DNA of 64,000 nt from an uncultured Thermomicrobiaceae bacterium. GTDB taxonomy: Bacteria > Chloroflexota > Chloroflexia > Thermomicrobiales > Thermomicrobiaceae. Where the stretch lies: positions 37,248 through 101,247 of the forward strand of contig CALKCJ010000010.1 in the NCBI GenBank assembly GCA_938082375.1. Reading direction: 5' to 3'. The notes below the pieces were generated by a model. It made no database searches, had not been told where the DNA came from, and worked only from the letters and a program-made list of their open reading frames with translations. Every line of letters begins with the position of its first letter. Within the stretch, counting starts at the first letter, position 1. Of the stretch, positions 1 through 64,000 are shown one piece after another. Made by a program: the position numbers and the translations under genes.

Positions 1-218
1 ATCGTGCGGTCAGCGAGCTGATAGGCCACGCCGCACACCACGGCCAGGGCCAGTCCGGCCAGCCAGTAGCTTCGTCCACCAGAATCGATGATCGGGACGC
101 TACCGAGCGGCGGCTCGACCCGCTGGGCCAACAGCCCGACGCCAGCCAGCAGGACACTGCTGCCCAGCCCGAGCAGGGTAAGTCGCAGGAAAACCGCTCG
201 ATGGAGGTTCGGCAGCAC
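1..218 (-). CDS. Membrane protein, N-terminal part only
   Basis: Reading frame open from a GTG at 218 to the window edge, so only about 72 N-terminal residues are present. They begin MLPNLHRAVFLRL and contain two hydrophobic stretches (about residues 12-30 and 52-68) consistent with transmembrane helices, separated by a short polar segment with RVEPPLGS. A weak GGGGGA precedes the GTG by 8 nt. An integral membrane protein is likely; nothing identifies the family. The start is uncertain. Confidence 0.45.
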   Translation of the reverse strand, partial: MLPNLHRAVFLRLTLLGLGSSVLLAGVGLLAQRVEPPLGSVPIIDSGGRSYWLAGLALAVVCGVAYQLADRT

Positions 219-569
219 GCTCGCTATCCCCCGTCTGCATCCGGTCTCCGGTGCAATCCTAACCGCTGGCCAGAGCTGTGACCAACCGCGAGCACCAACG
301 CACGGCAGAAGCCCATCTGCTCGATCCCCGCGCGCTCGTCGCCCTGGTTTCTGCTCCTCTTCTGCGTTACACTCCTTCTCGAGGGTTTCCTGACGGTCAA
401 GCGGGTGCTACAGCGGTGCGACACTGAGTCATCCGGTGACGTCACCCGCACGTCACAGCGGCCGGTCCTCAACCCTGGTGCACACGAGAGATGAGCCAGC
501 CACCCAAATCGTCCGCATCGCTGTACCCGCGCAGCGCGAGTCGAAAAAGCCCGACGAGAGGAGGGCAAC
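219..569. other. Intergenic region, nothing recognised
   Basis: About 350 bases between the divergent partial membrane gene and the next gene. I see no convincing ORF, RNA or repeat. A TACACT at about 366 could be a -10 box for the plus-strand gene but lacks a good -35. Confidence 0.4.
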
Positions 570-1565
570 ATGACGAACCGACGATGGGCGATCTGGGATC
601 TGGCCTACCTGGTGCTACTCGTGATCGCGATTCCGGCTGGCATTTTCCACCTCGTTCAGGGGCGCTATGCGCAGGCTATCATGGCCGCGGCTGCGGTTGT
701 CGTCGGCGCCGTGGTGTTGGTAACCGGATGGCTGAGACCTGCTGAGGCAGTCGTCACCGGCCCGGCGGCGAGCGCAGCTCGCCCGGTGCCACGACGGCCC
801 TTGCGGGAGCCCGAACGGCTTCCGTCCGGGCGGCTGCGCGATTGGCTGCCGCTGAGTATCCTGGCCGGCTTCGCAGCCACCGGGGCGGCAACAACGGTCT
901 GGATTGGTGTCTGGGGATTGGTGGTTCGTCCGCTTGCCGAGGCGCTGCGTGCCGGTTCGACGCTGCAACGTTGGTTCGATGGCCTGGCCCACAACGTGCT
1001 TACCGAGACCGCGGCGGTTAACCTGCCGCTGGCACTCCTGCTGCATTTTGCGGCCGGTATCGCGTGGGCGATCCTCTACGCCTTTCTGGTGGAGCCGAGG
1101 CTGCACGGGCCTGGCTGGCGCCGGGGTGTGCTCTTCTCCCTCCTGCCCTGGATCGCGTCGCTCGTCGTCTTCTTCCCGGTGACGGGTGCAGGCTTCTTCG
1201 GCCTGGCTCTGGGCGCCGGGCCGCTCCCGATCATCGGCAACCTGATCTTGCATGTCGTGTATGGAGCAGCGCTCGGTGAGACCTACGTCGCACAGCAGAC
1301 GCTGACCGAGACCGGAGTCGGGCCAGGCAGGGAAGAGTGGATCCTTTCGCACGCTGAGCACCTGATGGCGTGGGCGATCCTCCCGGGGTTCGTCCTCGGC
1401 TCCCTGCTCGCACTCCTCCTGCGCCCGCTGATCGCCGAGACGGTGAGCTGGGTGCTGGTCGCAAGTCTCGGGGGTCTGCTTGGGAGCGCGATCGGCTTGC
1501 TCATCGGCTCCTATGCCGGGCTGAGTCCGGCGCGCGAGACGCAACCGGCCGAGCGCGCACCGTGA
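570..1565 (+). CDS. Polytopic membrane protein of unknown function
   Basis: 331 residues with about eight hydrophobic helices: roughly 10-28, 37-54, 94-116, 150-172, 185-212, 217-236, 268-288 and 292-315. A proline/arginine-rich cytoplasmic-looking loop (about 60-92) separates helices 2 and 3. The start is fixed by a strong GAGGAGGG seven nt before ATG. It stands alone, followed by a convergent glycosyltransferase. No catalytic motif or known family is recognisable, so function is unknown; the coding nature is well supported by length, RBS and TM pattern. Confidence 0.8.
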   Translation: MTNRRWAIWDLAYLVLLVIAIPAGIFHLVQGRYAQAIMAAAAVVVGAVVLVTGWLRPAEAVVTGPAASAARPVPRRPLREPERLPSGRLRDWLPLSILAGFAATGAATTVWIGVWGLVVRPLAEALRAGSTLQRWFDGLAHNVLTETAAVNLPLALLLHFAAGIAWAILYAFLVEPRLHGPGWRRGVLFSLLPWIASLVVFFPVTGAGFFGLALGAGPLPIIGNLILHVVYGAALGETYVAQQTLTETGVGPGREEWILSHAEHLMAWAILPGFVLGSLLALLLRPLIAETVSWVLVASLGGLLGSAIGLLIGSYAGLSPARETQPAERAP

Positions 1566-1601
1566 CCGGTCTGCGTGGTGCCTGCCCTGCGCCTGGGCAG
1601 G

Positions 1602-2888
1602 CTATTCCAGCCGCCCAGAGGCGGCGAGTGACCCGCTTTCGGGGTTACGCGTCGAGATCGGCACCGCGCTGACGGCGTCTGGCAGGTGGCACGTCCTCTC
1701 GGGAAGCAGTGAGAGCAGCGCGACGCTTGCCGGTAGACCGTTCGCTACCTGAGGCGGAGCGAGCTGGATCTGTCCAGCAGCCGCAGCCCGCAGCACGGCT
1801 GTGAGCTCCTGAGCTGACCGTGCCCAGTAGGCCACGCCTGCACGCTCCATCGCCCAGGCGTTCAGACGGCCGTGCCCTGCGACCGGGCGATAGAGGACAA
1901 TTGGCAGGCGCGCTGCAACCGCCTCGAGACAGGTCAGCCCGCCCGCACTCTGCACCAGGCAGTCCGCGGCCGCCATATACCACGGCAGCTCGTCAGTCCA
2001 GCCGAGCACGCGGACGGTCTCACACCCGGCGAAGCGAGCCGATAACCGCGCGGCGAGGGCCGTGTTTCGGCCACAGATCACCACGGTAAAGACGCCGCTG
2101 GCGGCGACATCGGCCGCTATCGTCTCGAGGTCGCCGATACCCCAGGCGCCGCCGACCACGAGCGCGATGAAGCCTTGGGACGGAAGGTGCAGTCGCGCAC
2201 GGGCTGCCTCGCGGTCGCGCAGGACGAGATAGGCCGGGCTGACGAGGGGCTGCATCACCGCCACCATGCCATCGGCATCGGTCACCTGGCCCAGAGCGTC
2301 GTTGGAGACCACCAGGTGCAGATCGATGCCGGGCGCTGTCCAGAGCCGGTGCACGCCGTAGTCGGTCACCACGGCGGCGCAGGGGCAGGAAATGCTCTGC
2401 CGGGCACGAAGCCGACCGAGCACCGCCGTCATCAATGGGTAAGTCGACACCACCAGGTCAGGCTGGACACGCTCGACCAAGTCAAGCAGTCGCTCGCTCC
2501 ACAACGTGGCGCAGAGCCGCCGTATCATGCTCGCCGCCCAGCGCCCGTTCGAGAGTCGTATCTGCCACTCGTAGAGCCAGGGCACCCATTTCAACTGCCA
2601 GGGATAGGCCCACTGAAAGTAGCGGCTCAACAGAGGGCTAGCCAGCTCCAGCCCGTCGACAACCTCGGCGTGGTGCCCTGCGTGACTCAGCTCGCTGCCG
2701 ATGACTGCGGCAGCTGCATTGTGGCCTCCGCCGACCGACGCCGACAGGATCAAGACGCGCGCGCTTTCCTTCTGCCCAGACCTGGCGGCATGCGGGTGCT
2801 CCGGGAGCCGCGTGCGGTGGCGCCTTCGACGGCGCACGAGGCCCATTGACAGAACTCCGAGCATCGCAATAGTGACCCAGCGCGGCAC
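1602..2888 (-). CDS. MGDG synthase / MurG-like glycosyltransferase (GT28 type)
   Basis: 428 residues. After a short N-terminal hydrophobic stretch (about 5-18) and an Arg cluster comes the family start ILSASVGGGHNAAA, then PDLVVSTYPL, VTDYGVHRLW and the C-terminal donor-site signature AADCLVQSAGGLTCLEA with a Gly-rich VVGGAWGIGD. This is the pattern of processive diacylglycerol glycosyltransferases and monogalactosyldiacylglycerol synthases, which transfer a sugar from UDP-sugar to a lipid acceptor at the membrane face. GTG start with GGGAGGGGGGATAG before it. A paralogue lies at 38565-40439 with the same order of motifs. The sugar and acceptor cannot be told from sequence. Own promoter at 2964-2991; convergent with the upstream membrane gene. 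Confidence 0.8.
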   Translation of the reverse strand: MPRWVTIAMLGVLSMGLVRRRRRHRTRLPEHPHAARSGQKESARVLILSASVGGGHNAAAAVIGSELSHAGHHAEVVDGLELASPLLSRYFQWAYPWQLKWVPWLYEWQIRLSNGRWAASMIRRLCATLWSERLLDLVERVQPDLVVSTYPLMTAVLGRLRARQSISCPCAAVVTDYGVHRLWTAPGIDLHLVVSNDALGQVTDADGMVAVMQPLVSPAYLVLRDREAARARLHLPSQGFIALVVGGAWGIGDLETIAADVAASGVFTVVICGRNTALAARLSARFAGCETVRVLGWTDELPWYMAAADCLVQSAGGLTCLEAVAARLPIVLYRPVAGHGRLNAWAMERAGVAYWARSAQELTAVLRAAAAGQIQLAPPQVANGLPASVALLSLLPERTCHLPDAVSAVPISTRNPESGSLAASGRLE

Positions 2889-2963
2889 CTATCCCCCCTC
2901 CCTGCACAGCCTCCAGGGACGGCTCCCACGGGCCACGCCTGTGCCCCGGCCCGATCTCACCGT

Positions 2964-2991
2964 ATCCTAGCGCCACGGGCGCCTGTGTCAA
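2964..2991 (-). promoter_or_regulatory. Promoter of the 1602-2888 glycosyltransferase
   Basis: On the minus strand TTGACA (2991-2986), a 16-nt spacer, then TAGGAT (2969-2964). The GTG start is about 75 nt downstream. Confidence 0.6.
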
Positions 2992-3101
2992 CACGGCCCT
3001 ACCCGCCGCCAGCTCGGTGGCAGAGCCCCAGCGTCGGAGAGAGCGTCGCCAGCACCCGCAGACGTACCAGGAGCAACGGGAAACCGAAGACGAGCCTTCG
3101 G

Positions 3102-3758
3102 TCAGCGGGTGCTCTCGGTCTCACCCGCAAGCACGCGCCTGACGAGCGCGGGATCGAGCGCGCCGACGCGCAATACCTGCAGCTCGGAATTCGTCACAGC
3201 TACCACGGTCGAGGGCACGCCACCCGGCGTGCGGCCACCATCGATGATCAGCTCAACTCGGTCACCGAGCGCCTCGAGCGCCTCCTCAGCCGTGCAGGCT
3301 TCTTTCTCTCCCGAACGGTTCGCGCTGGTGGTGGCCAGCGCACCTCCGGCCGCCGCAATGATCGCCAGCGCCACCGGATGATCCGGCATGCGCAGGCCGA
3401 CCGCTCCGGTCTCCCGCACGATCTCCTCGGGAAGCCAGTCTTGTGCTGGAACCACGATGGTCAGCGCGCCGGGCCAGAACGCTTCCGCTAAACGCCGCAC
3501 ACGCTCGTCCACGCGCGCTGCCAAACGCTCGATTTGATCCACCGAAGAGATCAGTACTGGGATCGGGCGGTCAAGGGGTCTCCCCTTCACTCGGTAGATA
3601 CGTGCCACGGCGTCTGGCCGATCGACGGCAGCGCCGACACCGTACACCGTATCGGTTGGGAACACGACCAGGCCACCCTGGCGAAGCACTGAAGTCGCAA
3701 AGGCGATGGCCTCTGGATCGTCCGCCCTGACCACGCGCGCCCGCCCGGCCATGCTCAT
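3102..3758 (-). CDS. tsaC: Threonylcarbamoyl-AMP synthase (Sua5/YrdC/YciO family)
   Basis: 218 residues with the YrdC domain: GGLVVFPTDTVYGVGA near residue 30, KGRPLDRPIPVLI with the KGR substrate motif, WPGALTIVV, and TTSANRSGE. The enzyme makes L-threonylcarbamoyl-AMP from Thr, bicarbonate and ATP, the first step of t6A37 tRNA modification in the cytoplasm. The length fits the short TsaC form without the Sua5 C-terminal domain. Its ATG overlaps the uvrC stop by 4 bp (ATGA), so it is translationally coupled to uvrC. Note MSM at the N-terminus: the second ATG is an alternative start. Confidence 0.92.
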   Translation of the reverse strand: MSMAGRARVVRADDPEAIAFATSVLRQGGLVVFPTDTVYGVGAAVDRPDAVARIYRVKGRPLDRPIPVLISSVDQIERLAARVDERVRRLAEAFWPGALTIVVPAQDWLPEEIVRETGAVGLRMPDHPVALAIIAAAGGALATTSANRSGEKEACTAEEALEALGDRVELIIDGGRTPGGVPSTVVAVTNSELQVLRVGALDPALVRRVLAGETESTR

Positions 3759-5590
3759 CCACCCAACTCCGCCTTGATCTGCTCGGCCAGTGCCCGCCCA
3801 ATGCCCTTGACACCGGCCAGTTCCTCCACGCTCGCTTGACGGATACCCTCCACCGAGCCGAAACGGCGCAGCAGCTCGCGTCGCCGGCGCGGGCCCACTC
3901 CAGGGATCTCGTCGAGCATCGAGCGGATGCTGGTCTTCGCGCGCCGCTTGCGGTGGAACGCCACCGCAAACCGGTGTGCCTCGTCACGGATGCGCTGCAC
4001 CAGGAACAGCGCCTGGGAGTCTCGCGGCAACACGACGGCGCCCGGCCGGTCTGGCAAGAACAGCTCTTCATGCTCCTTGGCCAGCGCCGCGATCGGAACG
4101 TTCAGCCTGAGTTCCTGCAGGGCGCTCAGCGCGGCGCTGAGCTGCCCCTTGCCCCCATCCACGAGGATCAGGTCAGGCATCGTTTGCCAGGCTTCAGTCT
4201 GCTCGGCGTCGAGCGCTCGCCGGTAGCGTCGCCTGATGGCCTCCTGCATCATCGCGAAGTCGTTGGGGCCCTCGACCTGCTTGATCTGGAAGCGCCGGTA
4301 GTCGCTCTTCTTCGGCTTGCCGTGCTCGAAGACGACCATGCTAGCTACGGCGTTCGTGCCATGGAGGTTCGAGACGTCGAAACACTCGATCCGCCGCGGG
4401 ATACGGTCGAGCGCGAGCGCGTCGGCCAGCTCGCTGAGCGCCGCCGTGGTGCGCTGCTCGTCGTTGAGCCAGCGCACGCGACTCTGCTCGAGGTTCTGGC
4501 GCGCGCTCTTGGCGATCATCTCGACCAGCTCGCGCCGCAGGCCACGCTTGGGCACGGTGAGCTTGACTCTGGCGCCGCGCCGCTCGGCCAGCCAGTCCCC
4601 GACGACCTCCTGATCCTCCAGCGGGTGCTCCAACACCAGTTCGGCGGGGATCTGCGCAGCCTGCTGGTAGAATTGGCCCACGAACGAGCTCAAGATCGCG
4701 CTCGGCGTGTCGTCCACCCGCGCGCCGCTCATCAGATAGTACTCGGAGCCGAGCAGCTTGCCGTTCCGCACGAAGCCGACCTGGACACAGGCATCGCCAC
4801 CCGCGCCCTGCGCCACCGCCAGCACGTCGAACGTCTCGTTCCGGCCGGTGATGATCTTTTGGTGCTGGAGGACGTGCTCGATCGCCTTGATCTGGTCGCG
4901 CAGCCGCGCCGCGCGCTCGAAGTCGAGCCGCTCGGCCGCCTCCTCCATCTGGTGGCGCAAGTTCGGGATCAGGTCCTCTCCCCGGCCCCGCAGGAAGAGC
5001 ACCACGTGCTCGATGACCTGCTGGTACTCCTCCGGCGAGACCGCGCCGATGCACGGCCCCACACACCGTCCGATGTGGTAATAGAGGCATGGGCGCGGTG
5101 CGTCTCCGGTGATCTCGAGGTCGCACGCCCGGTAGGGAAACAGCCGCTTGAGCAGCTCGAGCGTCCGGTGCACCGCTCCGGCGCTGGGATAGGGGCCGAA
5201 GTAGCGGCTCCCGTCCTGCACGATCCGCCGGGTGGCGATCACCCGGGGGTAGGGTTCGTTCGTGACCCGGATGAACGGGTACGTCTTGTCGTCCCGAAGC
5301 ATGATGTTGTAGCGGGGGCGGTAGCGCTTGATCAGCTCGTTCTCGAGGATAAGCGCCTCGCTCGGCGTGTCGGTTCGGATCACTTCGAAGTCGGCGATGT
5401 GCTCGACGAGTTCCCGCGTCTTGCCGTCCATCCCGGCCCGCGAGCCGAAGTACGAGCGCACACGCGCACGCAGGGACGTCGCCTTGCCGACGTAAATCAC
5501 CCGGCCCTGGGCGTCTTTCATCAGGTAGACGCCTGGGGCGGGTTCCAGCGTCGCAAGTCGCTCAGTCAGTGTCTGCTTCGTCGCGCTCAT
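3755..5590 (-). CDS. uvrC: UvrABC excinuclease subunit C
   Basis: 611 residues, the usual UvrC length. Domains in order: GIY-YIG nuclease (about 14-95, GVYLMKDAQGRVIYVGKA), Cys-rich linker (CDLEITGDAPRPCLYYHIGRC split over about 158-178), UVR motif (about 205-240, RLDFERAARLRDQIKAIEH), RNase H-like endonuclease domain with the catalytic Asp in IECFDVSNLHG, and C-terminal tandem HhH (about 550-605). It makes both incisions at bulky lesions with UvrB in nucleotide excision repair. Transcribed with the zinc-ribbon gene upstream and tsaC downstream. No LexA-type box is visible before it. Confidence 0.97.
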   Translation of the reverse strand: MSATKQTLTERLATLEPAPGVYLMKDAQGRVIYVGKATSLRARVRSYFGSRAGMDGKTRELVEHIADFEVIRTDTPSEALILENELIKRYRPRYNIMLRDDKTYPFIRVTNEPYPRVIATRRIVQDGSRYFGPYPSAGAVHRTLELLKRLFPYRACDLEITGDAPRPCLYYHIGRCVGPCIGAVSPEEYQQVIEHVVLFLRGRGEDLIPNLRHQMEEAAERLDFERAARLRDQIKAIEHVLQHQKIITGRNETFDVLAVAQGAGGDACVQVGFVRNGKLLGSEYYLMSGARVDDTPSAILSSFVGQFYQQAAQIPAELVLEHPLEDQEVVGDWLAERRGARVKLTVPKRGLRRELVEMIAKSARQNLEQSRVRWLNDEQRTTAALSELADALALDRIPRRIECFDVSNLHGTNAVASMVVFEHGKPKKSDYRRFQIKQVEGPNDFAMMQEAIRRRYRRALDAEQTEAWQTMPDLILVDGGKGQLSAALSALQELRLNVPIAALAKEHEELFLPDRPGAVVLPRDSQALFLVQRIRDEAHRFAVAFHRKRRAKTSIRSMLDEIPGVGPRRRRELLRRFGSVEGIRQASVEELAGVKGIGRALAEQIKAELGG

Positions 5591-5642
5591 GGTCGTTCTC
5601 AGTAGGAGGTCACCAGGTAGCCTGCCTCGTGGCGACGGTCGC

Positions 5643-5909
5643 TCAGAAGTCGAGCAACTCTTCTAGGAAGTGGCGGGCCTTCTTGGGCTTGCCATACTTC
5701 CGGCGCTCGTACCGCTCGTCATCGTCATCATCATCGTCGTCCCAGTCGGTGCGCCGTCGGTAGTAGCTCGTCTCAGCCCGGACGAGCTGCTCGAGCTCGC
5801 CGCGGTCAAGGAAGACCCCACCACATTCGATGCAGCGCTCGAACAGAACGCCGTCACGCTCAACGGTCCGCATCCGTCCCAGACACTTCGGGCAGACCAT
5901 CTCCGCCAT
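5643..5909 (-). CDS. TFIIB-type zinc-ribbon protein
   Basis: 88 residues. Two Cys pairs, MVCPKCLG and FERCIECGG, form the zinc ribbon (zf-TFIIB family), followed by VFLDRGELEQLV, typical of that family. The tail is highly charged, with a run of eight Asp (about residues 57-64) followed by a basic ERRKYGKPKKAR stretch. The start is supported by GGAGAG nine nt upstream. It precedes uvrC by about 50 nt and is probably co-transcribed. Role unknown; the family is a small nucleic-acid or protein-binding module. Confidence 0.85.
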   Translation of the reverse strand: MAEMVCPKCLGRMRTVERDGVLFERCIECGGVFLDRGELEQLVRAETSYYRRRTDWDDDDDDDDERYERRKYGKPKKARHFLEELLDF

Positions 5910-6252
5910 CGTGTTGCGCTCTCCTCTGGCCTGCTCAGCCTGCTACTGAATCTTTGCCTTTCAGGGGCAGCAGTTGGGTTCGATCCCCGCTTTAACGAGG
6001 ATACCATCTCGTCGATAGCTCCCGAGCGGCGCTGCCTCGCCGGTTGCTTGCACGCGCTGCGGACACGCACACCTTGTAAGAGGTGCAGGCAGTGGCGGGC
6101 GCCGCCCGATTGACGTGGAGTCGACAAGCCCCGACTCCGCGGCCTTCGAATGAGCCGGCACAATGGGTTGGCCACAATCAGGGTCGACCTCGTACAGGCA
6201 CACCCGCGCGCGACACACGACGATCCGTGGTCGGTATCTCGCCTCAGCGTGT
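5910..6252. other. Intergenic region between fhs end and zinc-ribbon gene
   Basis: About 340 bases that must hold the promoter of the zinc ribbon-uvrC-tsaC operon and the end of the fhs transcript. On the minus strand TGGTATCCT (about 6006-5998) could be an extended -10. A tRNA T-arm-like string is present at 5977-5986, but no tRNA can be folded around it. No ORF is credible. Confidence 0.35.
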
Positions 6253-7911
6253 CTAGTGCAAGCCCTGGATCACTCCGCGCTCGTCGACATCGATCTGTGC
6301 GCCGAGCGGGCGGCGCCCAAGCGCCGGCATTGTCTGGATATCCCCCAGCAGCGCGGTCACAAAGCCGGCGCCGGCCATGAGCCGCAGCTCACGGACAGTG
6401 ACCTCGAACCCCTCCGGACGACCCAGGAGTGAGGGGTCGGCACTCAGCGAGAGCGGCGTCTTCGCCATACAGACGGGCAACCGGTCGTAGCCGTGTCGCG
6501 CCAGCAGGTCGAGCTGCCGCCTCGCTGCCGTGCTGAAGCGTACGCTCCCGGCACCGTAGAGCGTGCGCGCGATGAGCTCGACCTTCTGCTCTAGTGGCGC
6601 TTGAGTTTGGTAGAGCGAGCGAAAGGCGCAGGGCTTCTCGAACGCCTGCACCAGCGCGCGGGCCGCCTCCAGCCCGCCACGCCCACCCTCAGCGTACACG
6701 CTGACCACCGCGGCGCCTTGGGCGCCGAACTCCAGCGCCGCGCAGCGCACACGCTCCAGTTCCCGCTCGCTGTCGGTCGGGAAGCGGTTGATTACCACCA
6801 CACACGGCACGCCGAATGCCGCCAGGTTCTCGATATGCTTCGCCAGGTTCGGTAACCCCTGCTCAACCGCGCCGACGTCCTCACGCGCCAGCTCCTCCTC
6901 GGCCGCGCGGGTGCGGCGACTCCCCACGCCGCCCTGCACTTTCATGCCCCGCACCGAGGTCACCAGCACCGCCGCGTCTGGTACCAGCCCGCTGACGCGG
7001 CACTTGATATGGAAAAACTTCTCTGCTCCCAGCTCTGTGCCAAATCCGGCTTCCGTCAGCACGACGTCAGCCAGCCGCGTCGCGATCAGGTCAGCGATGA
7101 CCGAGCTATTGCCGTGCGCAATGTTGCCGAACGGCCCGGTGTGCACGAACGCTGGTGTGTGCTCCGTCGTCTGCACCAGGTTTGGCTTGAGCGCCTCGAC
7201 CAGGAGCGCCGTCATCGACCCGGCGACGCGCAGGTCTTCCGCAGTGACCGGTTGGCCGTCGTACGTGAAGCCCACGACGATGCGGCCAAGCCGTTCCCGC
7301 AGGTCACGATAGCCCGTCGCCAGCGCCAGGACGGCCATCACCTCCGACGCCGCGGTGATATCGAAGCGCGTCGACCGCGTGAGCGTACCGGCCTCGTCAA
7401 GGCCGGTGACGATGTGCCGGAGAGCGCGGTCGTTAAGGTCGAGCACCCGCGGCCAGGTAATCGTCCGAGGGTTCAGGACCACATCCCCGTGATCGAGGGC
7501 ATGGTCGAGGAACGCTGCGCAGAGGTTGTGCGCGGCGGTGACAGCATGGCTGTCACCAGTGAAGTGGAGCGCGATGTCCGGAAACGGGAGTAACTGCGCC
7601 TTGCCGCCGCCAGCGCCCGCGCCCTTGGTGCCGAACACCGGCCCCAGTGAGGACTGCCTGACGGTCACGAGCGAGCGCAGACCAAGGTGCGCGAACGCCT
7701 GGCCAAGACCGACCGTCACCGTCGTCTTGCCCTCGCCAAAGGGAGTGGGGGTGGTGCCGGTAACGAGCACGTACTTGGAGCGCCGCGCGGGCAGGCGCTG
7801 GAGCACGTCGAGATTGACTTTCGCCTTGTACGGCCCATAGAGCTCGATCTCATGTGGCTGGAGCCCGAGCTCTTCGGCGATCTCGACGATCGGCCGTGGA
7901 TCGGTGCTCAT
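6253..7911 (-). CDS. fhs: Formate-tetrahydrofolate ligase
   Basis: 552 residues from the ATG at 7911, close to the usual 555-560. A reading frame extends 62 codons further upstream, but that part is non-conserved and Arg-rich; AAGGGGGATGTG precedes the chosen ATG. Signatures: VLVTGTTPTPFGEGKTTVTVGL (ATP-binding loop, about 40-61), FGTKGAGAGGGKAQ and PNLVQTTEHTPAFVH. It makes 10-formyl-THF from formate, THF and ATP, feeding purine and one-carbon metabolism, and is also used in the Wood-Ljungdahl methyl branch. Here it is monocistronic, with no folD or fdh beside it. Confidence 0.96.
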   Translation of the reverse strand: MSTDPRPIVEIAEELGLQPHEIELYGPYKAKVNLDVLQRLPARRSKYVLVTGTTPTPFGEGKTTVTVGLGQAFAHLGLRSLVTVRQSSLGPVFGTKGAGAGGGKAQLLPFPDIALHFTGDSHAVTAAHNLCAAFLDHALDHGDVVLNPRTITWPRVLDLNDRALRHIVTGLDEAGTLTRSTRFDITAASEVMAVLALATGYRDLRERLGRIVVGFTYDGQPVTAEDLRVAGSMTALLVEALKPNLVQTTEHTPAFVHTGPFGNIAHGNSSVIADLIATRLADVVLTEAGFGTELGAEKFFHIKCRVSGLVPDAAVLVTSVRGMKVQGGVGSRRTRAAEEELAREDVGAVEQGLPNLAKHIENLAAFGVPCVVVINRFPTDSERELERVRCAALEFGAQGAAVVSVYAEGGRGGLEAARALVQAFEKPCAFRSLYQTQAPLEQKVELIARTLYGAGSVRFSTAARRQLDLLARHGYDRLPVCMAKTPLSLSADPSLLGRPEGFEVTVRELRLMAGAGFVTALLGDIQTMPALGRRPLGAQIDVDERGVIQGLH

Positions 7912-8455
7912 CACATCCCCCTTGTCAGACTCCCGAGTCCTGTGCCGCATCACGCTGCGCAAAGCAGCAGATCGACCCTGCCACCGACTATCGTACGCGG
8001 CTGTGCACCCGCGGGGCGGCCAGCACACAACTCCGTCGGGCCCGAGCAGAGCACACGCCGCTCGCTGCCTCATTTCGGTCCACTCAACCGGTCGCATGCG
8101 CGCATCGGGCGCGTACCAGCCGACGCCAGCGGTGAGAGTGCGAACCAGTGATCACCGCAGGCAGCGCCTCACGCACCCGCTGCGGATCGTACCGCATCTT
8201 GCCGTCCAGGAGCCGCAGGAAGCGCACAGAAGCTTCTCCGAGTGCGCACCGACTGCTCCCGGCAAGCGCTGCAACACTGTGCAGTGCGAGGTCTCGCTCC
8301 CCTCATAGCGACCATGCCTACCACCAAGCCTGTCCCGAAGCAGCGGCGGGCCGCTCGCCCGCCGCCACGCTCGATTCGCTGGCTGCGCTCGACTGGCGTC
8401 GCCTCTCCCGTCGAGACGCGGGAACCGAAGAATACTGGTCCGCTGCAAGCGAGCC
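7912..8455. other. Divergent intergenic region fhs / annealing protein
   Basis: About 540 bases with no conserved ORF on either strand. The reading frames that cross it are Arg/Pro/Ser-rich, lack RBSs and look like GC-rich noise. The right end merges into the promoter of the 8526 gene; no good fhs promoter was found. Confidence 0.4.
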
Positions 8456-8484
8456 TTGACAGCAAGGCATGCTTCTGATACGAT
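8456..8484 (+). promoter_or_regulatory. Sigma-70 promoter of the 8526 annealing-protein gene
   Basis: TTGACA (8456-8461), exactly 17 nt spacer, TACGAT (8479-8484). The predicted transcription start falls at about 8491, inside the LexA-type box. The leader is about 35 nt. Confidence 0.75.
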
Positions 8485-8486
8485 TA

Positions 8487-8498
8487 GAACAGATGTTC
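8487..8498 (+). promoter_or_regulatory. LexA-type SOS box
   Basis: GAACAGATGTTC is a perfect GAAC-N4-GTTC palindrome, the core of the Gram-positive (DinR/Cheo) LexA operator, flanked by A on the left and G on the right. It starts two bases after the -10 and covers the transcription start, an ideal repressor position. That LexA of this lineage uses this box is inferred. Confidence 0.6.
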
Positions 8499-8525
8499 GT
8501 ATCCGCTGGCGCGAGGAGTACAGCT

Positions 8526-9137
8526 ATGGTGGACAAGAGCGAGCGACCTGGGTTCGAACCGGGTAAGTACCTGACCAAGGTCAATGGGAGCGACTATCTG
8601 GAGGTCAAGTGGCGGTTGCTGTGGTTCCGCACCGAGCATCCAGACGGTGAGATCGAGACCGAGTTGGTCGAGCACCGGAACGGGGTCGCGGTCTTCCGAG
8701 CACGGGTGCGCATCCCCGGTGGCGGTTCGGCGACCGGCTGGGGCAGTGAAACGCTCGACGACTTCCAAGACTACCTCGAGAAGGCGGAGACCAAGGCGCT
8801 GGGCCGGGCGCTGGCCGCGCTGGGCTTCGGCACCCAGTTCTGCCCGGACTTTGAGTTCGGCGCAGCCGACAGGCGGGTGGTCGACTCCCCGATCGATCTC
8901 AGCCGGGTGACCGGTCGTCGTGGCGGTGAGGTGACCGCCACGCCCCGGCAGATCGGTTTCCTCCGCGCAATCGCCCGCGAGGCCGGGCTCTCTGACGACG
9001 ACCTCGACGCCCGCGCGCGCGAGCTGTTCGGTCGCCCGGTCGAAGAGTTGGGGCGGCGCGACGCCTCGCAGCTCATCGATCTCCTTCGGCAGCGCCGCGA
9101 CGCCGTGATCGATGAGTCACAGGCCGCAGTGAGCTGA
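8526..9137 (+). CDS. Erf/Rad52-like single-strand annealing or ssDNA-binding protein
   Basis: 203 residues from the ATG at 8526, which has GAGGAG eight nt upstream; an earlier in-frame ATG at 8469 lies within the promoter. The N-terminal half (YLEVKWRLLWFRTEHPDGEIETELVEH, then VFRARVRI, then LEKAETKALGRALAALGFGT) has the layout of phage-type recombination/annealing proteins of the Erf/Rad52-like group, whose KAETxAIGRALAxxG helix is diagnostic. The C-terminal part (TPRQIGFLRAIAREAGLSDDDL...ASQLIDLLR) is the small helical tail often found on such proteins. Likely role: binding or annealing ssDNA in recombinational repair. A LexA-type box in the promoter supports a DNA-damage role. No other phage gene is nearby, so this is a chromosomal copy. 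Family assignment is from memory of motifs and is moderate. Confidence 0.7.
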   Translation: MVDKSERPGFEPGKYLTKVNGSDYLEVKWRLLWFRTEHPDGEIETELVEHRNGVAVFRARVRIPGGGSATGWGSETLDDFQDYLEKAETKALGRALAALGFGTQFCPDFEFGAADRRVVDSPIDLSRVTGRRGGEVTATPRQIGFLRAIAREAGLSDDDLDARARELFGRPVEELGRRDASQLIDLLRQRRDAVIDESQAAVS

Positions 9138-9197
9138 CACCACCTAAGCGGCTGGCGAAAACATCGACATCTCTCATGCCCCTCCCCTCCCCGCTGC

Positions 9198-9226
9198 CGG
9201 CTGTGTCCCCTCCCCACAGCCGGCTG
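9198..9226 (+). terminator. Hairpin after the annealing-protein gene
   Basis: Perfect 10-bp stem GCCGGCTGTG / CACAGCCGGC with a 9-nt pyrimidine loop, 60 nt after the stop. It is followed by TGTCCCTTCTC rather than a clean T-run, so it is a plausible but imperfect intrinsic terminator, possibly acting for both strands. Confidence 0.55.
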
Positions 9227-9364
9227 TCCCTTCTCATCCTGCGCTCAGACAAGCAGCACCCTGAGCACCGAGGGCGACCGGAGACCCCCTCGGTGACGCA
9301 CCAGACAGCGCTTAGAGGCTGTGCCAGTGATCTGGACCGCAGGGGACAAGCATGAGGCCGGCGT

Positions 9365-9568
9365 TTACCGGAGAACGGCCGCCAGGGCCGCGATGCCTCC
9401 GACAAGCAGGATGATAACGCCAATCAGCAGCAGGAGCGCCAGCCACACCGCGCGGTCAAAGCTGTCTGCCGATACTCGTTGCCTCTCGATGGTCGCTCGC
9501 TTCGGAACCTTGCGCGCCGCGCTCGTGGCCATCAGTACGTCTTCGTCCATGCCCCGTCCATTCGACAC
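9365..9568 (-). CDS. Small single-pass membrane protein
   Basis: 67 residues. A charged N-terminal half with KVPKRATIERQRVSAD precedes one strong hydrophobic helix (about 41-65) at the very C-terminus, giving a tail-anchored topology. Starts at 9568, 9550 and 9532 are all possible, and none has a strong RBS. The coding status rests on the clear helix and absence of competing frames. Function unknown. Confidence 0.45.
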   Translation of the reverse strand: MSNGRGMDEDVLMATSAARKVPKRATIERQRVSADSFDRAVWLALLLLIGVIILLVGGIAALAAVLR

Positions 9569-9771
9569 TCAAGGCTAACCCTCGCCCTACCCTACCACCT
9601 TCTGGTCACCGAATGGTGAAGATGACGTGAAACTCTCGGCAAAGATCACCAGCGGACATCGCGCCCTAGGAGTCCCTACCGACAAGCGCGGCCTGCTGAC
9701 CGATGTTGTGGAGGCACGCTCCACGCTGTGGTTCGCTCGACGCCTGTGGCAAGCGTCTGCCAGCGGACGGG
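9569..9771. other. Intergenic region upstream of the iron block
   Basis: About 200 bases with no credible gene, the left part of a 379-base gap that ends with the promoter and operator of the FTR1 operon. Confidence 0.4.
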
Positions 9772-9800
9772 TTGACAGGCGCGAGACAAGTCGCTACTCT
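9772..9800 (+). promoter_or_regulatory. Promoter of the FTR1 iron operon
   Basis: TTGACA (9772-9777), 17-nt spacer, TACTCT (9795-9800), directly followed by the inverted-repeat operator. Same geometry as the promoter at 15005-15033. Confidence 0.7.
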
Positions 9801-9825
9801 AAACCCGACTAATATTGTCGGGATT
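9801..9825 (+). promoter_or_regulatory. Iron-operon operator, copy 1
   Basis: 25-bp inverted repeat AAACCCGAC-TAATATT-GTCGGGATT beginning right after the -10 box. It matches copy 2 (15034-15058) at 23 of 25 positions, and both precede iron-uptake operons. A bound repressor would cover the transcription start. The symmetry and the CCGAC-N7-GTCGG core resemble Rrf2/IscR type-1 sites; a DtxR- or Fur-family repressor is the alternative. Confidence 0.75.
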
Positions 9826-9947
9826 TGTGGCAGCTAACTGGGTTCGATTCTACGCCTCAATGCCTCAGGCGCGCCTGTCGAGGGCAATCATGTCGGTCTC
9901 CGGTCCGCACGCGGAGCGGGCCTGGCACTAAGGGAGGGAGTGATCGC

Positions 9948-11099
9948 GTGTCGCTGGCCGGGCAGTGTCTGCTCAGGCGAGTGCCCCATAGCATCGTTGC
10001 CGCCGCCGTCCTCTTGCTCAGCTCGTGCGGGGCTGAGTCGGCGCCATCCGGCTCACCGGCCGATACGCCGACATCCGCACCATCGATGTCGACGGCCTCT
10101 GCTCCTCCATCGTCGGCCGCCACTCCGGTAACCACCCTCGATGAGGAGACGCTCAAACTGGCCGGCGCGCTCGCGCAGATCTGGGGTCACCTGGAAGCGA
10201 GCGCGGCGAGCATCGAGGCTGGGAATTGGGACTTTGCCGCAGCCCATGCTGGTCATCCGATCGCGGAGTACTGGGAGCAGGTCGAAGGCCCGCTCAGCGA
10301 GCAGGGGCTCGCGCAGCCGCTGCACCTGGCGCTGGAGCGCTACCTGCACGCAGTCGAGCGCCAGGCGAGCGACTACCAGCAGCCTCATCAGGTCGCGGTC
10401 TCCCAGACTCGCCAGGCGCTGGAAGCCATCGCTGGCGAGAGCTGGAACGATCCCGCCTTCCGGGCAGAGCTCATCCGCCAGCTCCTCGAGTCCGTCGAGC
10501 ACGAGTACAGCGAGGCGGTTCAGGATGGGCAACTTGCCGAGCTCGTCGAGTACCAGGATGCTTGGGGATTCTTCACCGTGGCCCGGCAGCTCTACCCGGA
10601 CATCGCGCAGCAGGTGCAGTCCGGTTCGAGCGAGGCTGCCGAGGAGATCGAGCACGAGCTGGCCGAGCTCGATCGTATCTTTGGCTCCTTCATCGTCCAA
10701 CCCGGCCAGGCGCCGGCCTCACCCCAGCAGGTCAGCGATGCGCTCGGTGAGGTGCGGACCGAGCTAGCCAAGGCGCTCCAGCTCACCACCACCGAGCCGA
10801 AGGGCCCGGTCGAGACGATCGCCGAGATCAAGACAATGATGCAGCAGGCGCTCGATGCCTACGCCCTCGGCGAGCAGGATGGGGCCTACGACCTGGCAGC
10901 GGATGCCTATCTAGAAGGTTTCGAGAAGATCGAGGGTGATCTGATCCAACGAGGTGAGCGGGAGTTCGTCGAAGAGCTGGAGCTCCAGTTCAAGGAGCTC
11001 CGGGACGGCATGCGCCAGGGACGGCCACTGGAGGAGCTCCAGGCGCTCGCCGACGAGATCAGGGGTAACCTCGACCACGCACTGGAGGTTCTGCAATGA
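9948..11099 (+). CDS. Iron-uptake-associated helical lipoprotein
   Basis: 383 residues from a GTG preceded by GGGAGGGAG. Signal peptide with lipobox LLLSSCGAE (Cys near residue 27), then a Thr/Ser/Pro/Ala linker to about residue 65, then mostly amphipathic helix. The last 90 residues (YALGEQDGAYDLAADAYLEG, then ELQFKELRDGM, then LDHALEVL) closely resemble the N-terminal extracytoplasmic domain of the FTR1 protein encoded next (YRAGDSETALRLARQAYLDH, then EYRFAEWRNQI). A similar but more diverged unit seems present in the middle. It is probably an extracytoplasmic partner that delivers or gates iron for FTR1. Stop and next ATG overlap by 4 bp. No Cu-oxidase or EfeO imelysin motif is seen. Confidence 0.8.
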   Translation: MSLAGQCLLRRVPHSIVAAAVLLLSSCGAESAPSGSPADTPTSAPSMSTASAPPSSAATPVTTLDEETLKLAGALAQIWGHLEASAASIEAGNWDFAAAHAGHPIAEYWEQVEGPLSEQGLAQPLHLALERYLHAVERQASDYQQPHQVAVSQTRQALEAIAGESWNDPAFRAELIRQLLESVEHEYSEAVQDGQLAELVEYQDAWGFFTVARQLYPDIAQQVQSGSSEAAEEIEHELAELDRIFGSFIVQPGQAPASPQQVSDALGEVRTELAKALQLTTTEPKGPVETIAEIKTMMQQALDAYALGEQDGAYDLAADAYLEGFEKIEGDLIQRGEREFVEELELQFKELRDGMRQGRPLEELQALADEIRGNLDHALEVLQ

Positions 11100-12379
11100 C
11101 GATCGCTGACCTCCAACCCTGCACGCAGCGTGGTGCACCGCGGCGCCTGCTGGCCTTGCTCACGGTGGCGGCGCTCCTCGTGCTCCTCAGCGGGGTGACC
11201 TCGCCGGTCGCGCGGGCCGCAGAGCCGCAGGTGGACGTGCAGCGAGAGCTGGCCGTCATTCGGGAGCTCATGCGGCAGAGCCAGGAGGCTTACCGGGCCG
11301 GTGACTCCGAGACGGCCCTGCGGCTGGCTCGGCAAGCCTATCTCGACCACTTCGAGCTGGTCGAGATCCCGCTGCGCGTCATCGATCCGAACTTCACACT
11401 CGAGATGGAGTACCGCTTTGCCGAGTGGCGCAACCAGATCGAGGCCGGCGCACCCGCCGTCGAGGTCAACGCCACGGCCCAGGAGCTCGAACGGGGCCTC
11501 GACGAGGTGGAGGCGCTCTTCGAGGGGTCAGGGCTAGTCGCCCCGACGCTGGTGACGGTAGCCTCGTTCTCGATTCTCTTCCGCGAGGGTATCGAGGTCA
11601 TCCTGGTGCTGGCCGCGATCCTCGGGTACATCCAAACCCAGAACCCGCAGTTGCGACGCCCGCTGTGGTGGGGCGCCGGACTGGCGATTCCGGCCAGCGT
11701 CCTGACCTGGTTCGTCTTGAACTGGGTGCTGCGCGTGGCGCCGATCGGCCGCGAGGTGCTCGAAGCGCTGGTCTCGCTCCTCGCTGTCGCGCTGATGTTC
11801 TACATCAGCTTCTGGCTGCTGCGCCGCCTCGATGTCCGCCGGTGGATGGAGTTCCTGCGGGCGAAGGTCTGGGACGCGGTGGCCGTCGGCAACACCGGTG
11901 CGATAGCGGCTCTGGGCTTCGTCTCGGTCTACCGAGAGGGGGCAGAGACGGCGCTCTTCTACCAGGCGCTACTACTGATCGCCCAGCGGCTCGAGCTCTG
12001 GATCGTGCTGGGCATCGGTCTGGCAGCCGCGGTCCTGGGTGTCATTGGCTGGGCGATCATCGCCCTCGGGGCCCGGCTGCCACTGCGGGCCTTTCTCGGC
12101 ATCGCGCTTGCCGTTATCATGCTTCTTTCGGTCGGGCTCCTCGGCAACGCCGTTTGGGAGCTGCAACAGATCGGGTTCCTCCCAATGACGCTGCTAGGTG
12201 ACTCCTTCCCGCGCTTCAACCGGTTCCTGGCCGACTTGCTAGGGCTGCACGCGACCCTGGAGACGGTGGCGGCGCAGAGCCTGCTCCTCCTGGTCTACCT
12301 GGCCGCCTGGCTCTACGCCTTCTGGCGGCAGCCGCGCGGGGCCGGAACCTGGCGACGCCAGGGGACGGGAGCCGGATAG
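11096..12379 (+). CDS. FTR1-family high-affinity iron permease
   Basis: 427 residues: signal peptide (about 17-41, ending ARAAEP), a helical extracytoplasmic domain (about 45-140), then about seven TM helices. Both iron-binding REGxE motifs are present: FREGIEVILV in the first half and YREGAETALF in the second. FTR1/EfeU proteins move Fe(III) across the membrane, usually after oxidation or with an extracytoplasmic partner. The ATG overlaps the lipoprotein stop (ATGA), so the pair is coupled. Regulation by the operator at 9801-9825 is likely. Confidence 0.93.
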   Translation: MTIADLQPCTQRGAPRRLLALLTVAALLVLLSGVTSPVARAAEPQVDVQRELAVIRELMRQSQEAYRAGDSETALRLARQAYLDHFELVEIPLRVIDPNFTLEMEYRFAEWRNQIEAGAPAVEVNATAQELERGLDEVEALFEGSGLVAPTLVTVASFSILFREGIEVILVLAAILGYIQTQNPQLRRPLWWGAGLAIPASVLTWFVLNWVLRVAPIGREVLEALVSLLAVALMFYISFWLLRRLDVRRWMEFLRAKVWDAVAVGNTGAIAALGFVSVYREGAETALFYQALLLIAQRLELWIVLGIGLAAAVLGVIGWAIIALGARLPLRAFLGIALAVIMLLSVGLLGNAVWELQQIGFLPMTLLGDSFPRFNRFLADLLGLHATLETVAAQSLLLLVYLAAWLYAFWRQPRGAGTWRRQGTGAG

Positions 12380-12408
12380 ACGAGGCCACCGTGCGAGGGA
12401 GGCGGGCC

Positions 12409-14523
12409 GTGGGTATCAGGGTCGGTATCGACGTCGGTGGCACATTCACCAAGGCCGTCGCCATCGAGAGCGCCTCTGGAGCGCTCGTCGGCAAGGTAAC
12501 CGTTCCAACCACGCATCACGCGGCTGAGGGTGTAGCGCGCGGGCTGGTCGAGGCGTTCAGGTCTCTCGTGCAGCGGACCGGGATCGATGTCGAAAGCATC
12601 GAGCTCGTTGTGCTCAGCACGACCCAGGCGGTCAACGCCCTACTCGAGGGCGATGTCGCCCCGGTCGGTGTCGTCGGCATCGGCCCGCAGGCGAACCGCA
12701 AAGAGGCGTTTCGGCGAACCAGGATCGACGCGGTCCAGTTGACGCCCGAGCGCCGCCTGCCTGTGTTCCACACCTTTCTGGATGCCGAGGAGCTGAGCGA
12801 GGAGCGGATCGTTGATACCCTGAGAACGCTCATGGCCCGGGGGGCGCGGGCCATCGCGGTGAGCGCGGCATATGGCGTAGAAGACCCCGCACCGGAGCGA
12901 GCGGTCCTGGACGTGGCGACCGCCCTTGGCCTCCCGGCGACTGCCGGCCATGAGATGAGCGGGCTTTACGGCCTGGAGGTACGTACGCTCACCGCTGCCG
13001 TCAACGCCAGCATCCTGCCGCGCATGGCCGAGACGACCCGGTGGGTCGAGCAGAGCCTGGCGACCAATGGTCTCGAAGTGCCCCTGATGATCCTACACGG
13101 TGACCTGGCTGTCAGCCCGCTGGAAGAGGCGCGCCGGCTAGCCGCCTCGACGATCCTGTCCGGCCCGGCAGCCAGCGTCGCCGGAGCTTTGCTCTACCAC
13201 AAGCTGCTCGACGGGCTCTTCATGGAGGTCGGCGGCACCAGCACGAACGTCGGTGTCATCCGTCACGGCCGCCCGGTGATGAAGTACGTCCGCATCATGG
13301 ACCACCCCACCTCCCTGCGCTCGGTCGACGTCCGCGTTGCCGGGGTGGCGGGCGGCAGCCTGGTACGTCTGAGAGGCCGCAAGATAGCCGGCGTCGGGCC
13401 TCGCAGTGCCCATATCGCCAGCCTGCCCTATCCCTGCTTCACTCCGCCCGAGATGCCCTCGCACCTCCGGCTGGTGACGCTGGCCCCGCGCCCTGGCGAT
13501 CCAGAGGACTACGCGGCCCTCGAGGACGACGAGGGGCGGCGCTATGCCATCACGCTGACCGACGCTGCGAATGCCCTTGGGCTCGTGCCTGAAGGCGATT
13601 ACGCGCGTGGCTATCGGGAATCAGCCCTACGAGCCCTAGCGCCGCTCGCCGAGCGACTCGGTATGCCCGTCGAGCGGGCCGCGCGGCTCATCCTCGACCA
13701 GGCTGCGAAGGAGGTCGAGCCACTCCTGCGCGATCTGGTGCGGGAGTACCGCCTGCGCTGCCCCGTCCTGCTGGGACTCGGCGGCGGTGCGGCCGTGCTG
13801 GTGCCGGTGCTGGCCGATCGTCTCGGGGTCGACTACCAAATCGTCCCGCACGCGGAGGTGATCTCCTCGATCGGCGTCGCGCTCGCGCCGATCAGCGTCG
13901 AGGTGGAGCGTAGCTTCAGTCCGGGTCAGCCTGTGAGGCTCCTGGAATGGGTGCGCGAGCTGGAGCAGGCGGCTGTCCGCTACGGGGCCGACCCCCAGAC
14001 CGTGCAGGTCACGGTCGAACCGATCCCCGAGCGCGCGGCCGTCCGCCTGCGGGCTGCCGGCACCTGCCGGGGTACGGCCGGCAGCCGCCTCGGTGAGGTC
14101 GATATCGCAACCGCGCGGTCGCTGGCTGCCCAGGCCCTGCGGGTGCGTCCGGAGACCCTGACGCTGGTCTTCGACAACGGCTTCTACCGGGTCTTCCAGG
14201 CCGAGACTGGAAGAACCTTCGGGCCCTTCCGTCGCCGACGCCAGCTCGCGGTGATCGACCGCGAGGGCGCGGTACGCTTCGTCGCCGACGATGGCACCTA
14301 TGTGAGTGGTGAGCCGCAGGAACTCGAGCAGAAGCTCCGCGAACTCGGTGACTTCCAAGCACGCTGGTATGCCGTACGCCCGAACGTCTTGATCGTCCAG
14401 GGCCCACACTGCCTCAATTTGCCTGACTGGGGGCCGCTCCCGCTCGACCTGAGCGCGCTCGGTTTGGATGGAGCAGCTCGCGAGCCCTTTGCCGTCCTAG
14501 CCGGTATGAGCCCCGTTCGGTAG
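12409..14523 (+). CDS. Hydantoinase/oxoprolinase A-family (ASKHA) protein in iron operon
   Basis: About 704 residues. N-terminal MGIRVGIDVGGTFTKAVAIE is the phosphate-1 motif of the HyuA/5-oxoprolinase/acetone carboxylase family; further family features are LSTTQAVNALLEGD, RGARAIAVSAAYGVEDPAPE, LSGPAASVAGALLYH, and MEVGGTSTNVGVI (where the usual motif is DxGGTSxD, here E and N). A late LGLGGGAAVLVPVLADRLG matches the C-terminal end of the ATPase fold. Such proteins hydrolyse ATP to open or activate a cyclic amide or ketone. No HyuB partner is encoded. It sits 29 nt after FTR1, behind AGGGAGG, inside the iron operon. GTG at 12391 is an alternative start. True substrate unknown. Confidence 0.75.
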   Translation: MGIRVGIDVGGTFTKAVAIESASGALVGKVTVPTTHHAAEGVARGLVEAFRSLVQRTGIDVESIELVVLSTTQAVNALLEGDVAPVGVVGIGPQANRKEAFRRTRIDAVQLTPERRLPVFHTFLDAEELSEERIVDTLRTLMARGARAIAVSAAYGVEDPAPERAVLDVATALGLPATAGHEMSGLYGLEVRTLTAAVNASILPRMAETTRWVEQSLATNGLEVPLMILHGDLAVSPLEEARRLAASTILSGPAASVAGALLYHKLLDGLFMEVGGTSTNVGVIRHGRPVMKYVRIMDHPTSLRSVDVRVAGVAGGSLVRLRGRKIAGVGPRSAHIASLPYPCFTPPEMPSHLRLVTLAPRPGDPEDYAALEDDEGRRYAITLTDAANALGLVPEGDYARGYRESALRALAPLAERLGMPVERAARLILDQAAKEVEPLLRDLVREYRLRCPVLLGLGGGAAVLVPVLADRLGVDYQIVPHAEVISSIGVALAPISVEVERSFSPGQPVRLLEWVRELEQAAVRYGADPQTVQVTVEPIPERAAVRLRAAGTCRGTAGSRLGEVDIATARSLAAQALRVRPETLTLVFDNGFYRVFQAETGRTFGPFRRRRQLAVIDREGAVRFVADDGTYVSGEPQELEQKLRELGDFQARWYAVRPNVLIVQGPHCLNLPDWGPLPLDLSALGLDGAAREPFAVLAGMSPVR

Positions 14524-14536
14524 TGAGCGGCTGACG

Positions 14537-14980
14537 ATGGTCGTCTACCGCCCGAAGCGCCGCTTCCCTCTCTGGGCTAAGGCAGCGATCGCGCTGGCCG
14601 CGCTTCTCCTGTTGGCCGGCGCCGGACTGTGGGCCAGGTCTGCAACCAGACCTTCGGCCGAAGAGCGACTCGCACAGGCGATCGCGTCGATGACGGCCCA
14701 GCTCGACGTCCTGCGGATCTCGCACTACACGCCCGACGTCGTGCGCGATGGCCAGGTGGTGATGCAGGGCGAATACCAGGCCGCACTGGCAGACATCGAA
14801 CGCGTGCGCAGCGAGTGGCAGTCCGTGCGAACCGAGGTACCGGAGCCGGAGCGCACGCAGATCGATGGCGCGATCAAGGAGCTCCACGCCCTCGTTCAGG
14901 CGCGGCGCCCAGCTCCTGACGTCGATACGCGTGTGTCCAAGCTGATCGAGCTGCTGCGTGCCATCGGAGCGAACCGGTGA
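14537..14980 (+). CDS. Membrane-anchored helical protein, last gene of FTR1 operon
   Basis: 147 residues. Basic N-terminus VYRPKRRF, one TM helix (about 13-33), then an extracytoplasmic helical domain (AALADIERVRSEWQSVRTEV, then IDGAIKELHALV). The helical part has the same character as the extracytoplasmic domains of the lipoprotein and FTR1, with which it is co-transcribed (13 nt after the HyuA-like stop). It may belong to the same iron complex; no known family recognised. Confidence 0.65.
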   Translation: MVVYRPKRRFPLWAKAAIALAALLLLAGAGLWARSATRPSAEERLAQAIASMTAQLDVLRISHYTPDVVRDGQVVMQGEYQAALADIERVRSEWQSVRTEVPEPERTQIDGAIKELHALVQARRPAPDVDTRVSKLIELLRAIGANR

Positions 14981-15004
14981 CGTCGCGCACTGCCACTGCC
15001 GACC

Positions 15005-15033
15005 TTGACAGCCGGCTTTTGGCCCCTTAAGAT
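15005..15033 (+). promoter_or_regulatory. Promoter of the Fe(III) ABC transporter operon
   Basis: TTGACA (15005-15010), 17-nt spacer, TAAGAT (15028-15033), abutting the operator. It starts only 24 nt after the preceding operon's last stop. Confidence 0.75.
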
Positions 15034-15058
15034 AATCCCGACTAACATTGTCGGGATT
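15034..15058 (+). promoter_or_regulatory. Iron-operon operator, copy 2
   Basis: Perfect 9-bp inverted repeat AATCCCGAC-TAACATT-GTCGGGATT directly after the -10 box. Copy 1 is at 9801-9825. See that entry for the likely regulator class. Confidence 0.78.
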
Positions 15059-15158
15059 CGGCGAGCGCCGGTGCCTGCCGACCACAGGTCGAACGTTGGC
15101 GTCACCAGCCCGGGTGGTGGTGCCAACGCGCACAATGCCAGGGAGGAAGGGTAGCTTC

Positions 15159-16334
15159 GTGCAGTTCCAGGTAAACCGAAGGGTCTTCCTACGTGCGGTC
15201 ACTGCCGCGCTGGTGGCCGGCACTACCTTCCCGCTGCTGCAGGCGTGCGGTGGTCGGGCAGAGAGCCCGACGCCGACAGCCGCTAGCGGCACAGAGGCAT
15301 CGCCTGAGCCGACTGCGACGGCCGTGACGACACCGATGACACACGCGCCCCCGTCGCCAACAGGGGCCGCGACGGTCACCCCGGTGGCCAGGGGGACGGT
15401 CGGCGGCTCGCTCACCGTGTACTCGGGGCGGAGCGAAAGCCTGATCGGGCCACTCATGGATCAGGCTCGGAGCGCGCTGGGGATCGACGTCCGCGTCCGT
15501 TACGGTGACACCGCCGAGCTTGCCGCCGCGATCCTCGAAGAGGGTGGACGCAGCCCGGCAGACCTCTTCTTTGCGCAGGACGCTGGAGCGCTCGGCGCGC
15601 TGGCGCGCGAGGGACGCTTCATTGAGCTCGACACCGAGATCTTGGAGCGGGTCGAGCCGCGCTTTCGCTCCCCACAGGGGCTCTGGGTCGGTATCAGCGG
15701 CCGCGCTCGGACAGTCGTCTACAATACCGACCAGCTCACCGAGTCCGATATCCCTGCATCCATCCTCGACTTCCCCGGCGACGAGCGGTGGCGTGCCAAG
15801 CTGGGTTGGGCGCCGACAAACGGATCGTTCCAAGCCTTCGTCACCGCGCTGCGCGTGCTGCGCGGTGGCGATGCGGCCCGCTCCTGGCTCATCGGGTTGA
15901 AGGAACTTGGAACCCGCGCCTACGAGAATAACACCGCGATCGTGCGCGCCACGATCGCCGGTGAAATTCTGGCAGGGTTCGTCAACCATTACTATCTGGT
16001 TCGGGAGGAGTCGCAGGCGGGGCGAGATCTCCCGGCGGCAAACTACTTCTATCGCAACGGTGACCCTGGGGCGCTGATCAATGTTGCGGGCGTCGGTATT
16101 CTCGCCTCTGGACGCAATCAGGAGCCGGCGAAGGCACTGGTGGACTACTTGCTGGCGCCAGAGGCCCAACAGTTCTTCGCGGAACGGACGTTCGAGTACC
16201 CCTTGATCGATGGCGTGCCGGCAAGCCCGAAGCTGCTCCCGCTCGAGGAGATTCAGACGCCGAACATCGACCTCTCGGATCTGGACGATCTTCAGGGCAC
16301 ATTGGCGCTCCTACAGGAGGTGGGACTCCTCTAG
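15159..16334 (+). CDS. Fe(III) ABC transporter substrate-binding lipoprotein
   Basis: 391 residues from a GTG preceded by GGGAGGAAGGG. The N-terminus NRRVFLRAVTAALVAG is twin-arginine-like and runs into a lipobox LLQACGG, so a Tat-exported lipoprotein is likely; a Pro/Thr-rich linker follows to about residue 80. The mature part fits FbpA/FutA-type class F proteins: LTVYSGRSESLIGPL, DLFFAQDAGALGAL, VYNTDQL, and NHYYLVRE, the tandem-Tyr motif that coordinates Fe(III) in this family. It captures ferric iron outside the membrane for the permease and ATPase encoded next. Confidence 0.92.
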   Translation: MQFQVNRRVFLRAVTAALVAGTTFPLLQACGGRAESPTPTAASGTEASPEPTATAVTTPMTHAPPSPTGAATVTPVARGTVGGSLTVYSGRSESLIGPLMDQARSALGIDVRVRYGDTAELAAAILEEGGRSPADLFFAQDAGALGALAREGRFIELDTEILERVEPRFRSPQGLWVGISGRARTVVYNTDQLTESDIPASILDFPGDERWRAKLGWAPTNGSFQAFVTALRVLRGGDAARSWLIGLKELGTRAYENNTAIVRATIAGEILAGFVNHYYLVREESQAGRDLPAANYFYRNGDPGALINVAGVGILASGRNQEPAKALVDYLLAPEAQQFFAERTFEYPLIDGVPASPKLLPLEEIQTPNIDLSDLDDLQGTLALLQEVGLL

Positions 16335-16352
16335 GACGAAAGGCTGGGTGCG

Positions 16353-18053
16353 GTGACGATCGGGATCGGCAAGGCGCAGACTCAGACGACGCAAGCCAGA
16401 AGCAGGCGGCTTTGGTATGGTCGCCTCGGCGCTCCGACGCTCATTGTGGCGCCGGCTGGTAGTCTGGCAGCGCTCTCGCTGATCCCATTGGTCTACCTCT
16501 TGGTACGCGCGCTGGAGGGTGGCGAGCAGACACTCGCCACTCTCTGGCGTGGTCGCACCCTCGACCTGATCCAGAACACGCTTGTCCTGACTGCCGCGGT
16601 CACCGGGTGCAGTGCCGTTCTCTCGCTTCCCCTCGCCTGGCTGACCACACGAACCGACTTGCCAGCGCGACGGCTCTGGTCGGTCGTCGCCGCTCTGCCG
16701 CTCGCTGTACCGAGCTACGTTGCGGCATTCACCGCCGTAGCCGCATTCGGGCCCCGCGGCGCCCTCCAACAGCTGCTCCAGCCGCTCTTCGGGCTCGAGC
16801 GGCTCCCCGAGATCTACGGGTTTACCGGCGCCTGGCTCGTACTCACGCTCTATACCTACCCGTACTTGTACCTTTCACTCCGCGGCGTCATGGGCTCGCT
16901 CGACCCTGCACTCGAGGAAGCAGCTCGCTCCCTCGGTCACGGCCCGTGGAGCACCTTCCTGCGGATCACGCTGCCCCAGCTTCGCCCCGCGATGGCGTCG
17001 GGCGCGCTCCTTACCGCACTCTATGTCGTTAGCGACTTCGGGGCTGTCTCGCTGCTCAACTACGACGCCTTTACTCGCGTGATCTATAACCAGTATCGTC
17101 TGGCCTTCGACCGTAGCGGCGCGGCCGGGTTAGCGCTCGTCTTGGCAACCCTGACGCTCGTCATCGTCGGCGCCGATCGTGCCTGGCGTGGCCCTCACCG
17201 CTACCATCGCAGCAGCTCTGGAGCCTCACGGCCGCCGCAGCGGGTTCGACTGGGCCGTTGGACGCCGGTCGGCTTGGCCTACTGTGGCGGACTGGCCCTG
17301 CTGACATTGGGCACGCCACTCGCGGTCATTGGGTACTGGGTCGTACAGGGGCTGCGGAGCGGCAACCCGTTCGTCCTGACCTGGCGCGCAGCCTGGCACT
17401 CGACCTCCGTCTCGTTGCTCGCTGCAGCGCTCTCGGTCGCCGCAGCCTTCCCGATCGCCGTACTCCTGGTTCGCTACTCCGGCTGGATCAGCCGCCTGGT
17501 CGAATTCCCGCTCTGGGTAAGCTACGCGTTGCCAGGGATCGTCACCGCGTTGGCGCTGGTCTCCTTCGGCGCCCGCTATCTCTCTCCGCTGTACCAGACG
17601 CTCGCCATGCTCCTACTGGCCTATCTGATCCGGTTCCTGCCCGAAGCGGTCGGCAGCCTGCGTGCCTCGCTACTCCAAGTCAGCCCGCACGTGGAAGAGG
17701 CTGCCCGGAGCCTGGGGCACTCGCCACTGAGGGTCTGGTTGCGCGTCACTGCGCCGCTGCTCTGGCCTGGCATCACCAGCGGCGGCACGCTCGTCTTCCT
17801 GACGACGATGAAGGAGCTGCCTGCCACCCTGCTCCTAAGCCCGATCGGCTACGAGACGCTGGCCACCAAGGTCTGGAACGCTACTCGCGAGCTCTTCTGG
17901 TCAGACGCTGCTCTGCCGGCATTCCTCCTCTTCTTGGTCGCAGCGCTCCCGATGGCCATCCTCTTGTGGCGACAGCAACCGACTGAGTGGGCCGGTACGC
18001 CGGTGTCTGGTGATCGAGAAAGGCAGGCGAGAGCGACCGGCTCCAACTGGTAG
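16353..18053 (+). CDS. Fe(III) ABC transporter permease, fused two-domain (FbpB/ThiP type)
   Basis: 566 residues with about twelve TM helices in two homologous halves. Each half ends with an EAA loop: EEAARSLGHGPWSTFLRITL near residue 190 and EEAARSLGHSPLRVWLRVTA near 450. Such fusions form the whole translocation pore of ferric-iron, thiamine or similar importers. The gene starts with GTG 18 nt after the binding protein, and the ATPase follows. Substrate is assigned from the adjacent NHYY-containing binding protein. Confidence 0.92.
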   Translation: MTIGIGKAQTQTTQARSRRLWYGRLGAPTLIVAPAGSLAALSLIPLVYLLVRALEGGEQTLATLWRGRTLDLIQNTLVLTAAVTGCSAVLSLPLAWLTTRTDLPARRLWSVVAALPLAVPSYVAAFTAVAAFGPRGALQQLLQPLFGLERLPEIYGFTGAWLVLTLYTYPYLYLSLRGVMGSLDPALEEAARSLGHGPWSTFLRITLPQLRPAMASGALLTALYVVSDFGAVSLLNYDAFTRVIYNQYRLAFDRSGAAGLALVLATLTLVIVGADRAWRGPHRYHRSSSGASRPPQRVRLGRWTPVGLAYCGGLALLTLGTPLAVIGYWVVQGLRSGNPFVLTWRAAWHSTSVSLLAAALSVAAAFPIAVLLVRYSGWISRLVEFPLWVSYALPGIVTALALVSFGARYLSPLYQTLAMLLLAYLIRFLPEAVGSLRASLLQVSPHVEEAARSLGHSPLRVWLRVTAPLLWPGITSGGTLVFLTTMKELPATLLLSPIGYETLATKVWNATRELFWSDAALPAFLLFLVAALPMAILLWRQQPTEWAGTPVSGDRERQARATGSNW

Positions 18054-18091
18054 ACTTGGAGGGCTGCCGCGGGCATCCAGGCGGGAGGGTT

Positions 18092-19294
18092 ATGCAGAGC
18101 ATCGAGCCAGCGATCGAGCTGTCCGGGGTCTGGAAGCGCTATCCGGGTATCGAGCGACCGGCCGTACGCGACCTCGATCTCACCGTCTACCGCGGTGAGA
18201 TCCTGGCACTGCTCGGCCCCAGCGGCTGTGGCAAAACCACGACGCTGCGGCTCATCGCCGGCTTCGAGCGGCCGGATGCCGGTACGGTGACCTTGCACGG
18301 GCACATCGTCGCGGACGAGCGCCGTTTCGTGCCTCCAGAGCGGCGCGGGGTCGGTATGGTCTTCCAGGACTACGCGCTCTTCCCACACCTCACGGTGGCG
18401 GAGAACATCGCCTTTGGCCTCAGTTCCCTCGCGCGGGCGGCACGCCGCCAGCGGGTCGAGGAACTCCTCCGGCTCACCGATTTGCAGGACGTACGTGATC
18501 GCTACCCGCACCAGCTCTCCGGTGGTCAGCAGCAGCGAGTCGCGATCGCCCGCGCGCTCGGGCCCAGCCCTCAGGTGCTCCTACTCGACGAGCCGTTCTC
18601 TCACCTCGACACCGAACTGCGCCTGCAGATGCGCACTGAACTGCGCCGCTTGCTAGACCGCCTCCAGATCACCGCTGTCCTGGTCACCCACGACCAGCAG
18701 GAGGCGATGGCAATTGCTGACCGCGTAGCGGTCATGCTGTCCGGCCACATCGAGCAGGTCGACACACCTGACAAGGTCTACCATTACCCAGTGAACCGCG
18801 CGGTAGCACAGTTTGTCGGCCAGGCCACCTTTGTCCCGGCCCGCCTGAACGGCGTCGTAGCCGAGTCCGACCTCGGGCGGTTTGCGTTCGAAGCGAGGGC
18901 GCGCACGCCCGAACTCGTCGAGCTCCTTGTCCGCCCCCGCGATGTGTCATTGGAGGCCGACCCTGAGGGGATTGCCGTCGTCCTTGCACGTCAGTTCCAG
19001 GGGCCAGAAACGGTCTACCTGGTGCAACTGCCATGCGGCGTGCAGCTTCAGACCAGCCAACCCTCATATGTCGACCTCTCTCCGGGTACGCGGGTGCGTG
19101 TCCGCTGTAACCGCGCGCGGCTGGCCGCCTTCGACCGCCATGCGCAAGTCGGCCTCACCGTCGCGCCGAATGCAGCGATCGGTTCGTACCGTGGAGCGAT
19201 AGCGAGCGACGACTGCCTCGGTACGGTGGGTTCAGGGGACGCCGTGGCCGAAAGCCGCAACAGGCTGGAGCCAGCGGAGCCTCAGCTTCCCTAA
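18092..19294 (+). CDS. Fe(III) ABC transporter ATP-binding protein (FbpC type)
   Basis: 400 residues from the ATG at 18092, behind GGGAGGG; an in-frame ATG 36 nt earlier is less likely. Walker A GPSGCGKTT, Q-loop VFQDYALFPH, signature LSGGQQQRVAIARAL, Walker B LLLDEPFSHLD and H-loop VTHDQQEA are all present. The C-terminal part (from about 250) is a TOBE-type regulatory domain. It energises the permease encoded just upstream. Last gene of the operator-2 iron operon. Confidence 0.93.
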   Translation: MQSIEPAIELSGVWKRYPGIERPAVRDLDLTVYRGEILALLGPSGCGKTTTLRLIAGFERPDAGTVTLHGHIVADERRFVPPERRGVGMVFQDYALFPHLTVAENIAFGLSSLARAARRQRVEELLRLTDLQDVRDRYPHQLSGGQQQRVAIARALGPSPQVLLLDEPFSHLDTELRLQMRTELRRLLDRLQITAVLVTHDQQEAMAIADRVAVMLSGHIEQVDTPDKVYHYPVNRAVAQFVGQATFVPARLNGVVAESDLGRFAFEARARTPELVELLVRPRDVSLEADPEGIAVVLARQFQGPETVYLVQLPCGVQLQTSQPSYVDLSPGTRVRVRCNRARLAAFDRHAQVGLTVAPNAAIGSYRGAIASDDCLGTVGSGDAVAESRNRLEPAEPQLP

Positions 19295-19398
19295 AACGGC
19301 CTGGTGCAGGCTCGTGTCCGGTTGTTCCACCCACAGTCATAGCCAGCGTCGAGGCGCACTCGGGTTAACCCCGCACGGATGTCAGGAAAATCCTGATC

Positions 19399-19427
19399 AT
19401 GACAGGTTCAACTTGCTGGTGTAGGAT
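19399..19427 (+). promoter_or_regulatory. Promoter of the cytochrome oxidase operon
   Basis: ATGACA (19399-19404), 17-nt spacer, TAGGAT (19422-19427). The start codon of the subunit II gene is about 65 nt further on. Confidence 0.55.
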
Positions 19428-19497
19428 AGGCTGCAGCGAAGGGGAGTCACCCGGGGTGCCCTCTCGCGGGTGTTGTCGGCGTGAAGTGAGGAGACAT

Positions 19498-20532
19498 ATG
19501 GGAAAGGGGAGGCTCTGGACGCGATCCCTGCTTGCCTGTGCACTTAGTCTGCTGGCTGTAGCCCTCACCGGCTGCGCCATCGGCAACAGCCCACAGTCGG
19601 TGAACCGCCCGGCCGGAGACCACATGGGCAAGATTTGGGATCTGTTTGTGCCGATCTTCTGGCTTTCCGTCGTGATCTTCGCGCTCGTCACCGCAATTCT
19701 GTTGTTCGCCCTTTGGCGCTTCCGGCAACGGCCAGGGGAGGATCGCCACCCCGAGCAACTGCACGGCAATACCCGTCTCGAAATCGCCTGGACGATGGCA
19801 CCAGCCGTGATCCTCGCCATCATCGCAGTACCCACGCTCTCCCTCATCTTCGACCTCGACCGCGAGCCCGGCCCAGAAGCGTTGACCGTTCGCGCCATCG
19901 GCCATCAGTGGTGGTGGGAGTTCCAGTATCCTGAGCTGAACGTGGTCACGGCTAACGAGCTGCATATAGTCGTCGACCGGCCGGTACGGATCGAGCTCCA
20001 TTCGGTCGACGTGATCCATAGCTTCTGGGTACCCCGGCTAGCGGGCAAGCGCGACGTGATCCCCGGCTGGAACAACGTGTTGACGTTCACCCCCCATGAG
20101 GTGGGCGTCTTTCCCGGCCAGTGCGCCGAGTTCTGCGGGATCCAGCACGCGAACATGAAGTTCACCGTGGTCGTGCAGACCCAGGAAGAGTTCGACGCCT
20201 GGGTCCGCCAGCAGCAGCAACCAGCGGCCGAGGTTCCGGCCGATCCCCTGGCAGCCCAGGGTCGGGAGCTGTTCCTCACTCCGGCCAATGCCTGTATTGG
20301 TTGCCACGCCGTGGCCGGGACTGAGGCAAAGGGGAAGGTCGGCCCCGATCTCACGCATGTGGGGAGCCGTGGTATCATCGCGGGCGGGATGCTCGAAAAC
20401 AGTCCAGAAAACCTCGCTCGCTGGCTGAGAAACCCGCAAGCGGTCAAGCCCGGCAACAAAATGGTGCTGCCGCGGCAGCTTACCGACCAAGAGATCGAAG
20501 CGCTCGTGGCATACCTCATGAGCCTCAAGTAG
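19498..20532 (+). CDS. ctaC: Cytochrome c oxidase subunit II with fused cytochrome c (caa3 type)
   Basis: 344 residues from the ATG behind GAGGAG; the frame is open upstream but that part overlaps the promoter. Lipobox ALTGCAIG, two TM helices (about 45-70 and 88-110), the QWWWEFQYPE aromatic patch, and the CuA site with HSFWVPRL plus CAEFCGIQHANM (two Cys, Glu, His, Met). After a Gln/Pro/Ala linker comes a cytochrome c domain with CIGCH and a later Met (about NKMVLP). It accepts electrons directly, with no need for a separate cytochrome c shuttle, and passes them to subunit I. Confidence 0.96.
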   Translation: MGKGRLWTRSLLACALSLLAVALTGCAIGNSPQSVNRPAGDHMGKIWDLFVPIFWLSVVIFALVTAILLFALWRFRQRPGEDRHPEQLHGNTRLEIAWTMAPAVILAIIAVPTLSLIFDLDREPGPEALTVRAIGHQWWWEFQYPELNVVTANELHIVVDRPVRIELHSVDVIHSFWVPRLAGKRDVIPGWNNVLTFTPHEVGVFPGQCAEFCGIQHANMKFTVVVQTQEEFDAWVRQQQQPAAEVPADPLAAQGRELFLTPANACIGCHAVAGTEAKGKVGPDLTHVGSRGIIAGGMLENSPENLARWLRNPQAVKPGNKMVLPRQLTDQEIEALVAYLMSLK

Positions 20533-20571
20533 AAGCGCCGCGCACGGAGTGAGCCAGAGGAGTTCGTGTAG

Positions 20572-22527
20572 ATGGTCGAGTCCGCGCTCAAGCTGGAACG
20601 AGCTCGATACGAGCGCTCGGCGCTCGTCGAGTGGTTGACGACGGTCGACCACAAGAAGATCGGGATCCTCTACTTCTGGACCTCGATCGTGTTCCTGCTC
20701 ATCGCCGGGTTCCTCGCTCTCCTCATTCGCACCCAGTTGATCGTGCCCGGGAATACCTTCTTAGGCCCGGAGACGTACAACCAAGTCTTCACCATGCACG
20801 GCACGATGATGGTGTTCTTCGTGGGGATGCCGCTCAACGCCGCGTTCTTCAACTTCTTCGTCCCGCTGATGATCGGCGCGCGCGACGTGGCCTTCCCGCG
20901 GCTCAACGCCTTCAGCTACTGGGCGTTTCTGCTGGGCAGTCTCTTAATGCTGAGCGGGTTCCTCTTCGGCGCGGCGCCCGACGGTGGGTGGTTTGGCTAC
21001 GCCAACTTGACCAGTAGCCGGCTCTACTCTCCCGGACTCAACATCGACTTCTGGGTCATGGGGCTCCAGGTGCTCGGCGTCGCTTCGCTCGCTTCGGCGC
21101 TCAACTTCTTCGTAACCATCGTCAACATGCGCGCACCCGGCATGAGCCTGATGCGTATGCCGGTCTTCGTCTGGATGACACTGATTACCGCCATTCTGAT
21201 CTTGCTTGCGTTCCCCTCCTTGACTGTCGGCCTGTTCATGATCATGTTTGATCGCTACTTCGGTACGAACTTCTTTAACCCGGCCGCTGGCGGTGACCCC
21301 GTCATCTGGCAACACCTGTTCTGGATCTTCGGTCATCCCGAGGTCTACATCCTCATTTTGCCACCGATGGGGATGATTTCAGAGATCCTCCCGACGTTCT
21401 CGCGTAAGCCGCTGTTCGGCTATACGTTTGTCGTCTTCGCTGGGATGGGTATCGCCTTCCTCTCCTTCGGTGTCTGGGCGCACCACATGTTCGCCGTCGG
21501 CATGGGTCCAGTGCCGAACGCCGTCTTCGCGACCACCACGATGCTGATCGCGATCCCGACCGGCGTCAAGATCTTCAACTGGCTCGGCACGCTGTGGGGC
21601 GGCTCGATCCGCATGACTACCGCTCTGCTGTTTGCGGCGGCCTTCATCTCGATGTTCACGATCGGCGGCATCTCCGGTGTCATGCATGCCAGCGTGCCGA
21701 TCGACTACTGGCAGACCGACTCCTACTTCGTGGTCGCCCACTTCCACTACGTCCTCTTCGGCGGGCTGGTCTTCGCGGTCCTAGCCGCGACGTACTACTG
21801 GTTCCCCAAGATGTTCGGGCGGATGCTGGACGAGCGGCTGGGCAAGCTGCACTTTGTGCTTACCCTCATCGGCTTCAACCTGACCTTCTTCCCCATGCAC
21901 TTCCTCGGCATCGACGGCATGCCACGCCGGATCTACACGTACAGCGCGGGCATGGGCTGGGATGTCTGGAATCTGGTGATCTCGATCGGCGGATACCTCA
22001 CCGCGCTCTCGTTCCTGGTCTTCCTGTACAACGTCGTGCGCGCGTTCCAGCGGCCCGCCGATGCGCCAGCCGACCCCTGGGACGGCCGAACGCTCGAATG
22101 GGCAATCCCCTCGCCACCGCCCGCCTACAACTTCGACGTCGTGCCAGTCGTGCGCGGGCGTGACGCCTTCTGGATTGAGAAGTACGGCGCCGAGCAAGTC
22201 GTCGGCCCCACAGCAGAGCCGCATGGCCCAGCATCGGGTGGCAGTCCACAGCGGTCGCACAATCCAAACCCAGGGCAGCACGCCGGGCACGGCCAGGGCG
22301 CTCCCTCCGGCCACGGCGGTCAGGCCCACATCCACCTGCCACCGCCCTCCTGGTTCCCACTCGCGACGGCCATCGGGCTCACCCTAATGGGCACCGGTAT
22401 GGTGATGCACGCGAGCGACACGCTCGGAAGCCTCGGCTTCCCGGTGGTTGGCCTCGGGATCGCCGTTGTCGTCGTGAGCTTGTTAGGCTGGACATTCGAG
22501 CCGATCCACGAGCAGGCGCATGCGTAG
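20572..22527 (+). CDS. ctaD: Cytochrome c oxidase subunit I (caa3 type), extended C-terminus
   Basis: 651 residues. Twelve TM helices with HGTMMVFF (haem a ligand), WIFGHPEVYILILP (CuB His and cross-linked Tyr), AHHMF and HFHYVLFGG (haem a3/a ligands). Site of O2 reduction and proton pumping. After the normal end (about 540) there is a His/Gly/Pro-rich linker and two extra TM helices (about 595-640), as in caa3 enzymes where part of another subunit is fused to subunit I. Start 39 nt after subunit II. Confidence 0.96.
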   Translation: MVESALKLERARYERSALVEWLTTVDHKKIGILYFWTSIVFLLIAGFLALLIRTQLIVPGNTFLGPETYNQVFTMHGTMMVFFVGMPLNAAFFNFFVPLMIGARDVAFPRLNAFSYWAFLLGSLLMLSGFLFGAAPDGGWFGYANLTSSRLYSPGLNIDFWVMGLQVLGVASLASALNFFVTIVNMRAPGMSLMRMPVFVWMTLITAILILLAFPSLTVGLFMIMFDRYFGTNFFNPAAGGDPVIWQHLFWIFGHPEVYILILPPMGMISEILPTFSRKPLFGYTFVVFAGMGIAFLSFGVWAHHMFAVGMGPVPNAVFATTTMLIAIPTGVKIFNWLGTLWGGSIRMTTALLFAAAFISMFTIGGISGVMHASVPIDYWQTDSYFVVAHFHYVLFGGLVFAVLAATYYWFPKMFGRMLDERLGKLHFVLTLIGFNLTFFPMHFLGIDGMPRRIYTYSAGMGWDVWNLVISIGGYLTALSFLVFLYNVVRAFQRPADAPADPWDGRTLEWAIPSPPPAYNFDVVPVVRGRDAFWIEKYGAEQVVGPTAEPHGPASGGSPQRSHNPNPGQHAGHGQGAPSGHGGQAHIHLPPPSWFPLATAIGLTLMGTGMVMHASDTLGSLGFPVVGLGIAVVVVSLLGWTFEPIHEQAHA

Positions 22528-22597
22528 GTTCGCACGCCAGGCCTTCTCGGAGTGAAAACAGCATCAGCGCACGAGACGGTAGGGAGGAGCAGAGGTC

Positions 22598-23200
22598 TTG
22601 AGCAGTACAACGGTCGGCCACGCGCCGGAAGCGCACGCGACGACGACTGGCATCTCGCACAACAAGATGATGATGTGGGCTTTCTTGGCCTCGGACTGCA
22701 TGTTTTTCGGCTCGCTGATCTGGGTCTACATGGCCTACCGCGGGCGCAGCATCCAAGGGCCATACCCGCATGAGATCCTGAACATCCCCTTTACCTCGGT
22801 CAGCGCGGCCGTGCTGTTGCTGAGCAGTCTCGCGATGGTGCTCGCGCTGCACGGGATCCAGCATGGCAACATGCGTCGCTTCCGCGTCTGGCTGGGCGCC
22901 ACGGCGGCGCTGGGCGCGCTCTTCCTGGGTGGCCAGTACTTTGAGTTCACCGAGTTCTACCACCATGGCCTCTCCCTCCAGCAGAACCTCTTTGGGACGA
23001 CGTTCTTCGTGCTGACCGGCTTCCATGGGACACACGTCGGGATTGGCATCATCTGGTTGGTTACCCTGATCTTGCTGTCGCTCTTCGGCCGGTTGACGCC
23101 AGCAAACGCCGAGCGGGTCGAGATCGCCGGCCTCTACTGGCACTTCGTCGACATCGTTTGGATCGTCATCTTCACGCTCGTGTACCTGATTCCGTATTGA
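22598..23200 (+). CDS. ctaE: Cytochrome c oxidase subunit III
   Basis: 200 residues, five TM helices, TTG start behind GGGAGGAG. Family features: MWAFLASDCMFFGSLIWVYM with the conserved acidic helix, GQYFEFTEFYHHGLSLQQN, FFVLTGFHGTHVGIGIIWL and the C-terminal EIAGLYWHFVDIVWIVIFTLVYLIPY. It stabilises subunit I in the oxidase complex. Confidence 0.95.
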   Translation: MSSTTVGHAPEAHATTTGISHNKMMMWAFLASDCMFFGSLIWVYMAYRGRSIQGPYPHEILNIPFTSVSAAVLLLSSLAMVLALHGIQHGNMRRFRVWLGATAALGALFLGGQYFEFTEFYHHGLSLQQNLFGTTFFVLTGFHGTHVGIGIIWLVTLILLSLFGRLTPANAERVEIAGLYWHFVDIVWIVIFTLVYLIPY

Positions 23201-23234
23201 AGCCGCCAGCGCAGCGAACGAGAGGAGCTGAACG

Positions 23235-23534
23235 ATGGAACAGGCACAGCAGGCGCTTGAACGTCCCCATCCGGGGCCACTGACCTATGTCAAGGTTGCG
23301 GTGGTTCTGGCCATCGTTACGGTCATCGAGGTGGCAACCTACTACCTCGTCGACTACCTTCACGGGACTATCGTCCCGATCCTGCTGGTGCTCTCGGCGG
23401 CCAAGTTCGTGCTCGTCGTCGGCTTTTACATGCACCTGAAGTTCGATGCGCCGCTGCTGCGCGGTATCTTTGGGTGGGGTCTCGCCGTCGCTATCGGTAT
23501 CACGCTCGCAATGCTGGCCCTCTACCAGCTTTGA
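23235..23534 (+). CDS. ctaF: Cytochrome c oxidase subunit IV
   Basis: 99 residues with three TM helices and the family pattern YLVDYLHG, LLVLSAAKFVLVVGFYMHLKFD, and a third C-terminal helix. Small accessory subunit of prokaryotic caa3/bo3 oxidases (COX4_pro family). Last gene of the cox operon. Confidence 0.9.
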   Translation: MEQAQQALERPHPGPLTYVKVAVVLAIVTVIEVATYYLVDYLHGTIVPILLVLSAAKFVLVVGFYMHLKFDAPLLRGIFGWGLAVAIGITLAMLALYQL

Positions 23535-23620
23535 GCCGCGCTGGCGCAACGAGCTGACGGGACGGAGAGGGTAACGCACGACGGAGAGTCCATTCCAAGG
23601 CATACTTGTTGACTGGGCGC

Positions 23621-23653
23621 CCGGCCTTCAGCGTCGACACTCTGCGAGGCCGG
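23621..23653 (+). terminator. Possible terminator of the cox operon
   Basis: CCGGCCT / AGGCCGG stem with a 19-nt loop, followed by CGTTTCCTTG. A modest candidate about 90 nt after the subunit IV stop; the rest of the gap up to 23828 holds nothing recognised. Confidence 0.4.
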
Positions 23654-23828
23654 CGTTTCCTTGCGCGCCGTTCGGACGCTACCGTGTCAGCGAGCACCGG
23701 CGTCCTCCGCGACCAGAAGTGAGCAGCGGCTCGTTCGACACAGCAGCCACCACCCGTCTCGCTGCCGAGCGAGTCGATTACCGGGAAATAGGTGACGGTC
23801 GGGCAGGGTTTGGAGGAGGGCATCGTCC

Positions 23829-25889
23829 ATGATCGGTACTGCACTCACGATTGCGATCGTGGCCGGCGTCGCAGCCGTCCTTTATGGAGCGGCACTGGTG
23901 CGCTGGGTACTCGCTCAGCCCGGTGGCGACGAGCGCATGCGGGCCATCGCCTCGGCCATCCAGGAGGGTGCCGAGGCATACATGCGGCGACAGTACTCGC
24001 TCGTCGCCGTCGTCGCGGTCGTCATTGCCGTACTGCTGTGGCTTTTTCTCGACCTGACGACGGCCATAGGCTTTCTCATCGGTGCGACGGCCTCAGCCCT
24101 GGCCGGTTTCATCGGCATGAGTGTCGCGGTCCGGGCCAACGTCCGGACCGCCGAAGCCGGCAAGCGTAACCTCGAGTCCGCGCTGACCGTCGCCTTTCGG
24201 GGTGGGTCAGTCACCGGGCTACTCGTCGCAGGTCTGGGCCTGCTGGCGGTGAGCGGCTTCTACGCCGCGACCCGCGACGTCGCCGCCCTCGTGGGCCTGG
24301 GCTTTGGCGGGAGCCTGATCTCGGTGTTTGCGCGCATCGGGGGTGGGATCTACACCAAGGCCGCCGACGTCGGCGCCGATCTGGTGGGCAAGGTCGAGGC
24401 CGGCATCCCAGAGGACGACCCACGCAACCCGGCGGTGATTGCCGACAACGTCGGCGACAACGTGGGCGACTGCGCCGGGATGGCTGCCGACCTCTTCGAG
24501 ACCTACGCCGTGACGGCCATTGCTGCGATGCTGCTCGGCAATCTGGTGTTCGACGGGAACGAGACGGCGATCGTCTACCCGCTCGTGCTTGGCGCTGCCT
24601 CGATCCTCACCTCGATCGTCGGCACGTTCTTCGTCCGGCTCGACCGCAGCCGTTCGATTATGCGTGCCCTCTACAAGGGCCTGGGGGCTAGCATGATCCT
24701 GGCCGCCGTCCTCTTCCTGCCCCTCACCGGCTGGCTCATGGGCAGCAACCCGGTGATCACTGATTCTCCAGTGACCCTCTTCGGCATCACGCTCACGCTG
24801 TCAGCGACGGCGAAGCTCTGGCTTAGCGCGCTCATCGGCCTGATCGTGACGCTCGGTGTGGTCGTCTTCACGGAGTACTACACCTCGGAGAAATACGGGC
24901 CGGTGAGACGGATCGCGCTCGCCTCCGAGACGGGCCATGCGACTAACATCATCGCCGGGCTGGCAGTCTCCATGCGCGCGACCGCTTTGCCAATTATCTT
25001 GATCGCTCTTGCGATCTACACGGCCTACAACCTAACCGTGTCGCCCACGACTCCCTACGCCGGCCTCTACGGCCTCGCCGTCGCCGCGATGGCGATGCTC
25101 TCGATGACTGGCATGATCGTGGCGATCGACTCCTTCGGACCGATCACCGATAACGCTGGCGGCATCGCGGAGATGGCTGAGTTGCCGGAGAGCGTTCGGA
25201 CGGTCACCGACCCGCTGGATGCGGTGGGCAATACCACCAAGGCGGTGACCAAGGCATACGCGATCGGCTCGGCTGGCCTCGCTGCCCTCGTCCTCTTCGC
25301 TTCGTACTTCCTGGAAATCAGCGGCACCGTCAGATTCGAGCTGTCCAACCCGCGCGTTGTCATTGGCCTGCTAGTCGGCGCCATGCTCCCCTATCTCTTC
25401 GCCAGCATCCTGATGGAAGCGGTAGGGAAGGCCGGCGGTGCCGTGGTACAGGAAGTGCGCCGCCAGTTCCGCGAGATCCCCGGCCTGCTCGAGGGCACCG
25501 CTCGCCCGGAGTATGGCCGCGCGGTCGACATCGTTACGCGGCGAGCGCTGCGCGAGATGTTGATTCCGGCCTTGCTCCCTGTACTTGGCCCCATCGTCGT
25601 CGGCATCACGCTGGGCAAGGAAGCGGTCGGCGGCCTGCTGATCGGATCTATCACCACCGGCCTCTTCGTCGCCATCTCGATGACGACCGGCGGTGCCGCC
25701 TGGGACAATGCGAAGAAGGCGATCGAAGCGGGCGCGCACGGTGGCAAGGGCAGCTTCGCCCATCAGGCTGCTGTGACGGGCGATACTGTCGGTGATCCCT
25801 ACAAGGACACCGCTGGCCCCGCTATCAACCCGATGATCAAGGTCGTCAATATCGTCGCGCTCCTGCTCGTCGCCGCGCTCAACTGGTAG
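23829..25889 (+). CDS. hppA: Membrane-bound proton-translocating pyrophosphatase (K+-independent type)
   Basis: 686 residues, about 16 TM helices, ATG behind GGAGGAGGG. Active-site motifs [21 protein letters not shown] and [21 protein letters not shown] bind Mg-PPi; the C-terminal [20 protein letters not shown] is also diagnostic. The [16 protein letters not shown] motif has Lys where K+-dependent enzymes have Ala, which marks the K+-independent class, usually H+ pumps. It couples PPi hydrolysis to ion export and complements the oxidase in building the membrane potential. Confidence 0.96.
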
Positions 25890-25914
25890 AGCGTGGCTGG
25901 CCACGTATCGTCCG

Positions 25915-25948
25915 CCCCCGCCCGGCCCCTTATCCGGCCCGGCGGGGG
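25915..25948. terminator. Bidirectional terminator between hppA and ribokinase
   Basis: Thirteen-base arms CCCCCGCCCGGCC and GGCCCGGCGGGGG (one internal mismatch) with loop CCTTATCC, placed between two convergent genes. TGTGCTTTC follows on the plus strand. Confidence 0.7.
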
Positions 25949-25968
25949 TGTGCTTTCAGCGCGCACGT

Positions 25969-26913
25969 TCACTCGAACGGCGGCGCCGGTTCCCGGATCA
26001 AAGGCCACGCGCGGGCAGCCTGCTCCACCTGAGAGCGAAACGGCAGAGACGGTTGGGCGCCCGCGCTCTGCACAGCGAGCGCGCCGGCCCACACCGCACG
26101 CTCAGCGATCGACATCCAGTCGAGCCCCTGAGCGAGGAGCGACACCAGCGCGCCGATGAAGGCGTCACCGGCTGCGGTGGTATCGACGACGTCGACCGCG
26201 GGGGCCGGGACGCGGAACCACCCGGCCGGGACCGAGAACAAGGCACCGCGGGCACCGAGGGTCACCACCACCGCGCCCGCGCCATGTCGGTGCAGTCGCT
26301 CCACTGCACGCTCGACGGGCCCATCCCACGTGCCAGCGAGCTGGCGAGCCTCCAGGTTGTTGACGACCAGGATGTCCGCTAGCTCGAGCAGCGCTCGTGC
26401 TTCCGGTGTGAACGGTGTGGCGTTCAGCACGGCTGTCGCTCTTGCGGCCCGGGCCGTCGACAGGGCCGCCCGGACAGCCGCGATCGGCACCTCGAGCTGG
26501 GTACAGACCACGTCCCCTGAAGCGATCCGCCCGGCGAGCGCGACCTCGACTTCCTCTGCCGTAAGCGTGCCGTTCGCGCCGGGAACGATCGTAATTGCGT
26601 TCTCACCCGACTGAGCGACGAGAATCAGTGCTACTCCACCGGGTACCTCAGCACGCCGGGCAACGGATTCGATCTCGACGCCGCTCTCAGCAAGGTCGGC
26701 GAGTCGTTGCAGGCTGTATGGATCGTCCCCAACGGCACCGACCATCGCGACAGGCACGCCCATGCGCGCCGCCGCGATGGCCTGGTTGGCGCCCTTGCCC
26801 CCACCGTACGTCGCGAACGTCTCACCCACCACGGTCTCGCCCGGCGCGGGAAACCGTGGCGCTCGTACGACAAGGTCGGTATTGACACTACCGACAACGT
26901 AGACGCTGCCCAT
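25969..26913 (-). CDS. rbsK: Ribokinase (PfkB family)
   Basis: 314 residues from the ATG at 26913 (GAGGTG seven nt upstream); the frame is open further but non-conserved there. PfkB signatures: GSVNTDLVVRAPRFPAPGET, TYGGGKGANQAIAAARMG and the C-terminal DTTAAGDAFIGAL with the catalytic Asp. VNNLEARQL and VTLGARGALF fit ribokinase. It phosphorylates D-ribose to ribose 5-phosphate. No ribose transporter is nearby, so another sugar or nucleoside substrate is possible. It follows the transglutaminase gene by 10 nt and may be at the end of that operon. Confidence 0.85.
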   Translation of the reverse strand: MGSVYVVGSVNTDLVVRAPRFPAPGETVVGETFATYGGGKGANQAIAAARMGVPVAMVGAVGDDPYSLQRLADLAESGVEIESVARRAEVPGGVALILVAQSGENAITIVPGANGTLTAEEVEVALAGRIASGDVVCTQLEVPIAAVRAALSTARAARATAVLNATPFTPEARALLELADILVVNNLEARQLAGTWDGPVERAVERLHRHGAGAVVVTLGARGALFSVPAGWFRVPAPAVDVVDTTAAGDAFIGALVSLLAQGLDWMSIAERAVWAGALAVQSAGAQPSLPFRSQVEQAARAWPLIREPAPPFE

Positions 26914-26923
26914 GGCACACACC

Positions 26924-29716
26924 TCACTGTCTGGTCGCGGACTCGGTGGGTAATACGAGGCGCAAGCGTGTCTGGAAGAACTGGCGAACAAAGCGCCAGC
27001 GGAGCTGCCGCCAGGCCCGCTGCGCCTGTACCAGCTCGTCCGCGGTCGGCGAACGCCCGCCATACCGCTCGCGCGTGTAGAGGTCGGCGAGGAACCACGT
27101 GAGGTGGCGAGTACCAGAAAACGCGCTGGCTACCAGTGCAGCCAGCTCGTAGGGGGTCATCGTCGCCTCGTACGGCAGGCCCGCGAGGCGTGCGGCCCGT
27201 TGTACCTTCAGCATGAGCTGGCCGATCGGCGACAAGCCTCTCGTGCCCCAGAACCAGGCCGCCAGTCCCGCCACCACCAGGAGCGTCAACAGGAGTGCGA
27301 CCACCCGGAGCGCGACGAGCCAGCGCGGTGTACCTTGCTCCGGCAGCGGGCCGAGAGCGCCAACTGCACCCGCACCCTCTGGCAAACCGAACTCCTCGGG
27401 GGAGAGAAACCGACGCTCATCGCTCGGGAAGGTCGAGGAAGATCCACCAGGCCCGCCTCCGCCACTCAACCCTTCGACTCCAGGCACGACGCCTCGCGCG
27501 ATGGGCGACCGCGCGGCCGTCGGTTCGAAGGGGATCCAGCCATAGCCAGGGAAATAGGCCTCGACCCAGGCGTGCGCGTTCAGATCCCGATAGAGAAAAC
27601 CACCCGCCTTCTCATCATAGTCCGCTGGGTAATAGCCCACGACGATCCGACTCGGGATACCGAGGATCCGCAGCAGCACCACCATCGAAGTCGCGTAATA
27701 GGTACAGTAGCCCTCAGGTCGTTCGAAGAGCACGTAGTCGACGATGTCGGCGACCCGCGGTTGCGTGATGTTCTCGTTGTAGGTGATGTGCGATCGCAGG
27801 TAGCTCTCAATCGCCTCGGCGACGTCGTAGGCGTTCGTCTTCCCAGCGGCGAGCGAGTGAGCGAGCTCGACGGTGCGTGCCGAGACGGTGGGAGGCAGTT
27901 GTGTGTACCGCTGGTAAATCGGCACCGGATACACGCCGTAGTCGGTCGCGATGATGTCGTGCCAGGGCATGAAGGGATCCCTCTGCCCAGAGTAGAGCTG
28001 CATAGCGAGCTGCGCGGCCTGGCGGAGTTGTCCAGGAGTCGCAAGGCTGATGCTCGAGACGACCTCGTAGCGATAGCCCTGGCGGATCGCATCCTGTGCG
28101 AAAATCGCCTCGACGTCATCGTAGACAGGTAACGGGCCGCTGTACCACAGGTACTTGACGCGGTACCCACTCTGGTCATCGATGTAATAGGTCGCCTCGA
28201 TACCCCGCTGGCGGAGCTGACGCAACAAGGCCTGAATCTCAGGCAGTTCGGGCGGGGAGCCGTACCGCGGCCGTTCGCCATTTTGCGGTGTCGGGGTGAC
28301 ATCCGGTGCGGGCGTCGGGGTCGCCTGCTCGCCTCCTTCCGGGACAGGCCCTGGTGTTGGGATATCACCGGTCTCGGGGGTCGGCGCCGGGGTGGGCTGC
28401 GGCGGAGTGAAATCGGCCTGCTTCAGAAGCTCCACCAGCGGCCGCAGTTCCGGTGGCACGGCACTGAGCTGGACGCCTTGCACGTCGATCACCACTCCCT
28501 GGGAGTCGTACCAGCTCATCTGGACACGCACCGGGCGGCTGACCGAGACAGGCTGGCCACCGGTAAAGATCAGCGCGCTGCGGGGCTCGATCACTTCGAC
28601 GGCGAAGCGCTGCTGCACCCGCGCTTCAGCCGACCAGGCCACAGTCGGTAACGGCTCGTCGGCGCCGAGCTCGACGAGCGGCCCGTTCACAAGGCCAGAC
28701 CGTTCGTATGGTGGTACATCGGCCTGGTTTGACGGATCTAAATCGGTCAGCCAGCCCTGGCCGGTGAAGATGTTGTACCGGTGGGCGACAAGGTACGGCG
28801 CGGTCTCGCCCTGCACCAGCAAGACCGGCTCATCGCTGAGTCGGAGCGGACCGCCAAGCTGGAACGAGTTACCGAAGGAGGCGAAGCCCCCGACACCGCG
28901 GCCGCCGGGGCCTCGTACCGACGGAAACCAGAGCGCCAGCGTATCGCGGGCGTGCTCCCACGGGCCGTCCACCTCACGCCACGCAGCCGCCGCACGCTGG
29001 CTGTGCACGGAGAGTGGCACCAGCCAACCGCCAATCATTACCGCGACTGCCACATAGCTCAGCACCCACAGGGCCTGCCAGGCGATCGCTCCGGAATACG
29101 GCACGCCCAGGCGACGCCACGACCACTCGCGCGCCGCAAGGTGCACTCTGCCGACCAGGATCATTGCGGCAAACAGGTAGAGGAACAGATAGACCAGCGA
29201 CACCTTGCGCGAGTAGCCCAGGTTCGTGAGCACGATAATCCCTGGTAGCAGGACGCTCAGCCAGGGATGCCGTTGCCGCAGCACGAGCCAGGTCGCGCAG
29301 TAGGCGATCAGGTAATGGATTGCCGCCATCAACAGGATGAAGAGGTAGAGATCCTCGGCCCGCTGGCCGTGCTGGATGGCCGTGAACCATGCGGCCCAGC
29401 GCGTCCAGAGGAACCAGAGCTTGTCGCTCAAGCCACCAAGCTGGTCGCTGAGCTGTCTGCTCATGCGCCAGAGGATCACAGCGGCACCGAGAACGATCAT
29501 CACCAGGTGGGCGAGCCAGGTCGGCAACCGACGCCATTCTGACAGCACCAGCCCGATGACCAGACCAGAGATGGTGATTCCCGGCAGGATGGTCAGCCCG
29601 TCGACCCAGTCTGCACGCACGGTCGACCATGTCGCCGTCAGAGCCACAATCGCGACGAGCCAGAAGGTCGACCACCCAGCCTGCGGGCTCAAGCGTCGCC
29701 ACCACGTCTTGGTCAT
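26924..29716 (-). CDS. TgpA-like membrane transglutaminase-domain protein
   Basis: 930 residues from ATG 29716 (GAGAGGTGGAG upstream). N-terminal DUF3488-like part with five or six TM helices (about 10-220), a large extracytoplasmic region with a Pro/Thr-rich linker (about 445-490), the transglutaminase core near 640-720 (GYCTYYATSMVVLLRILGIP with the Cys; NAHAWVEAYFPGYGW with the His; PFEPTAA carrying Glu at the usual Asp position), another TM (about 795-815) and a C-terminal cytoplasmic DUF4129-like tail. Downstream partner of MoxR and DUF58, as in many bacteria. Catalysis on a cell-surface protein or peptide is inferred; the target is unknown. Confidence 0.88.
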   Translation of the reverse strand: MTKTWWRRLSPQAGWSTFWLVAIVALTATWSTVRADWVDGLTILPGITISGLVIGLVLSEWRRLPTWLAHLVMIVLGAAVILWRMSRQLSDQLGGLSDKLWFLWTRWAAWFTAIQHGQRAEDLYLFILLMAAIHYLIAYCATWLVLRQRHPWLSVLLPGIIVLTNLGYSRKVSLVYLFLYLFAAMILVGRVHLAAREWSWRRLGVPYSGAIAWQALWVLSYVAVAVMIGGWLVPLSVHSQRAAAAWREVDGPWEHARDTLALWFPSVRGPGGRGVGGFASFGNSFQLGGPLRLSDEPVLLVQGETAPYLVAHRYNIFTGQGWLTDLDPSNQADVPPYERSGLVNGPLVELGADEPLPTVAWSAEARVQQRFAVEVIEPRSALIFTGGQPVSVSRPVRVQMSWYDSQGVVIDVQGVQLSAVPPELRPLVELLKQADFTPPQPTPAPTPETGDIPTPGPVPEGGEQATPTPAPDVTPTPQNGERPRYGSPPELPEIQALLRQLRQRGIEATYYIDDQSGYRVKYLWYSGPLPVYDDVEAIFAQDAIRQGYRYEVVSSISLATPGQLRQAAQLAMQLYSGQRDPFMPWHDIIATDYGVYPVPIYQRYTQLPPTVSARTVELAHSLAAGKTNAYDVAEAIESYLRSHITYNENITQPRVADIVDYVLFERPEGYCTYYATSMVVLLRILGIPSRIVVGYYPADYDEKAGGFLYRDLNAHAWVEAYFPGYGWIPFEPTAARSPIARGVVPGVEGLSGGGGPGGSSSTFPSDERRFLSPEEFGLPEGAGAVGALGPLPEQGTPRWLVALRVVALLLTLLVVAGLAAWFWGTRGLSPIGQLMLKVQRAARLAGLPYEATMTPYELAALVASAFSGTRHLTWFLADLYTRERYGGRSPTADELVQAQRAWRQLRWRFVRQFFQTRLRLVLPTESATRQ

Positions 29717-29752
29717 CGCACGCGCTCCACCTCTCGCCAGCATGCTGACGGG

Positions 29753-31030
29753 TTACCGGCTCGCTGCCATCGGCACGCCAGCGCCTCGCCCCTGCCCCGC
29801 CAGCGCCCGCGCGATATCGTCCCCATACTTGACGAGATAGGTCGGGACGCCCACGGCTGCCAGGTCACTCACCACCAGCAGGCTGCTCTCAGCGCTACCG
29901 AACGTGCTCGGCTCCACGATGACCGCCATGCTGCGCACATGCCGCGCGGCCAGCTCGACGAAGCCGCGCACCCAGCTCTCGTCCGTCGAAGGCGTGATGA
30001 CGATCGCGGTACTGTGTCGCGTGAGGGATCCCGCCTCCGACACTAGCACCTCGGCGAGTGGTCGCTCGCCGTCGGCACTGAGGACAGCGAGAAGTTCGAG
30101 GATCTTCACCAACTGCCGAGCTCCCCGGTCTGCGGGGATCATGACCGGCTGTCGGGTGTTGGCGATCAAGCCGACGTTCCGATTCTGGTCAAGAAAGTGT
30201 CGCGCCAGTGACGCGGCAATCGTCACGGCATATTCTTCGGTCGAGTCGAGCCAGAAACTGAGCGGGAGCGCCTCGCCAACAACCGGGCGGCGACCACCGC
30301 CCGCATCCGCGGCGCGGACGTGGTGCCGCGCCTCCATGTCGAGGACGATCCAGATGTCAGTCGAGGGGTCGAGCTCGAACTCCTTCACCATGAGCTGGCC
30401 CGTTCTGGCAGTGGCCGACCAGGCGATGCGGTTGAAGCTATCGCCTGGCAGGTACTGCCGCACCCCAGCGGCGTTCGGGGTCACGAAGGGGGTACGCCGC
30501 TGGAGCGAGCTCCCGCCGGCCAGCTCGCCGTGGGGGAGCCGGAAACCGCTGAGATCGACCGTGGCGGGATAGACCACCAGTTCCTGGACATGCGGCACGA
30601 CCTGCCGGGTGGGGAACAGGCCGAACGGGTCTCCGGACGAGAGCGTCAGCGGACCGAGCCGGAAGCGGCCCCGTCGGGCGCACCAGGTCTGCGCTTTCCA
30701 GTTCGCAGCGTCGCGTGCGGCCAGGTGGATCACGCGGCTCAGGCGGTGTCCAGGTAGATCCGAGTGATCCATCACTTCCACAAAGAGCTTCGCGAAGCGG
30801 CTGGTGTTCTCCACCCGTATCCGCTCGACCAGCAGGTCTCCCACCTGTGCCCGGTCAGTCGCGGTCCGTCGCGTGACCATTAGGCCGCGCAGGCTGAGGC
30901 GGCTCCACACGTACGAAAGGAGCAGCAAGCCGAGGAGCACAAAGAAGAGCTTGTCGAAAACCTTCCAGCGGTTAAGCTGTGCGAGCGCGAGGATCAGCAG
31001 CGCCAGCGCGCTGAGCTTGAGCCAGTTCAT
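29753..31030 (-). CDS. DUF58 domain protein (MoxR-associated)
   Basis: 425 residues. Two N-terminal TM helices (about 4-40), then a beta-rich segment and the DUF58 core: GEFVF-like positions replaced here by [26 protein letters not shown], followed by [10 protein letters not shown], a von Willebrand A-like start. ATG overlaps the moxR stop by 4 bp, so MoxR and this protein are translationally coupled. The family works with MoxR ATPases in envelope protein maturation, but the exact task is not known. Confidence 0.88.
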
Positions 31031-32031
31031 CGCTCCGTACCAAACGGCAGTCGACGCCGGGGCGCGTCGGCCGGTCGCGAGACGGCCGGACGGGCTCCAG
31101 GGACGGGGATTTTCGACAGCACGTCGCGCACGACCGAGCGGCTATCGACGTTCCGCATCCGGGCGGCCGGGCTGACGATGATGCGGTGCGCTAGGGTGAC
31201 CTCAGCGAGCTCCTTGATGTCGTCCGGGATGACGTAGTCGCGCCCCTGCATCGCGGCCCAAGCGCGCGACGTGTTGTAGAGCGCCAATGATCCGCGCGGC
31301 CCGGCCCCGAGGTACACCTCCTCGTGCTGGCGGGTCGCCTCCGCGATCGAGACGATGTACTCCTTGAGGAGGTCGTCGACATGCACCCGCCGCACGGCTT
31401 CCTGGGCTTCGACGAGATCGTCGACGGAGACCACTTGACCCAGCCGCTCCAGCGGGTGCTGGTAGTGCTGGCGGTTCAAGATCTCAATCTCGCTCCGGTG
31501 ATTGGGGTAGCCAAGCGAGATGCGGATCAGAAACCGGTCAAGCTGGGCCTCGGGGAGCGGGAAGGTGCCCTCGTACTCGATCGGATTCTCAGTGGCGAGC
31601 ACGATAAACGGTATCGGGAGCTGGTACGTTATACCATCGACGGTAACCTGCCGCTCCTCCATCGCCTCCAGCAGCGCCGACTGCGTCTTGGGTGTCGCCC
31701 GGTTGATCTCGTCGGCCAGAACGATCTGCGCCACCACTGGCCCCGGTCGATACTCGAACCGCCCCGTCTGCTGGTTGAAGATGCTCACGCCGGTGACATC
31801 TGAAGGCAGGAGGTCAGGGGTGAACTGGATGCGCTTGAAGCTCGATCCAATACTCCGGGCAATCGCCTTGGCCAGCACCGTCTTCCCGACACCCGGCACG
31901 TCCTCGATCAGCACGTGGCCCCGGCACAACAGGGCCACGAGCACCAAGCGCACTTCGCGAGATTTGCCGACGATGACCCTCTCGACGTTCTCGCTGATCA
32001 CCTCGGCGAGTGCCCGCACGTCAACGCTCAT
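31027..32031 (-). CDS. MoxR-family AAA+ ATPase
   Basis: 334 residues from the ATG at 32031 behind AAGAGGAACGG; an upstream in-frame extension of 25 residues is not conserved. Walker [13 protein letters not shown], Walker [25 protein letters not shown], sensor 1 [27 protein letters not shown]. MoxR proteins act as chaperone-like ATPases, typically paired with DUF58/VWA proteins. First gene of the MoxR-DUF58-transglutaminase operon. Confidence 0.93.
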
Positions 32032-32204
32032 AGCCGTTCCTCTTCTCGAACACCGCAATCGCCTCGGGTAACGCGCGGGAGACGAGTCGGCCGCACGCAT
32101 CTGCACGAGTCCGCGTCTCTCCCATCACACACGCCTCGCACCGGTCGTCCAGATCGCCCCTCCCCCAACCACCGCTCGCGCTTCCCCTACCTGAGACACC
32201 GCGA

Positions 32205-32213
32205 ATTATAGCA
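32205..32213 (-). promoter_or_regulatory. Extended -10 promoter of the moxR operon
   Basis: On the minus strand TGC-TATAAT, a perfect extended -10. The -35 region is weak, as usual for this class. The predicted leader to the moxR ATG is about 165 nt. Confidence 0.55.
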
Positions 32214-32658
32214 ATCAGTCGGTCTCGAACCACCTGGCGGCGCCCCCGGCGTAGCGAGGCGAGCTCACGTGTCCCAGCGTCGTGGGCCCTTCGCTGCCGT
32301 GCCTCGCGCCGGAGCCCCATGCCCGACGCCGGGCGCCGACGAGCGAGCTCGTCACTGGTACGCTTCGCCAGGCGGTTCGGATTCTGTGCGCTGGGCGGAT
32401 CATCCCGCCGCTCGGGCGTTTCCCAGGAGACGTGCGCAAGGCGCCGCAGGCTGCTCGTCGCCGTCACCGGAAACAGCGAACGCCGCCGCGAGTCTCGATG
32501 CCGAAAACAATACTAGCGGCGGGCAACCTGTCGACACGGATGCATCCGCCGCTAGCCGCGTGAGGAGGAGCACGGGATCTGCGCCTCTGCTGCAACTATG
32601 TCAACGAACGAGGCTGCGCGCGGTTGCATTCGCCCCTGCGAGCGCGGGGCCGCTCCCG

Positions 32659-32664
32659 TATAAT
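32659..32664 (+). promoter_or_regulatory. -10 box of polA
   Basis: TATAAT, consensus, with a start expected near 32671 and GAGGAG just before the GTG at 32687. The -35 is poor, so an activator or low activity is possible. The box overlaps an upstream in-frame ATG (32663), which argues for the GTG start. Confidence 0.5.
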
Positions 32665-32686
32665 GGGCCTGGCAGAGGAGGCCACG

Positions 32687-35461
32687 GTGAGCGAGGTCGA
32701 GCGGCAGGGGGAAAAGCCACGCACCCTCATGCTCGTCGACGGGCATGGGCTCGCCTATCGCGCCTTCCACGCACTACCGGATACGCTCGCGACATCGAGC
32801 GGCGAGCCGACGAACGCCGTGTTCGGCTTTACCGCCATGCTCCTCGAGGTGCTTCGCGCCTTCAAGCCAGACTACGCGGTGGTCTGTTTTGACTCTGGTC
32901 GTACCTTCCGGCACGAGGTTTACGCCGAGTACAAGGCGCACCGACCAGAGATGGCGAATGACCTGCGTCAGCAGATGGAGCGCATCCGGCAGATCCTCGA
33001 GGCGCTCAACATCCCGATCATGGTCAAGGAGGGCTACGAGGCAGACGACGTGATCGGCTCACTCGCCGCCCTCGCCCGCCAGCGCGGCCTCGAAGTCGTG
33101 ATCGTGACCGGAGACAGCGACCTCCTCCAGCTCGCCGATGGGGGGATCCGGGTCGTGCTGCCAGGTCGCCAGCGATTCGGCGAGTTCCGCGTCTTCGACC
33201 GCCAGGCCGTGATCGAGCGCTACGGCTTCGCCCCGGAGCGGCTCCCCGAGTATAAGGCCCTGGTGGGCGATCCATCGGACAACATCCCTGGCGTACCTGG
33301 GATCGGCGAGAAGACCGCGACAAAGCTGATCCAGGCGTACCCTTCGCTCGAAGCTATGATCGAGCACCTTGAAGAGATTACCCCGCCACGTATCCGCGAC
33401 GCCCTCCGGGCCAATGCCGCGCAGGCGTTCACGAGCCGGGAACTCGCCACCATCGTCAAGGACGTCGAGCTGGACTTCGATCCCGAGGCGTGCCGGGTCG
33501 GCTGGTACGAGCGCGAGCGGGCGCTGGAGCTCTTTCGCGAGCTCGAGTTTCGCAGCCTGGTGCCGAAGCTCCCCGAGCCGATCAAGCCCAGCGCGGTCTC
33601 ACGGCCACCTGTCCAGCCGAGTGCCCAGCGCACGGCTGTCTTAAACTCCGACGACTTAGCACGGCTCCTCGACGACCTGGCGCAGGCAGAGGCGATCGCG
33701 CTCGATGTCGAGACAACGGCGCTCCACCCGATGTACGCCGAGCTGGTCGGCATCGCGCTCGCCACCGCGCCGGATCGAAGCTACTACATCCCGCTGGGGC
33801 ACAGCACTGGGGACGACCAGCTCCCGGTCGAGGCAGTGCGCCAGGCGTTGTCCGCGCACCTGCGGCGTAGCGGCCTCGCCGTCTATGCCCACCACGGCAA
33901 GTACGACGCGCTGGTGCTGGAGCGTGCCGGCTTTCCCCGGCCCCGCATCGCCTTCGATACCATGATCGCGGCCTACCTGCTCGGCGAGACCTCGATCGGG
34001 CTCAAGGAACTCGCTTTCACCAAGCTTGGTCTCGAGATGCAACAGATCGAGGAGTTGATTGGCCGGGGTCGTAAGCAGATCACGATGGATCAGACACAGA
34101 TCGCCCAGGCGACGAGCTACGCCTGCGCGGACGTCGAGGCGACCTATCGCCTAGTCGACGTGCTCCGCCCGGCGCTCGTCGAGCAGCGGCAGGAGCGGCT
34201 CTTCCAGGAGATCGAGCTCCCACTGCTCGACGTGCTGATCGATATGGAAAAGGCTGGCATCGCGATCGATACCGACTTTCTCGCCGAACTCTCAGCCCAG
34301 CTCGATGGCCAGATCCAGCAGCGCGAGTTCGAAATCTACCGGCTCGCTGGCCACCCCTTCAACGTCAACTCGACACAGCAGCTCGCCAACGTGCTCTTCG
34401 ACGAGCTCCGCCTGCCCCGTGGACGCCGTACCAAGACGGGCTATTCGGTGAGCCAGGATGTGCTCGAAGCACTGCGCGACGCACATCCGATCGTTGAGGC
34501 AATCCTCGAATACCGGCAGCTCCTCAAGCTGAAGTCGACCTACGTCGACACCTTGCCGCGGCAGGTTCACCCCCAGACCGGGCGCGTGCACACGATCTTT
34601 CACCAGACGGTAGCCGCGACGGGCCGGCTGAGCTCGTCCGATCCCAACCTACAGAACATCCCAGCCCGAGGCGAGCTCGGCCAGCAGGTACGGCGCGCTT
34701 TCATTGCCGACAATCGGCCAGGATACCGGCCCTTCGAGGAGCCCGCCGTTTTCCTTTCGACGGACTACTCGCAGATCGAACTCCGGTTGATGGCCCACTT
34801 CAGTGGCGACGAGGCGTTGACGCGCGCCTTCTGGGAGGGGAAGGATATCCACGCCGCCACGGCCGCCGAGGTCTTCGGCGTCTCGCTCGAGGCCGTAACG
34901 CCAGAGATGCGGCGCATCGCGAAGGTGGTGAACTTCGGCATCATGTACGGGATGCAGGCCTTCGGCCTCGCCCGCGATACCGGCATGAGCCGCCAGGATG
35001 CTCAGCGCTTCATTGACCGGTACTTCGCCCGCTTCCCTGGAGTCCACCGCTACCTCGAAGAGACCAGGCGCCGGGCCGCCGAGCAGGGCTACGTCGAGAG
35101 CCTGTTCGGGCGGCGACGTTATGTCCCCGACATCCACTCGACCAACCCGAACCGGCGCCTGGCCGCCGAGCGCATGGCCGTGAACATGCCGCTGCAAGGC
35201 ACGGCAGCCGATATCATGAAGCTGGCCATGATCCGGGTTCACCACGCACTCGCTGAGCGACGCCTGCGCAGTCGGATGCTGCTTCAGGTGCACGACGAGC
35301 TGCTCTTCGAAGCACCAGAGTCCGAAGTGCCTGAACTCGCGGCGCTCGCGGTGTCTTTGATGGAGGGCGTCGTCAAGCTGAACGTGCCGCTCGTCGTCGA
35401 GGCCAAAGTGGGCCTGAACTGGAACGACCTTGAGCCGATCCAAATCAAACTTGCTCGGTAA
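32687..35461 (+). CDS. polA: DNA polymerase I
   Basis: 924 residues from the GTG six nt after GAGGAG. Three domains: 5'-3' exonuclease (about 10-290, TLMLVDGHGLAYRAFHAL, VTGDSDLLQL, GDPSDNIPGVPGIGEKTA); 3'-5' exonuclease (about 325-500) with DVETT, HHGKYDALVL and SYACADVEATY, so the DxE...D...YxxxD acidic residues are kept and proofreading is probably active; polymerase (about 520-924) with DYSQIELRLMAHFSGD, RRIAKVVNFGIMYGM and LQVHDELLFE. It repairs gaps and replaces Okazaki primers. fmdB follows. Confidence 0.96.
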   Translation: MSEVERQGEKPRTLMLVDGHGLAYRAFHALPDTLATSSGEPTNAVFGFTAMLLEVLRAFKPDYAVVCFDSGRTFRHEVYAEYKAHRPEMANDLRQQMERIRQILEALNIPIMVKEGYEADDVIGSLAALARQRGLEVVIVTGDSDLLQLADGGIRVVLPGRQRFGEFRVFDRQAVIERYGFAPERLPEYKALVGDPSDNIPGVPGIGEKTATKLIQAYPSLEAMIEHLEEITPPRIRDALRANAAQAFTSRELATIVKDVELDFDPEACRVGWYERERALELFRELEFRSLVPKLPEPIKPSAVSRPPVQPSAQRTAVLNSDDLARLLDDLAQAEAIALDVETTALHPMYAELVGIALATAPDRSYYIPLGHSTGDDQLPVEAVRQALSAHLRRSGLAVYAHHGKYDALVLERAGFPRPRIAFDTMIAAYLLGETSIGLKELAFTKLGLEMQQIEELIGRGRKQITMDQTQIAQATSYACADVEATYRLVDVLRPALVEQRQERLFQEIELPLLDVLIDMEKAGIAIDTDFLAELSAQLDGQIQQREFEIYRLAGHPFNVNSTQQLANVLFDELRLPRGRRTKTGYSVSQDVLEALRDAHPIVEAILEYRQLLKLKSTYVDTLPRQVHPQTGRVHTIFHQTVAATGRLSSSDPNLQNIPARGELGQQVRRAFIADNRPGYRPFEEPAVFLSTDYSQIELRLMAHFSGDEALTRAFWEGKDIHAATAAEVFGVSLEAVTPEMRRIAKVVNFGIMYGMQAFGLARDTGMSRQDAQRFIDRYFARFPGVHRYLEETRRRAAEQGYVESLFGRRRYVPDIHSTNPNRRLAAERMAVNMPLQGTAADIMKLAMIRVHHALAERRLRSRMLLQVHDELLFEAPESEVPELAALAVSLMEGVVKLNVPLVVEAKVGLNWNDLEPIQIKLAR

Positions 35462-35543
35462 CCCTTGCTCATGCGCGCAGCCATGCGTAAAATTGCACGA
35501 AGGACGCGACCCTCAGGAGTTCGGGTCGAGGAGGGATGAACGG

Positions 35544-35804
35544 ATGCCGATCTACGAGTATTTGTGTACGTCCTGTCATCACAGCTTCGAGATGCGGCAG
35601 CGGTTCAGTGACGACCCGGTGACGACATGCCCGCAGTGCGGCGGCACAGTCCGCAGGCTCCTGTTCCCCGCCGGCATCATCTTCAAGGGATCGGGCTTCT
35701 ACATCACTGACAATCGGAAATCAAACACCGACTCGACGAACGGCCACGACAGTGCGAGGTCGAGCACGACAGCGAAGGCAGGATCGTCTGGCGACGAGGA
35801 CTGA
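35544..35804 (+). CDS. FmdB-family zinc-ribbon protein
   Basis: 86 residues. MPIYEYLCTSCHHSFEM...CPQCGGTVRRL has the two CxxC pairs of the FmdB putative regulatory family, then FPAGIIFKGSGFYITD, also family-typical, and a low-complexity Ser/Asp/Thr tail. GAGGAGGG lies upstream of the ATG. Likely co-transcribed with polA. Exact role unknown. Confidence 0.85.
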   Translation: MPIYEYLCTSCHHSFEMRQRFSDDPVTTCPQCGGTVRRLLFPAGIIFKGSGFYITDNRKSNTDSTNGHDSARSSTTAKAGSSGDED

Positions 35805-35861
35805 GGGCGGCCACCCTCACCTCGTCGTGTTCGGTCGCTCTTGTCTCGTCTGTTCCTGTGC

Positions 35862-35893
35862 TGCGGGGTGCTGACTGGCGTCGGCACCCCGCA
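35862..35893 (+). terminator. Terminator hairpin after polA-fmdB
   Basis: Perfect 10-bp stem TGCGGGGTGC / GCACCCCGCA with a 12-nt loop, 57 nt after the fmdB stop. CCTATTG follows; no long T-run. Confidence 0.65.
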
Positions 35894-35897
35894 CCTA

Positions 35898-35926
35898 TTG
35901 CACCGTCCACGTTGTGAACGGATAAA
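35898..35926 (+). promoter_or_regulatory. Probable cysS-rlmB promoter
   Basis: TTGCAC (35898-35903), 17-nt spacer, GATAAA (35921-35926). It implies a 5' leader of about 195 nt. Confidence 0.45.
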
Positions 35927-36127
35927 CTGAACCTGCAGCGCGCTGGAGGACGTCCCCCGCGAGTCGAGCTGCCAGTGCGCAACAGATGGAGCGACGCTGT
36001 TCTACCCTATCAGGGTCTTTCGGCACGCCAGCGGTCAGTACCCACAGGGAATGCCACGCTACAAAGGCGGGGTATCCTCTGGAGGACGACCTCCGGCGGG
36101 GACAGTCAAGGGAGCGAGACGACGATC

Positions 36128-37534
36128 ATGCCTTTGCAGATCACGAACACCATGACGCGGGAGAAAGAGCCGTTCCACCCGATCGAGCCCGGCCGGGTGC
36201 GCATGTACGTCTGCGGCCCAACGGTCTATGCCGACGCCCACATCGGCCACGCGATGTCGGCGATCGTGTTCGACATGATCCGCCGGTACCTGGAGTACGC
36301 AGGCTACCAGGTCACCTACGCCATGAACTTTACCGATGTCGATGACAAGATTATCCAGCGTGCGGCCACACTCGGTATGGAGCCAAGCGCGCTCGCCGAG
36401 CAGCTCATCGATGCCTGGCTGGATGAGACCGCCGCGCTCAATATCAAGCCGGCAACGCTGTACCCTCGGGCTACCCAGGAGATCCCCACCATCATCGAGA
36501 TGGTCGCCGGTCTGATCGCCAAGGGCCACGCATACGCGGTGGAGGGCGGCGATGTCTTCTTCCGCGTTACCTCGTTCCCGGACTATGGCAAGCTCTCACG
36601 CCGCTCGCTGGATGAGATGCTGGCTGGTGCCCGCGTCGAGGTGGATCCCCGCAAGGAACACCCGATGGACTTCGCGCTTTGGAAAGGGGCCAAGCCCGGC
36701 GAGCCGGCCTGGGACAGCCCCTGGGGGCCCGGGCGACCCGGCTGGCACATCGAGTGCAGTGCCATGATCTACCGCCACCTTGGGGAGCAGATCGATATCC
36801 ACGGCGGTGGCGCGGACCTGATCTTCCCGCACCACGAGAACGAGATCGCTCAGTCGGAAGCCTTTACCGGTAAGAAACCCTTCGTCCGCTACTGGGTCCA
36901 TAACGGGTTGCTCCAGCTCGGCGGCGAGAAGATGAGCAAATCGATTGGCAACTTGATCACGATCCGCGAGCTCCTAGAGCAGGGAGGTGCCGGCCCGTTC
37001 CGCCTGCTCGTGCTCAGCTCACACTACCGGAGCCCGCTTACCTTCACCGATGAGGCCTTCGAGGCGGCGCGCCGGGGTCTGGCTCGCCTGCGCAGCGCGG
37101 TGCGGGGCTACGACCTGGAGGGTGCGCCGCCGGAGCGCCCAGCGTCCGAGCTGGCCGACCTGGCCGACGCGACGCGGACGGGCTTCCGGCAGGCGATGGA
37201 CGACGATTTCAACACACCGGTCGCGCTTGCCCACCTCTTCGAGCTGGCGCGCTCGATCAACCGGGCCCAGGCAGCGGAGACCGACCGCGCGGCGATCCGC
37301 TACGCGCAGGCCGTGCTCGCCGAGCTAAGTGGCGTGCTGGGCCTGCGGCTGGACGAGCCGGGGGTTCCCATTGGCCGCGCGGTCGAACCATTTATCCAGC
37401 TCCTGATCGAGATCCGAACCGAACTCCGCCAGCAGCGGCAGTGGGCACTCGCCGACCGGATCCGCGAGCGGCTGGCCGAGCTCGGCGTGGCGCTCGAGGA
37501 TACGCCGAGCGGCACCAACTGGCGCTGGGTGTGA
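36128..37534 (+). CDS. cysS: Cysteinyl-tRNA synthetase
   Basis: 468 residues from ATG 36128; the frame is open upstream but non-conserved. Class I signatures: [16 protein letters not shown] with HIGH, and EKMSKSIGN (KMSKS). Zinc ligands Cys in YVCGP, Cys in WHIECSAM, and His/Glu in FPHHENEI are all present. Charges tRNA-Cys. The stop overlaps the GTG of rlmB by 4 bp (GTGA), so the pair is coupled, as in many genomes. Confidence 0.96.
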
Positions 37535-38295
37535 ACAGGTCTGAATACCTCTACGGGCGGAACGCGATCTACGAGGCGTTGCACGGCCGGCGGCGTCACC
37601 GGCTTCTGCTGGTGGCCGAAGGCATCGAGCGGCACGGGCGGATCCAGGAACTGGTCACACTGGCCCAAGCCCGGCGCATCGAGGTGTGCCGGGTGCCGCG
37701 GCGCGAGCTCGACCGGCTCCTCGGCCCGGTCAATCACCAGGGAATCGCGCTGGAGACCAGCTCATATCCCTACGTGCGCCTCGATCAGGTTCTCAACCAG
37801 GGAGACGGCAGGCCGATCCTGGTGCTCGACCATCTCCAGGACCCGCAGAACCTCGCCACGCTGTTGCGCACGGCCGAAGCGGTCGGAGTGGCCGGTGTCG
37901 TGCTTCCGGAGCGGCGGGCCGCTGGCGTCACACCGGCTGTCGTCAACGCCTCGGCGGGTGCGGTGGAGTACCTCTGGATCACGCAGGTGGTCAACCTGGC
38001 ACGCGCTGTGGACGAGGCGCGCGCGCAGGGCTACTGGGTGACCGCGTTGGAGCCTGGCCCCGGCGCACGCAGCCTGTTCGAGGCCGACATCCCCACCCCG
38101 GCGCTGCTGATCGTTGGCTCGGAGGGGCGCGGGATGTCGCCGGTCTTGCTCAAGCGCGCCGATCTCCAAGTTATGCTGCCCATGCGCGGGCGTGTCACGT
38201 CCTTGAACGCAGCCGTGGCCGGCTCCATCGCTCTCTATGAGCTCCTCCGCCGGGAGACGGTGTCTCGCGAGCGACGTACGACGGTAGCACGTTGA
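37531..38295 (+). CDS. rlmB: 23S rRNA 2'-O-ribose methyltransferase, RlmB/SpoU family
   Basis: 254 residues from a GTG overlapping the cysS stop. [15 protein letters not shown] at the N-terminus is the substrate-binding domain; the SPOUT domain has [36 protein letters not shown] and [27 protein letters not shown] (motifs 1-3 with the trefoil knot). It methylates a ribose in 23S rRNA (G2251 in E. coli); a different position cannot be excluded. Confidence 0.92.
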
Positions 38296-38459
38296 GCAGC
38301 CCTCGTTGACGATCTTGGCGTGCGCTCGCCGTCCCCGCTGGGGACGATACTGGACACGCCATGCCCAAGAGCCCCGCCAGACGATTCTTGTCTCGCTGTC
38401 GTGCTCCTCACCGGTGCCCGCTGGTTCTCGCACCGCGCTTACCACACGTGATTCCCCAC

Positions 38460-38476
38460 TACGCCAAAGAGCGTAT
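38460..38476 (+). promoter_or_regulatory. TACGC-N6-GCGTA motif, copy 1
   Basis: TACGCCAAAGAGCGTAT, an inverted repeat (TACGC / GCGTA) around CAAANN. It lies 88 bp before the start of the glycosyltransferase-deacetylase-epimerase operon. Copies 2 and 3 are at 42121 and 42724. A possible -10 (CATAAC) lies 20 nt downstream. Confidence 0.55.
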
Positions 38477-38564
38477 GGACGCCACCTCCGCGTGCCCATA
38501 ACACCGAGGGTGTGCTGTCGATACCTGTCCTCTCTGTGGAGTGATCGACAGTGGTAGAGGTGCG

Positions 38565-40439
38565 ATGGTAGTCGTCGTTTTGGTCATCTTTATCTTCGGT
38601 GCTGTCCTCCTTGGGAGAGCGATCCTGTCTCCCCAAATGCGGGAACAGATCGAAAACAATGTCACCATCTCGCCAGGAGGGCTGCCGCATAGAGGCCGGC
38701 AGCGCATCCTGATCCTCTGGGCCGCGATCGGCGGCGGACATGAGGCCATGGCTCATGCACTCCGGTGCGAGCTGGAGCGAGCCGGTCACGAGGTGGTGTC
38801 GATCGATGGCCTCCGCTCCATGTCGCCGCGCTTTGAGCGGCTGCTGCGCTCGGTCTACCGATTTCAGCTTGAGCATGCTCCCTGGAACTACGAGCTGCTC
38901 TTCCGCCTGGTTGACCTGACACCGATCGCTTGCCTCATCCGGCTCCTCTCCGGGCTCCTCTTCGGCCGCCGCCTGCAGCGGATCATCGAGCGCGAGCGAC
39001 CCGACATCGTTGTGTCGACCTACCCGCTGGTGACCGCTACCCTGGGGTGGCTACGGCGGACTGGCCGCCTGGCAATCCCGGCTGTCGCGGTGATCTCGGA
39101 CTATGGCGTACCCAAGCTCTGGGTAGCTCCCGGCATCGACCGGCACCTCGTCCTCTCAGCCGCCAGCGCCCACGCGGTACAGAGAGCCGGGAGCAACTCC
39201 GCCTGCGTGATCCGGCCGCCGCTGGCGCCTGCCTTCGCGGCGGTGTCGCCTGATCGAGCGGCGGCCCGCCGTGCCGTGGGTATCCCGGAGGACGCGTTTG
39301 TGGCCCTGGTCACCGGTGGGGCGTGGGGTGTCGGCGCGCTCGCCGAGACGGTTGACCTGGTCATCTCCACTGGCGCCTTCACCGTCGTCGTGACCGGTCG
39401 AAATACGCGGCTGCGATCCAGGCTGGAGCGCCGCTTCCACGGATGCCCCACTGTGCTCATCCTCGGCTGGGTGAACGATATGCCCCAGCTATTGGCTGCC
39501 GCGGATTGCCTCATTCAAAATGCGGGCGGGGTCACCTGCCTGGAAGCGATTGCCCTCGGCCGGCCGATCATCCTCTACCACCCGATCCCAGGACACGGGC
39601 GCCTCAACGCTCGCTTCATGGAACAGGTCGGCATCGCCCGCTGGGCGCGCGACGCTGACGAGCTGCACGAGATGCTCCGCGCCATGGCCTCTGGCACGCT
39701 GCGCCCCTCCACGCTGTACTTCGAGAGCGACGTGCCAGCAAGCACGGCGATCCTGACTACGGAACCGCTTTCAGCTGCGCGTTCAGTGCAAGCGTCTCCT
39801 TCTCGCTCACTCCCGCGGCTCCTGCCGGTTGCCGCATCGCTCGCGGCCGCAGCGCTCTGGCTCACGCTCTCGCCTGGTGCGCTCGCCATGACCGGCCGTA
39901 CACTCCGCCTCCCAATCACCGACCACATACCCGCCGCGGGCGAGGAAGCCCTCGTCGTGATCGCGACGGACCCGCTCGTCGCTGGAGCGCTCCAAAGTCA
40001 GATAGAGGCCTGGCATGTGCCGGCGACCTTGCTTGTAGACGCAGCTGGGGCACGCGGGCTGCACCCCGCCTCGGAGATCTCGTTCGGGGTTGTCGAGAGT
40101 CCCTCTCAACGCCACCTCGTCAGCCCGTGGCGACGGCGCCAGGCTGTGCGACAAGCGGTGTCGGAACTCGAGGCCGGTGCCGGCGCGTCACCGGTCTACT
40201 TTCTCCCATTGCCCAGCTCACGTGAGCGGTTGAGCCTCACCGCGCTCGTAGTGGCGCCGAGTCATACCCGCATTCTTGTCATGACTCACAGCGAACCGGA
40301 GAGTCGCCCAGTGGGCGTGATCGTGCTCGACACCTCGTCCATGACCCCCGACCAGGCGCAGTCCCGGTTGCAACAGATCTTCAGCGAGTCTCAGTCTCGG
40401 AGGCTACGATGGGTACCACTGGACGAAGTCTCTTCTTAG
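38565..40439 (+). CDS. GT28-type glycosyltransferase fused to a deacetylase-like tail
   Basis: 624 residues from ATG 38565 (AGAGG upstream; GTG 38541 is an alternative). One TM helix (about 2-20), then the MGDG-synthase-like domain: ILWAAIGGGHEAMAHAL, PDIVVSTYPLVTATL, ISDYGVPKLW, VTGGAWGVGAL and AADCLIQNAGGVTCLEA, parallel to the paralogue at 1602-2888. After about residue 400 a hydrophobic stretch (415-435) leads to an extra 180-residue domain. Its order (ALVVIATDPL, a central helix RRRQAVRQAVSEL, FLPLPSSRE, then RLRWVPLDEV) mimics a NodB deacetylase but lacks the Asp and His residues. Co-transcribed with a true deacetylase and an epimerase. Confidence 0.8.
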   Translation: MVVVVLVIFIFGAVLLGRAILSPQMREQIENNVTISPGGLPHRGRQRILILWAAIGGGHEAMAHALRCELERAGHEVVSIDGLRSMSPRFERLLRSVYRFQLEHAPWNYELLFRLVDLTPIACLIRLLSGLLFGRRLQRIIERERPDIVVSTYPLVTATLGWLRRTGRLAIPAVAVISDYGVPKLWVAPGIDRHLVLSAASAHAVQRAGSNSACVIRPPLAPAFAAVSPDRAAARRAVGIPEDAFVALVTGGAWGVGALAETVDLVISTGAFTVVVTGRNTRLRSRLERRFHGCPTVLILGWVNDMPQLLAAADCLIQNAGGVTCLEAIALGRPIILYHPIPGHGRLNARFMEQVGIARWARDADELHEMLRAMASGTLRPSTLYFESDVPASTAILTTEPLSAARSVQASPSRSLPRLLPVAASLAAAALWLTLSPGALAMTGRTLRLPITDHIPAAGEEALVVIATDPLVAGALQSQIEAWHVPATLLVDAAGARGLHPASEISFGVVESPSQRHLVSPWRRRQAVRQAVSELEAGAGASPVYFLPLPSSRERLSLTALVVAPSHTRILVMTHSEPESRPVGVIVLDTSSMTPDQAQSRLQQIFSESQSRRLRWVPLDEVSS

Positions 40440-41251
40440 GAGCGGCCACGCTCCTCGTCTGCCACGCCGCCCCGGCCCTCGCGGTCACAGTGCCAGGCCG
40501 CCGTCTCTTTCCTGTCCTGAATCGCACCCCGTCGAGCTCGGCAGTGGCCTTGACTTTCGATGACGGGCCAGGCGCACCTACTGAAAACTTCCTGCGCCTG
40601 CTGGAACAGGCTGGCGCCACCGCCACCTTCTTCCTTGTTGGGGAACGCGTGGAGCGAACCCCATCCCTCGCCCTCGAAATCGTCCGGCGCGGGCACGACG
40701 TGGGTGTTCACGGCTATCGCCATCGCAATCACCTTAGGCTACTGCCGTGGCAGATCGTCGATGATCTCCGCCGGGCCCGCACCGTCATCGAGGACGCGAC
40801 CGGGCAGCCGACGCGGTTCTTTCGCCCGCCGTTCGGCGTCTTCACGCTGACGACTTGGTGGGAGGCGAGGCGCCAGGGCTGGCAGCCTGTCCTCTGGAAT
40901 CGCTGGGGGCGTGACTGGGAGCCGCACGCGACAGCGGCATCCATCGCCCAGCGCATCGGAGAGCCGGAGGCGGGGGACATCCTGCTGCTCCACGACTCTG
41001 ATGCCTACAGCGCACCCGGTTCTTGGCGGAAGACGCTGGCTGCACTGGCACTCATCCTCAAGCAGCTGGAAGCGACACAGCTCGCCGCTCGCGCGCTCAG
41101 TGAACTCCTCCTCGATCCAGGCTCTCGCGGGCAAGAATATGTGGCCTCTCCACATGCCGGCCAGAGACGATCTCGCCCGGCTGTTCCCCAAGCAGGGAGA
41201 CAGCACGCCAGCACGAGGCAGAAGGAGGTCGACTCATGCGTGTGCTGGTAA
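40409..41251 (+). CDS. Polysaccharide deacetylase (NodB homology domain, CE4)
   Basis: 280 residues, with a signal peptide or N-terminal anchor (about 5-25). CE4 motifs: VALTFDDGPG (catalytic Asp pair), HGYRHRNH (metal His pair), RFFRPPFGVF, and LLLHDSD (His near the end). Metal-dependent N- or O-deacetylase acting outside the membrane on a glycan or glycolipid. Starts 31 nt inside the preceding gene's end and overlaps the epimerase start by 16 nt, so the three genes form a tight operon. Confidence 0.9.
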   Translation: MGTTGRSLFLGAATLLVCHAAPALAVTVPGRRLFPVLNRTPSSSAVALTFDDGPGAPTENFLRLLEQAGATATFFLVGERVERTPSLALEIVRRGHDVGVHGYRHRNHLRLLPWQIVDDLRRARTVIEDATGQPTRFFRPPFGVFTLTTWWEARRQGWQPVLWNRWGRDWEPHATAASIAQRIGEPEAGDILLLHDSDAYSAPGSWRKTLAALALILKQLEATQLAARALSELLLDPGSRGQEYVASPHAGQRRSRPAVPQAGRQHASTRQKEVDSCVCW

Positions 41252-42171
41252 CCGGTGGTGCTGGTTTCATCGGCAGTCATGTCGTCGAAGCACTGCTGGC
41301 CCGTGGCGACACGCCGATCGTGCTGGACGACTTCTCACGAGGATGCCTTGACTACCTTCCACCGGACCTAGAGATTGTCGCCATCGACATCGCAAACCCG
41401 CTGACGCCTGGCCTGATCCGTGCCCTCCGGCCAGAGGCGGTCATCCATCTGGCAGCGCAGGTAAGCGTCGCGCGATCCGTCGAGGATCCAGTCCGTGACT
41501 GGCTCGTGAACGTGAATGGAACCGTGCACGTCGTGCTCGGCGCGCTGGCATGCGGGGTGCGGCGATTCGTCTTCGCTTCCACTGGCGGCGTCTATGGTGA
41601 GACCACCGGTGCTGATGAGAACGCAGCTCCCCACCCGGCAAATCCATACAGTGCTCACAAGTACCTGGCAGAGTCCCTTGTCGAGTGGAGTGGCCTATCC
41701 TACGCCATTGCGCGGCTCGCCAACGTCTACGGGCCACGGCAGCGGGTCGGCCTCGAAGGGGGCGTGATTGCGATCTTTGCTGCCAGGCTTCAGCACGCCC
41801 TGCCGGTGACGATCTTCGGCAGCGGCGAGCAACGTCGCGATTTCATCTACGTGAGAGATGTGGTAGCGGCCCTCCTCCGGCTGCTCGACAGTGATCGCTG
41901 CGGCGTCTGGAACGTCGGGAGCGGCCGCGCGACCAGCATCAATGAGCTGCTTGCCTTGCTCGAGGCGCACTTCGGGCGGGCGCTCCGCCGGTATGAGCCC
42001 GCCCGGCCAGGCGACATCCGCATCTCCTGCCTACGGCCCGACCGCATGCGACGAGACTTCGGGTGGGAGCCGAAATATGAGCTTGCCTCTGGCCTCGCCG
42101 AATTCCTCGTCGAGCAGCAGTACGCCAAAACGCGTATACCCGCCTCTGCAGCTCCTCACTACGCTCGATAG
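41236..42171 (+). CDS. NAD-dependent sugar-nucleotide epimerase (GalE-like SDR)
   Basis: 311 residues. RVLVTGGAGFIGSHVVEAL (NAD-binding GxxGxxG), VIHLAAQ, FASTGGVYGE (Ser/Thr) and YSAHKYLAE (YxxxK) show an extended SDR of the UDP-glucose/UDP-glucuronate 4-epimerase group. It interconverts UDP-hexoses and could supply the donor for the glycosyltransferase encoded two genes upstream. The exact sugar cannot be fixed from sequence. Confidence 0.9.
   Translation: MRVLVTGGAGFIGSHVVEALLARGDTPIVLDDFSRGCLDYLPPDLEIVAIDIANPLTPGLIRALRPEAVIHLAAQVSVARSVEDPVRDWLVNVNGTVHVVLGALACGVRRFVFASTGGVYGETTGADENAAPHPANPYSAHKYLAESLVEWSGLSYAIARLANVYGPRQRVGLEGGVIAIFAARLQHALPVTIFGSGEQRRDFIYVRDVVAALLRLLDSDRCGVWNVGSGRATSINELLALLEAHFGRALRRYEPARPGDIRISCLRPDRMRRDFGWEPKYELASGLAEFLVEQQYAKTRIPASAAPHYAR
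42121..42137 (+). promoter_or_regulatory. TACGC-N6-GCGTA motif, copy 2
   Basis: TACGCCAAAACGCGTAT, inside the 3' end of the epimerase gene and 95 bp before the TP-rich lipoprotein start. A weak -10 (TACGCT, 42160-42165) is 22 nt downstream. Confidence 0.5.
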
Positions 42172-42232
42172 CGAGGCCGGGAGCCGCCGGCGGCAGACCG
42201 GACAGTTGGGACGGAGACAAGGAGGGAGACTT

Positions 42233-42535
42233 GTGCGCTGGTTACGAAGCCTCGCCATCGTCATGCTCGCTGTGTTCGCGGTGCTGAGCATCGGTGCGGC
42301 GTGCCGCCGCACCGCGCCCACGGCTGCCCATACCCCTACGCCAGTGCTACAGCATAGAACACCGACGGCGGCCTATACACCGACCCCAGCCCAGACACCG
42401 GCGGCGACTCACGCACCGACCCCAGCGCGAACGCCGACACCGGCCCACACACCAGCTCCAGCGCGGACGCCGACTCCAGCGCGGACGCCGACTCCAGCGC
42501 CGAGCAAGACGCCATCGCCGACCAAGACGCCATAG
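42233..42535 (+). CDS. Small Thr-Pro-rich lipoprotein
   Basis: 100 residues from a GTG behind GGAGGGAG. N-terminal RWLRSLAIVMLAVFAVLSIGAACRR is a signal peptide with a lipobox-like GAAC. The rest is low-complexity Thr/Pro/Ala with basic residues and near-identical 18-bp units encoding RTPTPA (about 42424-42510). It looks like a surface stalk or glycosylated mucin-like linker without a folded domain. Its position between the glycan operon and the sensor kinase, with its own copy of the 17-bp motif, suggests a link to the envelope glycan system. Confidence 0.65.
   Translation: MRWLRSLAIVMLAVFAVLSIGAACRRTAPTAAHTPTPVLQHRTPTAAYTPTPAQTPAATHAPTPARTPTPAHTPAPARTPTPARTPTPAPSKTPSPTKTP
42424..42510 (+). 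repeat. 18-bp tandem repeat in the TP-rich gene
   Basis: Units of the form GCGCGGACGCCGACTCCA recur in tandem (two exact, others diverged), coding RTPTPA. Such repeats can vary in number between strains. Confidence 0.6.
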
Positions 42536-42614
42536 TCCTCCGGTTGGGGAGAGCGCGGAGAGCTGCCGACGGCACCATCGAGTGAGCGGACACCGAAGCG
42601 AGCGCTTTCGAGTT

Positions 42615-42644
42615 GATGCTGGACAGAGATCTCTGTCCAGCATC
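42615..42644. repeat. Perfect 30-bp palindrome
   Basis: Arms GATGCTGGACAGAGA and TCTCTGTCCAGCATC are exact reverse complements with no spacer. As RNA it would be a 13-bp stem with a GATC tetraloop; no T-run follows. It may terminate the lipoprotein transcript or be a protein-binding site. Confidence 0.7.
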
Positions 42645-42723
42645 GCGTCTTCGAGCGAATTCGCCTGTACGCACTCGATTGTCCCTTCGCGCTCGACCGC
42701 TTAGCCGGAGGCGCGAAGGAACA

Positions 42724-42740
42724 TACGCCAAAAGGCGTAT
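42724..42740 (+). promoter_or_regulatory. TACGC-N6-GCGTA motif, copy 3
   Basis: TACGCCAAAAGGCGTAT; with the preceding A the arms extend to ATACGCC / GGCGTAT, the most symmetric copy. It lies about 130 bp before the histidine kinase start. TATTAC (42763-42768) is 22 nt downstream. Confidence 0.55.
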
Positions 42741-42869
42741 CGCTGAGGATGAGCCGCGTGGGTATTACTCGTGGCATGCGGGCGGCAGGGTACCGAGGGG
42801 TAAGACAGCAGCGTGGTCGTGCATGCCAGGCATATACTGTGTAGTGGGTGCCACGCGGCTGCGGCGGCG

Positions 42870-44657
42870 ATGGTCGAGGATACAGCACGACTCATCACAG
42901 CAAGGCGTGAACGCGCACGCCCGTTCCGTTGGCCACACTCCGTGGTGCTGGCCTGGTGGGCCCTCCTGAGCGCCCTGACCTTGGTCTCGCTCCTCACCCC
43001 CTATGGCGAGGTTGCGTTCCGCCATCATACGCTTCGCTTCACCATCGAGACGTTCAACGCGCTCGTGGCGACCCTCGTAGCCGGCGTTGGGGCAATCCGC
43101 TACGCCTTCGGCCGGCAACCGTTCGACCTCGCCGTCTCGGCTGCCTTTGGCTCGATTGCGATCACGGCCCTGTGGTTCGGCCTCATCGTGCCCTTTAGTG
43201 TCTCCATGCTGCCGGCCATTGGCGACGCGCCGATCTACGGTTGGATCATCACACGGCTGGTCGCTGGCCTTCTCCTGCTCGTCGGTCTCGGCGGCCATCT
43301 CCCACGCCGCTGGTCGGTCGTTGTCGCCGCGCTTGGTTCGATTGCTCTAATTGATGCTGGCCTGTGGGTTGGTCGCTTCACCTTGCCCACCTTGTTCGAG
43401 CTCATCCCCGGTGTCTCCGAAGCACTGGAGCCCAGCACGCTGTTCAGGCACACCGTTGTCGGGCTCGCACTGCAGGTAGGGATCAGCTCCTTGTATGTCC
43501 TGCTGGCTGCCAAGCTCAGCGCCGCGGTCCAGCGGGGCATCGATATCTGGTTGGCCCTCTCTTTCGTCACCGCCGCCTTCGCGCAGATCCAGTTCGCCTT
43601 CTATCCGGCTCCGCTCCACACGACGATCGGCAACCCCGACCTTCTGTGGTTGACCTCGTACGTGCTCCTACTCGTCTACCTCGGGGATCAATACCTGCGC
43701 GCCGTGAGCGGCCTTCGGCGGCAGCAAGAGCGAGCGTCAGCGCTATTGACGCTGAGCCAGACGACGGTCGCGAGTCGTGACCGAGATTTGGTGCTCGAGT
43801 CAGCTCGGCAAGCGATTCAGCGCCTCGCAGTGCCGGCCGATGCCGACGTCGTCTTGAGTCATGCCGAGCCCCCAGCCCCGAGCAATGCGAGAAACTCCCA
43901 TGTTTATCCGATTCAAGCAGACTACACCCGCTACGGCTGGATTACCGTCACATTTCGATCCGCGCACGAGCCGGAAGCGGAAACAGATGAGTACATTAGG
44001 ACCGTCGCGAACCAAACGGCGAGCCTGTTGCGGGCGATCGACCTCTATGACGAGCTTGCTCAGGCGGCAGTTCGCGAGGAGCGTGCGAGCCTGGCTCGCG
44101 AACTCCATGATGGGCTGGCACAGGATCTGGCTGTCCTGCAACTGCGACTCGGAGCTGCGGGATCAGATGCACTTCGCGAGCTCGCCGACCGGGCGCTGGC
44201 GGAAGCTCGCTATGCGATTACGATCTTGCGCGGGCAAACGGCTGCCCCGATCGATTTCCTGAGGGCACTCGAGCGCTTAGCTGAAGACCTGGCCGACCGC
44301 TTCGGTTGCTCGATCGAGGTTCACCAGCCCGAACCGCTTTCCGACGTACCTGCCCACCTGCAGGTCGCGCTGCTACGAATCATCCGCGAAGCGGTGATTA
44401 ACGCCGGCAAGCATGGGCAGCCGCAGAAGGTCATCATCCAGTTGCAACAGCGCGCAGGTGAAATTGTAGTCTGCGTCTCGGACGATGGCCGAGGTTTCGA
44501 TCCGTCCGCACCAGTGCCACCCGGCCGGTTCGGCCTCCAGAGCATGTTCGAGCGAGCGCGACTCTTAGGAGGCGAGCTGACAGTCACCAGCCGACCCGGC
44601 GCTGGCACCAGCGTGCGCGTGACGTTACCCTGCTCCGACGGCGAGGTCACACGATGA
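42870..44657 (+). CDS. Membrane sensor histidine kinase, NarL/DegS class (HisKA_3)
   Basis: About 595 residues from ATG 42870, the likely start given TATACT at 42833; GTG 42813 is an alternative and no RBS is strong. N-terminal sensor of about seven or eight TM helices (about 25-275), a coiled linker, a GAF-like segment (about 290-400), then HisKA_3 with the phospho-acceptor His in SLARELHDGLAQDLAVLQL, and HATPase with IIREAVINAGKHG, SDDGRGFD and GRFGLQSMFERARLLGG. It partners the response regulator that overlaps its stop by 4 bp. The ligand is unknown; the many-helix input suggests a membrane or lipid cue. Confidence 0.9.
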   Translation: MVEDTARLITARRERARPFRWPHSVVLAWWALLSALTLVSLLTPYGEVAFRHHTLRFTIETFNALVATLVAGVGAIRYAFGRQPFDLAVSAAFGSIAITALWFGLIVPFSVSMLPAIGDAPIYGWIITRLVAGLLLLVGLGGHLPRRWSVVVAALGSIALIDAGLWVGRFTLPTLFELIPGVSEALEPSTLFRHTVVGLALQVGISSLYVLLAAKLSAAVQRGIDIWLALSFVTAAFAQIQFAFYPAPLHTTIGNPDLLWLTSYVLLLVYLGDQYLRAVSGLRRQQERASALLTLSQTTVASRDRDLVLESARQAIQRLAVPADADVVLSHAEPPAPSNARNSHVYPIQADYTRYGWITVTFRSAHEPEAETDEYIRTVANQTASLLRAIDLYDELAQAAVREERASLARELHDGLAQDLAVLQLRLGAAGSDALRELADRALAEARYAITILRGQTAAPIDFLRALERLAEDLADRFGCSIEVHQPEPLSDVPAHLQVALLRIIREAVINAGKHGQPQKVIIQLQQRAGEIVVCVSDDGRGFDPSAPVPPGRFGLQSMFERARLLGGELTVTSRPGAGTSVRVTLPCSDGEVTR

Positions 44658-45316
44658 TTCGCGTCATGCTTGTCGAAGACCATCCCCGGATGCGCCGGAT
44701 GCTGCGGGAGATCATCGCCGCCAGACCGGAACTCGAAGTGGTTGCTGAGGCGGCAGATGGCCACACCGCCATCGAGCGTGCGCTGATCATCAGGCCCGAC
44801 GTTATCCTGATGGACATCGATCTACCGGAGTTGTCCGGTATCGAAGCGACACGGGCGATCGTCGAGTGGTTGCCGCACACTCGGGTCGTCATGCTCACGG
44901 TCTCCTCGGCTCAGGAGGACCTCTTCGAGTCTCTGCGGGCCGGGGCCGTTGGCTACATCACGAAGGACGCCAGAGAAGCGGATATCGTCGACGCGATCCA
45001 CGAAGCGCATCAAGGGGCACTGCCGCTGACCCCGCCGATGGCCGCGCGCGTGCTGGCCTACTTCCGTACGTTGGCGCCCGCCGCCCCTGAGGACCCACTC
45101 GCCGTCCTGAGTGCGCGGGAGCGGGAGGTCCTGCTTCTCCTGGCGCGTGGCCTGCGCGACAAAGAGATTGCTCGCCATTTGGCGATCTCGCCAGCCACCG
45201 TCAAGAAACATGTCGAGCACATCCTGCGCAAGCTGCAGGTGCGAACCCGCGCAGAGGCCACGGCCAAGCTCGGCTACGAAGCGCGCGACGCTATGCCACC
45301 CTCGCCACAAGAGTGA
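44654..45316 (+). CDS. NarL/FixJ-type response regulator
   Basis: 220 residues. Receiver with VEDHP acidic pair, phospho-acceptor Asp in VILMDIDLP, Thr in MLTVSS and Lys in ITKDA. C-terminal LuxR HTH: LSAREREVLLLLARGLRDKEIARHLAISPATVKKHVEHILRKL. Coupled to the kinase gene by ATGA. It is a natural candidate to bind the nearby TACGC-N6-GCGTA sites, though this is not shown. Confidence 0.93.
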   Translation: MIRVMLVEDHPRMRRMLREIIAARPELEVVAEAADGHTAIERALIIRPDVILMDIDLPELSGIEATRAIVEWLPHTRVVMLTVSSAQEDLFESLRAGAVGYITKDAREADIVDAIHEAHQGALPLTPPMAARVLAYFRTLAPAAPEDPLAVLSAREREVLLLLARGLRDKEIARHLAISPATVKKHVEHILRKLQVRTRAEATAKLGYEARDAMPPSPQE

Positions 45317-45370
45317 CCGGGGCAGTGCGCACGGGAGCCGGAGTGATCCCGCTTCACTCGGAGGTGCACA

Positions 45371-45550
45371 ATGCCAGACATCGGAGTTCCGGAACTCATC
45401 GTTATCCTTGTCGTCGTCCTGATCCTGTTCGGGCCGGGCAAGCTGAGCGACGTCGGGCGCGCGATCGGCGGCGCGATCCGCGAGCTGCGCCACTCGTTAC
45501 GGGAAACCGAGAGCGCCCCTGAAGAGCCACGAGCCCAACAGGAACGGTAG
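45371..45550 (+). CDS. tatA: Sec-independent translocase subunit TatA/E
   Basis: 59 residues, ATG behind GGAGGTG. Family pattern: short N-terminus MPDIGVPELIVIL, one TM helix ending in LFGPGKLSDVGRAIG (FGP-KL hinge), an amphipathic helix (GGAIRELRHSLRE) and an acidic/Gln tail. It forms the pore ring that exports folded proteins with twin-arginine signals, such as the Fe-binding lipoprotein at 15159. tatC is not in the window. Confidence 0.9.
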   Translation: MPDIGVPELIVILVVVLILFGPGKLSDVGRAIGGAIRELRHSLRETESAPEEPRAQQER

Positions 45551-45711
45551 TCTGGGGTCGGGCCGCTCCTAGGCTGCCCAGGCAGCCCTGGTTCGAGGTA
45601 TTCCCCGTTACCGTGGGGGCTCCTGGGATCAGGAAATCGACAGCCGCAAGCACCGGCTGGCGCGTCCGCCTGCTGCCTTGATCGCGTCTTCACAGTGCCA
45701 GCGAGTCAAAA

Positions 45712-45740
45712 TTGCAGGCGGGCACGCTGGTCGGTATAGT
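45712..45740 (+). promoter_or_regulatory. Promoter of the rplI-dnaB operon
   Basis: TTGCAG (45712-45717), 17-nt spacer, TATAGT (45735-45740). Start expected near 45747. Confidence 0.7.
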
Positions 45741-45746
45741 TGAGCC

Positions 45747-45899
45747 ATGGCATACTGGGTGTACGGACACCCAGGCGTGAGTTTCGCACCGTGGATCGTG
45801 GAGGGGCGAAACTCGCCGAGGGCCAAGCGTGCGAGGGTCTGCTTAGCGGCCTGGTCGGTAAGGCGTGTTGCGAATCGAGGAGCAGGAAGGCAACGCAGC
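45747..45899 (+). ncRNA. Structured 5' leader of rplI
   Basis: About 150 nt of untranslated leader with two consecutive hairpins: CTGGGTGT-ACGG-ACACCCAG (45755-45774) and GAGTTTCGC ... GCGAAACTC (45779-45814). Possibly an r-protein autoregulatory element; no known L9 leader family matches from memory. Confidence 0.4.
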
Positions 45900-46424
45900 A
45901 TGAAGGTGATCCTCCTCCAGGACGTCCCCAAGCTCGGCACCGCCGGATCGATCGCGACGGTGTCCGACGGTTATGCCCGCAACTACCTGATTCCCAAGGG
46001 CCTGGCTGAGCCGGCGACGCCCGCGCGTCTCAAGGTCGCCGAGCAGCGGCTGGCCGCCCTGCGCCGTCGGATTGCTCGCGAAGAAGAGGCGATGCGCGCG
46101 CTCGCCCAGCGGCTCGATGGGCTGCGCCTTGTGATCGCAGCCCGCGTCGGCGAGAGCGGCCGGCTGTACGGGTCGATCACCGCGCAGGACATTGCCGAGC
46201 AACTCCAGGAGACGATCGGCGAGGAGATCGATCGGCGGAAGATCGAGCTCGATGAGCCGATCCGCACCATCGGCGAGCACCGGGTTCCAGTGCATCTTGT
46301 CGGCCAGTTGCGGCCAGTGGTGACCGTGGTCGTGATGTCACCCGAGGAGGCCGCGGCCGAAGCCCAGGCGGCTGGCCGCGAGCAGCGGGCGAGCGAGAAC
46401 GCGCAAACGTCGCCCGAGGAGTAG
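45900..46424 (+). CDS. rplI: 50S ribosomal protein L9
   Basis: 174 residues from the ATG behind AGGAAGG; the frame is open 51 codons further upstream but that covers the leader. N-terminal MKVILLQDVPKLGTAGSIATVSDGYARNYLIPKGLAEPAT is diagnostic for L9, then a long connecting helix and the C-terminal rRNA-binding domain (SGRLYGSITAQDIAEQL). The C-terminus has a 25-residue Glu/Ala extension. rpsF-ssb-rpsR, often upstream, are absent here. Confidence 0.95.
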   Translation: MKVILLQDVPKLGTAGSIATVSDGYARNYLIPKGLAEPATPARLKVAEQRLAALRRRIAREEEAMRALAQRLDGLRLVIAARVGESGRLYGSITAQDIAEQLQETIGEEIDRRKIELDEPIRTIGEHRVPVHLVGQLRPVVTVVVMSPEEAAAEAQAAGREQRASENAQTSPEE

Positions 46425-46428
46425 CGAC

Positions 46429-47781
46429 ATGGCCGGTCCCGCGGTCGAGACCGTCGAGCGATTGCCACCCCATAGTATCGAGGCGGAGCAGGCTGTTCTC
46501 GGCAGCCTGCTGATCGACCGCGACGCCATCATCCGAATCGCCTCCTTCCTCAAGGCAGACGACTTCTACCGGGGTGGTCACGCGCTGATCTACCAGGCGA
46601 TCCACGACCTGTACAACCGCCGCGTGCCGGCCGACTTCGTGACCGTCGTCGATGAACTCGAGCGCAGCAACCGGCTCGAAGACGCCGGGGGCGTCAGCTA
46701 TCTCACCGAGCTGATGAGCGCGGTGCCGAGCGCGGTGCACGTCGAGTATTACGCGCGCATCGTCGAGCGGACGGCGACGCTGCGTCGCCTGATCGACGCT
46801 GGTACCGAGATCGTCCGCATCGGTTTCCAAGACTATGCCGATGCCGAGGAGGCGCTGGAGCAAGCCGAGCGGATCGTCTTCGAGGTGTCCCAGCGCCGCA
46901 CCGTCCGTGACTTCGTGCCGATCAGCCAAGTCCTCGAGCAGTACTTCGATAAGCTCGACTATATCCAGCAGCACCGCGGCGAGGTCATCGGCGTTCCCAC
47001 CGGCTTCGCCGACCTGGACAAACTGACCGGCGGCTTGCAGCGTTCCGATCTCATTATCCTCGCCGCCCGCCCATCGGTCGGAAAGACCTCGTTCCAGCTC
47101 GGGATCGCCCATCATGCCGCCGTGCGGGCGGGGAAGACGGTCGCGATCTTCAGCCTGGAGATGTCAGCCGAGCAGCTCGTGCAGCGTCTGCTCTCGATGG
47201 AAACTGGTGTCGATACCCACCGCTTGCGTCTCGGTTTCATCGACGACAGCGAATGGGATCGGATCTCGCGCGCGTTCGGTCGCCTCTCAGAGGCGAAGAT
47301 CTTCATCGACGACACGCCAGGCATCAGCGTGACGGAGCTGCGCAGCAAGGCGCGTCGCCTCATGGCTGAGCAGGGTCTTGACCTGGTTATCGTCGACTAT
47401 CTCCAGCTTATGCAGGCCCGGCGCCTGGAGAACCGGGTGCAGGAGATCTCCGAGATCTCGCGTGGCCTCAAAGGGCTTGCCCGCGAGCTCAATGTGCCGG
47501 TACTGGCACTTTCCCAGCTCTCGCGCGCGGTCGAGACCCGCACCGAGCACCGGCCGCTGCTCTCCGACCTGCGCGAGTCCGGCAGCCTGGAGCAGGACGC
47601 GGACGTGGTGATCTTCATCTACCGCGACGAAATCTATAACCCGGACACCGACCGGCGCGGTATCGCCGAGATCATCGTGGCCAAGCACCGGAACGGCCCG
47701 ACAGATACCGTTCACCTGCGCTTCTTCGAGCGAACCGCGCGGTTCGCCGATCTGGAACTCTATCGAGAGCCCGGCCAGTAG
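46429..47781 (+). CDS. dnaB: Replicative DNA helicase DnaB
   Basis: 450 residues. N-terminal primase-interacting domain (LPPHSIEAEQAVLGSLLIDRDAI), then RecA-like helicase with Walker A AARPSVGKTSF, Walker B VIVDYLQLM, and the arginine-finger region LRESGSLEQDADVVIFIYRDE. No intein. ATG four nt after the rplI stop, using GAGGAG inside the rplI end. It unwinds DNA at the fork. Confidence 0.97.
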   Translation: MAGPAVETVERLPPHSIEAEQAVLGSLLIDRDAIIRIASFLKADDFYRGGHALIYQAIHDLYNRRVPADFVTVVDELERSNRLEDAGGVSYLTELMSAVPSAVHVEYYARIVERTATLRRLIDAGTEIVRIGFQDYADAEEALEQAERIVFEVSQRRTVRDFVPISQVLEQYFDKLDYIQQHRGEVIGVPTGFADLDKLTGGLQRSDLIILAARPSVGKTSFQLGIAHHAAVRAGKTVAIFSLEMSAEQLVQRLLSMETGVDTHRLRLGFIDDSEWDRISRAFGRLSEAKIFIDDTPGISVTELRSKARRLMAEQGLDLVIVDYLQLMQARRLENRVQEISEISRGLKGLARELNVPVLALSQLSRAVETRTEHRPLLSDLRESGSLEQDADVVIFIYRDEIYNPDTDRRGIAEIIVAKHRNGPTDTVHLRFFERTARFADLELYREPGQ

Positions 47782-47821
47782 ACCAGTAGGCGACGCCGGG
47801 CTGCAGCAGGGAGGTCAAGCG

Positions 47822-48553
47822 ATGCCGGAGCCAGCCGTGCCTGGGCCGGACAATGTCCTGTTGCCCGAGAGGGTGCTCAAGCGGCTCCTGGCCGAGGTGC
47901 GCGACCTGGCAGAGCTCAAAGTCGTGCTGGCAGTGGCGCGCTTGTCCGCGCGGCAGGGCACACGGTTCTCGGCCGTGCCGGAGCTCGCCGTCTTCGAAGA
48001 TCCTGATCTCCGGCGCGGGCTGCGACCCGCCGGAACCGACCGGACGCCGGTCGAAGAGATCAGCCGGGGCATCGAGCTGGCAATGGCGCGCGGCCTCCTC
48101 CTCCGTGTTCGAACCTCCCATCGCGAGGGTGAAAGTGGCACGCGCTGGCTCCTGCTGTCGTCACCGGAGACCCAGTCCCTTGCCCGCGCAGCTCAAAAGC
48201 AGCCGGCCAGTTGGCCGGAACCAGGATCGGGGAGCGCCGCTGTCGTCGAGGTCGAGCGCCCGAACGTGTTTCGGCTCTACGAGCAGAACATCGGGATGTT
48301 GACCCCGCTGCTTGCCGAGCGGCTCATCGAGGCGCTGGAGCTGTATCCTCCCGACTGGATTGAAGACGCGATCGCGGAAGCGGTAAGCTACGGTCGACGC
48401 AACTGGCGATACATTCAGCGTATCCTCGAACGCTGGGCACTGGAGGGGCGCCAGCATGAGACCGATCAGGGACGTCACGGCCCTGCCAAGCCGCTCGACC
48501 CCGACAAGTACGTCCGCGGGAAATACGCCCCGCTCTTCCGCCAGCGGGGATGA
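47822..48553 (+). CDS. DnaD-like primosomal protein
   Basis: 243 residues. The C-terminal part VFRLYEQNIGMLTPLLAERLIEALELYPPDWIEDAIAEAVSYGRRNWRYIQRILERW (given here in parts: about residues 148-205) matches the DnaB_2/DnaD phage-associated domain with its YxxxIxxxLxxW-type end. The N-terminal ~110 residues look winged-helix-like. In Firmicutes DnaD recruits the helicase loader at origins. Between dnaB and a dnaC/dnaI loader, a role in helicase loading is very likely. ATG behind GGGAGG. Confidence 0.8.
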   Translation: MPEPAVPGPDNVLLPERVLKRLLAEVRDLAELKVVLAVARLSARQGTRFSAVPELAVFEDPDLRRGLRPAGTDRTPVEEISRGIELAMARGLLLRVRTSHREGESGTRWLLLSSPETQSLARAAQKQPASWPEPGSGSAAVVEVERPNVFRLYEQNIGMLTPLLAERLIEALELYPPDWIEDAIAEAVSYGRRNWRYIQRILERWALEGRQHETDQGRHGPAKPLDPDKYVRGKYAPLFRQRG

Positions 48554-49235
48554 GTGCCCGATCTGCAAGGGTGCTGGCTTCGTCCGGCTGGACGTGCCAG
48601 TCGGGCATCCAAACTTCGGGCGGCTCATCCCCTGCGAGTGCAAGGTGCGCGAGCGGGAGGTGCGTCTGTTGCGCGAGTATCTGGAGATGAGTGGCCTCGA
48701 CCAGCTCGAGAACTGGACGTTCGACACCTTCGATCCCCACGTGCCAGGGGTCGCCGAGGCCTACGCCGCCTGCCTCGAGTATGCGCGCAACCCCGACGGC
48801 TGGCTCTTCCTCCTGGGCGGCTACGGTTGCGGCAAGACGCACTTGGCCGCGGCGGTAGCGAACTACGTCTTGCAGCACCAGCGGTTGTTCCCGCTCTTCA
48901 CCGTCGTGCCCGACTTGCTCGATCATCTCAGGGCCGCATTCGCACCTGACCGCGGCGCAAGCTACGATACCCGCTTCGAGCAGGTGCGTAACGCTGGCTT
49001 GCTCGTCCTCGACGACCTGGGCACCGAGCACTCCACCTCCTGGGCGACCGAGAAGCTGTTTCAGATCATCAACTACCGCTACAACCAGCGCAAGCCGACC
49101 ATCATCACCTCCAACCGTGACCTCGATCAACTGGACGAACGAATCCGCTCGCGCCTGTGCGACCGCTGGATCTGCCGGCCGATCTTCATCAAGGCCGGTG
49201 ACTATCGCCTGCGGCGTTCCCGGCTGGCGACGTGA
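48456..49235 (+). CDS. Helicase loader, DnaC/DnaI-type AAA+ ATPase
   Basis: 259 residues; the ATG lies 98 nt inside the DnaD-like gene, behind GGAGGGG, an unusually long overlap. Zinc module CPICKGAGF ... PCECK (about 34-63) as in DnaI-type loaders, then AAA+ core with Walker A GGYGCGKTHLA, Walker B LLVLDDLGTE, sensor 1 TIITSNRD and an Arg-rich end (RIRSRLCDR). It loads DnaB at the origin. Confidence 0.9.
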   Translation: MRPIRDVTALPSRSTPTSTSAGNTPRSSASGDECPICKGAGFVRLDVPVGHPNFGRLIPCECKVREREVRLLREYLEMSGLDQLENWTFDTFDPHVPGVAEAYAACLEYARNPDGWLFLLGGYGCGKTHLAAAVANYVLQHQRLFPLFTVVPDLLDHLRAAFAPDRGASYDTRFEQVRNAGLLVLDDLGTEHSTSWATEKLFQIINYRYNQRKPTIITSNRDLDQLDERIRSRLCDRWICRPIFIKAGDYRLRRSRLAT

Positions 49236-49350
49236 ACGTCCGGCGCTGGGCGTGAAACGGTCGCTCGATCCAGGACTTGAGCGGGATGGCAGGTGGACGA
49301 CACGTGTGGTGGAAATGAAGTCCAGTGAGCTGAGACTGCTGGGGGCGACG

Positions 49351-51276
49351 ATGAGCACGACACAGCCACCATACACTGGAGATGAGTCGCCCGCTGACCC
49401 GGCGACGCGAGCGACTGGCGGCGCTCTTCCAAAGGCACAAGAGTGCGCACTGGATCCTGCGGCAGTGCTGCCCATGCTCTGGCGCCAGGCCAGCACACGG
49501 GCGGCCGGCCAGGCCGATCTGCTCGTGATACAGACCCGGCAAGCTCTTGCGCGCGGCGCGAGCGCGCTCGCGCTCGATACGTTACTCCTCACGGAAGCGC
49601 TCAACCCGGATCGACTGGAGACCTACCTCACCCACACCGAACTGGCGCTCGTCCGGGGCCAGCGCGAGCTGGCGGAGGCGCTGCTCACGCGCCTGGAACG
49701 GCTCGCGAGCCTGCGTCCTGGGGCAGTCGACCCCATCGACCTGCGCCGGCTACGGCTCCACCTGCACTGCAGCCTCGACGAGCTGCTCGCGTTTGCCAGA
49801 GAAATCCTGGTCAGCGGGCGTAGCGACCTCTGGGCCACGTATCTACCGCCGATCCTCGCCAGCCTGCAAGCAGCAGGCTCCGTCGCCGAGGCACTGGAGC
49901 TGGCCCGAAGCTGGCACATGACGAGTGGTGCAAGCGCGACGGCCTGGTGGGCCTACGCACGTCAAGTGCTCGAGGCACGGGAAGTCAACCAGGCGAGAGA
50001 GCTCCTCACAGCACTCCCAAGGATGCCTGTCGATTCCTACCAGTGGGCCATCCTGCTCGGGCTCAGCTCGCTTGCCAGCGAGCAGCATGAACTGCGCCTG
50101 CTGCGCCAGGCGGTAGACGACGTGCGCGCGAGGCGCGTGGCTGCAACCGACCTCGATCGCGAACTGGCAGCGCTGAGCGGGAGCGGCGCATGGTCGCGAC
50201 CGGTCGAGCTCTACCGCGCGCTCCTCTGGCTAGCATCTGGCGAGCCGACGCGCGCCTTCGAGCTCGCGTCGAGCGTGAACGCGAGCGAGACGCTCGAGAC
50301 GCGCGTGCTCGGGCATGCAGTGGCCGCCTGGGCAGCCCTGGCGGGACCTACCCCGACGCAAGCGCTCCCCTACTTACAAGCGGCCTTCCGCCTCTTGGCG
50401 ACAAGCAAAGGCCTGGCCGACGATCTCGCCGAGCTTCTCTCACCGCCAGTCAATGCGCTGACCGTTGGCACGCAGTTGGCGAGCTTACTCCAGCAGCACG
50501 GTCAGCTCGAGGAGGCAATCGACGTGCTCCAGCGCCTGGTCGAGCTCGATCCCGAGCGGGCCGAGCTCCGCTACCGGCTCGCGGAACTGATGGCACAGGC
50601 GCGTAGAGTCGAGCAGGCACGCCAGCTCCTCCAGTCGTTCGCCCAGGAGCAGCAGGCAAGGCGCGACTTCCGCGGCCGGCTGGAGACGTTGCGGCATCTG
50701 GTACAGCTCACTCCCGAAGGGCCAACCGTACTGGAAGAGCTGATCACGGGCTATACCCGGATCGGGATGCTGGATCAAGCCATCGCTCTGCTCGAACAGC
50801 TCGCTGCCAGCGCAGCGGCCTCCAGGCGCGTGGACTCCGCTGTCGAGTTGCTTCGCCGCGCGGCCGAGCTGGCCATGCTCGGGCAGCAGTGGAATGTAAT
50901 CCCCCGCCTCTACGAGCAGTTGATCAGCCTCGATCCAGATAACCTCGATCACCGGCATGCGGCCGTCACGGCGTATGTCCAGACAGGGCAGCTTCGACAC
51001 GCCGTCGAGCAGTTGCGAGAGATCGCACGGATCGCGCTGGCGCGCGGCGAGCCGGAGGAGGCGCTGGCAGCGCTGCATCAGGTGGTGGCGCTGGATGCCC
51101 GCAACCCCGATGCCTACCATCGCTTGGCCGAAGTCCTGGTCTCGCTCGGCGAGCTGGCGCAAGCCGAGCGAGTCTATCGCCGACTGCTGGCAGTCCACCC
51201 TGACGACCAGGTGGCGCGAGCCAAGCAGGCCGCGCTCTCAGGCCTGCTCCGGCCCGAAGACAACGCGGCCCGGTGA
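49351..51276 (+). CDS. TPR-repeat protein
   Basis: About 641 residues from ATG 49351 (GGGGGCG upstream; ATG 49315 possible). All-helical, Ala/Leu-rich, with clear tetratricopeptide repeats in the C-terminal third, for example GQLEEAIDVLQRLVELDPERAELRYRLAE and LGELAQAERVYRRLLAVHPDD. No signal peptide, TM or catalytic domain. Probably a cytoplasmic scaffold. It follows the helicase loader by about 115 nt, but a functional link is not evident. Confidence 0.8.
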   Translation: MSTTQPPYTGDESPADPATRATGGALPKAQECALDPAAVLPMLWRQASTRAAGQADLLVIQTRQALARGASALALDTLLLTEALNPDRLETYLTHTELALVRGQRELAEALLTRLERLASLRPGAVDPIDLRRLRLHLHCSLDELLAFAREILVSGRSDLWATYLPPILASLQAAGSVAEALELARSWHMTSGASATAWWAYARQVLEAREVNQARELLTALPRMPVDSYQWAILLGLSSLASEQHELRLLRQAVDDVRARRVAATDLDRELAALSGSGAWSRPVELYRALLWLASGEPTRAFELASSVNASETLETRVLGHAVAAWAALAGPTPTQALPYLQAAFRLLATSKGLADDLAELLSPPVNALTVGTQLASLLQQHGQLEEAIDVLQRLVELDPERAELRYRLAELMAQARRVEQARQLLQSFAQEQQARRDFRGRLETLRHLVQLTPEGPTVLEELITGYTRIGMLDQAIALLEQLAASAAASRRVDSAVELLRRAAELAMLGQQWNVIPRLYEQLISLDPDNLDHRHAAVTAYVQTGQLRHAVEQLREIARIALARGEPEEALAALHQVVALDARNPDAYHRLAEVLVSLGELAQAERVYRRLLAVHPDDQVARAKQAALSGLLRPEDNAAR

Positions 51277-51311
51277 CCGCGCGGCAGGCACCAGCGACAA
51301 GCCTCTCCACG

Positions 51312-51320
51312 TGCTAAAAT
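51312..51320 (+). promoter_or_regulatory. Extended -10 promoter of cdaA-ybbR
   Basis: TGC-TAAAAT, extended -10 without a good -35; start near 51327. Confidence 0.45.
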
Positions 51321-51359
51321 TGTCTGAGTAAGCCAGTTGTGCCAGCCTGGAACGAGGCC

Positions 51360-52262
51360 ATGCCCGAATTGCCATGGATCTTCACCCGCCTGGATCTCCG
51401 GGCTATTGTCGACATCCTCTCAGTTGCCCTGATCTTTTACTGGCTGCTCTGGGTCGCACAGGGAACCCGGGCCGCGCAGCTCATTCGTGGTCTGGTCATT
51501 CTCCTCGGAGCGGTCATTGGGGCAGCTAACCTGTTCCAGCTCGCAGCGCTTAACTGGCTGCTGAGTATCACGCTGCCGGCCCTGATCGTGGCCATCCCCA
51601 TCGTCTTCCAGCCTGAGTTGCGGCGGGCGCTCGAACGGCTTGGCCACACCGGGGCCTGGCTCCGCTCGCCCTTGGCTGCCTGGAACCAGGAAGCTGAGGT
51701 GCTCCATGCCATCGAGGAGATCTCTCGCGCTTCGGCACAGCTCGCGCGGCTGCGTTACGGCGCGCTCATCGTCATCGAGCGCGAGACGGGCTTGCAGGAC
51801 TACGCTGACCGGGGCATTCCGCTCGACGCGAACCTTACCCGCCAGCTTCTGATCAACATCTTCTTCCCCAACTCGCCGCTCCACGACGGCGCGGTCATCG
51901 TGCGCGGCAACCGCATCCTCGCTGCCGGCTGCGTGCTCCCGCTTAGTGATAACGTCGCCATCGACAGCCAGCTCGGCACCCGCCACCGGGCAGGGATTGG
52001 TATCACTGAGGAATCCGACGCCGTCGCTGTGATCGTCTCCGAGGAAACTGGGCAGATCTCGGTGGCTTCGAACGGGCGCCTCTACCGCAGTCTCGATCCC
52101 GAGCGCCTGCGTCGCATCCTGCGCTCGCTGCTGCATGTTGAGGGGCAAGCACCAGGCAGGCGGCCACGCGAGCGTGCCGGTCTGCAACCGCGGCTAATCG
52201 AGGGCGGTCAGGGTGAGCAAGTGGCAGAGGAGAGCGTCAGGACTCCGACACAGGTTGGGTAG
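51360..52262 (+). CDS. cdaA: Diadenylate cyclase CdaA (DacA)
   Basis: About 300 residues (ATG 51360; GTG 51339 is an alternative). Three N-terminal TM helices (about 15-95), then the DAC domain with ELRRALERLG, the catalytic NSPLHDGAVIV (DGA motif) and DSQLGTRHRAGIGI (RHR motif). It makes c-di-AMP from two ATP at the membrane. The C-terminal 40 residues are a basic, Gly/Gln-rich tail. Overlaps ybbR by 50 nt, the usual regulator partner. Confidence 0.94.
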   Translation: MPELPWIFTRLDLRAIVDILSVALIFYWLLWVAQGTRAAQLIRGLVILLGAVIGAANLFQLAALNWLLSITLPALIVAIPIVFQPELRRALERLGHTGAWLRSPLAAWNQEAEVLHAIEEISRASAQLARLRYGALIVIERETGLQDYADRGIPLDANLTRQLLINIFFPNSPLHDGAVIVRGNRILAAGCVLPLSDNVAIDSQLGTRHRAGIGITEESDAVAVIVSEETGQISVASNGRLYRSLDPERLRRILRSLLHVEGQAPGRRPRERAGLQPRLIEGGQGEQVAEESVRTPTQVG

Positions 52263-53514
52263 TCTGCCTCGCTATCTGGGTGCGGACAACCTAGCCCGGA
52301 TGGTCATCGCGCTCGTGCTCGCTTTCGCGCTCTGGGCCTGGGTCACCGCGCGCAATGACCCTGAAACGGCACGCACCCTCTCGCCGATCCAGGTCACCCC
52401 GGCAGGGCTCGACCCAGCCCTTGTCGTGCTCAACCAGCTCCCGCCAGTGCAGGTGCGGGTGCAGGGCCCGCGTAGTCGTATCGAAGCGCTCGAGAGCGGG
52501 TCGGTTCAAGCGACCGTCGACCTCTCGGAGATCCGAGAACCTGGCATCTATACGCGCCCGGTAGAAGTGCGTACGCCCCGTTTCGTGCGCGTGCGCGAGG
52601 TGACGCCGCCTGAGGTGACCATTCAGATCGACCGCCTGGCTGTCCGCGAGAACGTCCCAGTTGAACCGGTCAAGCCGACGAATGTCCCGCCGAACCTCAT
52701 CATCAAGTCGGTCACCGTGCGGCCTGAGAGCGTGAAGTTGACCGGGCCGCAGGAGACGCTGGCCCAGGTGGCTCGTGTCGAAGCTCCTGTGCAGGTCGAG
52801 GGGAAAGCTGGCAGCTTCCAGGAAGCGGTCACCCCGGTGGTTCGAGACGAGAACGGCGCTGAGGTGCCAGGGATTCGGATCGAGCCACCTACCGTCACCG
52901 TGATCGTCGAGCTCGAGGTGCGGGGCCAAGTCCGCCGCGTCGTCCCCAACATCGTCGGGAGCGATCGGCTTCCTTCTGGCTATGAACTCGCTGGCCCACC
53001 GACCGTGATCCCGACCGACGAGATCGTGGTCGAGGGCCCCGAGGAACTTGTCAGCCAGATCCCCTTTATCTCCACGGTGCCGATCGATGTTTCAGGGCTG
53101 ACCGAGTCACGGATCTTCTGGGACGTCCCGCTGGACCTCAGCCGGCTCCCGCAGGGGGTGACGGTCGATCGCCAGACCGTCGCCGTTTCAGTGCAGATCC
53201 GGCGCTCGACCGAGGGGCGCACCTTCCAGGGCGTGCCGATCCAGGCCATCAACGTCTTGCCCGGCACCCAGGTGCAGGTCAACCCGACGGTGGCCGACGT
53301 CCGCGTCGAGGGCCCGCAGGTACTGGTAGCCACACTGACAGCCGCCGACATCACCGTCTACGTCGATGTCGGGTACGCTGAAGCAGGGATCTATCAACTT
53401 CCGCTCCGCGTCAGCCTGCCGCCTGGCGTCCAGTACCAGAGCGTCACACCGGAAGTGGTTCAGGTCTCCGTCCAGGCTGCGATCCCGACGCCCACATCTA
53501 CCCCCGGCCCCTGA
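52213..53514 (+). CDS. ybbR: YbbR-domain protein (CdaR-like regulator of CdaA)
   Basis: 433 residues. One N-terminal TM helix (about 30-48, LARMVIALVLAFALWAWVTA) followed by four YbbR beta domains, recognised by repeated VQVRVQGPRSRIEAL, VTVRPESVKLTGPQETLAQV, VVEGPEELVSQI and VRVEGPQVLVATL units, and a Thr/Pro end. In Firmicutes CdaR controls CdaA activity. Usual third gene glmM is not present after it. Confidence 0.9.
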   Translation: MSKWQRRASGLRHRLGSLPRYLGADNLARMVIALVLAFALWAWVTARNDPETARTLSPIQVTPAGLDPALVVLNQLPPVQVRVQGPRSRIEALESGSVQATVDLSEIREPGIYTRPVEVRTPRFVRVREVTPPEVTIQIDRLAVRENVPVEPVKPTNVPPNLIIKSVTVRPESVKLTGPQETLAQVARVEAPVQVEGKAGSFQEAVTPVVRDENGAEVPGIRIEPPTVTVIVELEVRGQVRRVVPNIVGSDRLPSGYELAGPPTVIPTDEIVVEGPEELVSQIPFISTVPIDVSGLTESRIFWDVPLDLSRLPQGVTVDRQTVAVSVQIRRSTEGRTFQGVPIQAINVLPGTQVQVNPTVADVRVEGPQVLVATLTAADITVYVDVGYAEAGIYQLPLRVSLPPGVQYQSVTPEVVQVSVQAAIPTPTSTPGP

Positions 53515-53607
53515 CCGATCCTGCGGCGTCGAGAGCCGCTTGCCCGACCACCGGCGCCATACCGCGCGCAGCGAAACGGTTCGCTGTCACGCCGGGCAGG
53601 CCGCTGA

Positions 53608-53802
53608 GGCAAGCGATCGGGAGGTACTGATGACCGCGACCTGACACCGGAGGACCAGTGGACGCCAGAGCAGCGGCAGCGCTGGAGCCCCAACCCGGTC
53701 CGGTCGTGCTGGCTGAACGACCCGCGCCTCGCAGCGGCCGAGATCCTGCTGACGCCGACGAGCGCGGTCATCCTGGCCGTCCGCTTGCCCGTCACCCCAT
53801 GA
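53608..53802 (+). pseudogene. Possible degraded ORF without a start
   Basis: Continuous frame of 64 residues in coding-like composition (DRDLTPEDQWTPEQRQRW, then WLNDPRLAAAEILLTPT) bounded by TGA codons, with no start codon before a late TTG. A GGGAGG and an ATG lie in another frame at its left end, so a frameshift could have broken it. No family recognised; chance is possible at this GC. Confidence 0.25.
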
Positions 53803-53901
53803 CGCGCTAGCGTCAGGCACCTATGCGGTGAGTGCGCTCGTCGCGCCTGCTCATCGCTTCCACGCTCCGCCGCCCGGTAGCGGTCGCAGTCTCGTATCAC
53901 G

Positions 53902-53907
53902 TATAAT
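53902..53907 (+). promoter_or_regulatory. -10 box for the LuxR-type regulator
   Basis: TATAAT with a weak -35 (AGCGGT at 17-nt spacing). Start expected near 53914, giving a leader of about 47 nt to the GTG. Confidence 0.4.
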
Positions 53908-53960
53908 GCCCCCATCGTGCCGCACATGCGCCTTACCGCAGGCTCGCATAGGACTACGGA

Positions 53961-56567
53961 GTGTCGCTGCCAGGCTCCCTGACCACGCTCGTCGGGCGCC
54001 AGCAAGAGATCGCTGAGGTCGTCGACCTGCTGCAGCGCCCGGACACGAGACTGCTGACGTTGACCGGGCCAGGCGGCGTCGGCAAGACGCGCCTGGCGGT
54101 CGCGGTCGCTGAACGGCTGCGCCACTCGCTGGAGCACGGGGTCGTCTTCGTCGGGCTGTCGTCCCTGCGCGACTCCAGACTGGTACTGACGGCTATCGCC
54201 GAGGCGATGGGCTTGCACGACCTCGGCTCCATTCCCCTGCGAGAGCGGTTAGTCCTGACACTACGGGATCGCCAGCTCTTGCTCCTTCTCGACAACTTCG
54301 AGCACCTCGTCTCAGCCGCGCAGGACATCGGGGATCTCCTGCGGGTCTGCCCACAGCTCCAGATCCTGGTAACCAGCCGGCTGCCCCTGCGCCTCAGCGG
54401 CGAACGCATCTACCACGTCCCGACTCTGGCGCTCCCGATCGACCTCGACGCTCCAACAGAGGTGGTCATGGCGTCGCCGGCCGTCCAGCTCTTCCTCGAA
54501 CGCGCCCGCGCCAGTGACCCGGCCATCGCGCTCACCCCGGGTATCGCGCCGATCGCAGCGCGAATCTGCGCTCGCCTGAACGGACTGCCGCTGGCGCTCG
54601 AGCTGGCCGCGGCACGTGCGAGGCTGCTCCCGCTCCCGGCACTCTTGGCTCGCCTGGAGCGGAGCCTCGACCTGCTTACCGGTGGTGCCCGCGACCTCCC
54701 GGATCGGCAACGCACCCTCCGCCAGACCATCGCCTGGAGCCACGACCTGCTCGACGAGCGTGAGCGAATCCTCTTCCGGAGACTGGCCCCCTTCGCGGGC
54801 GGCTTTACGATCGAGGCGATCGAGGCGGTGTGCGACTTCGACGGGCGGCTCGGCTCCGATGTGCTGGACGCGCTCACCACCCTGCTCGACCTCAGCCTGG
54901 TGCAGCGCGTCCCGGGGACTGAGGAGCGGCCACGTTTCCGGCTCCTGGAGACGATCCGCGAGTTCGCCGCCGAGCAGCTCGTTGAGAGCGACGAGGAGCC
55001 GCTTGTCCGGCACCGGCACGCCGCGTACTTCCTGGCGCTGGCCGAGCAGGGAGAGTGCGCGTTGCACAGCATCGAGGACCGCGGTTGGCTGGATGAGTTA
55101 GAGGCAGAGCACGACAACTACCGGGCTGTGTTCGTCTGGGCCCAGGCGGCTGCTCCGGGCAACCGAGCCGAAGCCGCGCTACTCTCGTTGCGGCTATCCC
55201 TTGCGCTCTGGTGGTTCTGGGTCTATCGCGGGCACCGAGCAGAGGGGTACGCTCGCCTCACCGAGTCGCTCAAGCAAGCGCCCGCTCTTGGGATTCTCGA
55301 CGACCGCTCGCACGCCATCGCGCTCCTCGGCCTGGGCATGCTCGACTACGAACAGGGCGACTACGATACAGCCGAAGCGAGGCTGGCGGAGAGCGCCCAG
55401 CTAGCCCGTGAGCAGGCAGACGGGCGCACCTACTGCCAGGCGCTGCACTTTCTCGGCCTCTCTGCGCTCTACCGCGGCCACTATGCCGACGCGCGCGCGC
55501 TGCTCCAGGAGAGCGTCGCCGTCGCCCGCACCCTGGGACAACCGTGGTATGTGGCGGTGACGATTTTCGCGCTGGCGGAGGCGATCTGGCCTGTCGATCC
55601 GCAGGCGGCGACGGTGCTGTACCAGGAGAGCGCGACGCTGTTCCGCTCGATCGGGGCCTCCTGGGGGCTCTCGCTGCCACTGACGAGCCTGGGGCGGCAG
55701 GCTCTCGACGAGGGACGGTACGAGGACGCGCGTGCGCTCTGTGAAGAGGGGCTGGCGCTCCGCCGCGCCGTCGGCCACCAGTGGTGGATCGCTCTATCGC
55801 TCTGTAGCCTGGGCGAGGTCGCCCGGTGCGAGGGGAACCATGCGCTCGCCGAGGCGCACTTTTCGGAGGCGCTGGCCATCTACCGCATCCTAGGCCGCAC
55901 CCACAACCTGGCCTGGTCGCTACGCGGTCTCGGCTATGCTGCGCTCGCGAAGGGCGATCTTTCCCATGCCCGTGCGCTGCTGCGCGAGAGCCTGGTGCTG
56001 GAACGCGAGCTGGGCGCCACACCCTCGTTGGCGGCTTGCCTCAGCGGCCTGGCGGGCCTCGCTGGAATAGGCGGTGACCCCCTGCGAGCGGCGCGACTGT
56101 TCGGCGCCGCCGAGGCGCTGCTCGAGCGCGTCGGCGCCAACTTGGAGCCGGCCGATCGTCTTGATCGGGCTCGACTCATCGCCCACGCCTCTCGCTGCCT
56201 GCCGGCCAGCGCCTGGTCAGAGGCGTGGCAGGAAGGGCGCTCGCTCCCCCTCGACTCGGCGATCGCGGAGGCGCTGGCGATTCCGGCGCCCGATCCGACC
56301 TCCGCCGCCGAGCCTGTCGAACGCCTCCGCCTGCACCGGCCGCGCCAGGACGCGCGCCATGGGCCGCTGACGCCGCGCGAGCGAGAAGTGGCCGGATTAG
56401 TCGCGCGTGGGCTGTCCAACCGGGAGATCGCCACCCAGCTCTTCATCACCGAGAAGACGGCGGCCAACCACATCGAGCACATCATGACCAAGCTCAATCT
56501 CCGCTCCCGGGCTCAGATCGCTGTCTGGGCGATGCAGAACGGGCTCGGCCCGAAGCCGGAAAGCTAA
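53961..56567 (+). CDS. Large LuxR-family regulator with NB-ARC-like ATPase and TPR domains
   Basis: 868 residues. N-terminal ATPase starting FVGRxxE-like (TTLVGRQQEIAEVVDLL), P-loop LTGPGGVGKTRLA, Walker B LLLLDNFEHL, sensor LVTSRLPLRL, GLPLALELAAAR; then winged helix (about 270-340); then TPR array (about 380-720, repeated ARALxEExLAxxRxLG units); and C-terminal LuxR HTH LTPREREVAGLVARGLSNREIATQLFITEKTAANHIEHIM (about 800-850). A STAND-type sensor-regulator. The next genes, a secreted protein and a flavin oxidoreductase, may be its targets. GTG start; RBS weak. Confidence 0.9.
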   Translation: MSLPGSLTTLVGRQQEIAEVVDLLQRPDTRLLTLTGPGGVGKTRLAVAVAERLRHSLEHGVVFVGLSSLRDSRLVLTAIAEAMGLHDLGSIPLRERLVLTLRDRQLLLLLDNFEHLVSAAQDIGDLLRVCPQLQILVTSRLPLRLSGERIYHVPTLALPIDLDAPTEVVMASPAVQLFLERARASDPAIALTPGIAPIAARICARLNGLPLALELAAARARLLPLPALLARLERSLDLLTGGARDLPDRQRTLRQTIAWSHDLLDERERILFRRLAPFAGGFTIEAIEAVCDFDGRLGSDVLDALTTLLDLSLVQRVPGTEERPRFRLLETIREFAAEQLVESDEEPLVRHRHAAYFLALAEQGECALHSIEDRGWLDELEAEHDNYRAVFVWAQAAAPGNRAEAALLSLRLSLALWWFWVYRGHRAEGYARLTESLKQAPALGILDDRSHAIALLGLGMLDYEQGDYDTAEARLAESAQLAREQADGRTYCQALHFLGLSALYRGHYADARALLQESVAVARTLGQPWYVAVTIFALAEAIWPVDPQAATVLYQESATLFRSIGASWGLSLPLTSLGRQALDEGRYEDARALCEEGLALRRAVGHQWWIALSLCSLGEVARCEGNHALAEAHFSEALAIYRILGRTHNLAWSLRGLGYAALAKGDLSHARALLRESLVLERELGATPSLAACLSGLAGLAGIGGDPLRAARLFGAAEALLERVGANLEPADRLDRARLIAHASRCLPASAWSEAWQEGRSLPLDSAIAEALAIPAPDPTSAAEPVERLRLHRPRQDARHGPLTPREREVAGLVARGLSNREIATQLFITEKTAANHIEHIMTKLNLRSRAQIAVWAMQNGLGPKPES

Positions 56568-57011
56568 CCACCTCCCTTGGAGGACGCATCGCCAAGAGGA
56601 ACTGCCCGCTTTCCCCTTCGTCCCACCTGGATACCCGGTCGTACAGGCCGGATCCTCTGCTCAGCCATAGCGCCCCGATGAACCACGAATGAACGCTGGC
56701 CCACCTCCTGGCACAGCAGCGGCTCTTCTCCACCGTGCTCGTCCTGGAGCGTGTGTCAGTGATAGGACGACCGCGCTGGCTGTAGGGAATTCTCCCTATG
56801 GCCCTCACACTGCGTGGGGAAGGGAAGCCGCAGAATTGGGCATCTCTCCAGATGTTCTGTCCAGCTCACCATCCTACGCTGGGACTGACCGGCGAAGGCC
56901 GGTCGCCGGCGGAGAGACGAGGGCGAGAGGTGACGCGATGCTGTAACGACCAGGCGGAGTTCTAACGAAACGCGTGACCACATGGAATACGTGCACAGAG
57001 AGGATGATCAC
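56568..57011. other. Intergenic region after the LuxR-type regulator
   Basis: About 440 bases with no credible gene. Contains CCTCC-CTT-GGAGG right after the stop and an inverted repeat TAGGGA-ATTC-TCCCTA (56783-56798) that could be an operator for the downstream genes. No clear promoter. Confidence 0.4.
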
Positions 57012-57587
57012 GTGCGGAAACGACTGGCACTCATCCTGGCGACGCTCGCCTTCAGCCTGGCATTGGTGCCCGCGCTGGCGGCCCCCGGCTCGTCCGACCC
57101 GGTGGTCAACCGCCAGCTCGCCGCGGTGCGCGCTGCCACCGCAAAGTACCACGATCCCGCCGTGGCGATCGCCGACGGCTACCTGCCCACCGAGGTCTGT
57201 GTCGCCTCCCCTGATGGTGGTATGGGCATGCACTACGTGAACCCCAGTCGCGTCAACAAGCTCGACCCGCTACGCCCGGACGTCCTCCTCTACGAGCCGG
57301 CGCCGGGCGGCCTGCGACTCGTCGGAGTGGAGTACCTCCAGTTTGCGCTCGTACAGCTCCCCGGATCGCATGATTGGACGCTGTGGTTCGACCAGAACCC
57401 ACCTCCGGACGGCTCGACGTTCGCGCCGGCCCCATCGCTCTTCGGCCAGCGGTTCAACGGCCCGATGGCGGGCCACGAGCCAGACATGCCCTGGCACTAC
57501 GACCTCCACGTCTGGCTGTGGAAGGCGAATCCTGACGGGGTCTTCTCCACGTGGAACCCGAACGTGCATTGCCCGAGCAGCGAGTGA
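57012..57587 (+). CDS. Secreted protein of unknown function
   Basis: 191 residues from GTG 57012 (GAGAGG upstream; ATG 56982 is weaker). Classic signal peptide (RKRLALILATLAFSLALVPALA, about 2-24). Mature part: ATAKYHDPAVAIADGYLPT, EVCVASPDGGMGMHYVNP, then HDWTLWFDQNPP and MPWHYDLHVWLWKANPDGVFSTWNPNVHC. Two Cys could form a disulfide; three His-containing aromatic motifs could bind a metal. I remember similar secreted proteins in Actinobacteria and Chloroflexota but no function. Followed after 73 nt by the flavin oxidoreductase. Confidence 0.75.
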   Translation: MRKRLALILATLAFSLALVPALAAPGSSDPVVNRQLAAVRAATAKYHDPAVAIADGYLPTEVCVASPDGGMGMHYVNPSRVNKLDPLRPDVLLYEPAPGGLRLVGVEYLQFALVQLPGSHDWTLWFDQNPPPDGSTFAPAPSLFGQRFNGPMAGHEPDMPWHYDLHVWLWKANPDGVFSTWNPNVHCPSSE

Positions 57588-57660
57588 GCGGATACCCCGG
57601 CGCCCTGGCGGCAGCTGCCAGGGCGCCGGGGCCAACGCGAACGAAAGGACGCACGCAATC

Positions 57661-59064
57661 ATGACGCACGATGCGACACTCTCTCGCCTGACCGGAGTAG
57701 ACCTGCGCCCGCTCGAGCAGCGGCTGCGCGGAACGCTGCTGCGTCCCGGCATGCCCGCCTACGACTCCGCGCGGCAGCTCATGAACCGCGCGGTGACGCG
57801 TCGGCCGGCGGCGATTGCCCAGGTCGCCGACACGCGGGACGTCGTTGAAGTCGTTCGTTTCGCGCGCGACCGCGGCCTGCCACTGGGAGTGCGCAGTGGC
57901 GGCCACAGCCCAGCCGGCCACGGTATGGCTGACGACGCTCTGGTGGCCGATCTCTCCGGCATGAAACGGGTCACCATCGACCCTGGCGCTCGCCTCGCCC
58001 GCGTCGAGCCAGGCGTCACTTCGGGCGAGCTCGCTGCCGTCGCCCAGCCGCACGGGCTGGCGATCTCCACCGGCGATACCTCGTCCGTCGGCTTCGGCGG
58101 CCTGGTGACCGGCGGCGGCATCGGCTTTATGGTGCGCAAGCACGGCCTCACCATCGATCACCTGGTGGCGGCCCAGGTCGTCACCGCTTCAGGCAAGCTC
58201 GTAACCGCCAGCGAACGGGAGCACCCTGATCTCTTCTGGGCCATTCGCGGGGGTGGCGGCAACTTCGGGATCGTCACCGAGTTCACGCTGCGCCTGGCCG
58301 AGGTCGGGCAGATCCTGGGGGGCGACCTGGTGTTGCCGGCCAGCCGCGAGGTGATCCGCGGCTACCTGGACTACGTGATGGACGCGCCCGACGAGCTCAC
58401 CACCATCGCCAACCTCATGCACGCGCCGCCGTTTCCCCATATCCCAGAGGCGCGAGTCGGCGAGCTGGTGCTCTCGATCCTGGTGACTTGGGTGGGTAAC
58501 GAGTCGGAAGGCCAACGGGCGCTGGCGCCGTTACGGGCGCTCGCCGAGCCGGTCGCGGACGCGGTCGGCCTGATGCCCTACTCGGCGATGTTCAACTTCA
58601 CGGCCCACCAGGCGATCCCCATCCCCCACTGCATCCGTCACGCGTTCGCGCACCAGGTGAGCGAGGTGGCCGTGGACGTCGCGCTCGACGCGGTCGAGCA
58701 TGCGAGCTCGCCGTTCAGCATGGTGCAGTTTCGGGGACTCGGCGGAGCCATGGCACGCGTCGGTGCCGAGGCGACGGCCTTCGCTCATCGCGACAAGCGT
58801 TATCTGGTCAGCGCGCTGGCCCTCTGGATGGACGAGACCGCGGATGCGACGCCGCATCGCGCCTGGATAGACTCGCTCTGGCAAGCGATCAGGGCAGAGG
58901 GCGCTGGCGCATATGTCAACTTCCTGGAGGATGAGGGACAGGAACGGATAGGCGAGGCCTACCCGTTGCCGACCCTGGCCCGGCTGGCGGAGGTCAAGCG
59001 CGCCTACGACCCGCACAATAGGTTCCGTTTCAACCAGAACATCGCTCCGGCGGTGCAGGCCTGA
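57661..59064 (+). CDS. FAD-binding oxidoreductase of the berberine-bridge (BBE/PCMH) family
   Basis: 467 residues from ATG 57661 (GAAAGG upstream); the frame is open further upstream but that overlaps the secreted-protein gene. PCMH-type FAD domain with GVRSGGHSPAGHG, whose His is the 8-alpha-N flavinylation site, GDTSSVGFGGLVTGGGIGFMVRKHGL (no Cys, so a single covalent link), DLFWAIRGGGGNFGIVTEFT, and the C-terminal BBE tail YDPHNRFRFNQNI. Such enzymes oxidise sugars, alkaloids or aromatic alcohols with O2. Substrate unknown. Confidence 0.88.
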   Translation: MTHDATLSRLTGVDLRPLEQRLRGTLLRPGMPAYDSARQLMNRAVTRRPAAIAQVADTRDVVEVVRFARDRGLPLGVRSGGHSPAGHGMADDALVADLSGMKRVTIDPGARLARVEPGVTSGELAAVAQPHGLAISTGDTSSVGFGGLVTGGGIGFMVRKHGLTIDHLVAAQVVTASGKLVTASEREHPDLFWAIRGGGGNFGIVTEFTLRLAEVGQILGGDLVLPASREVIRGYLDYVMDAPDELTTIANLMHAPPFPHIPEARVGELVLSILVTWVGNESEGQRALAPLRALAEPVADAVGLMPYSAMFNFTAHQAIPIPHCIRHAFAHQVSEVAVDVALDAVEHASSPFSMVQFRGLGGAMARVGAEATAFAHRDKRYLVSALALWMDETADATPHRAWIDSLWQAIRAEGAGAYVNFLEDEGQERIGEAYPLPTLARLAEVKRAYDPHNRFRFNQNIAPAVQA

Positions 59065-59154
59065 GCGCCTGGAAACCGTAGAACCGAGCCGCGCAGCACG
59101 CGGGGGCGGTTGATCCGTCCCCACTCGAGTCTCAGAAAACCTGTGTGGGTACCG

Positions 59155-59760
59155 CTAGGACGAGCGGCTCTCGAGCTGGTGCGCCAGCAAGATCGCCTCG
59201 GCCACCTCGCGCATCGACTTGCGGTTGTCCATGCTGAGCCGGCGCATACGCTGGAAGGCTTCTGCCTCGCTCAGGCCGTGCACCTGCATGAGGATGCCCT
59301 TGGCGCGCTCGATCAGCTTGCGCGCCTCCAGCGCCTCCTGCAGCTCCACCACCTGGCGCTCCAGGCGCTGGAAATCGCGGAAGCGCGCCAGTGCCAGCTC
59401 GATGACCGGCATCAGCTCGCTCTCGCGGAAGGGCTTCACCAGGTAGCCAGCGACACCGGCCGTCTTGGCCCGATCGACCAGCTCGCGCTCGCTATAGGCG
59501 GTCAGCAGCACGACCGGGGCCAGCCCTTCGCGGCTCAGCTCCTCGGCCGCATCGATGCCGTCCATCTCGGGCATCTTGATGTCGAGGATGATCAGATCCG
59601 GCTTGAGCTTGCGGGCCAGCTCGATCGCGGTGCGGCCGTCCGCCGCTTCGCCCACCACATCGTACCCGAGCGAGGTGAGCAGCTCGCGGAGGTCGAGCCG
59701 GATGATCGGCTCGTCGTCGGCGATGACAATTCGCACGGTTTGCGGTGAACGTCCTGCCAC
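59155..59760 (-). CDS. Response regulator with ANTAR RNA-binding output
   Basis: About 201 residues. Receiver: VIADDEPIIR, phospho-acceptor Asp in LIILDIKMPEMDG, LLTAY, and LVKPF. C-terminal ANTAR domain after a coiled coil: LIERAKGILMQVHGLSEAEAFQRMRRLSMDNRKSMREVAEAIL. Such proteins act as phosphorylation-controlled transcription antiterminators. Start is uncertain: GTGs at 59784, 59760 and 59736 are possible; the longer open frame runs into tRNA-Pro and cannot be right. No partner kinase is adjacent. Confidence 0.88.
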   Translation of the reverse strand: MAGRSPQTVRIVIADDEPIIRLDLRELLTSLGYDVVGEAADGRTAIELARKLKPDLIILDIKMPEMDGIDAAEELSREGLAPVVLLTAYSERELVDRAKTAGVAGYLVKPFRESELMPVIELALARFRDFQRLERQVVELQEALEARKLIERAKGILMQVHGLSEAEAFQRMRRLSMDNRKSMREVAEAILLAHQLESRSS

Positions 59761-59824
59761 CTGAGCAACTCGCTTCCGGATCACAGGCTGCTTGCATGCG
59801 CCGATGCCGCAGGAGCAATGAAGC

Positions 59825-59900
<76 letters not shown>

Positions 59901-59912
59901 AGATCGAATGTC

Positions 59913-59921
59913 AGTATAGCA
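59913..59921 (-). promoter_or_regulatory. Extended -10 promoter of tRNA-Pro
   Basis: Minus strand TGC-TATACT, start expected within a few nt of the tRNA 5' end. The response regulator downstream may be read from the same promoter. Confidence 0.5.
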
Positions 59922-59933
59922 CAGCGGAGGCAG

Positions 59934-59971
59934 GAGCGGATAGTGGCTCAGCCGCGAGCCACTACCCGCTC
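59934..59971 (-). terminator. Terminator of the rplJ-rplL transcript
   Basis: Sixteen-base arms (GAGCGGGTAGTGGCTC and GAGCCACTATCCGCTC on the minus strand) with one G-T pair and a 6-nt loop, 13 nt after the rplL stop. Very stable; no T-run follows. Confidence 0.7.
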
Positions 59972-59984
59972 ACCCTTACCAGTC

Positions 59985-60383
59985 CTACCTGATCTCGACC
60001 TTAGCCCCAGCCGCCTCCAGTTTCGCCTTGGCCGCCTCGGCTTCCTCCTTGCTCACGCCTTCCTTGACCGCCTTCGGCGCCGACTCGACCAGATCCTTCG
60101 CTTCCTTGAGCCCGAGTTGCGTCAGCTCGCGGACGACTTTAATCACCTGGATCTTGTTCGGCCCGATCTCAGACAGGATGACGTCGAACTCGGTCTTCTC
60201 CTCTTCCGGCGCTGCCGCTGGCGCCGCGCCGGGAGCAGCACCGGGCGCGGCAGCCACCGCGACCGGTGCCGCCGTGACGCCGAACCGCTCCTCGAGCGCT
60301 TTCACGAGCTGCGAGAGTTCCAGCACCGTCATCTGCTCGATGACGCTGATAATCTCCTCGAGCTTCTCCTGTCCGACCGCCAT
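59985..60383 (-). CDS. rplL: 50S ribosomal protein L7/L12
   Basis: 132 residues from ATG 60383 behind GGAGGGAGAAGGAG. N-terminal dimerisation domain ([27 protein letters not shown]), Ala/Pro/Gly hinge, and C-terminal factor-binding domain [38 protein letters not shown]. Multi-copy stalk protein that recruits EF-Tu and EF-G. Confidence 0.97.
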
Positions 60384-60425
60384 TGCTCCTTCTCCCTCCG
60401 TAACCGGATCACGACCTGCCAATAG

Positions 60426-60977
60426 TTATGCGACCTCGGCGGCAACGGTACCCTGCTCGCCGCCCTCGAGTTGGTTCGCCCGTGCTTGCAACACGTAGGC
60501 CAGCGCACGGATCGGGCCGGAGAGCACCGAGACCAGGCCGTACAGCGGTGCCTGAAGCCCTCCGACCACTCTGGCCAGCAACTCCTCCCGCGGCGGCAGG
60601 GTGGCCAGCCACTCGACCTCGGCTGGCGGGAGCAGCTTGCCCTCCAGTATGGCGCCCTTCACCGTGAGAATGCGTGACGTCCGCGCGAAGTCGGTCACCA
60701 CTTTGGCTGCAGCGACCGGATCCGCCGCTGTGCAGACGATCGCAGTCGGCCCCTCCAGTAGCGGAGTCACGGCCTCGAGCCCCACTCGCCCAGCCGCGAT
60801 GCGCGTCAAGGTGTTCTTAACCACTTTGAGCCGGGCGTTCTTCTCGCGGAGCTGCGCGCGGAGCCCCTGCATATCCAAGACCGAGAGGCCGCGATAGTCG
60901 GTCAGGATAGTCAGCGCGGAGCTACGGAGCAACTCGCTGATCTCTTCGATCTGCTGTGTCTTCTCCGGGGTCGGCAC
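60426..60977 (-). CDS. rplJ: 50S ribosomal protein L10
   Basis: 183 residues from GTG 60977 behind GGGAGGGAG; the open frame extends upstream through the leader. TPEKTQQIEEISELL, TDYRGLSVLDMQGLRAQLRE, KVVKNTLTRIA and EGPTAIV are L10 hallmarks; the C-terminal helix (GPIRALAYVLQARANQLEG) carries the L12 dimers. rplL follows after 42 nt. Confidence 0.96.
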   Translation of the reverse strand: MPTPEKTQQIEEISELLRSSALTILTDYRGLSVLDMQGLRAQLREKNARLKVVKNTLTRIAAGRVGLEAVTPLLEGPTAIVCTAADPVAAAKVVTDFARTSRILTVKGAILEGKLLPPAEVEWLATLPPREELLARVVGGLQAPLYGLVSVLSGPIRALAYVLQARANQLEGGEQGTVAAEVA

Positions 60978-61180
60978 ACGCTCCCTCCCTTCGACGAACA
61001 CGCAAACCCCTGCGCCGGTGTCGAGCGCAGGGGCAGCAGTCGAAACTGATCGAGCTGGTCGATCGTCGCTGTCCCAGCGCGCCTCGGCTGGATGTTTAAG
61101 CGCCTCGCTCGGCGCCCCAGCGGTCACCGGCGCGGTGACTGTCGCTGAATTCTACACGATGCGTCAACGCTCCTGAGCCG
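60978..61180 (-). ncRNA. Putative L10 leader
   Basis: Leader between rplA and rplJ. Contains a strong hairpin CCCCTGCGC-TCGACACCG-GCGCAGGGG just before the rplJ RBS plus other GC-rich arms. L10(L12)4 binds such leaders to control rplJL in many bacteria. Position and hairpin fit; the consensus kink-turn was not verified. Confidence 0.45.
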
Positions 61181-61231
61181 GCAAGAGGACACGACAGCCG
61201 CGAGAGCCACGTCCGAGCGGCCCGGCCCTCC

Positions 61232-61957
61232 CTACTGGACGAACGCCTGCGCCTCCTCCAGTGTCTGTGCCACGTCGAGCGCAATGGGCGGCCCCATCGT
61301 GCTGGTGACGGTGATGGAGCGGATGAACGTACCCTTCACCGCGCTCGGTCGCGCGCGGTTTACCGCGTCGACCAGAACATATAGGTTCTCGAGGAGCTTC
61401 TGGGTGTCGAAGCTCTTGCGGCCGATGGCGACGTGGATATTGCCGGTACGGTCGTTCCGAAACTCGACACGTCCCCCCTTGACCTCGCGGATCACCTGCG
61501 GCAGATCTTCCGGCGAGCGGATCACCGTCCCGCTGCGAGGGTTCGGCATCAGCCCACGCCGCCCGAGGACCCGCCCCAGTGGCCCGACCTTGCCCATCTG
61601 ATCGGCCATTGCAATGGCCGCGTCGAACTCAAGCCAGCCGGATTCGATCTGGCGCACGAGCTCGTCGCTGCCCACGTAATCGGCACCGGCTTCCTGCGCG
61701 ATTCGCGCCGCCTCACCGACGGCGAAGACGAGCACGCGTGGTGTCTTGCCTGTCCCGTGCGGCAGCACCACCGAGCTACGGACGTTCTGGTCAGCCTGGC
61801 GGGGATCGATTCCAAGGTTGATATGGACTTCAATGGTCTCGTCGAAGTTCGCGAAGGCGGTCTTCTTCGCGAGCTCGATACCCTCTCGCGGAGGATATCG
61901 CTTTGTCACATCGACGAGTTTCAGCGCTTCGAGGTACCGTTTCCCATGCTTCGGCAT
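61232..61957 (-). CDS. rplA: 50S ribosomal protein L1
   Basis: 241 residues. [52 protein letters not shown] (in two parts), [14 protein letters not shown] and [25 protein letters not shown] identify L1. It binds 23S rRNA at the E-site stalk and often represses its own operon. Confidence 0.97.
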
Positions 61958-62030
61958 CGGACCCTCCTGTGGTCGAACGGAGCTCGCGCCCCTCCCACGT
62001 CGTTCGGGAGATCCAGCGTGTGGCGACGCG

Positions 62031-62456
62031 TCAGCCCACCACTTCTATGCCCATACTCCGAGCTGTCCCTTCGATCTGCCGCATCGCCGCCTCCAGGTCG
62101 GTCGCATTGAGGTCGGGCATCTTCACCTGGGCGATCTCCCGGATCTGCTCGCGCGTGACCCGCCCCACCTTCTGCCGCTTGGGGTCAGCGGCGCCCTTCT
62201 CGATCCCGGCCGCTCGCCGCAGCAGGTCGGCAGCCGGGGGTGTCTTCAGCACGAACGTAAAGGAGCGATCCTCGTAGACAGTGATTACCACCGGAATGAT
62301 CTGGCCGGCCAGGTGGGCGGTCTTCTCGTTGTACTCTTTGCAGAAGTTCATGATCGCCACACCATGCTGGCCAAGCGCCGGCCCAACCGGCGGCGCCGGG
62401 GTCGCTTTTCCAGCGGGTAACTGGAGCTTGACGATCGCGCGAACCTTCTTGGCCAC
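62031..62456 (-). CDS. rplK: 50S ribosomal protein L11
   Basis: 141 residues, exactly the usual length. [43 protein letters not shown] (in parts) with the Pro-rich GTPase-centre motif, and C-terminal rRNA-binding domain ending [12 protein letters not shown]. Confidence 0.97.
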
Positions 62457-62541
62457 TCCCTACACCTCTCTCTGCACCCGGGGTGCCGCCCTTGTGGGCA
62501 GCTAACACACTCCTCGCGACCAGCGTCCCAGACTCGAAAGA

Positions 62542-63129
62542 TCAGGTCTCACGCTCGACCTGGAGGAAATCGAGCGTGACCGGCGTCTCCCGGCCGAAGA
62601 AGGAGACGAGCACCCTGACCTTCCCCTTCTCGTAGTCGACCTCGTCGATGACACCGCGGAAATCGGTGAACGGCCCATCAATGATCCGCACGACATCGCC
62701 GGGCACCAGCGTGACCTTGACCTTCGGCGCCTCGGCCTGCACACCCTTCAGGATCGCCTCGGCCTCCTTAGCCTCCAGCGGTACCGGGCGCGTGCCGACA
62801 CCGACGAAGCCAGTCACCCCCGGGGTATTGCGAACCACGTGCCAAGACTCGTCGTCGAGGATCATCCGGACCAGCACGTAGCCGGGGAAGACCTTGCGCT
62901 GGACAGTGTGGCGTTGCCCACCACGGATCTCCACTTCCTCCTGCGTGGGCACCACCACCTCGAAGACTTTGTCGGCCACGTCCATCGTCTCGATGCGCTG
63001 GAGCAGGTTCTGACGAACCTTGTTTTCGTAGCCGGAGTAGGTATGGATGACGTACCACTGGCCTGGCGTTTCCGCCTCGGCCTCAGCGGCCCGCTTTTGC
63101 GCCAGCCGTTCCCGAAGTGTGCGAGCCAT
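62542..63129 (-). CDS. nusG: Transcription termination/antitermination factor NusG
   Basis: 195 residues. NGN domain: WYVIHTYSGYENKVRQNLLQRIE, EVEIRGGQRHTVQRKVFPGYVLVRM, NTPGVTGFVG; C-terminal KOW domain: GDVVRIIDGPFTDFRGVIDEVD with EKGKVRVLVSFFGRETPVTLDF. It binds RNA polymerase and couples to Rho or S10. secE precedes it by 8 nt. Confidence 0.96.
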   Translation of the reverse strand: MARTLRERLAQKRAAEAEAETPGQWYVIHTYSGYENKVRQNLLQRIETMDVADKVFEVVVPTQEEVEIRGGQRHTVQRKVFPGYVLVRMILDDESWHVVRNTPGVTGFVGVGTRPVPLEAKEAEAILKGVQAEAPKVKVTLVPGDVVRIIDGPFTDFRGVIDEVDYEKGKVRVLVSFFGRETPVTLDFLQVERET

Positions 63130-63137
63130 GCTTCCCC

Positions 63138-63398
63138 CTAGAGCGCCTGCAAGAGATCCCAGAGCCGGACGAAGAGCGCATCGACTGCGCCAAGCAAAAC
63201 ACCGAGGGCGGCGGAGAGCGCGATGACGAGGATCGTCAGCTTGCGGGTCGTCTCACGGTCGGGCCAAGTGATCTTCTTCACCTCGGCCCGGATATCCGCG
63301 ACGAGGTGCCGGAGCGCCGCCACTCGTGACCGCCTCGCCCGCACGCGCTCAGGCGTTCGAGGCTTCGCACGAGCCTGAGTTTGCGTCTTGGTTGCCAT
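63138..63398 (-). CDS. secE: Preprotein translocase subunit SecE
   Basis: 86 residues from ATG 63398; the open frame extends upstream into tRNA-Trp and is not real there. Basic N-terminus, then LVADIRAEVKKITWPDRETTRKLTILVIA with the family core EVKKxxWPxxxE, and one TM helix. Bacterial single-TM type. Part of SecYEG. Confidence 0.93.
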   Translation of the reverse strand: MATKTQTQARAKPRTPERVRARRSRVAALRHLVADIRAEVKKITWPDRETTRKLTILVIALSAALGVLLGAVDALFVRLWDLLQAL

Positions 63399-63442
63399 CA
63401 GACCGTCCTTACTTGAGCCGGCCGAGCGGCACTGCTGCGCGA

Positions 63443-63451
63443 AGTGTAGCA
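63443..63451 (-). promoter_or_regulatory. Possible internal promoter for secE-nusG
   Basis: Minus strand TGC-TACACT (extended -10), about 45 nt before secE and just after the hairpin at 63465-63499. Confidence 0.4.
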
Positions 63452-63464
63452 CTGGCCAGACACT

Positions 63465-63499
63465 GAAATGGGGCGAGCCGAGTGGCTCTGCCCCATTTC
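63465..63499 (-). terminator. Strong hairpin between tRNA-Trp and secE
   Basis: Ten-bp stem GAAATGGGGC / GCCCCATTTC extended by AGCC / GGCT around a small bulge, loop of 4. No T-run. It can end the tuf-rpmG-tRNA transcript or act as a processing site. Confidence 0.6.
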
Positions 63500-63539
63500 G
63501 CCAGGTGCCAGCCGAGGCCGATGCTTCAATGCCATTCGG

Positions 63540-63612
<73 letters not shown>

Positions 63613-63637
63613 CCACCGCCTCGACTGGCACCCGGCG

Positions 63638-63808
63638 TTAGCGAGTCTCCCGGTGGAGCCGGTGACCCCGACAGCGCGGGCAGTACTTCCTCAGTTCCAG
63701 CCGCCCAGGATCATTCCGCCGGTTCTTCTCGGTCCTATAGTTCCGCTCGCGGCACTCAGTACACTCGAGCGTGATAATGATCCGGTCGGCCTTGCCTTTC
63801 TTTGCCAT
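63638..63808 (-). CDS. rpmG: 50S ribosomal protein L33
   Basis: 56 residues: [56 protein letters not shown] (shown in parts: residues 1-20 and the two CxxC pairs CTEC and CPRC). The four Cys show the zinc-binding (C+) form. It lies between tuf and tRNA-Trp. Confidence 0.95.
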
Positions 63809-63862
63809 GATACCACATCCAGCCGTTTCAATGCGAGAGCGCCAGCACGGCCGCCATAGGCG

Positions 63863-64000
63863 CTACTTGAGGATCTGGGTGACGACGCCAGCGCCCACCG
63901 TCCGGCCCCCCTCGCGGATCGCAAAGCGCGACCCCTCCTCCAGCGCCACCGGCTTGTCCAGCTCCACCTCCAGGTTCACGTTGTCCCCCGGCATCACCAT
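63863..64000 (-). CDS. tuf: Elongation factor Tu, C-terminal end (partial)
   Basis: The last 45 residues, running off the right edge: [20 protein letters not shown] then [22 protein letters not shown] with final Lys, the conserved end of EF-Tu domain 3. EF-Tu delivers aminoacyl-tRNA to the ribosome. rpmG follows after about 55 nt. Confidence 0.96.

Follow-up and report, generated by a model that had tools for sequence, protein, structure and literature searches.

The window, a 64,000-nt stretch of DNA from an uncultured Thermomicrobiaceae bacterium (GCA_938082375.1, contig CALKCJ010000010.1, positions 37,248-101,247, forward strand), carries two iron-uptake operons on its plus strand. The first gene of operon 1 lies in an open reading frame at 9825..11099, with a true start probably near 9949; its product, judged by eye to be a predicted lipoprotein, has no match in Pfam or NCBIfam. 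The second gene encodes an FTR1-family iron permease (11096..12379; PF03239, 4.8e-25), which also matches the NCBIfam EfeU/Ftr1 models, though under their cut-offs. Between the two operons, on the same strand, are the genes for a hydantoinase/oxoprolinase A-like protein (12391..14523; PF01968, 9.5e-47) and a small protein with no family named (14537..14980); the former adjoins FbpA in G116 and G117 too, and the small gene is kept beside it there. Operon 2 begins with an FbpA-type ferric-iron binding protein in a reading frame at 15048..16334, the true start probably being at about 15159; this protein matches PDB 7w3w at E 7.4e-78 and 28 distinct PDB chains in all, the majority of which are named iron-binding. 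An FbpB-type ABC permease (16353..18053; PF00528 in two stretches) and an FbpC-type ABC ATPase (18056..19294; PF00005 plus TOBE_2) complete the operon and are assigned to iron because both stand behind FbpA. The genes named in a sequence-only reading of this DNA, FTR1 and an Fe(III) ABC transporter, are thus present downstream, the permease as second gene of operon 1 and the binding protein as first gene of operon 2.

Both operons are preceded by the same arrangement of promoter and inverted repeat. Promoter 1 (9772..9800, plus strand) consists of TTGACA at 9772-9777, a 17-bp spacer and TACTCT at 9795-9800, and promoter 2 (15005..15033, plus strand) of TTGACA at 15005-15010, again 17 bp, and TAAGAT at 15028-15033. 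Directly behind each -10 element stands a 25-bp dyad on the plus strand, operator 1 at 9801..9825 (AAACCCGACTAATATTGTCGGGATT, arms AAACCCGAC-N7-GTCGGGATT) and operator 2 at 15034..15058 (AATCCCGACTAACATTGTCGGGATT, arms AATCCCGAC-N7-GTCGGGATT). The earlier claim of a near-identical operator in one geometry at both iron operons was confirmed base by base: the two sites share 23 of 25 bases, and each begins at the first base past the -10 (9801 after 9800, 15034 after 15033). Counting inverted repeats with this layout (arms of 9 bp around N7, one arm mismatch allowed), the window has 37, and the next most similar pair among them shares only 18 of 25 bases.

In the 3.36-Mb source genome, the full 25-mer at up to three mismatches occurs just at these two sites, with none for the reversed-pattern control. 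CCCGAC-N7-GTCGGG at up to two mismatches is not enriched (11 matches in the window where 10.9 are expected), and the bare core CCGAC-N7-GTCGG, which occurs at seven places genome-wide while its control has 20, was dropped as a search pattern. It is thus the outer arms, together with the geometry and the resemblance of the two sites, that carry the signal.

Conservation in related promoters, named by the sequence-only reading as a check, is borne out among the 21 genomes of the family. There are 18 FbpA orthologs at 50% identity or more, of which those of G108 and G110 are cut by contig ends; the count leaves out a 33%-identical protein of G106, which has no good site in front, and the distant matches of G121, G125 and others. 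The operator is found upstream of 16/16 FbpA orthologs having upstream DNA and of 13/13 FTR1 genes found (spread over 12 family genomes), counts which, as for the class below, come from related and in many cases fragmented genomes and so do not represent independent events. An exact TTGACA is present in all 29 of these promoters, the operator follows the promoter with a gap of 0-1 bp, and the spacer is 17 bp in 22 and 18 bp in seven, TTGACA-N17 being listed for all 13 FTR1-operon promoters examined; weak -10 elements are less sure, since the script chose the best match among spacers of 16-18 bp.

In the class, 43 of 158 genomes contain a looser form of the dyad, at 73 places in all, against one place for the control; families f6-f9 are nearly devoid of it. 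As assigned, 44 of the 73 places belong to iron uptake (FTR1, ferric or siderophore systems) and seven to Fe-S assembly, while seven precede nitroreductase/DUF3386 genes, three BFN-first operons, one a ZIP-like gene and one a P-type ATPase; one place near FbpB is ambiguous, and nine, including those in G021, G081 and G154, are unassigned. What can be read directly from the DNA is an operator set behind the promoter, kept across the family and recurring at uptake genes. Three of the seven Fe-S assembly places lie before rrf2-suf, in G084, G087 and G097, so that the dyad also stands at an Rrf2 gene outside the family, in two other families than Thermomicrobiaceae. The geometry in G097 is like that of the window (TTAGCA-N18-TATACT-operator), whereas the dyads of G084 and G087 are placed upstream of the likely -35 rather than behind the -10.

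The source genome also contains an asymmetric copy of the element, TTGACN-AATYCCGA-N8-GTAAGGTA, inside the fur-suf and rrf2-iscS promoters; at up to three mismatches these are its only occurrences, both with 0 mismatches, and the control gives none. The genome scan suggested earlier thus leads to Fe-S genes, an Rrf2 gene and a Fur-family gene by way of the asymmetric copies, and rrf2 and suf operons have full or asymmetric dyads in their promoters. Five of 14 family genomes lack the asymmetric element at rrf2-iscS, and it occurs in six of the best-scoring 29 order-wide Rrf2 loci listed, none of which has the symmetric dyad (at most four mismatches within 350 bp upstream). Autoregulation is therefore not general. 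A Fur-type box, TGAGAATNATTCTCA, is found in the source genome at up to one mismatch only at fur-suf, and at 0-2 mismatches in 13 of 15 fur promoters having the asymmetric element; a match in G117, beside genes that by eye resemble pilus genes, seems to be fortuitous. A pure swap, with Fur for Fe-S and Rrf2 for iron, was the first reading of this pattern and was softened because the asymmetric Rrf2-type element turned up in the same Fe-S promoters.

The likely binder of the dyads is the Rrf2 protein encoded beside iscS (146 aa, C42), a prediction based on its three cysteines (Cys92, Cys102 and Cys108), the operator-linked rrf2 genes and the precedent of RisR and IscR. It belongs to the Rrf2 family (PF02082, 133.4 bits against a cut-off of 30) and falls under the cut-offs of the NCBIfam models for IscR (TIGR02010, 97 against 207.55), RirA (57.2 against 193) and NsrR (47 against 182); CymR (NF047409) is the best NCBIfam match, yet at 136.3 bits is also under its cut-off of 195, and the CymR chains aligned with it have gaps or other residues at the Cys columns. 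In the alignment C92, C102, C108, Y41, E43, Q44 and R59 are kept, so that of the (Cys)3(His)1 ligand set of IscR the three cysteines are present, and the His column is occupied by Arg111; Ser40 of IscR is replaced by Ala. The sequence-closest solved chain is PDB 4cic (BadM/Rrf2-family regulator, E 1.4e-38), the IscR of Thermincola potens carrying Cys-to-Ser changes. Its crystallised form has three Ser in the columns of the three Cys, and its His8 stands against Glu8 in the candidate. A further weak Rrf2 match was dropped as MarR-like by eye. G120 (99% complete) carries operators at FbpA and FTR1, and its sole Rrf2 match is the iscS-linked one; in G113 (91% complete), which has two dyads, no full Rrf2 was found.

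Type-1 sites of IscR, a member of the Rrf2 family, are about 25 bp long with YYGACT...AGTCRR symmetry. The window operators are likewise 25-bp dyads with the core YYGAC-N7-GTCRR, and against the type-1 consensus they match at 21 and 19 of 25 positions, the former being the highest score in the window, with 4 and 6 unmatched. Relative to E. coli IscR, the candidate keeps Y41, E43, Q44 and R59 (residue list of PMC11475020) and differs in the His-to-Arg and Ser40-to-Ala replacements and in its regulon. According to PMC9973013, RisR of Myxococcus xanthus is an Rrf2 protein which regulates isc and suf, represses as holo-protein, uses C92/C102/C108 and has a footprinted core of GAC-N7-GTC. The candidate has cysteines at the same positions as these published residues, the same core is present in both predicted operators, and the RisR gene lies in front of suf genes as the rrf2 genes do in G084, G087 and G097. 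By contrast, the Thermomicrobiaceae gene lies with iscS, the site includes conserved outer arms AATCC/GGATT, and the majority of assigned sites belong to iron-uptake operons rather than to the isc/suf genes reported for RisR in that article, whose list of phyla for the RisR subgroup IS6 does not name Chloroflexi. The description of the operator as novel-looking thus has to be tempered, as its core is that of the published RisR site (PMC9973013) and the whole resembles the type-1 consensus; the novelty lies in the lineage and the regulon, and in the form of the operator and its geometry. Control of iron uptake by an Fe-S-sensing Rrf2 protein is already known from Rhodobacter sphaeroides, where cluster-bound IscR represses from a palindrome that overlaps or adjoins the -35/-10 of iron-uptake genes (PMC4618611). 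This resembles the Rrf2-type palindrome at the iron-uptake promoters here, although that IscR has a single Cys and a 19-bp Iron-Rhodo-box as opposed to three Cys and 25 bp in another lineage.

With a probability of roughly 0.8, the dyads at 9801-9825 and 15034-15058 are operators of one Fe-S-bearing Rrf2 repressor, predicted to be the iscS-linked protein. The repressor would bind with its cluster over the transcription start of the iron-uptake operons and keep them closed while Fe-S clusters are plentiful; loss of the cluster under iron or redox stress would free the operator and open iron import. At fur-suf and rrf2-iscS, the Fur-type box behind the asymmetric copy may add a second input to the Fe-S assembly genes. 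The proposal that an Rrf2-like repressor controls iron uptake in this lineage is well supported at the level of promoter sequence, by dyads at iron-uptake, Fe-S and rrf2 promoters. A more tentative extension, which we rate a little below an even chance, is that in an entire non-Proteobacteria order an Rrf2 [Fe-S] repressor is the master switch for iron import, whether by ferric, siderophore or FTR1 systems, with the Fur-type box mainly at Fe-S assembly operons (suf, rrf2-iscS), an arrangement that would turn round the textbook division between Fur and IscR. In that case the regulon would also single out nitroreductase, DUF3386 and BFN-domain genes as iron-stress genes not recognised so far. 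Iron regulation in bacteria of this lineage seems little studied: within the open-licence literature, no paper on Rrf2 in Thermomicrobia or Chloroflexota was found, and the articles there richest in Rrf2 and iron terms do not mention Chloroflexi. What the analysis yields for testing is an operator with its promoter geometry, a candidate regulator and a list of genes. If the model is true, it adds to Rhodobacter IscR another instance of iron uptake under an Fe-S-sensing Rrf2, and it suggests that the nitroreductase, DUF3386 and BFN-domain genes serve in iron stress.

Another metalloregulator, either one of the Fur-family proteins or a DtxR/MntR-type protein, could own the operator, with the Rrf2 link being incidental. 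Iron uptake is usually repressed by Fur (PMC11475020), the source genome has three Fur-family genes, and for two of these paralogs the best-scoring model is a Bacillus-type Fur, though under its cut-off. This is nevertheless unlikely, as the dyad precedes rrf2-suf in three genomes and, as the sequence-only reading had remarked of Fur boxes in general, looks different from one, being GC-armed with N7. The genome moreover has its separate Fur-type box at fur-suf, and this form, the sole one scanned, finds best matches of 4-7 mismatches in the 29 FbpA/FTR1 promoters and of six in either window promoter.

The genome's second Rrf2 protein (171 aa, C34) is also of the Rrf2 family and has three Cys, but is a very improbable binder: it is patchy, with a low-identity-type match in 10 of 21 family genomes, and none was found in G120 or G114, both of which carry operators. 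The operator-linked Rrf2 proteins of G084, G087 and G097 are 45-49% identical to the iscS-linked Rrf2 and 30-31% to the second, which again points to the iscS-linked protein.

In the species collection, whose list may omit very near relatives, the exact 21-bp pattern has 11 loci, nine of them in Bacteroidota and some (L090, L091) followed by a terminator-like T-run; none gives a tblastn match (E 0.01) to the window iron proteins or Rrf2s. Judged by eye, these loci are terminators or the tail ends of unrelated elements; the exact core is no guide outside the lineage. That the dyads themselves function as RNA, in a terminator, an attenuator or a riboswitch stem, or are repeats that arose by chance, as these loci without an iron link and the chance-level bare core in the window might suggest, is hardly credible, since the predicted start site inside the dyad would leave about one arm in the transcript, no T-run follows either window dyad, the one Rfam match in 9500-15300 (E 0.8, below gathering) is located elsewhere, full-pattern controls give 0-1 places, and the dyad stands behind a TTGACA promoter in 29/29 cases.

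Both iron-uptake operons of the window are preceded by promoters carrying the operator in the same position. Promoter 1 (TTGACA-N17-TACTCT) lies at 9772-9800 with its dyad, a 25-bp inverted repeat, at 9801-9825, while promoter 2 (TTGACA-N17-TAAGAT) lies at 15005-15033 with its dyad at 15034-15058. This geometry is exactly as the sequence-only reading had claimed, each dyad starting right after the -10 element. The two dyads are identical in 23/25 bases; the next most alike pair among the 37 inverted repeats of the same shape in the window reaches 18/25. Across the 3.36 Mb and 61 contigs of the own genome, the 25-mer occurs with ≤3 mismatches only at these two sites, with no hit for the reversed control, and the bare dyad core is not enriched in the window or the genome. 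The genes downstream are also as described earlier, with FTR1 in one operon and an Fe(III) ABC transporter in the other: operon 1 encodes a predicted lipoprotein without known family followed by FTR1 (PF03239), and operon 2 an FbpA-type protein, a two-domain permease and an ATPase. Among solved structures, the chains nearest to the FbpA-type protein are ferric-binding proteins. Between the operons (12391-14980) lie a hydantoinase A-like gene and a small conserved protein, a pair that also adjoins FbpA in the related genomes G116 and G117 and for which we know of no link to iron.

A first scan of 158 genomes of the class (≤3 mismatches) matched 14 genomes, including 12 of the 21 in the own family, and the control gave no match. 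In the reverse approach, orthologs were located first and the DNA upstream of them was then inspected for the operator. FbpA orthologs of at least 50% identity are found in 18/21 family genomes, and the operator stands upstream of 16/16, the remaining two being cut by contig ends; for FTR1, it precedes 13/13 genes from 12 genomes (the G116 operon being spread over two contigs). The -35 element is TTGACA in 29/29 of these promoters, with a called spacer of 17 (n=22) or 18 (n=7) and 0 or 1 bp between the called -10 and the operator, the -10 being the best match among spacers of 16-18 and weaker ones, such as GAGAAT, being less sure. Operator and geometry are kept in relatives, a comparison that the earlier reading had proposed. 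In genus g5 and in G112, 6/7 FTR1 operators have a mirror-image base change in both arms (CCGAG...CTCGG), and G122 has CCGAT...CTCGG; such mirrored changes would be in line with a dyad that a symmetric dimer recognises.

With ≤1 mismatch, a looser dyad occurs at 73 places in 43/158 class genomes (reversed control, 1 place); as the genomes are related, the places are not independent draws. By family, it is present in 20/21 genomes of the own family, 4/5 of f3, 12/32 of f5, 4/5 of f10, 1/7 of f14 and a single genome each of f6 and f9, and in none of f2 or f4. Flanks were retrieved for 40 places, most others being covered by earlier loci, and assignment relied on gene calls, Pfam/NCBIfam and tblastn, in some cases on one weak match only (FecB in L226, BFN in L229). 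Iron uptake accounts for 44/73 places (FbpA 16, FTR1/EfeO 14, Fec-type siderophore transport 13, enterochelin esterase 1), followed by Fe-S assembly (7), nitroreductase or DUF3386 (7), operons with a BFN-domain gene first (3) and one each of a ZIP-like protein (below the Pfam cut-off), a P-type ATPase (Rrf2-type dyad in G129, L242) and an ambiguous place near FbpB; nine are unassigned, five of them cut by contig ends. The BFN-domain protein (PF02577) recurs in operator-led operons (L015/L108, L014, L016, L018, L229, L240; Pfam calls in L108 and L018, otherwise tblastn), either by itself or accompanied by EfeO, DUF3386 or nitroreductase; we know of no role for it in iron metabolism. DUF3386, unnamed in the open-licence literature searched, lies downstream of the operator in L241, L243, L251 and L014, twice following nitroreductase. 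The exact 21-bp core also occurs in other phyla (L090-L100), by eye at terminator or mobile-element-tail positions, with no nearby iron protein by tblastn.

The proposed genome scan for further sites at Fe-S, Rrf2 or Fur genes was productive, as third and fourth, asymmetric copies lie within the promoters of rrf2-iscS and fur-sufCBDSU. The element, TTGACG-AATCCCGAT-N7-GTAAGGTA, is perfect at both and found nowhere else in the own genome at ≤3 mismatches (control 0). The desulfurase passed the NifS model and an IscS-subfamily model, and the suf genes the SufC, SufB, SufD, SufS and SufU models. Among relatives, the element is present in 9/14 rrf2-iscS promoters and, slightly changed (right arm GTAGAGTAT in genus g3), upstream of the fur gene in 15 genomes, where the family-model check of fur as lead gene of suf covers the own genome.

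The candidate binder of the operator is likely the iscS-linked Rrf2 (L003), judging from context, conservation and precedent. Orthologs of at least 71% identity occur in 14/21 family genomes; the other seven are 54-87% complete in six cases and 91% in G113. G120, which carries both operators, yields just one Rrf2 match. In other families, the dyad stands upstream of rrf2-sufC in G084 and G087 (f10) and G097 (f14), behind the -10 in G097, like in the window, and upstream of a TTGAC promoter instead in the other two. These Rrf2 proteins share 45-49% identity with the iscS-linked Rrf2 versus 30-31% with the second Rrf2 of the own genome. L003 has C92, C102 and C108, Glu8, Ala40, Tyr41, Glu43, Gln44 and Arg59, with an Arg at the column of the IscR His. 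RisR likewise uses C92, C102 and C108, and the core footprinted for it is GAC-N7-GTC (PMC9973013). The operator-linked Rrf2 proteins of f10 and f14 also have Glu8. Since Asp8 from the other subunit is a cluster ligand in NsrR (PMC5411485), Glu8 of L003 might, at a guess, be a fourth ligand.

Holo-Rrf2 sitting on the DNA from the end of the -10 over the transcription start would keep RNA polymerase out. Once the cluster is lost or damaged, the promoters would be released, allowing ferric iron, siderophores and iron by the FTR1 route to be imported. A precedent for such holo-form repression of iron genes by an Rrf2 protein is IscR of R. sphaeroides (PMC4618611). Binding to the asymmetric copy, which overlaps the -10 of fur-suf and of rrf2-iscS, may be weaker, and this copy may set Fe-S assembly and the repressor's own level.

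A Fur-type box directly follows the asymmetric element and would be a second input at the Fe-S assembly promoters. With ≤1 mismatch, the 15-mer TGAGAATNATTCTCA is present in 16/21 family genomes, against none for the control; the own genome has one such site, at fur-suf, and its rrf2 promoter carries the 15-mer with 2 mismatches. The core of the 15-mer is found in 10/14 rrf2 promoters (three of these one base off). Of the 15 fur promoters, 13 have a best box with 0-2 mismatches, and the best boxes of the other two (G112, G114) have 4. The best matches across the 29 iron-uptake promoters have 4-7 mismatches, with 6 in each of the window's two. The suf-linked Fur-family protein scores highest against PerR models, below cut-off; on its contig (G000:C38, L102 5985-6428) the gene leads sufCBDSU, is preceded by a Fur-type box of its own and has a SufU-like gene running divergently from it; in f10 and f14, rrf2 occupies this position upstream of suf. 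A box with one mismatch lies upstream of a P-type ATPase in genus g3 (L054-L057, Pfam-checked in L057), and a perfect one, together with a CCGAC-N7-GTCGG dyad, upstream of a 172-aa protein without Pfam match (L058 1501-1586, G115:C23).
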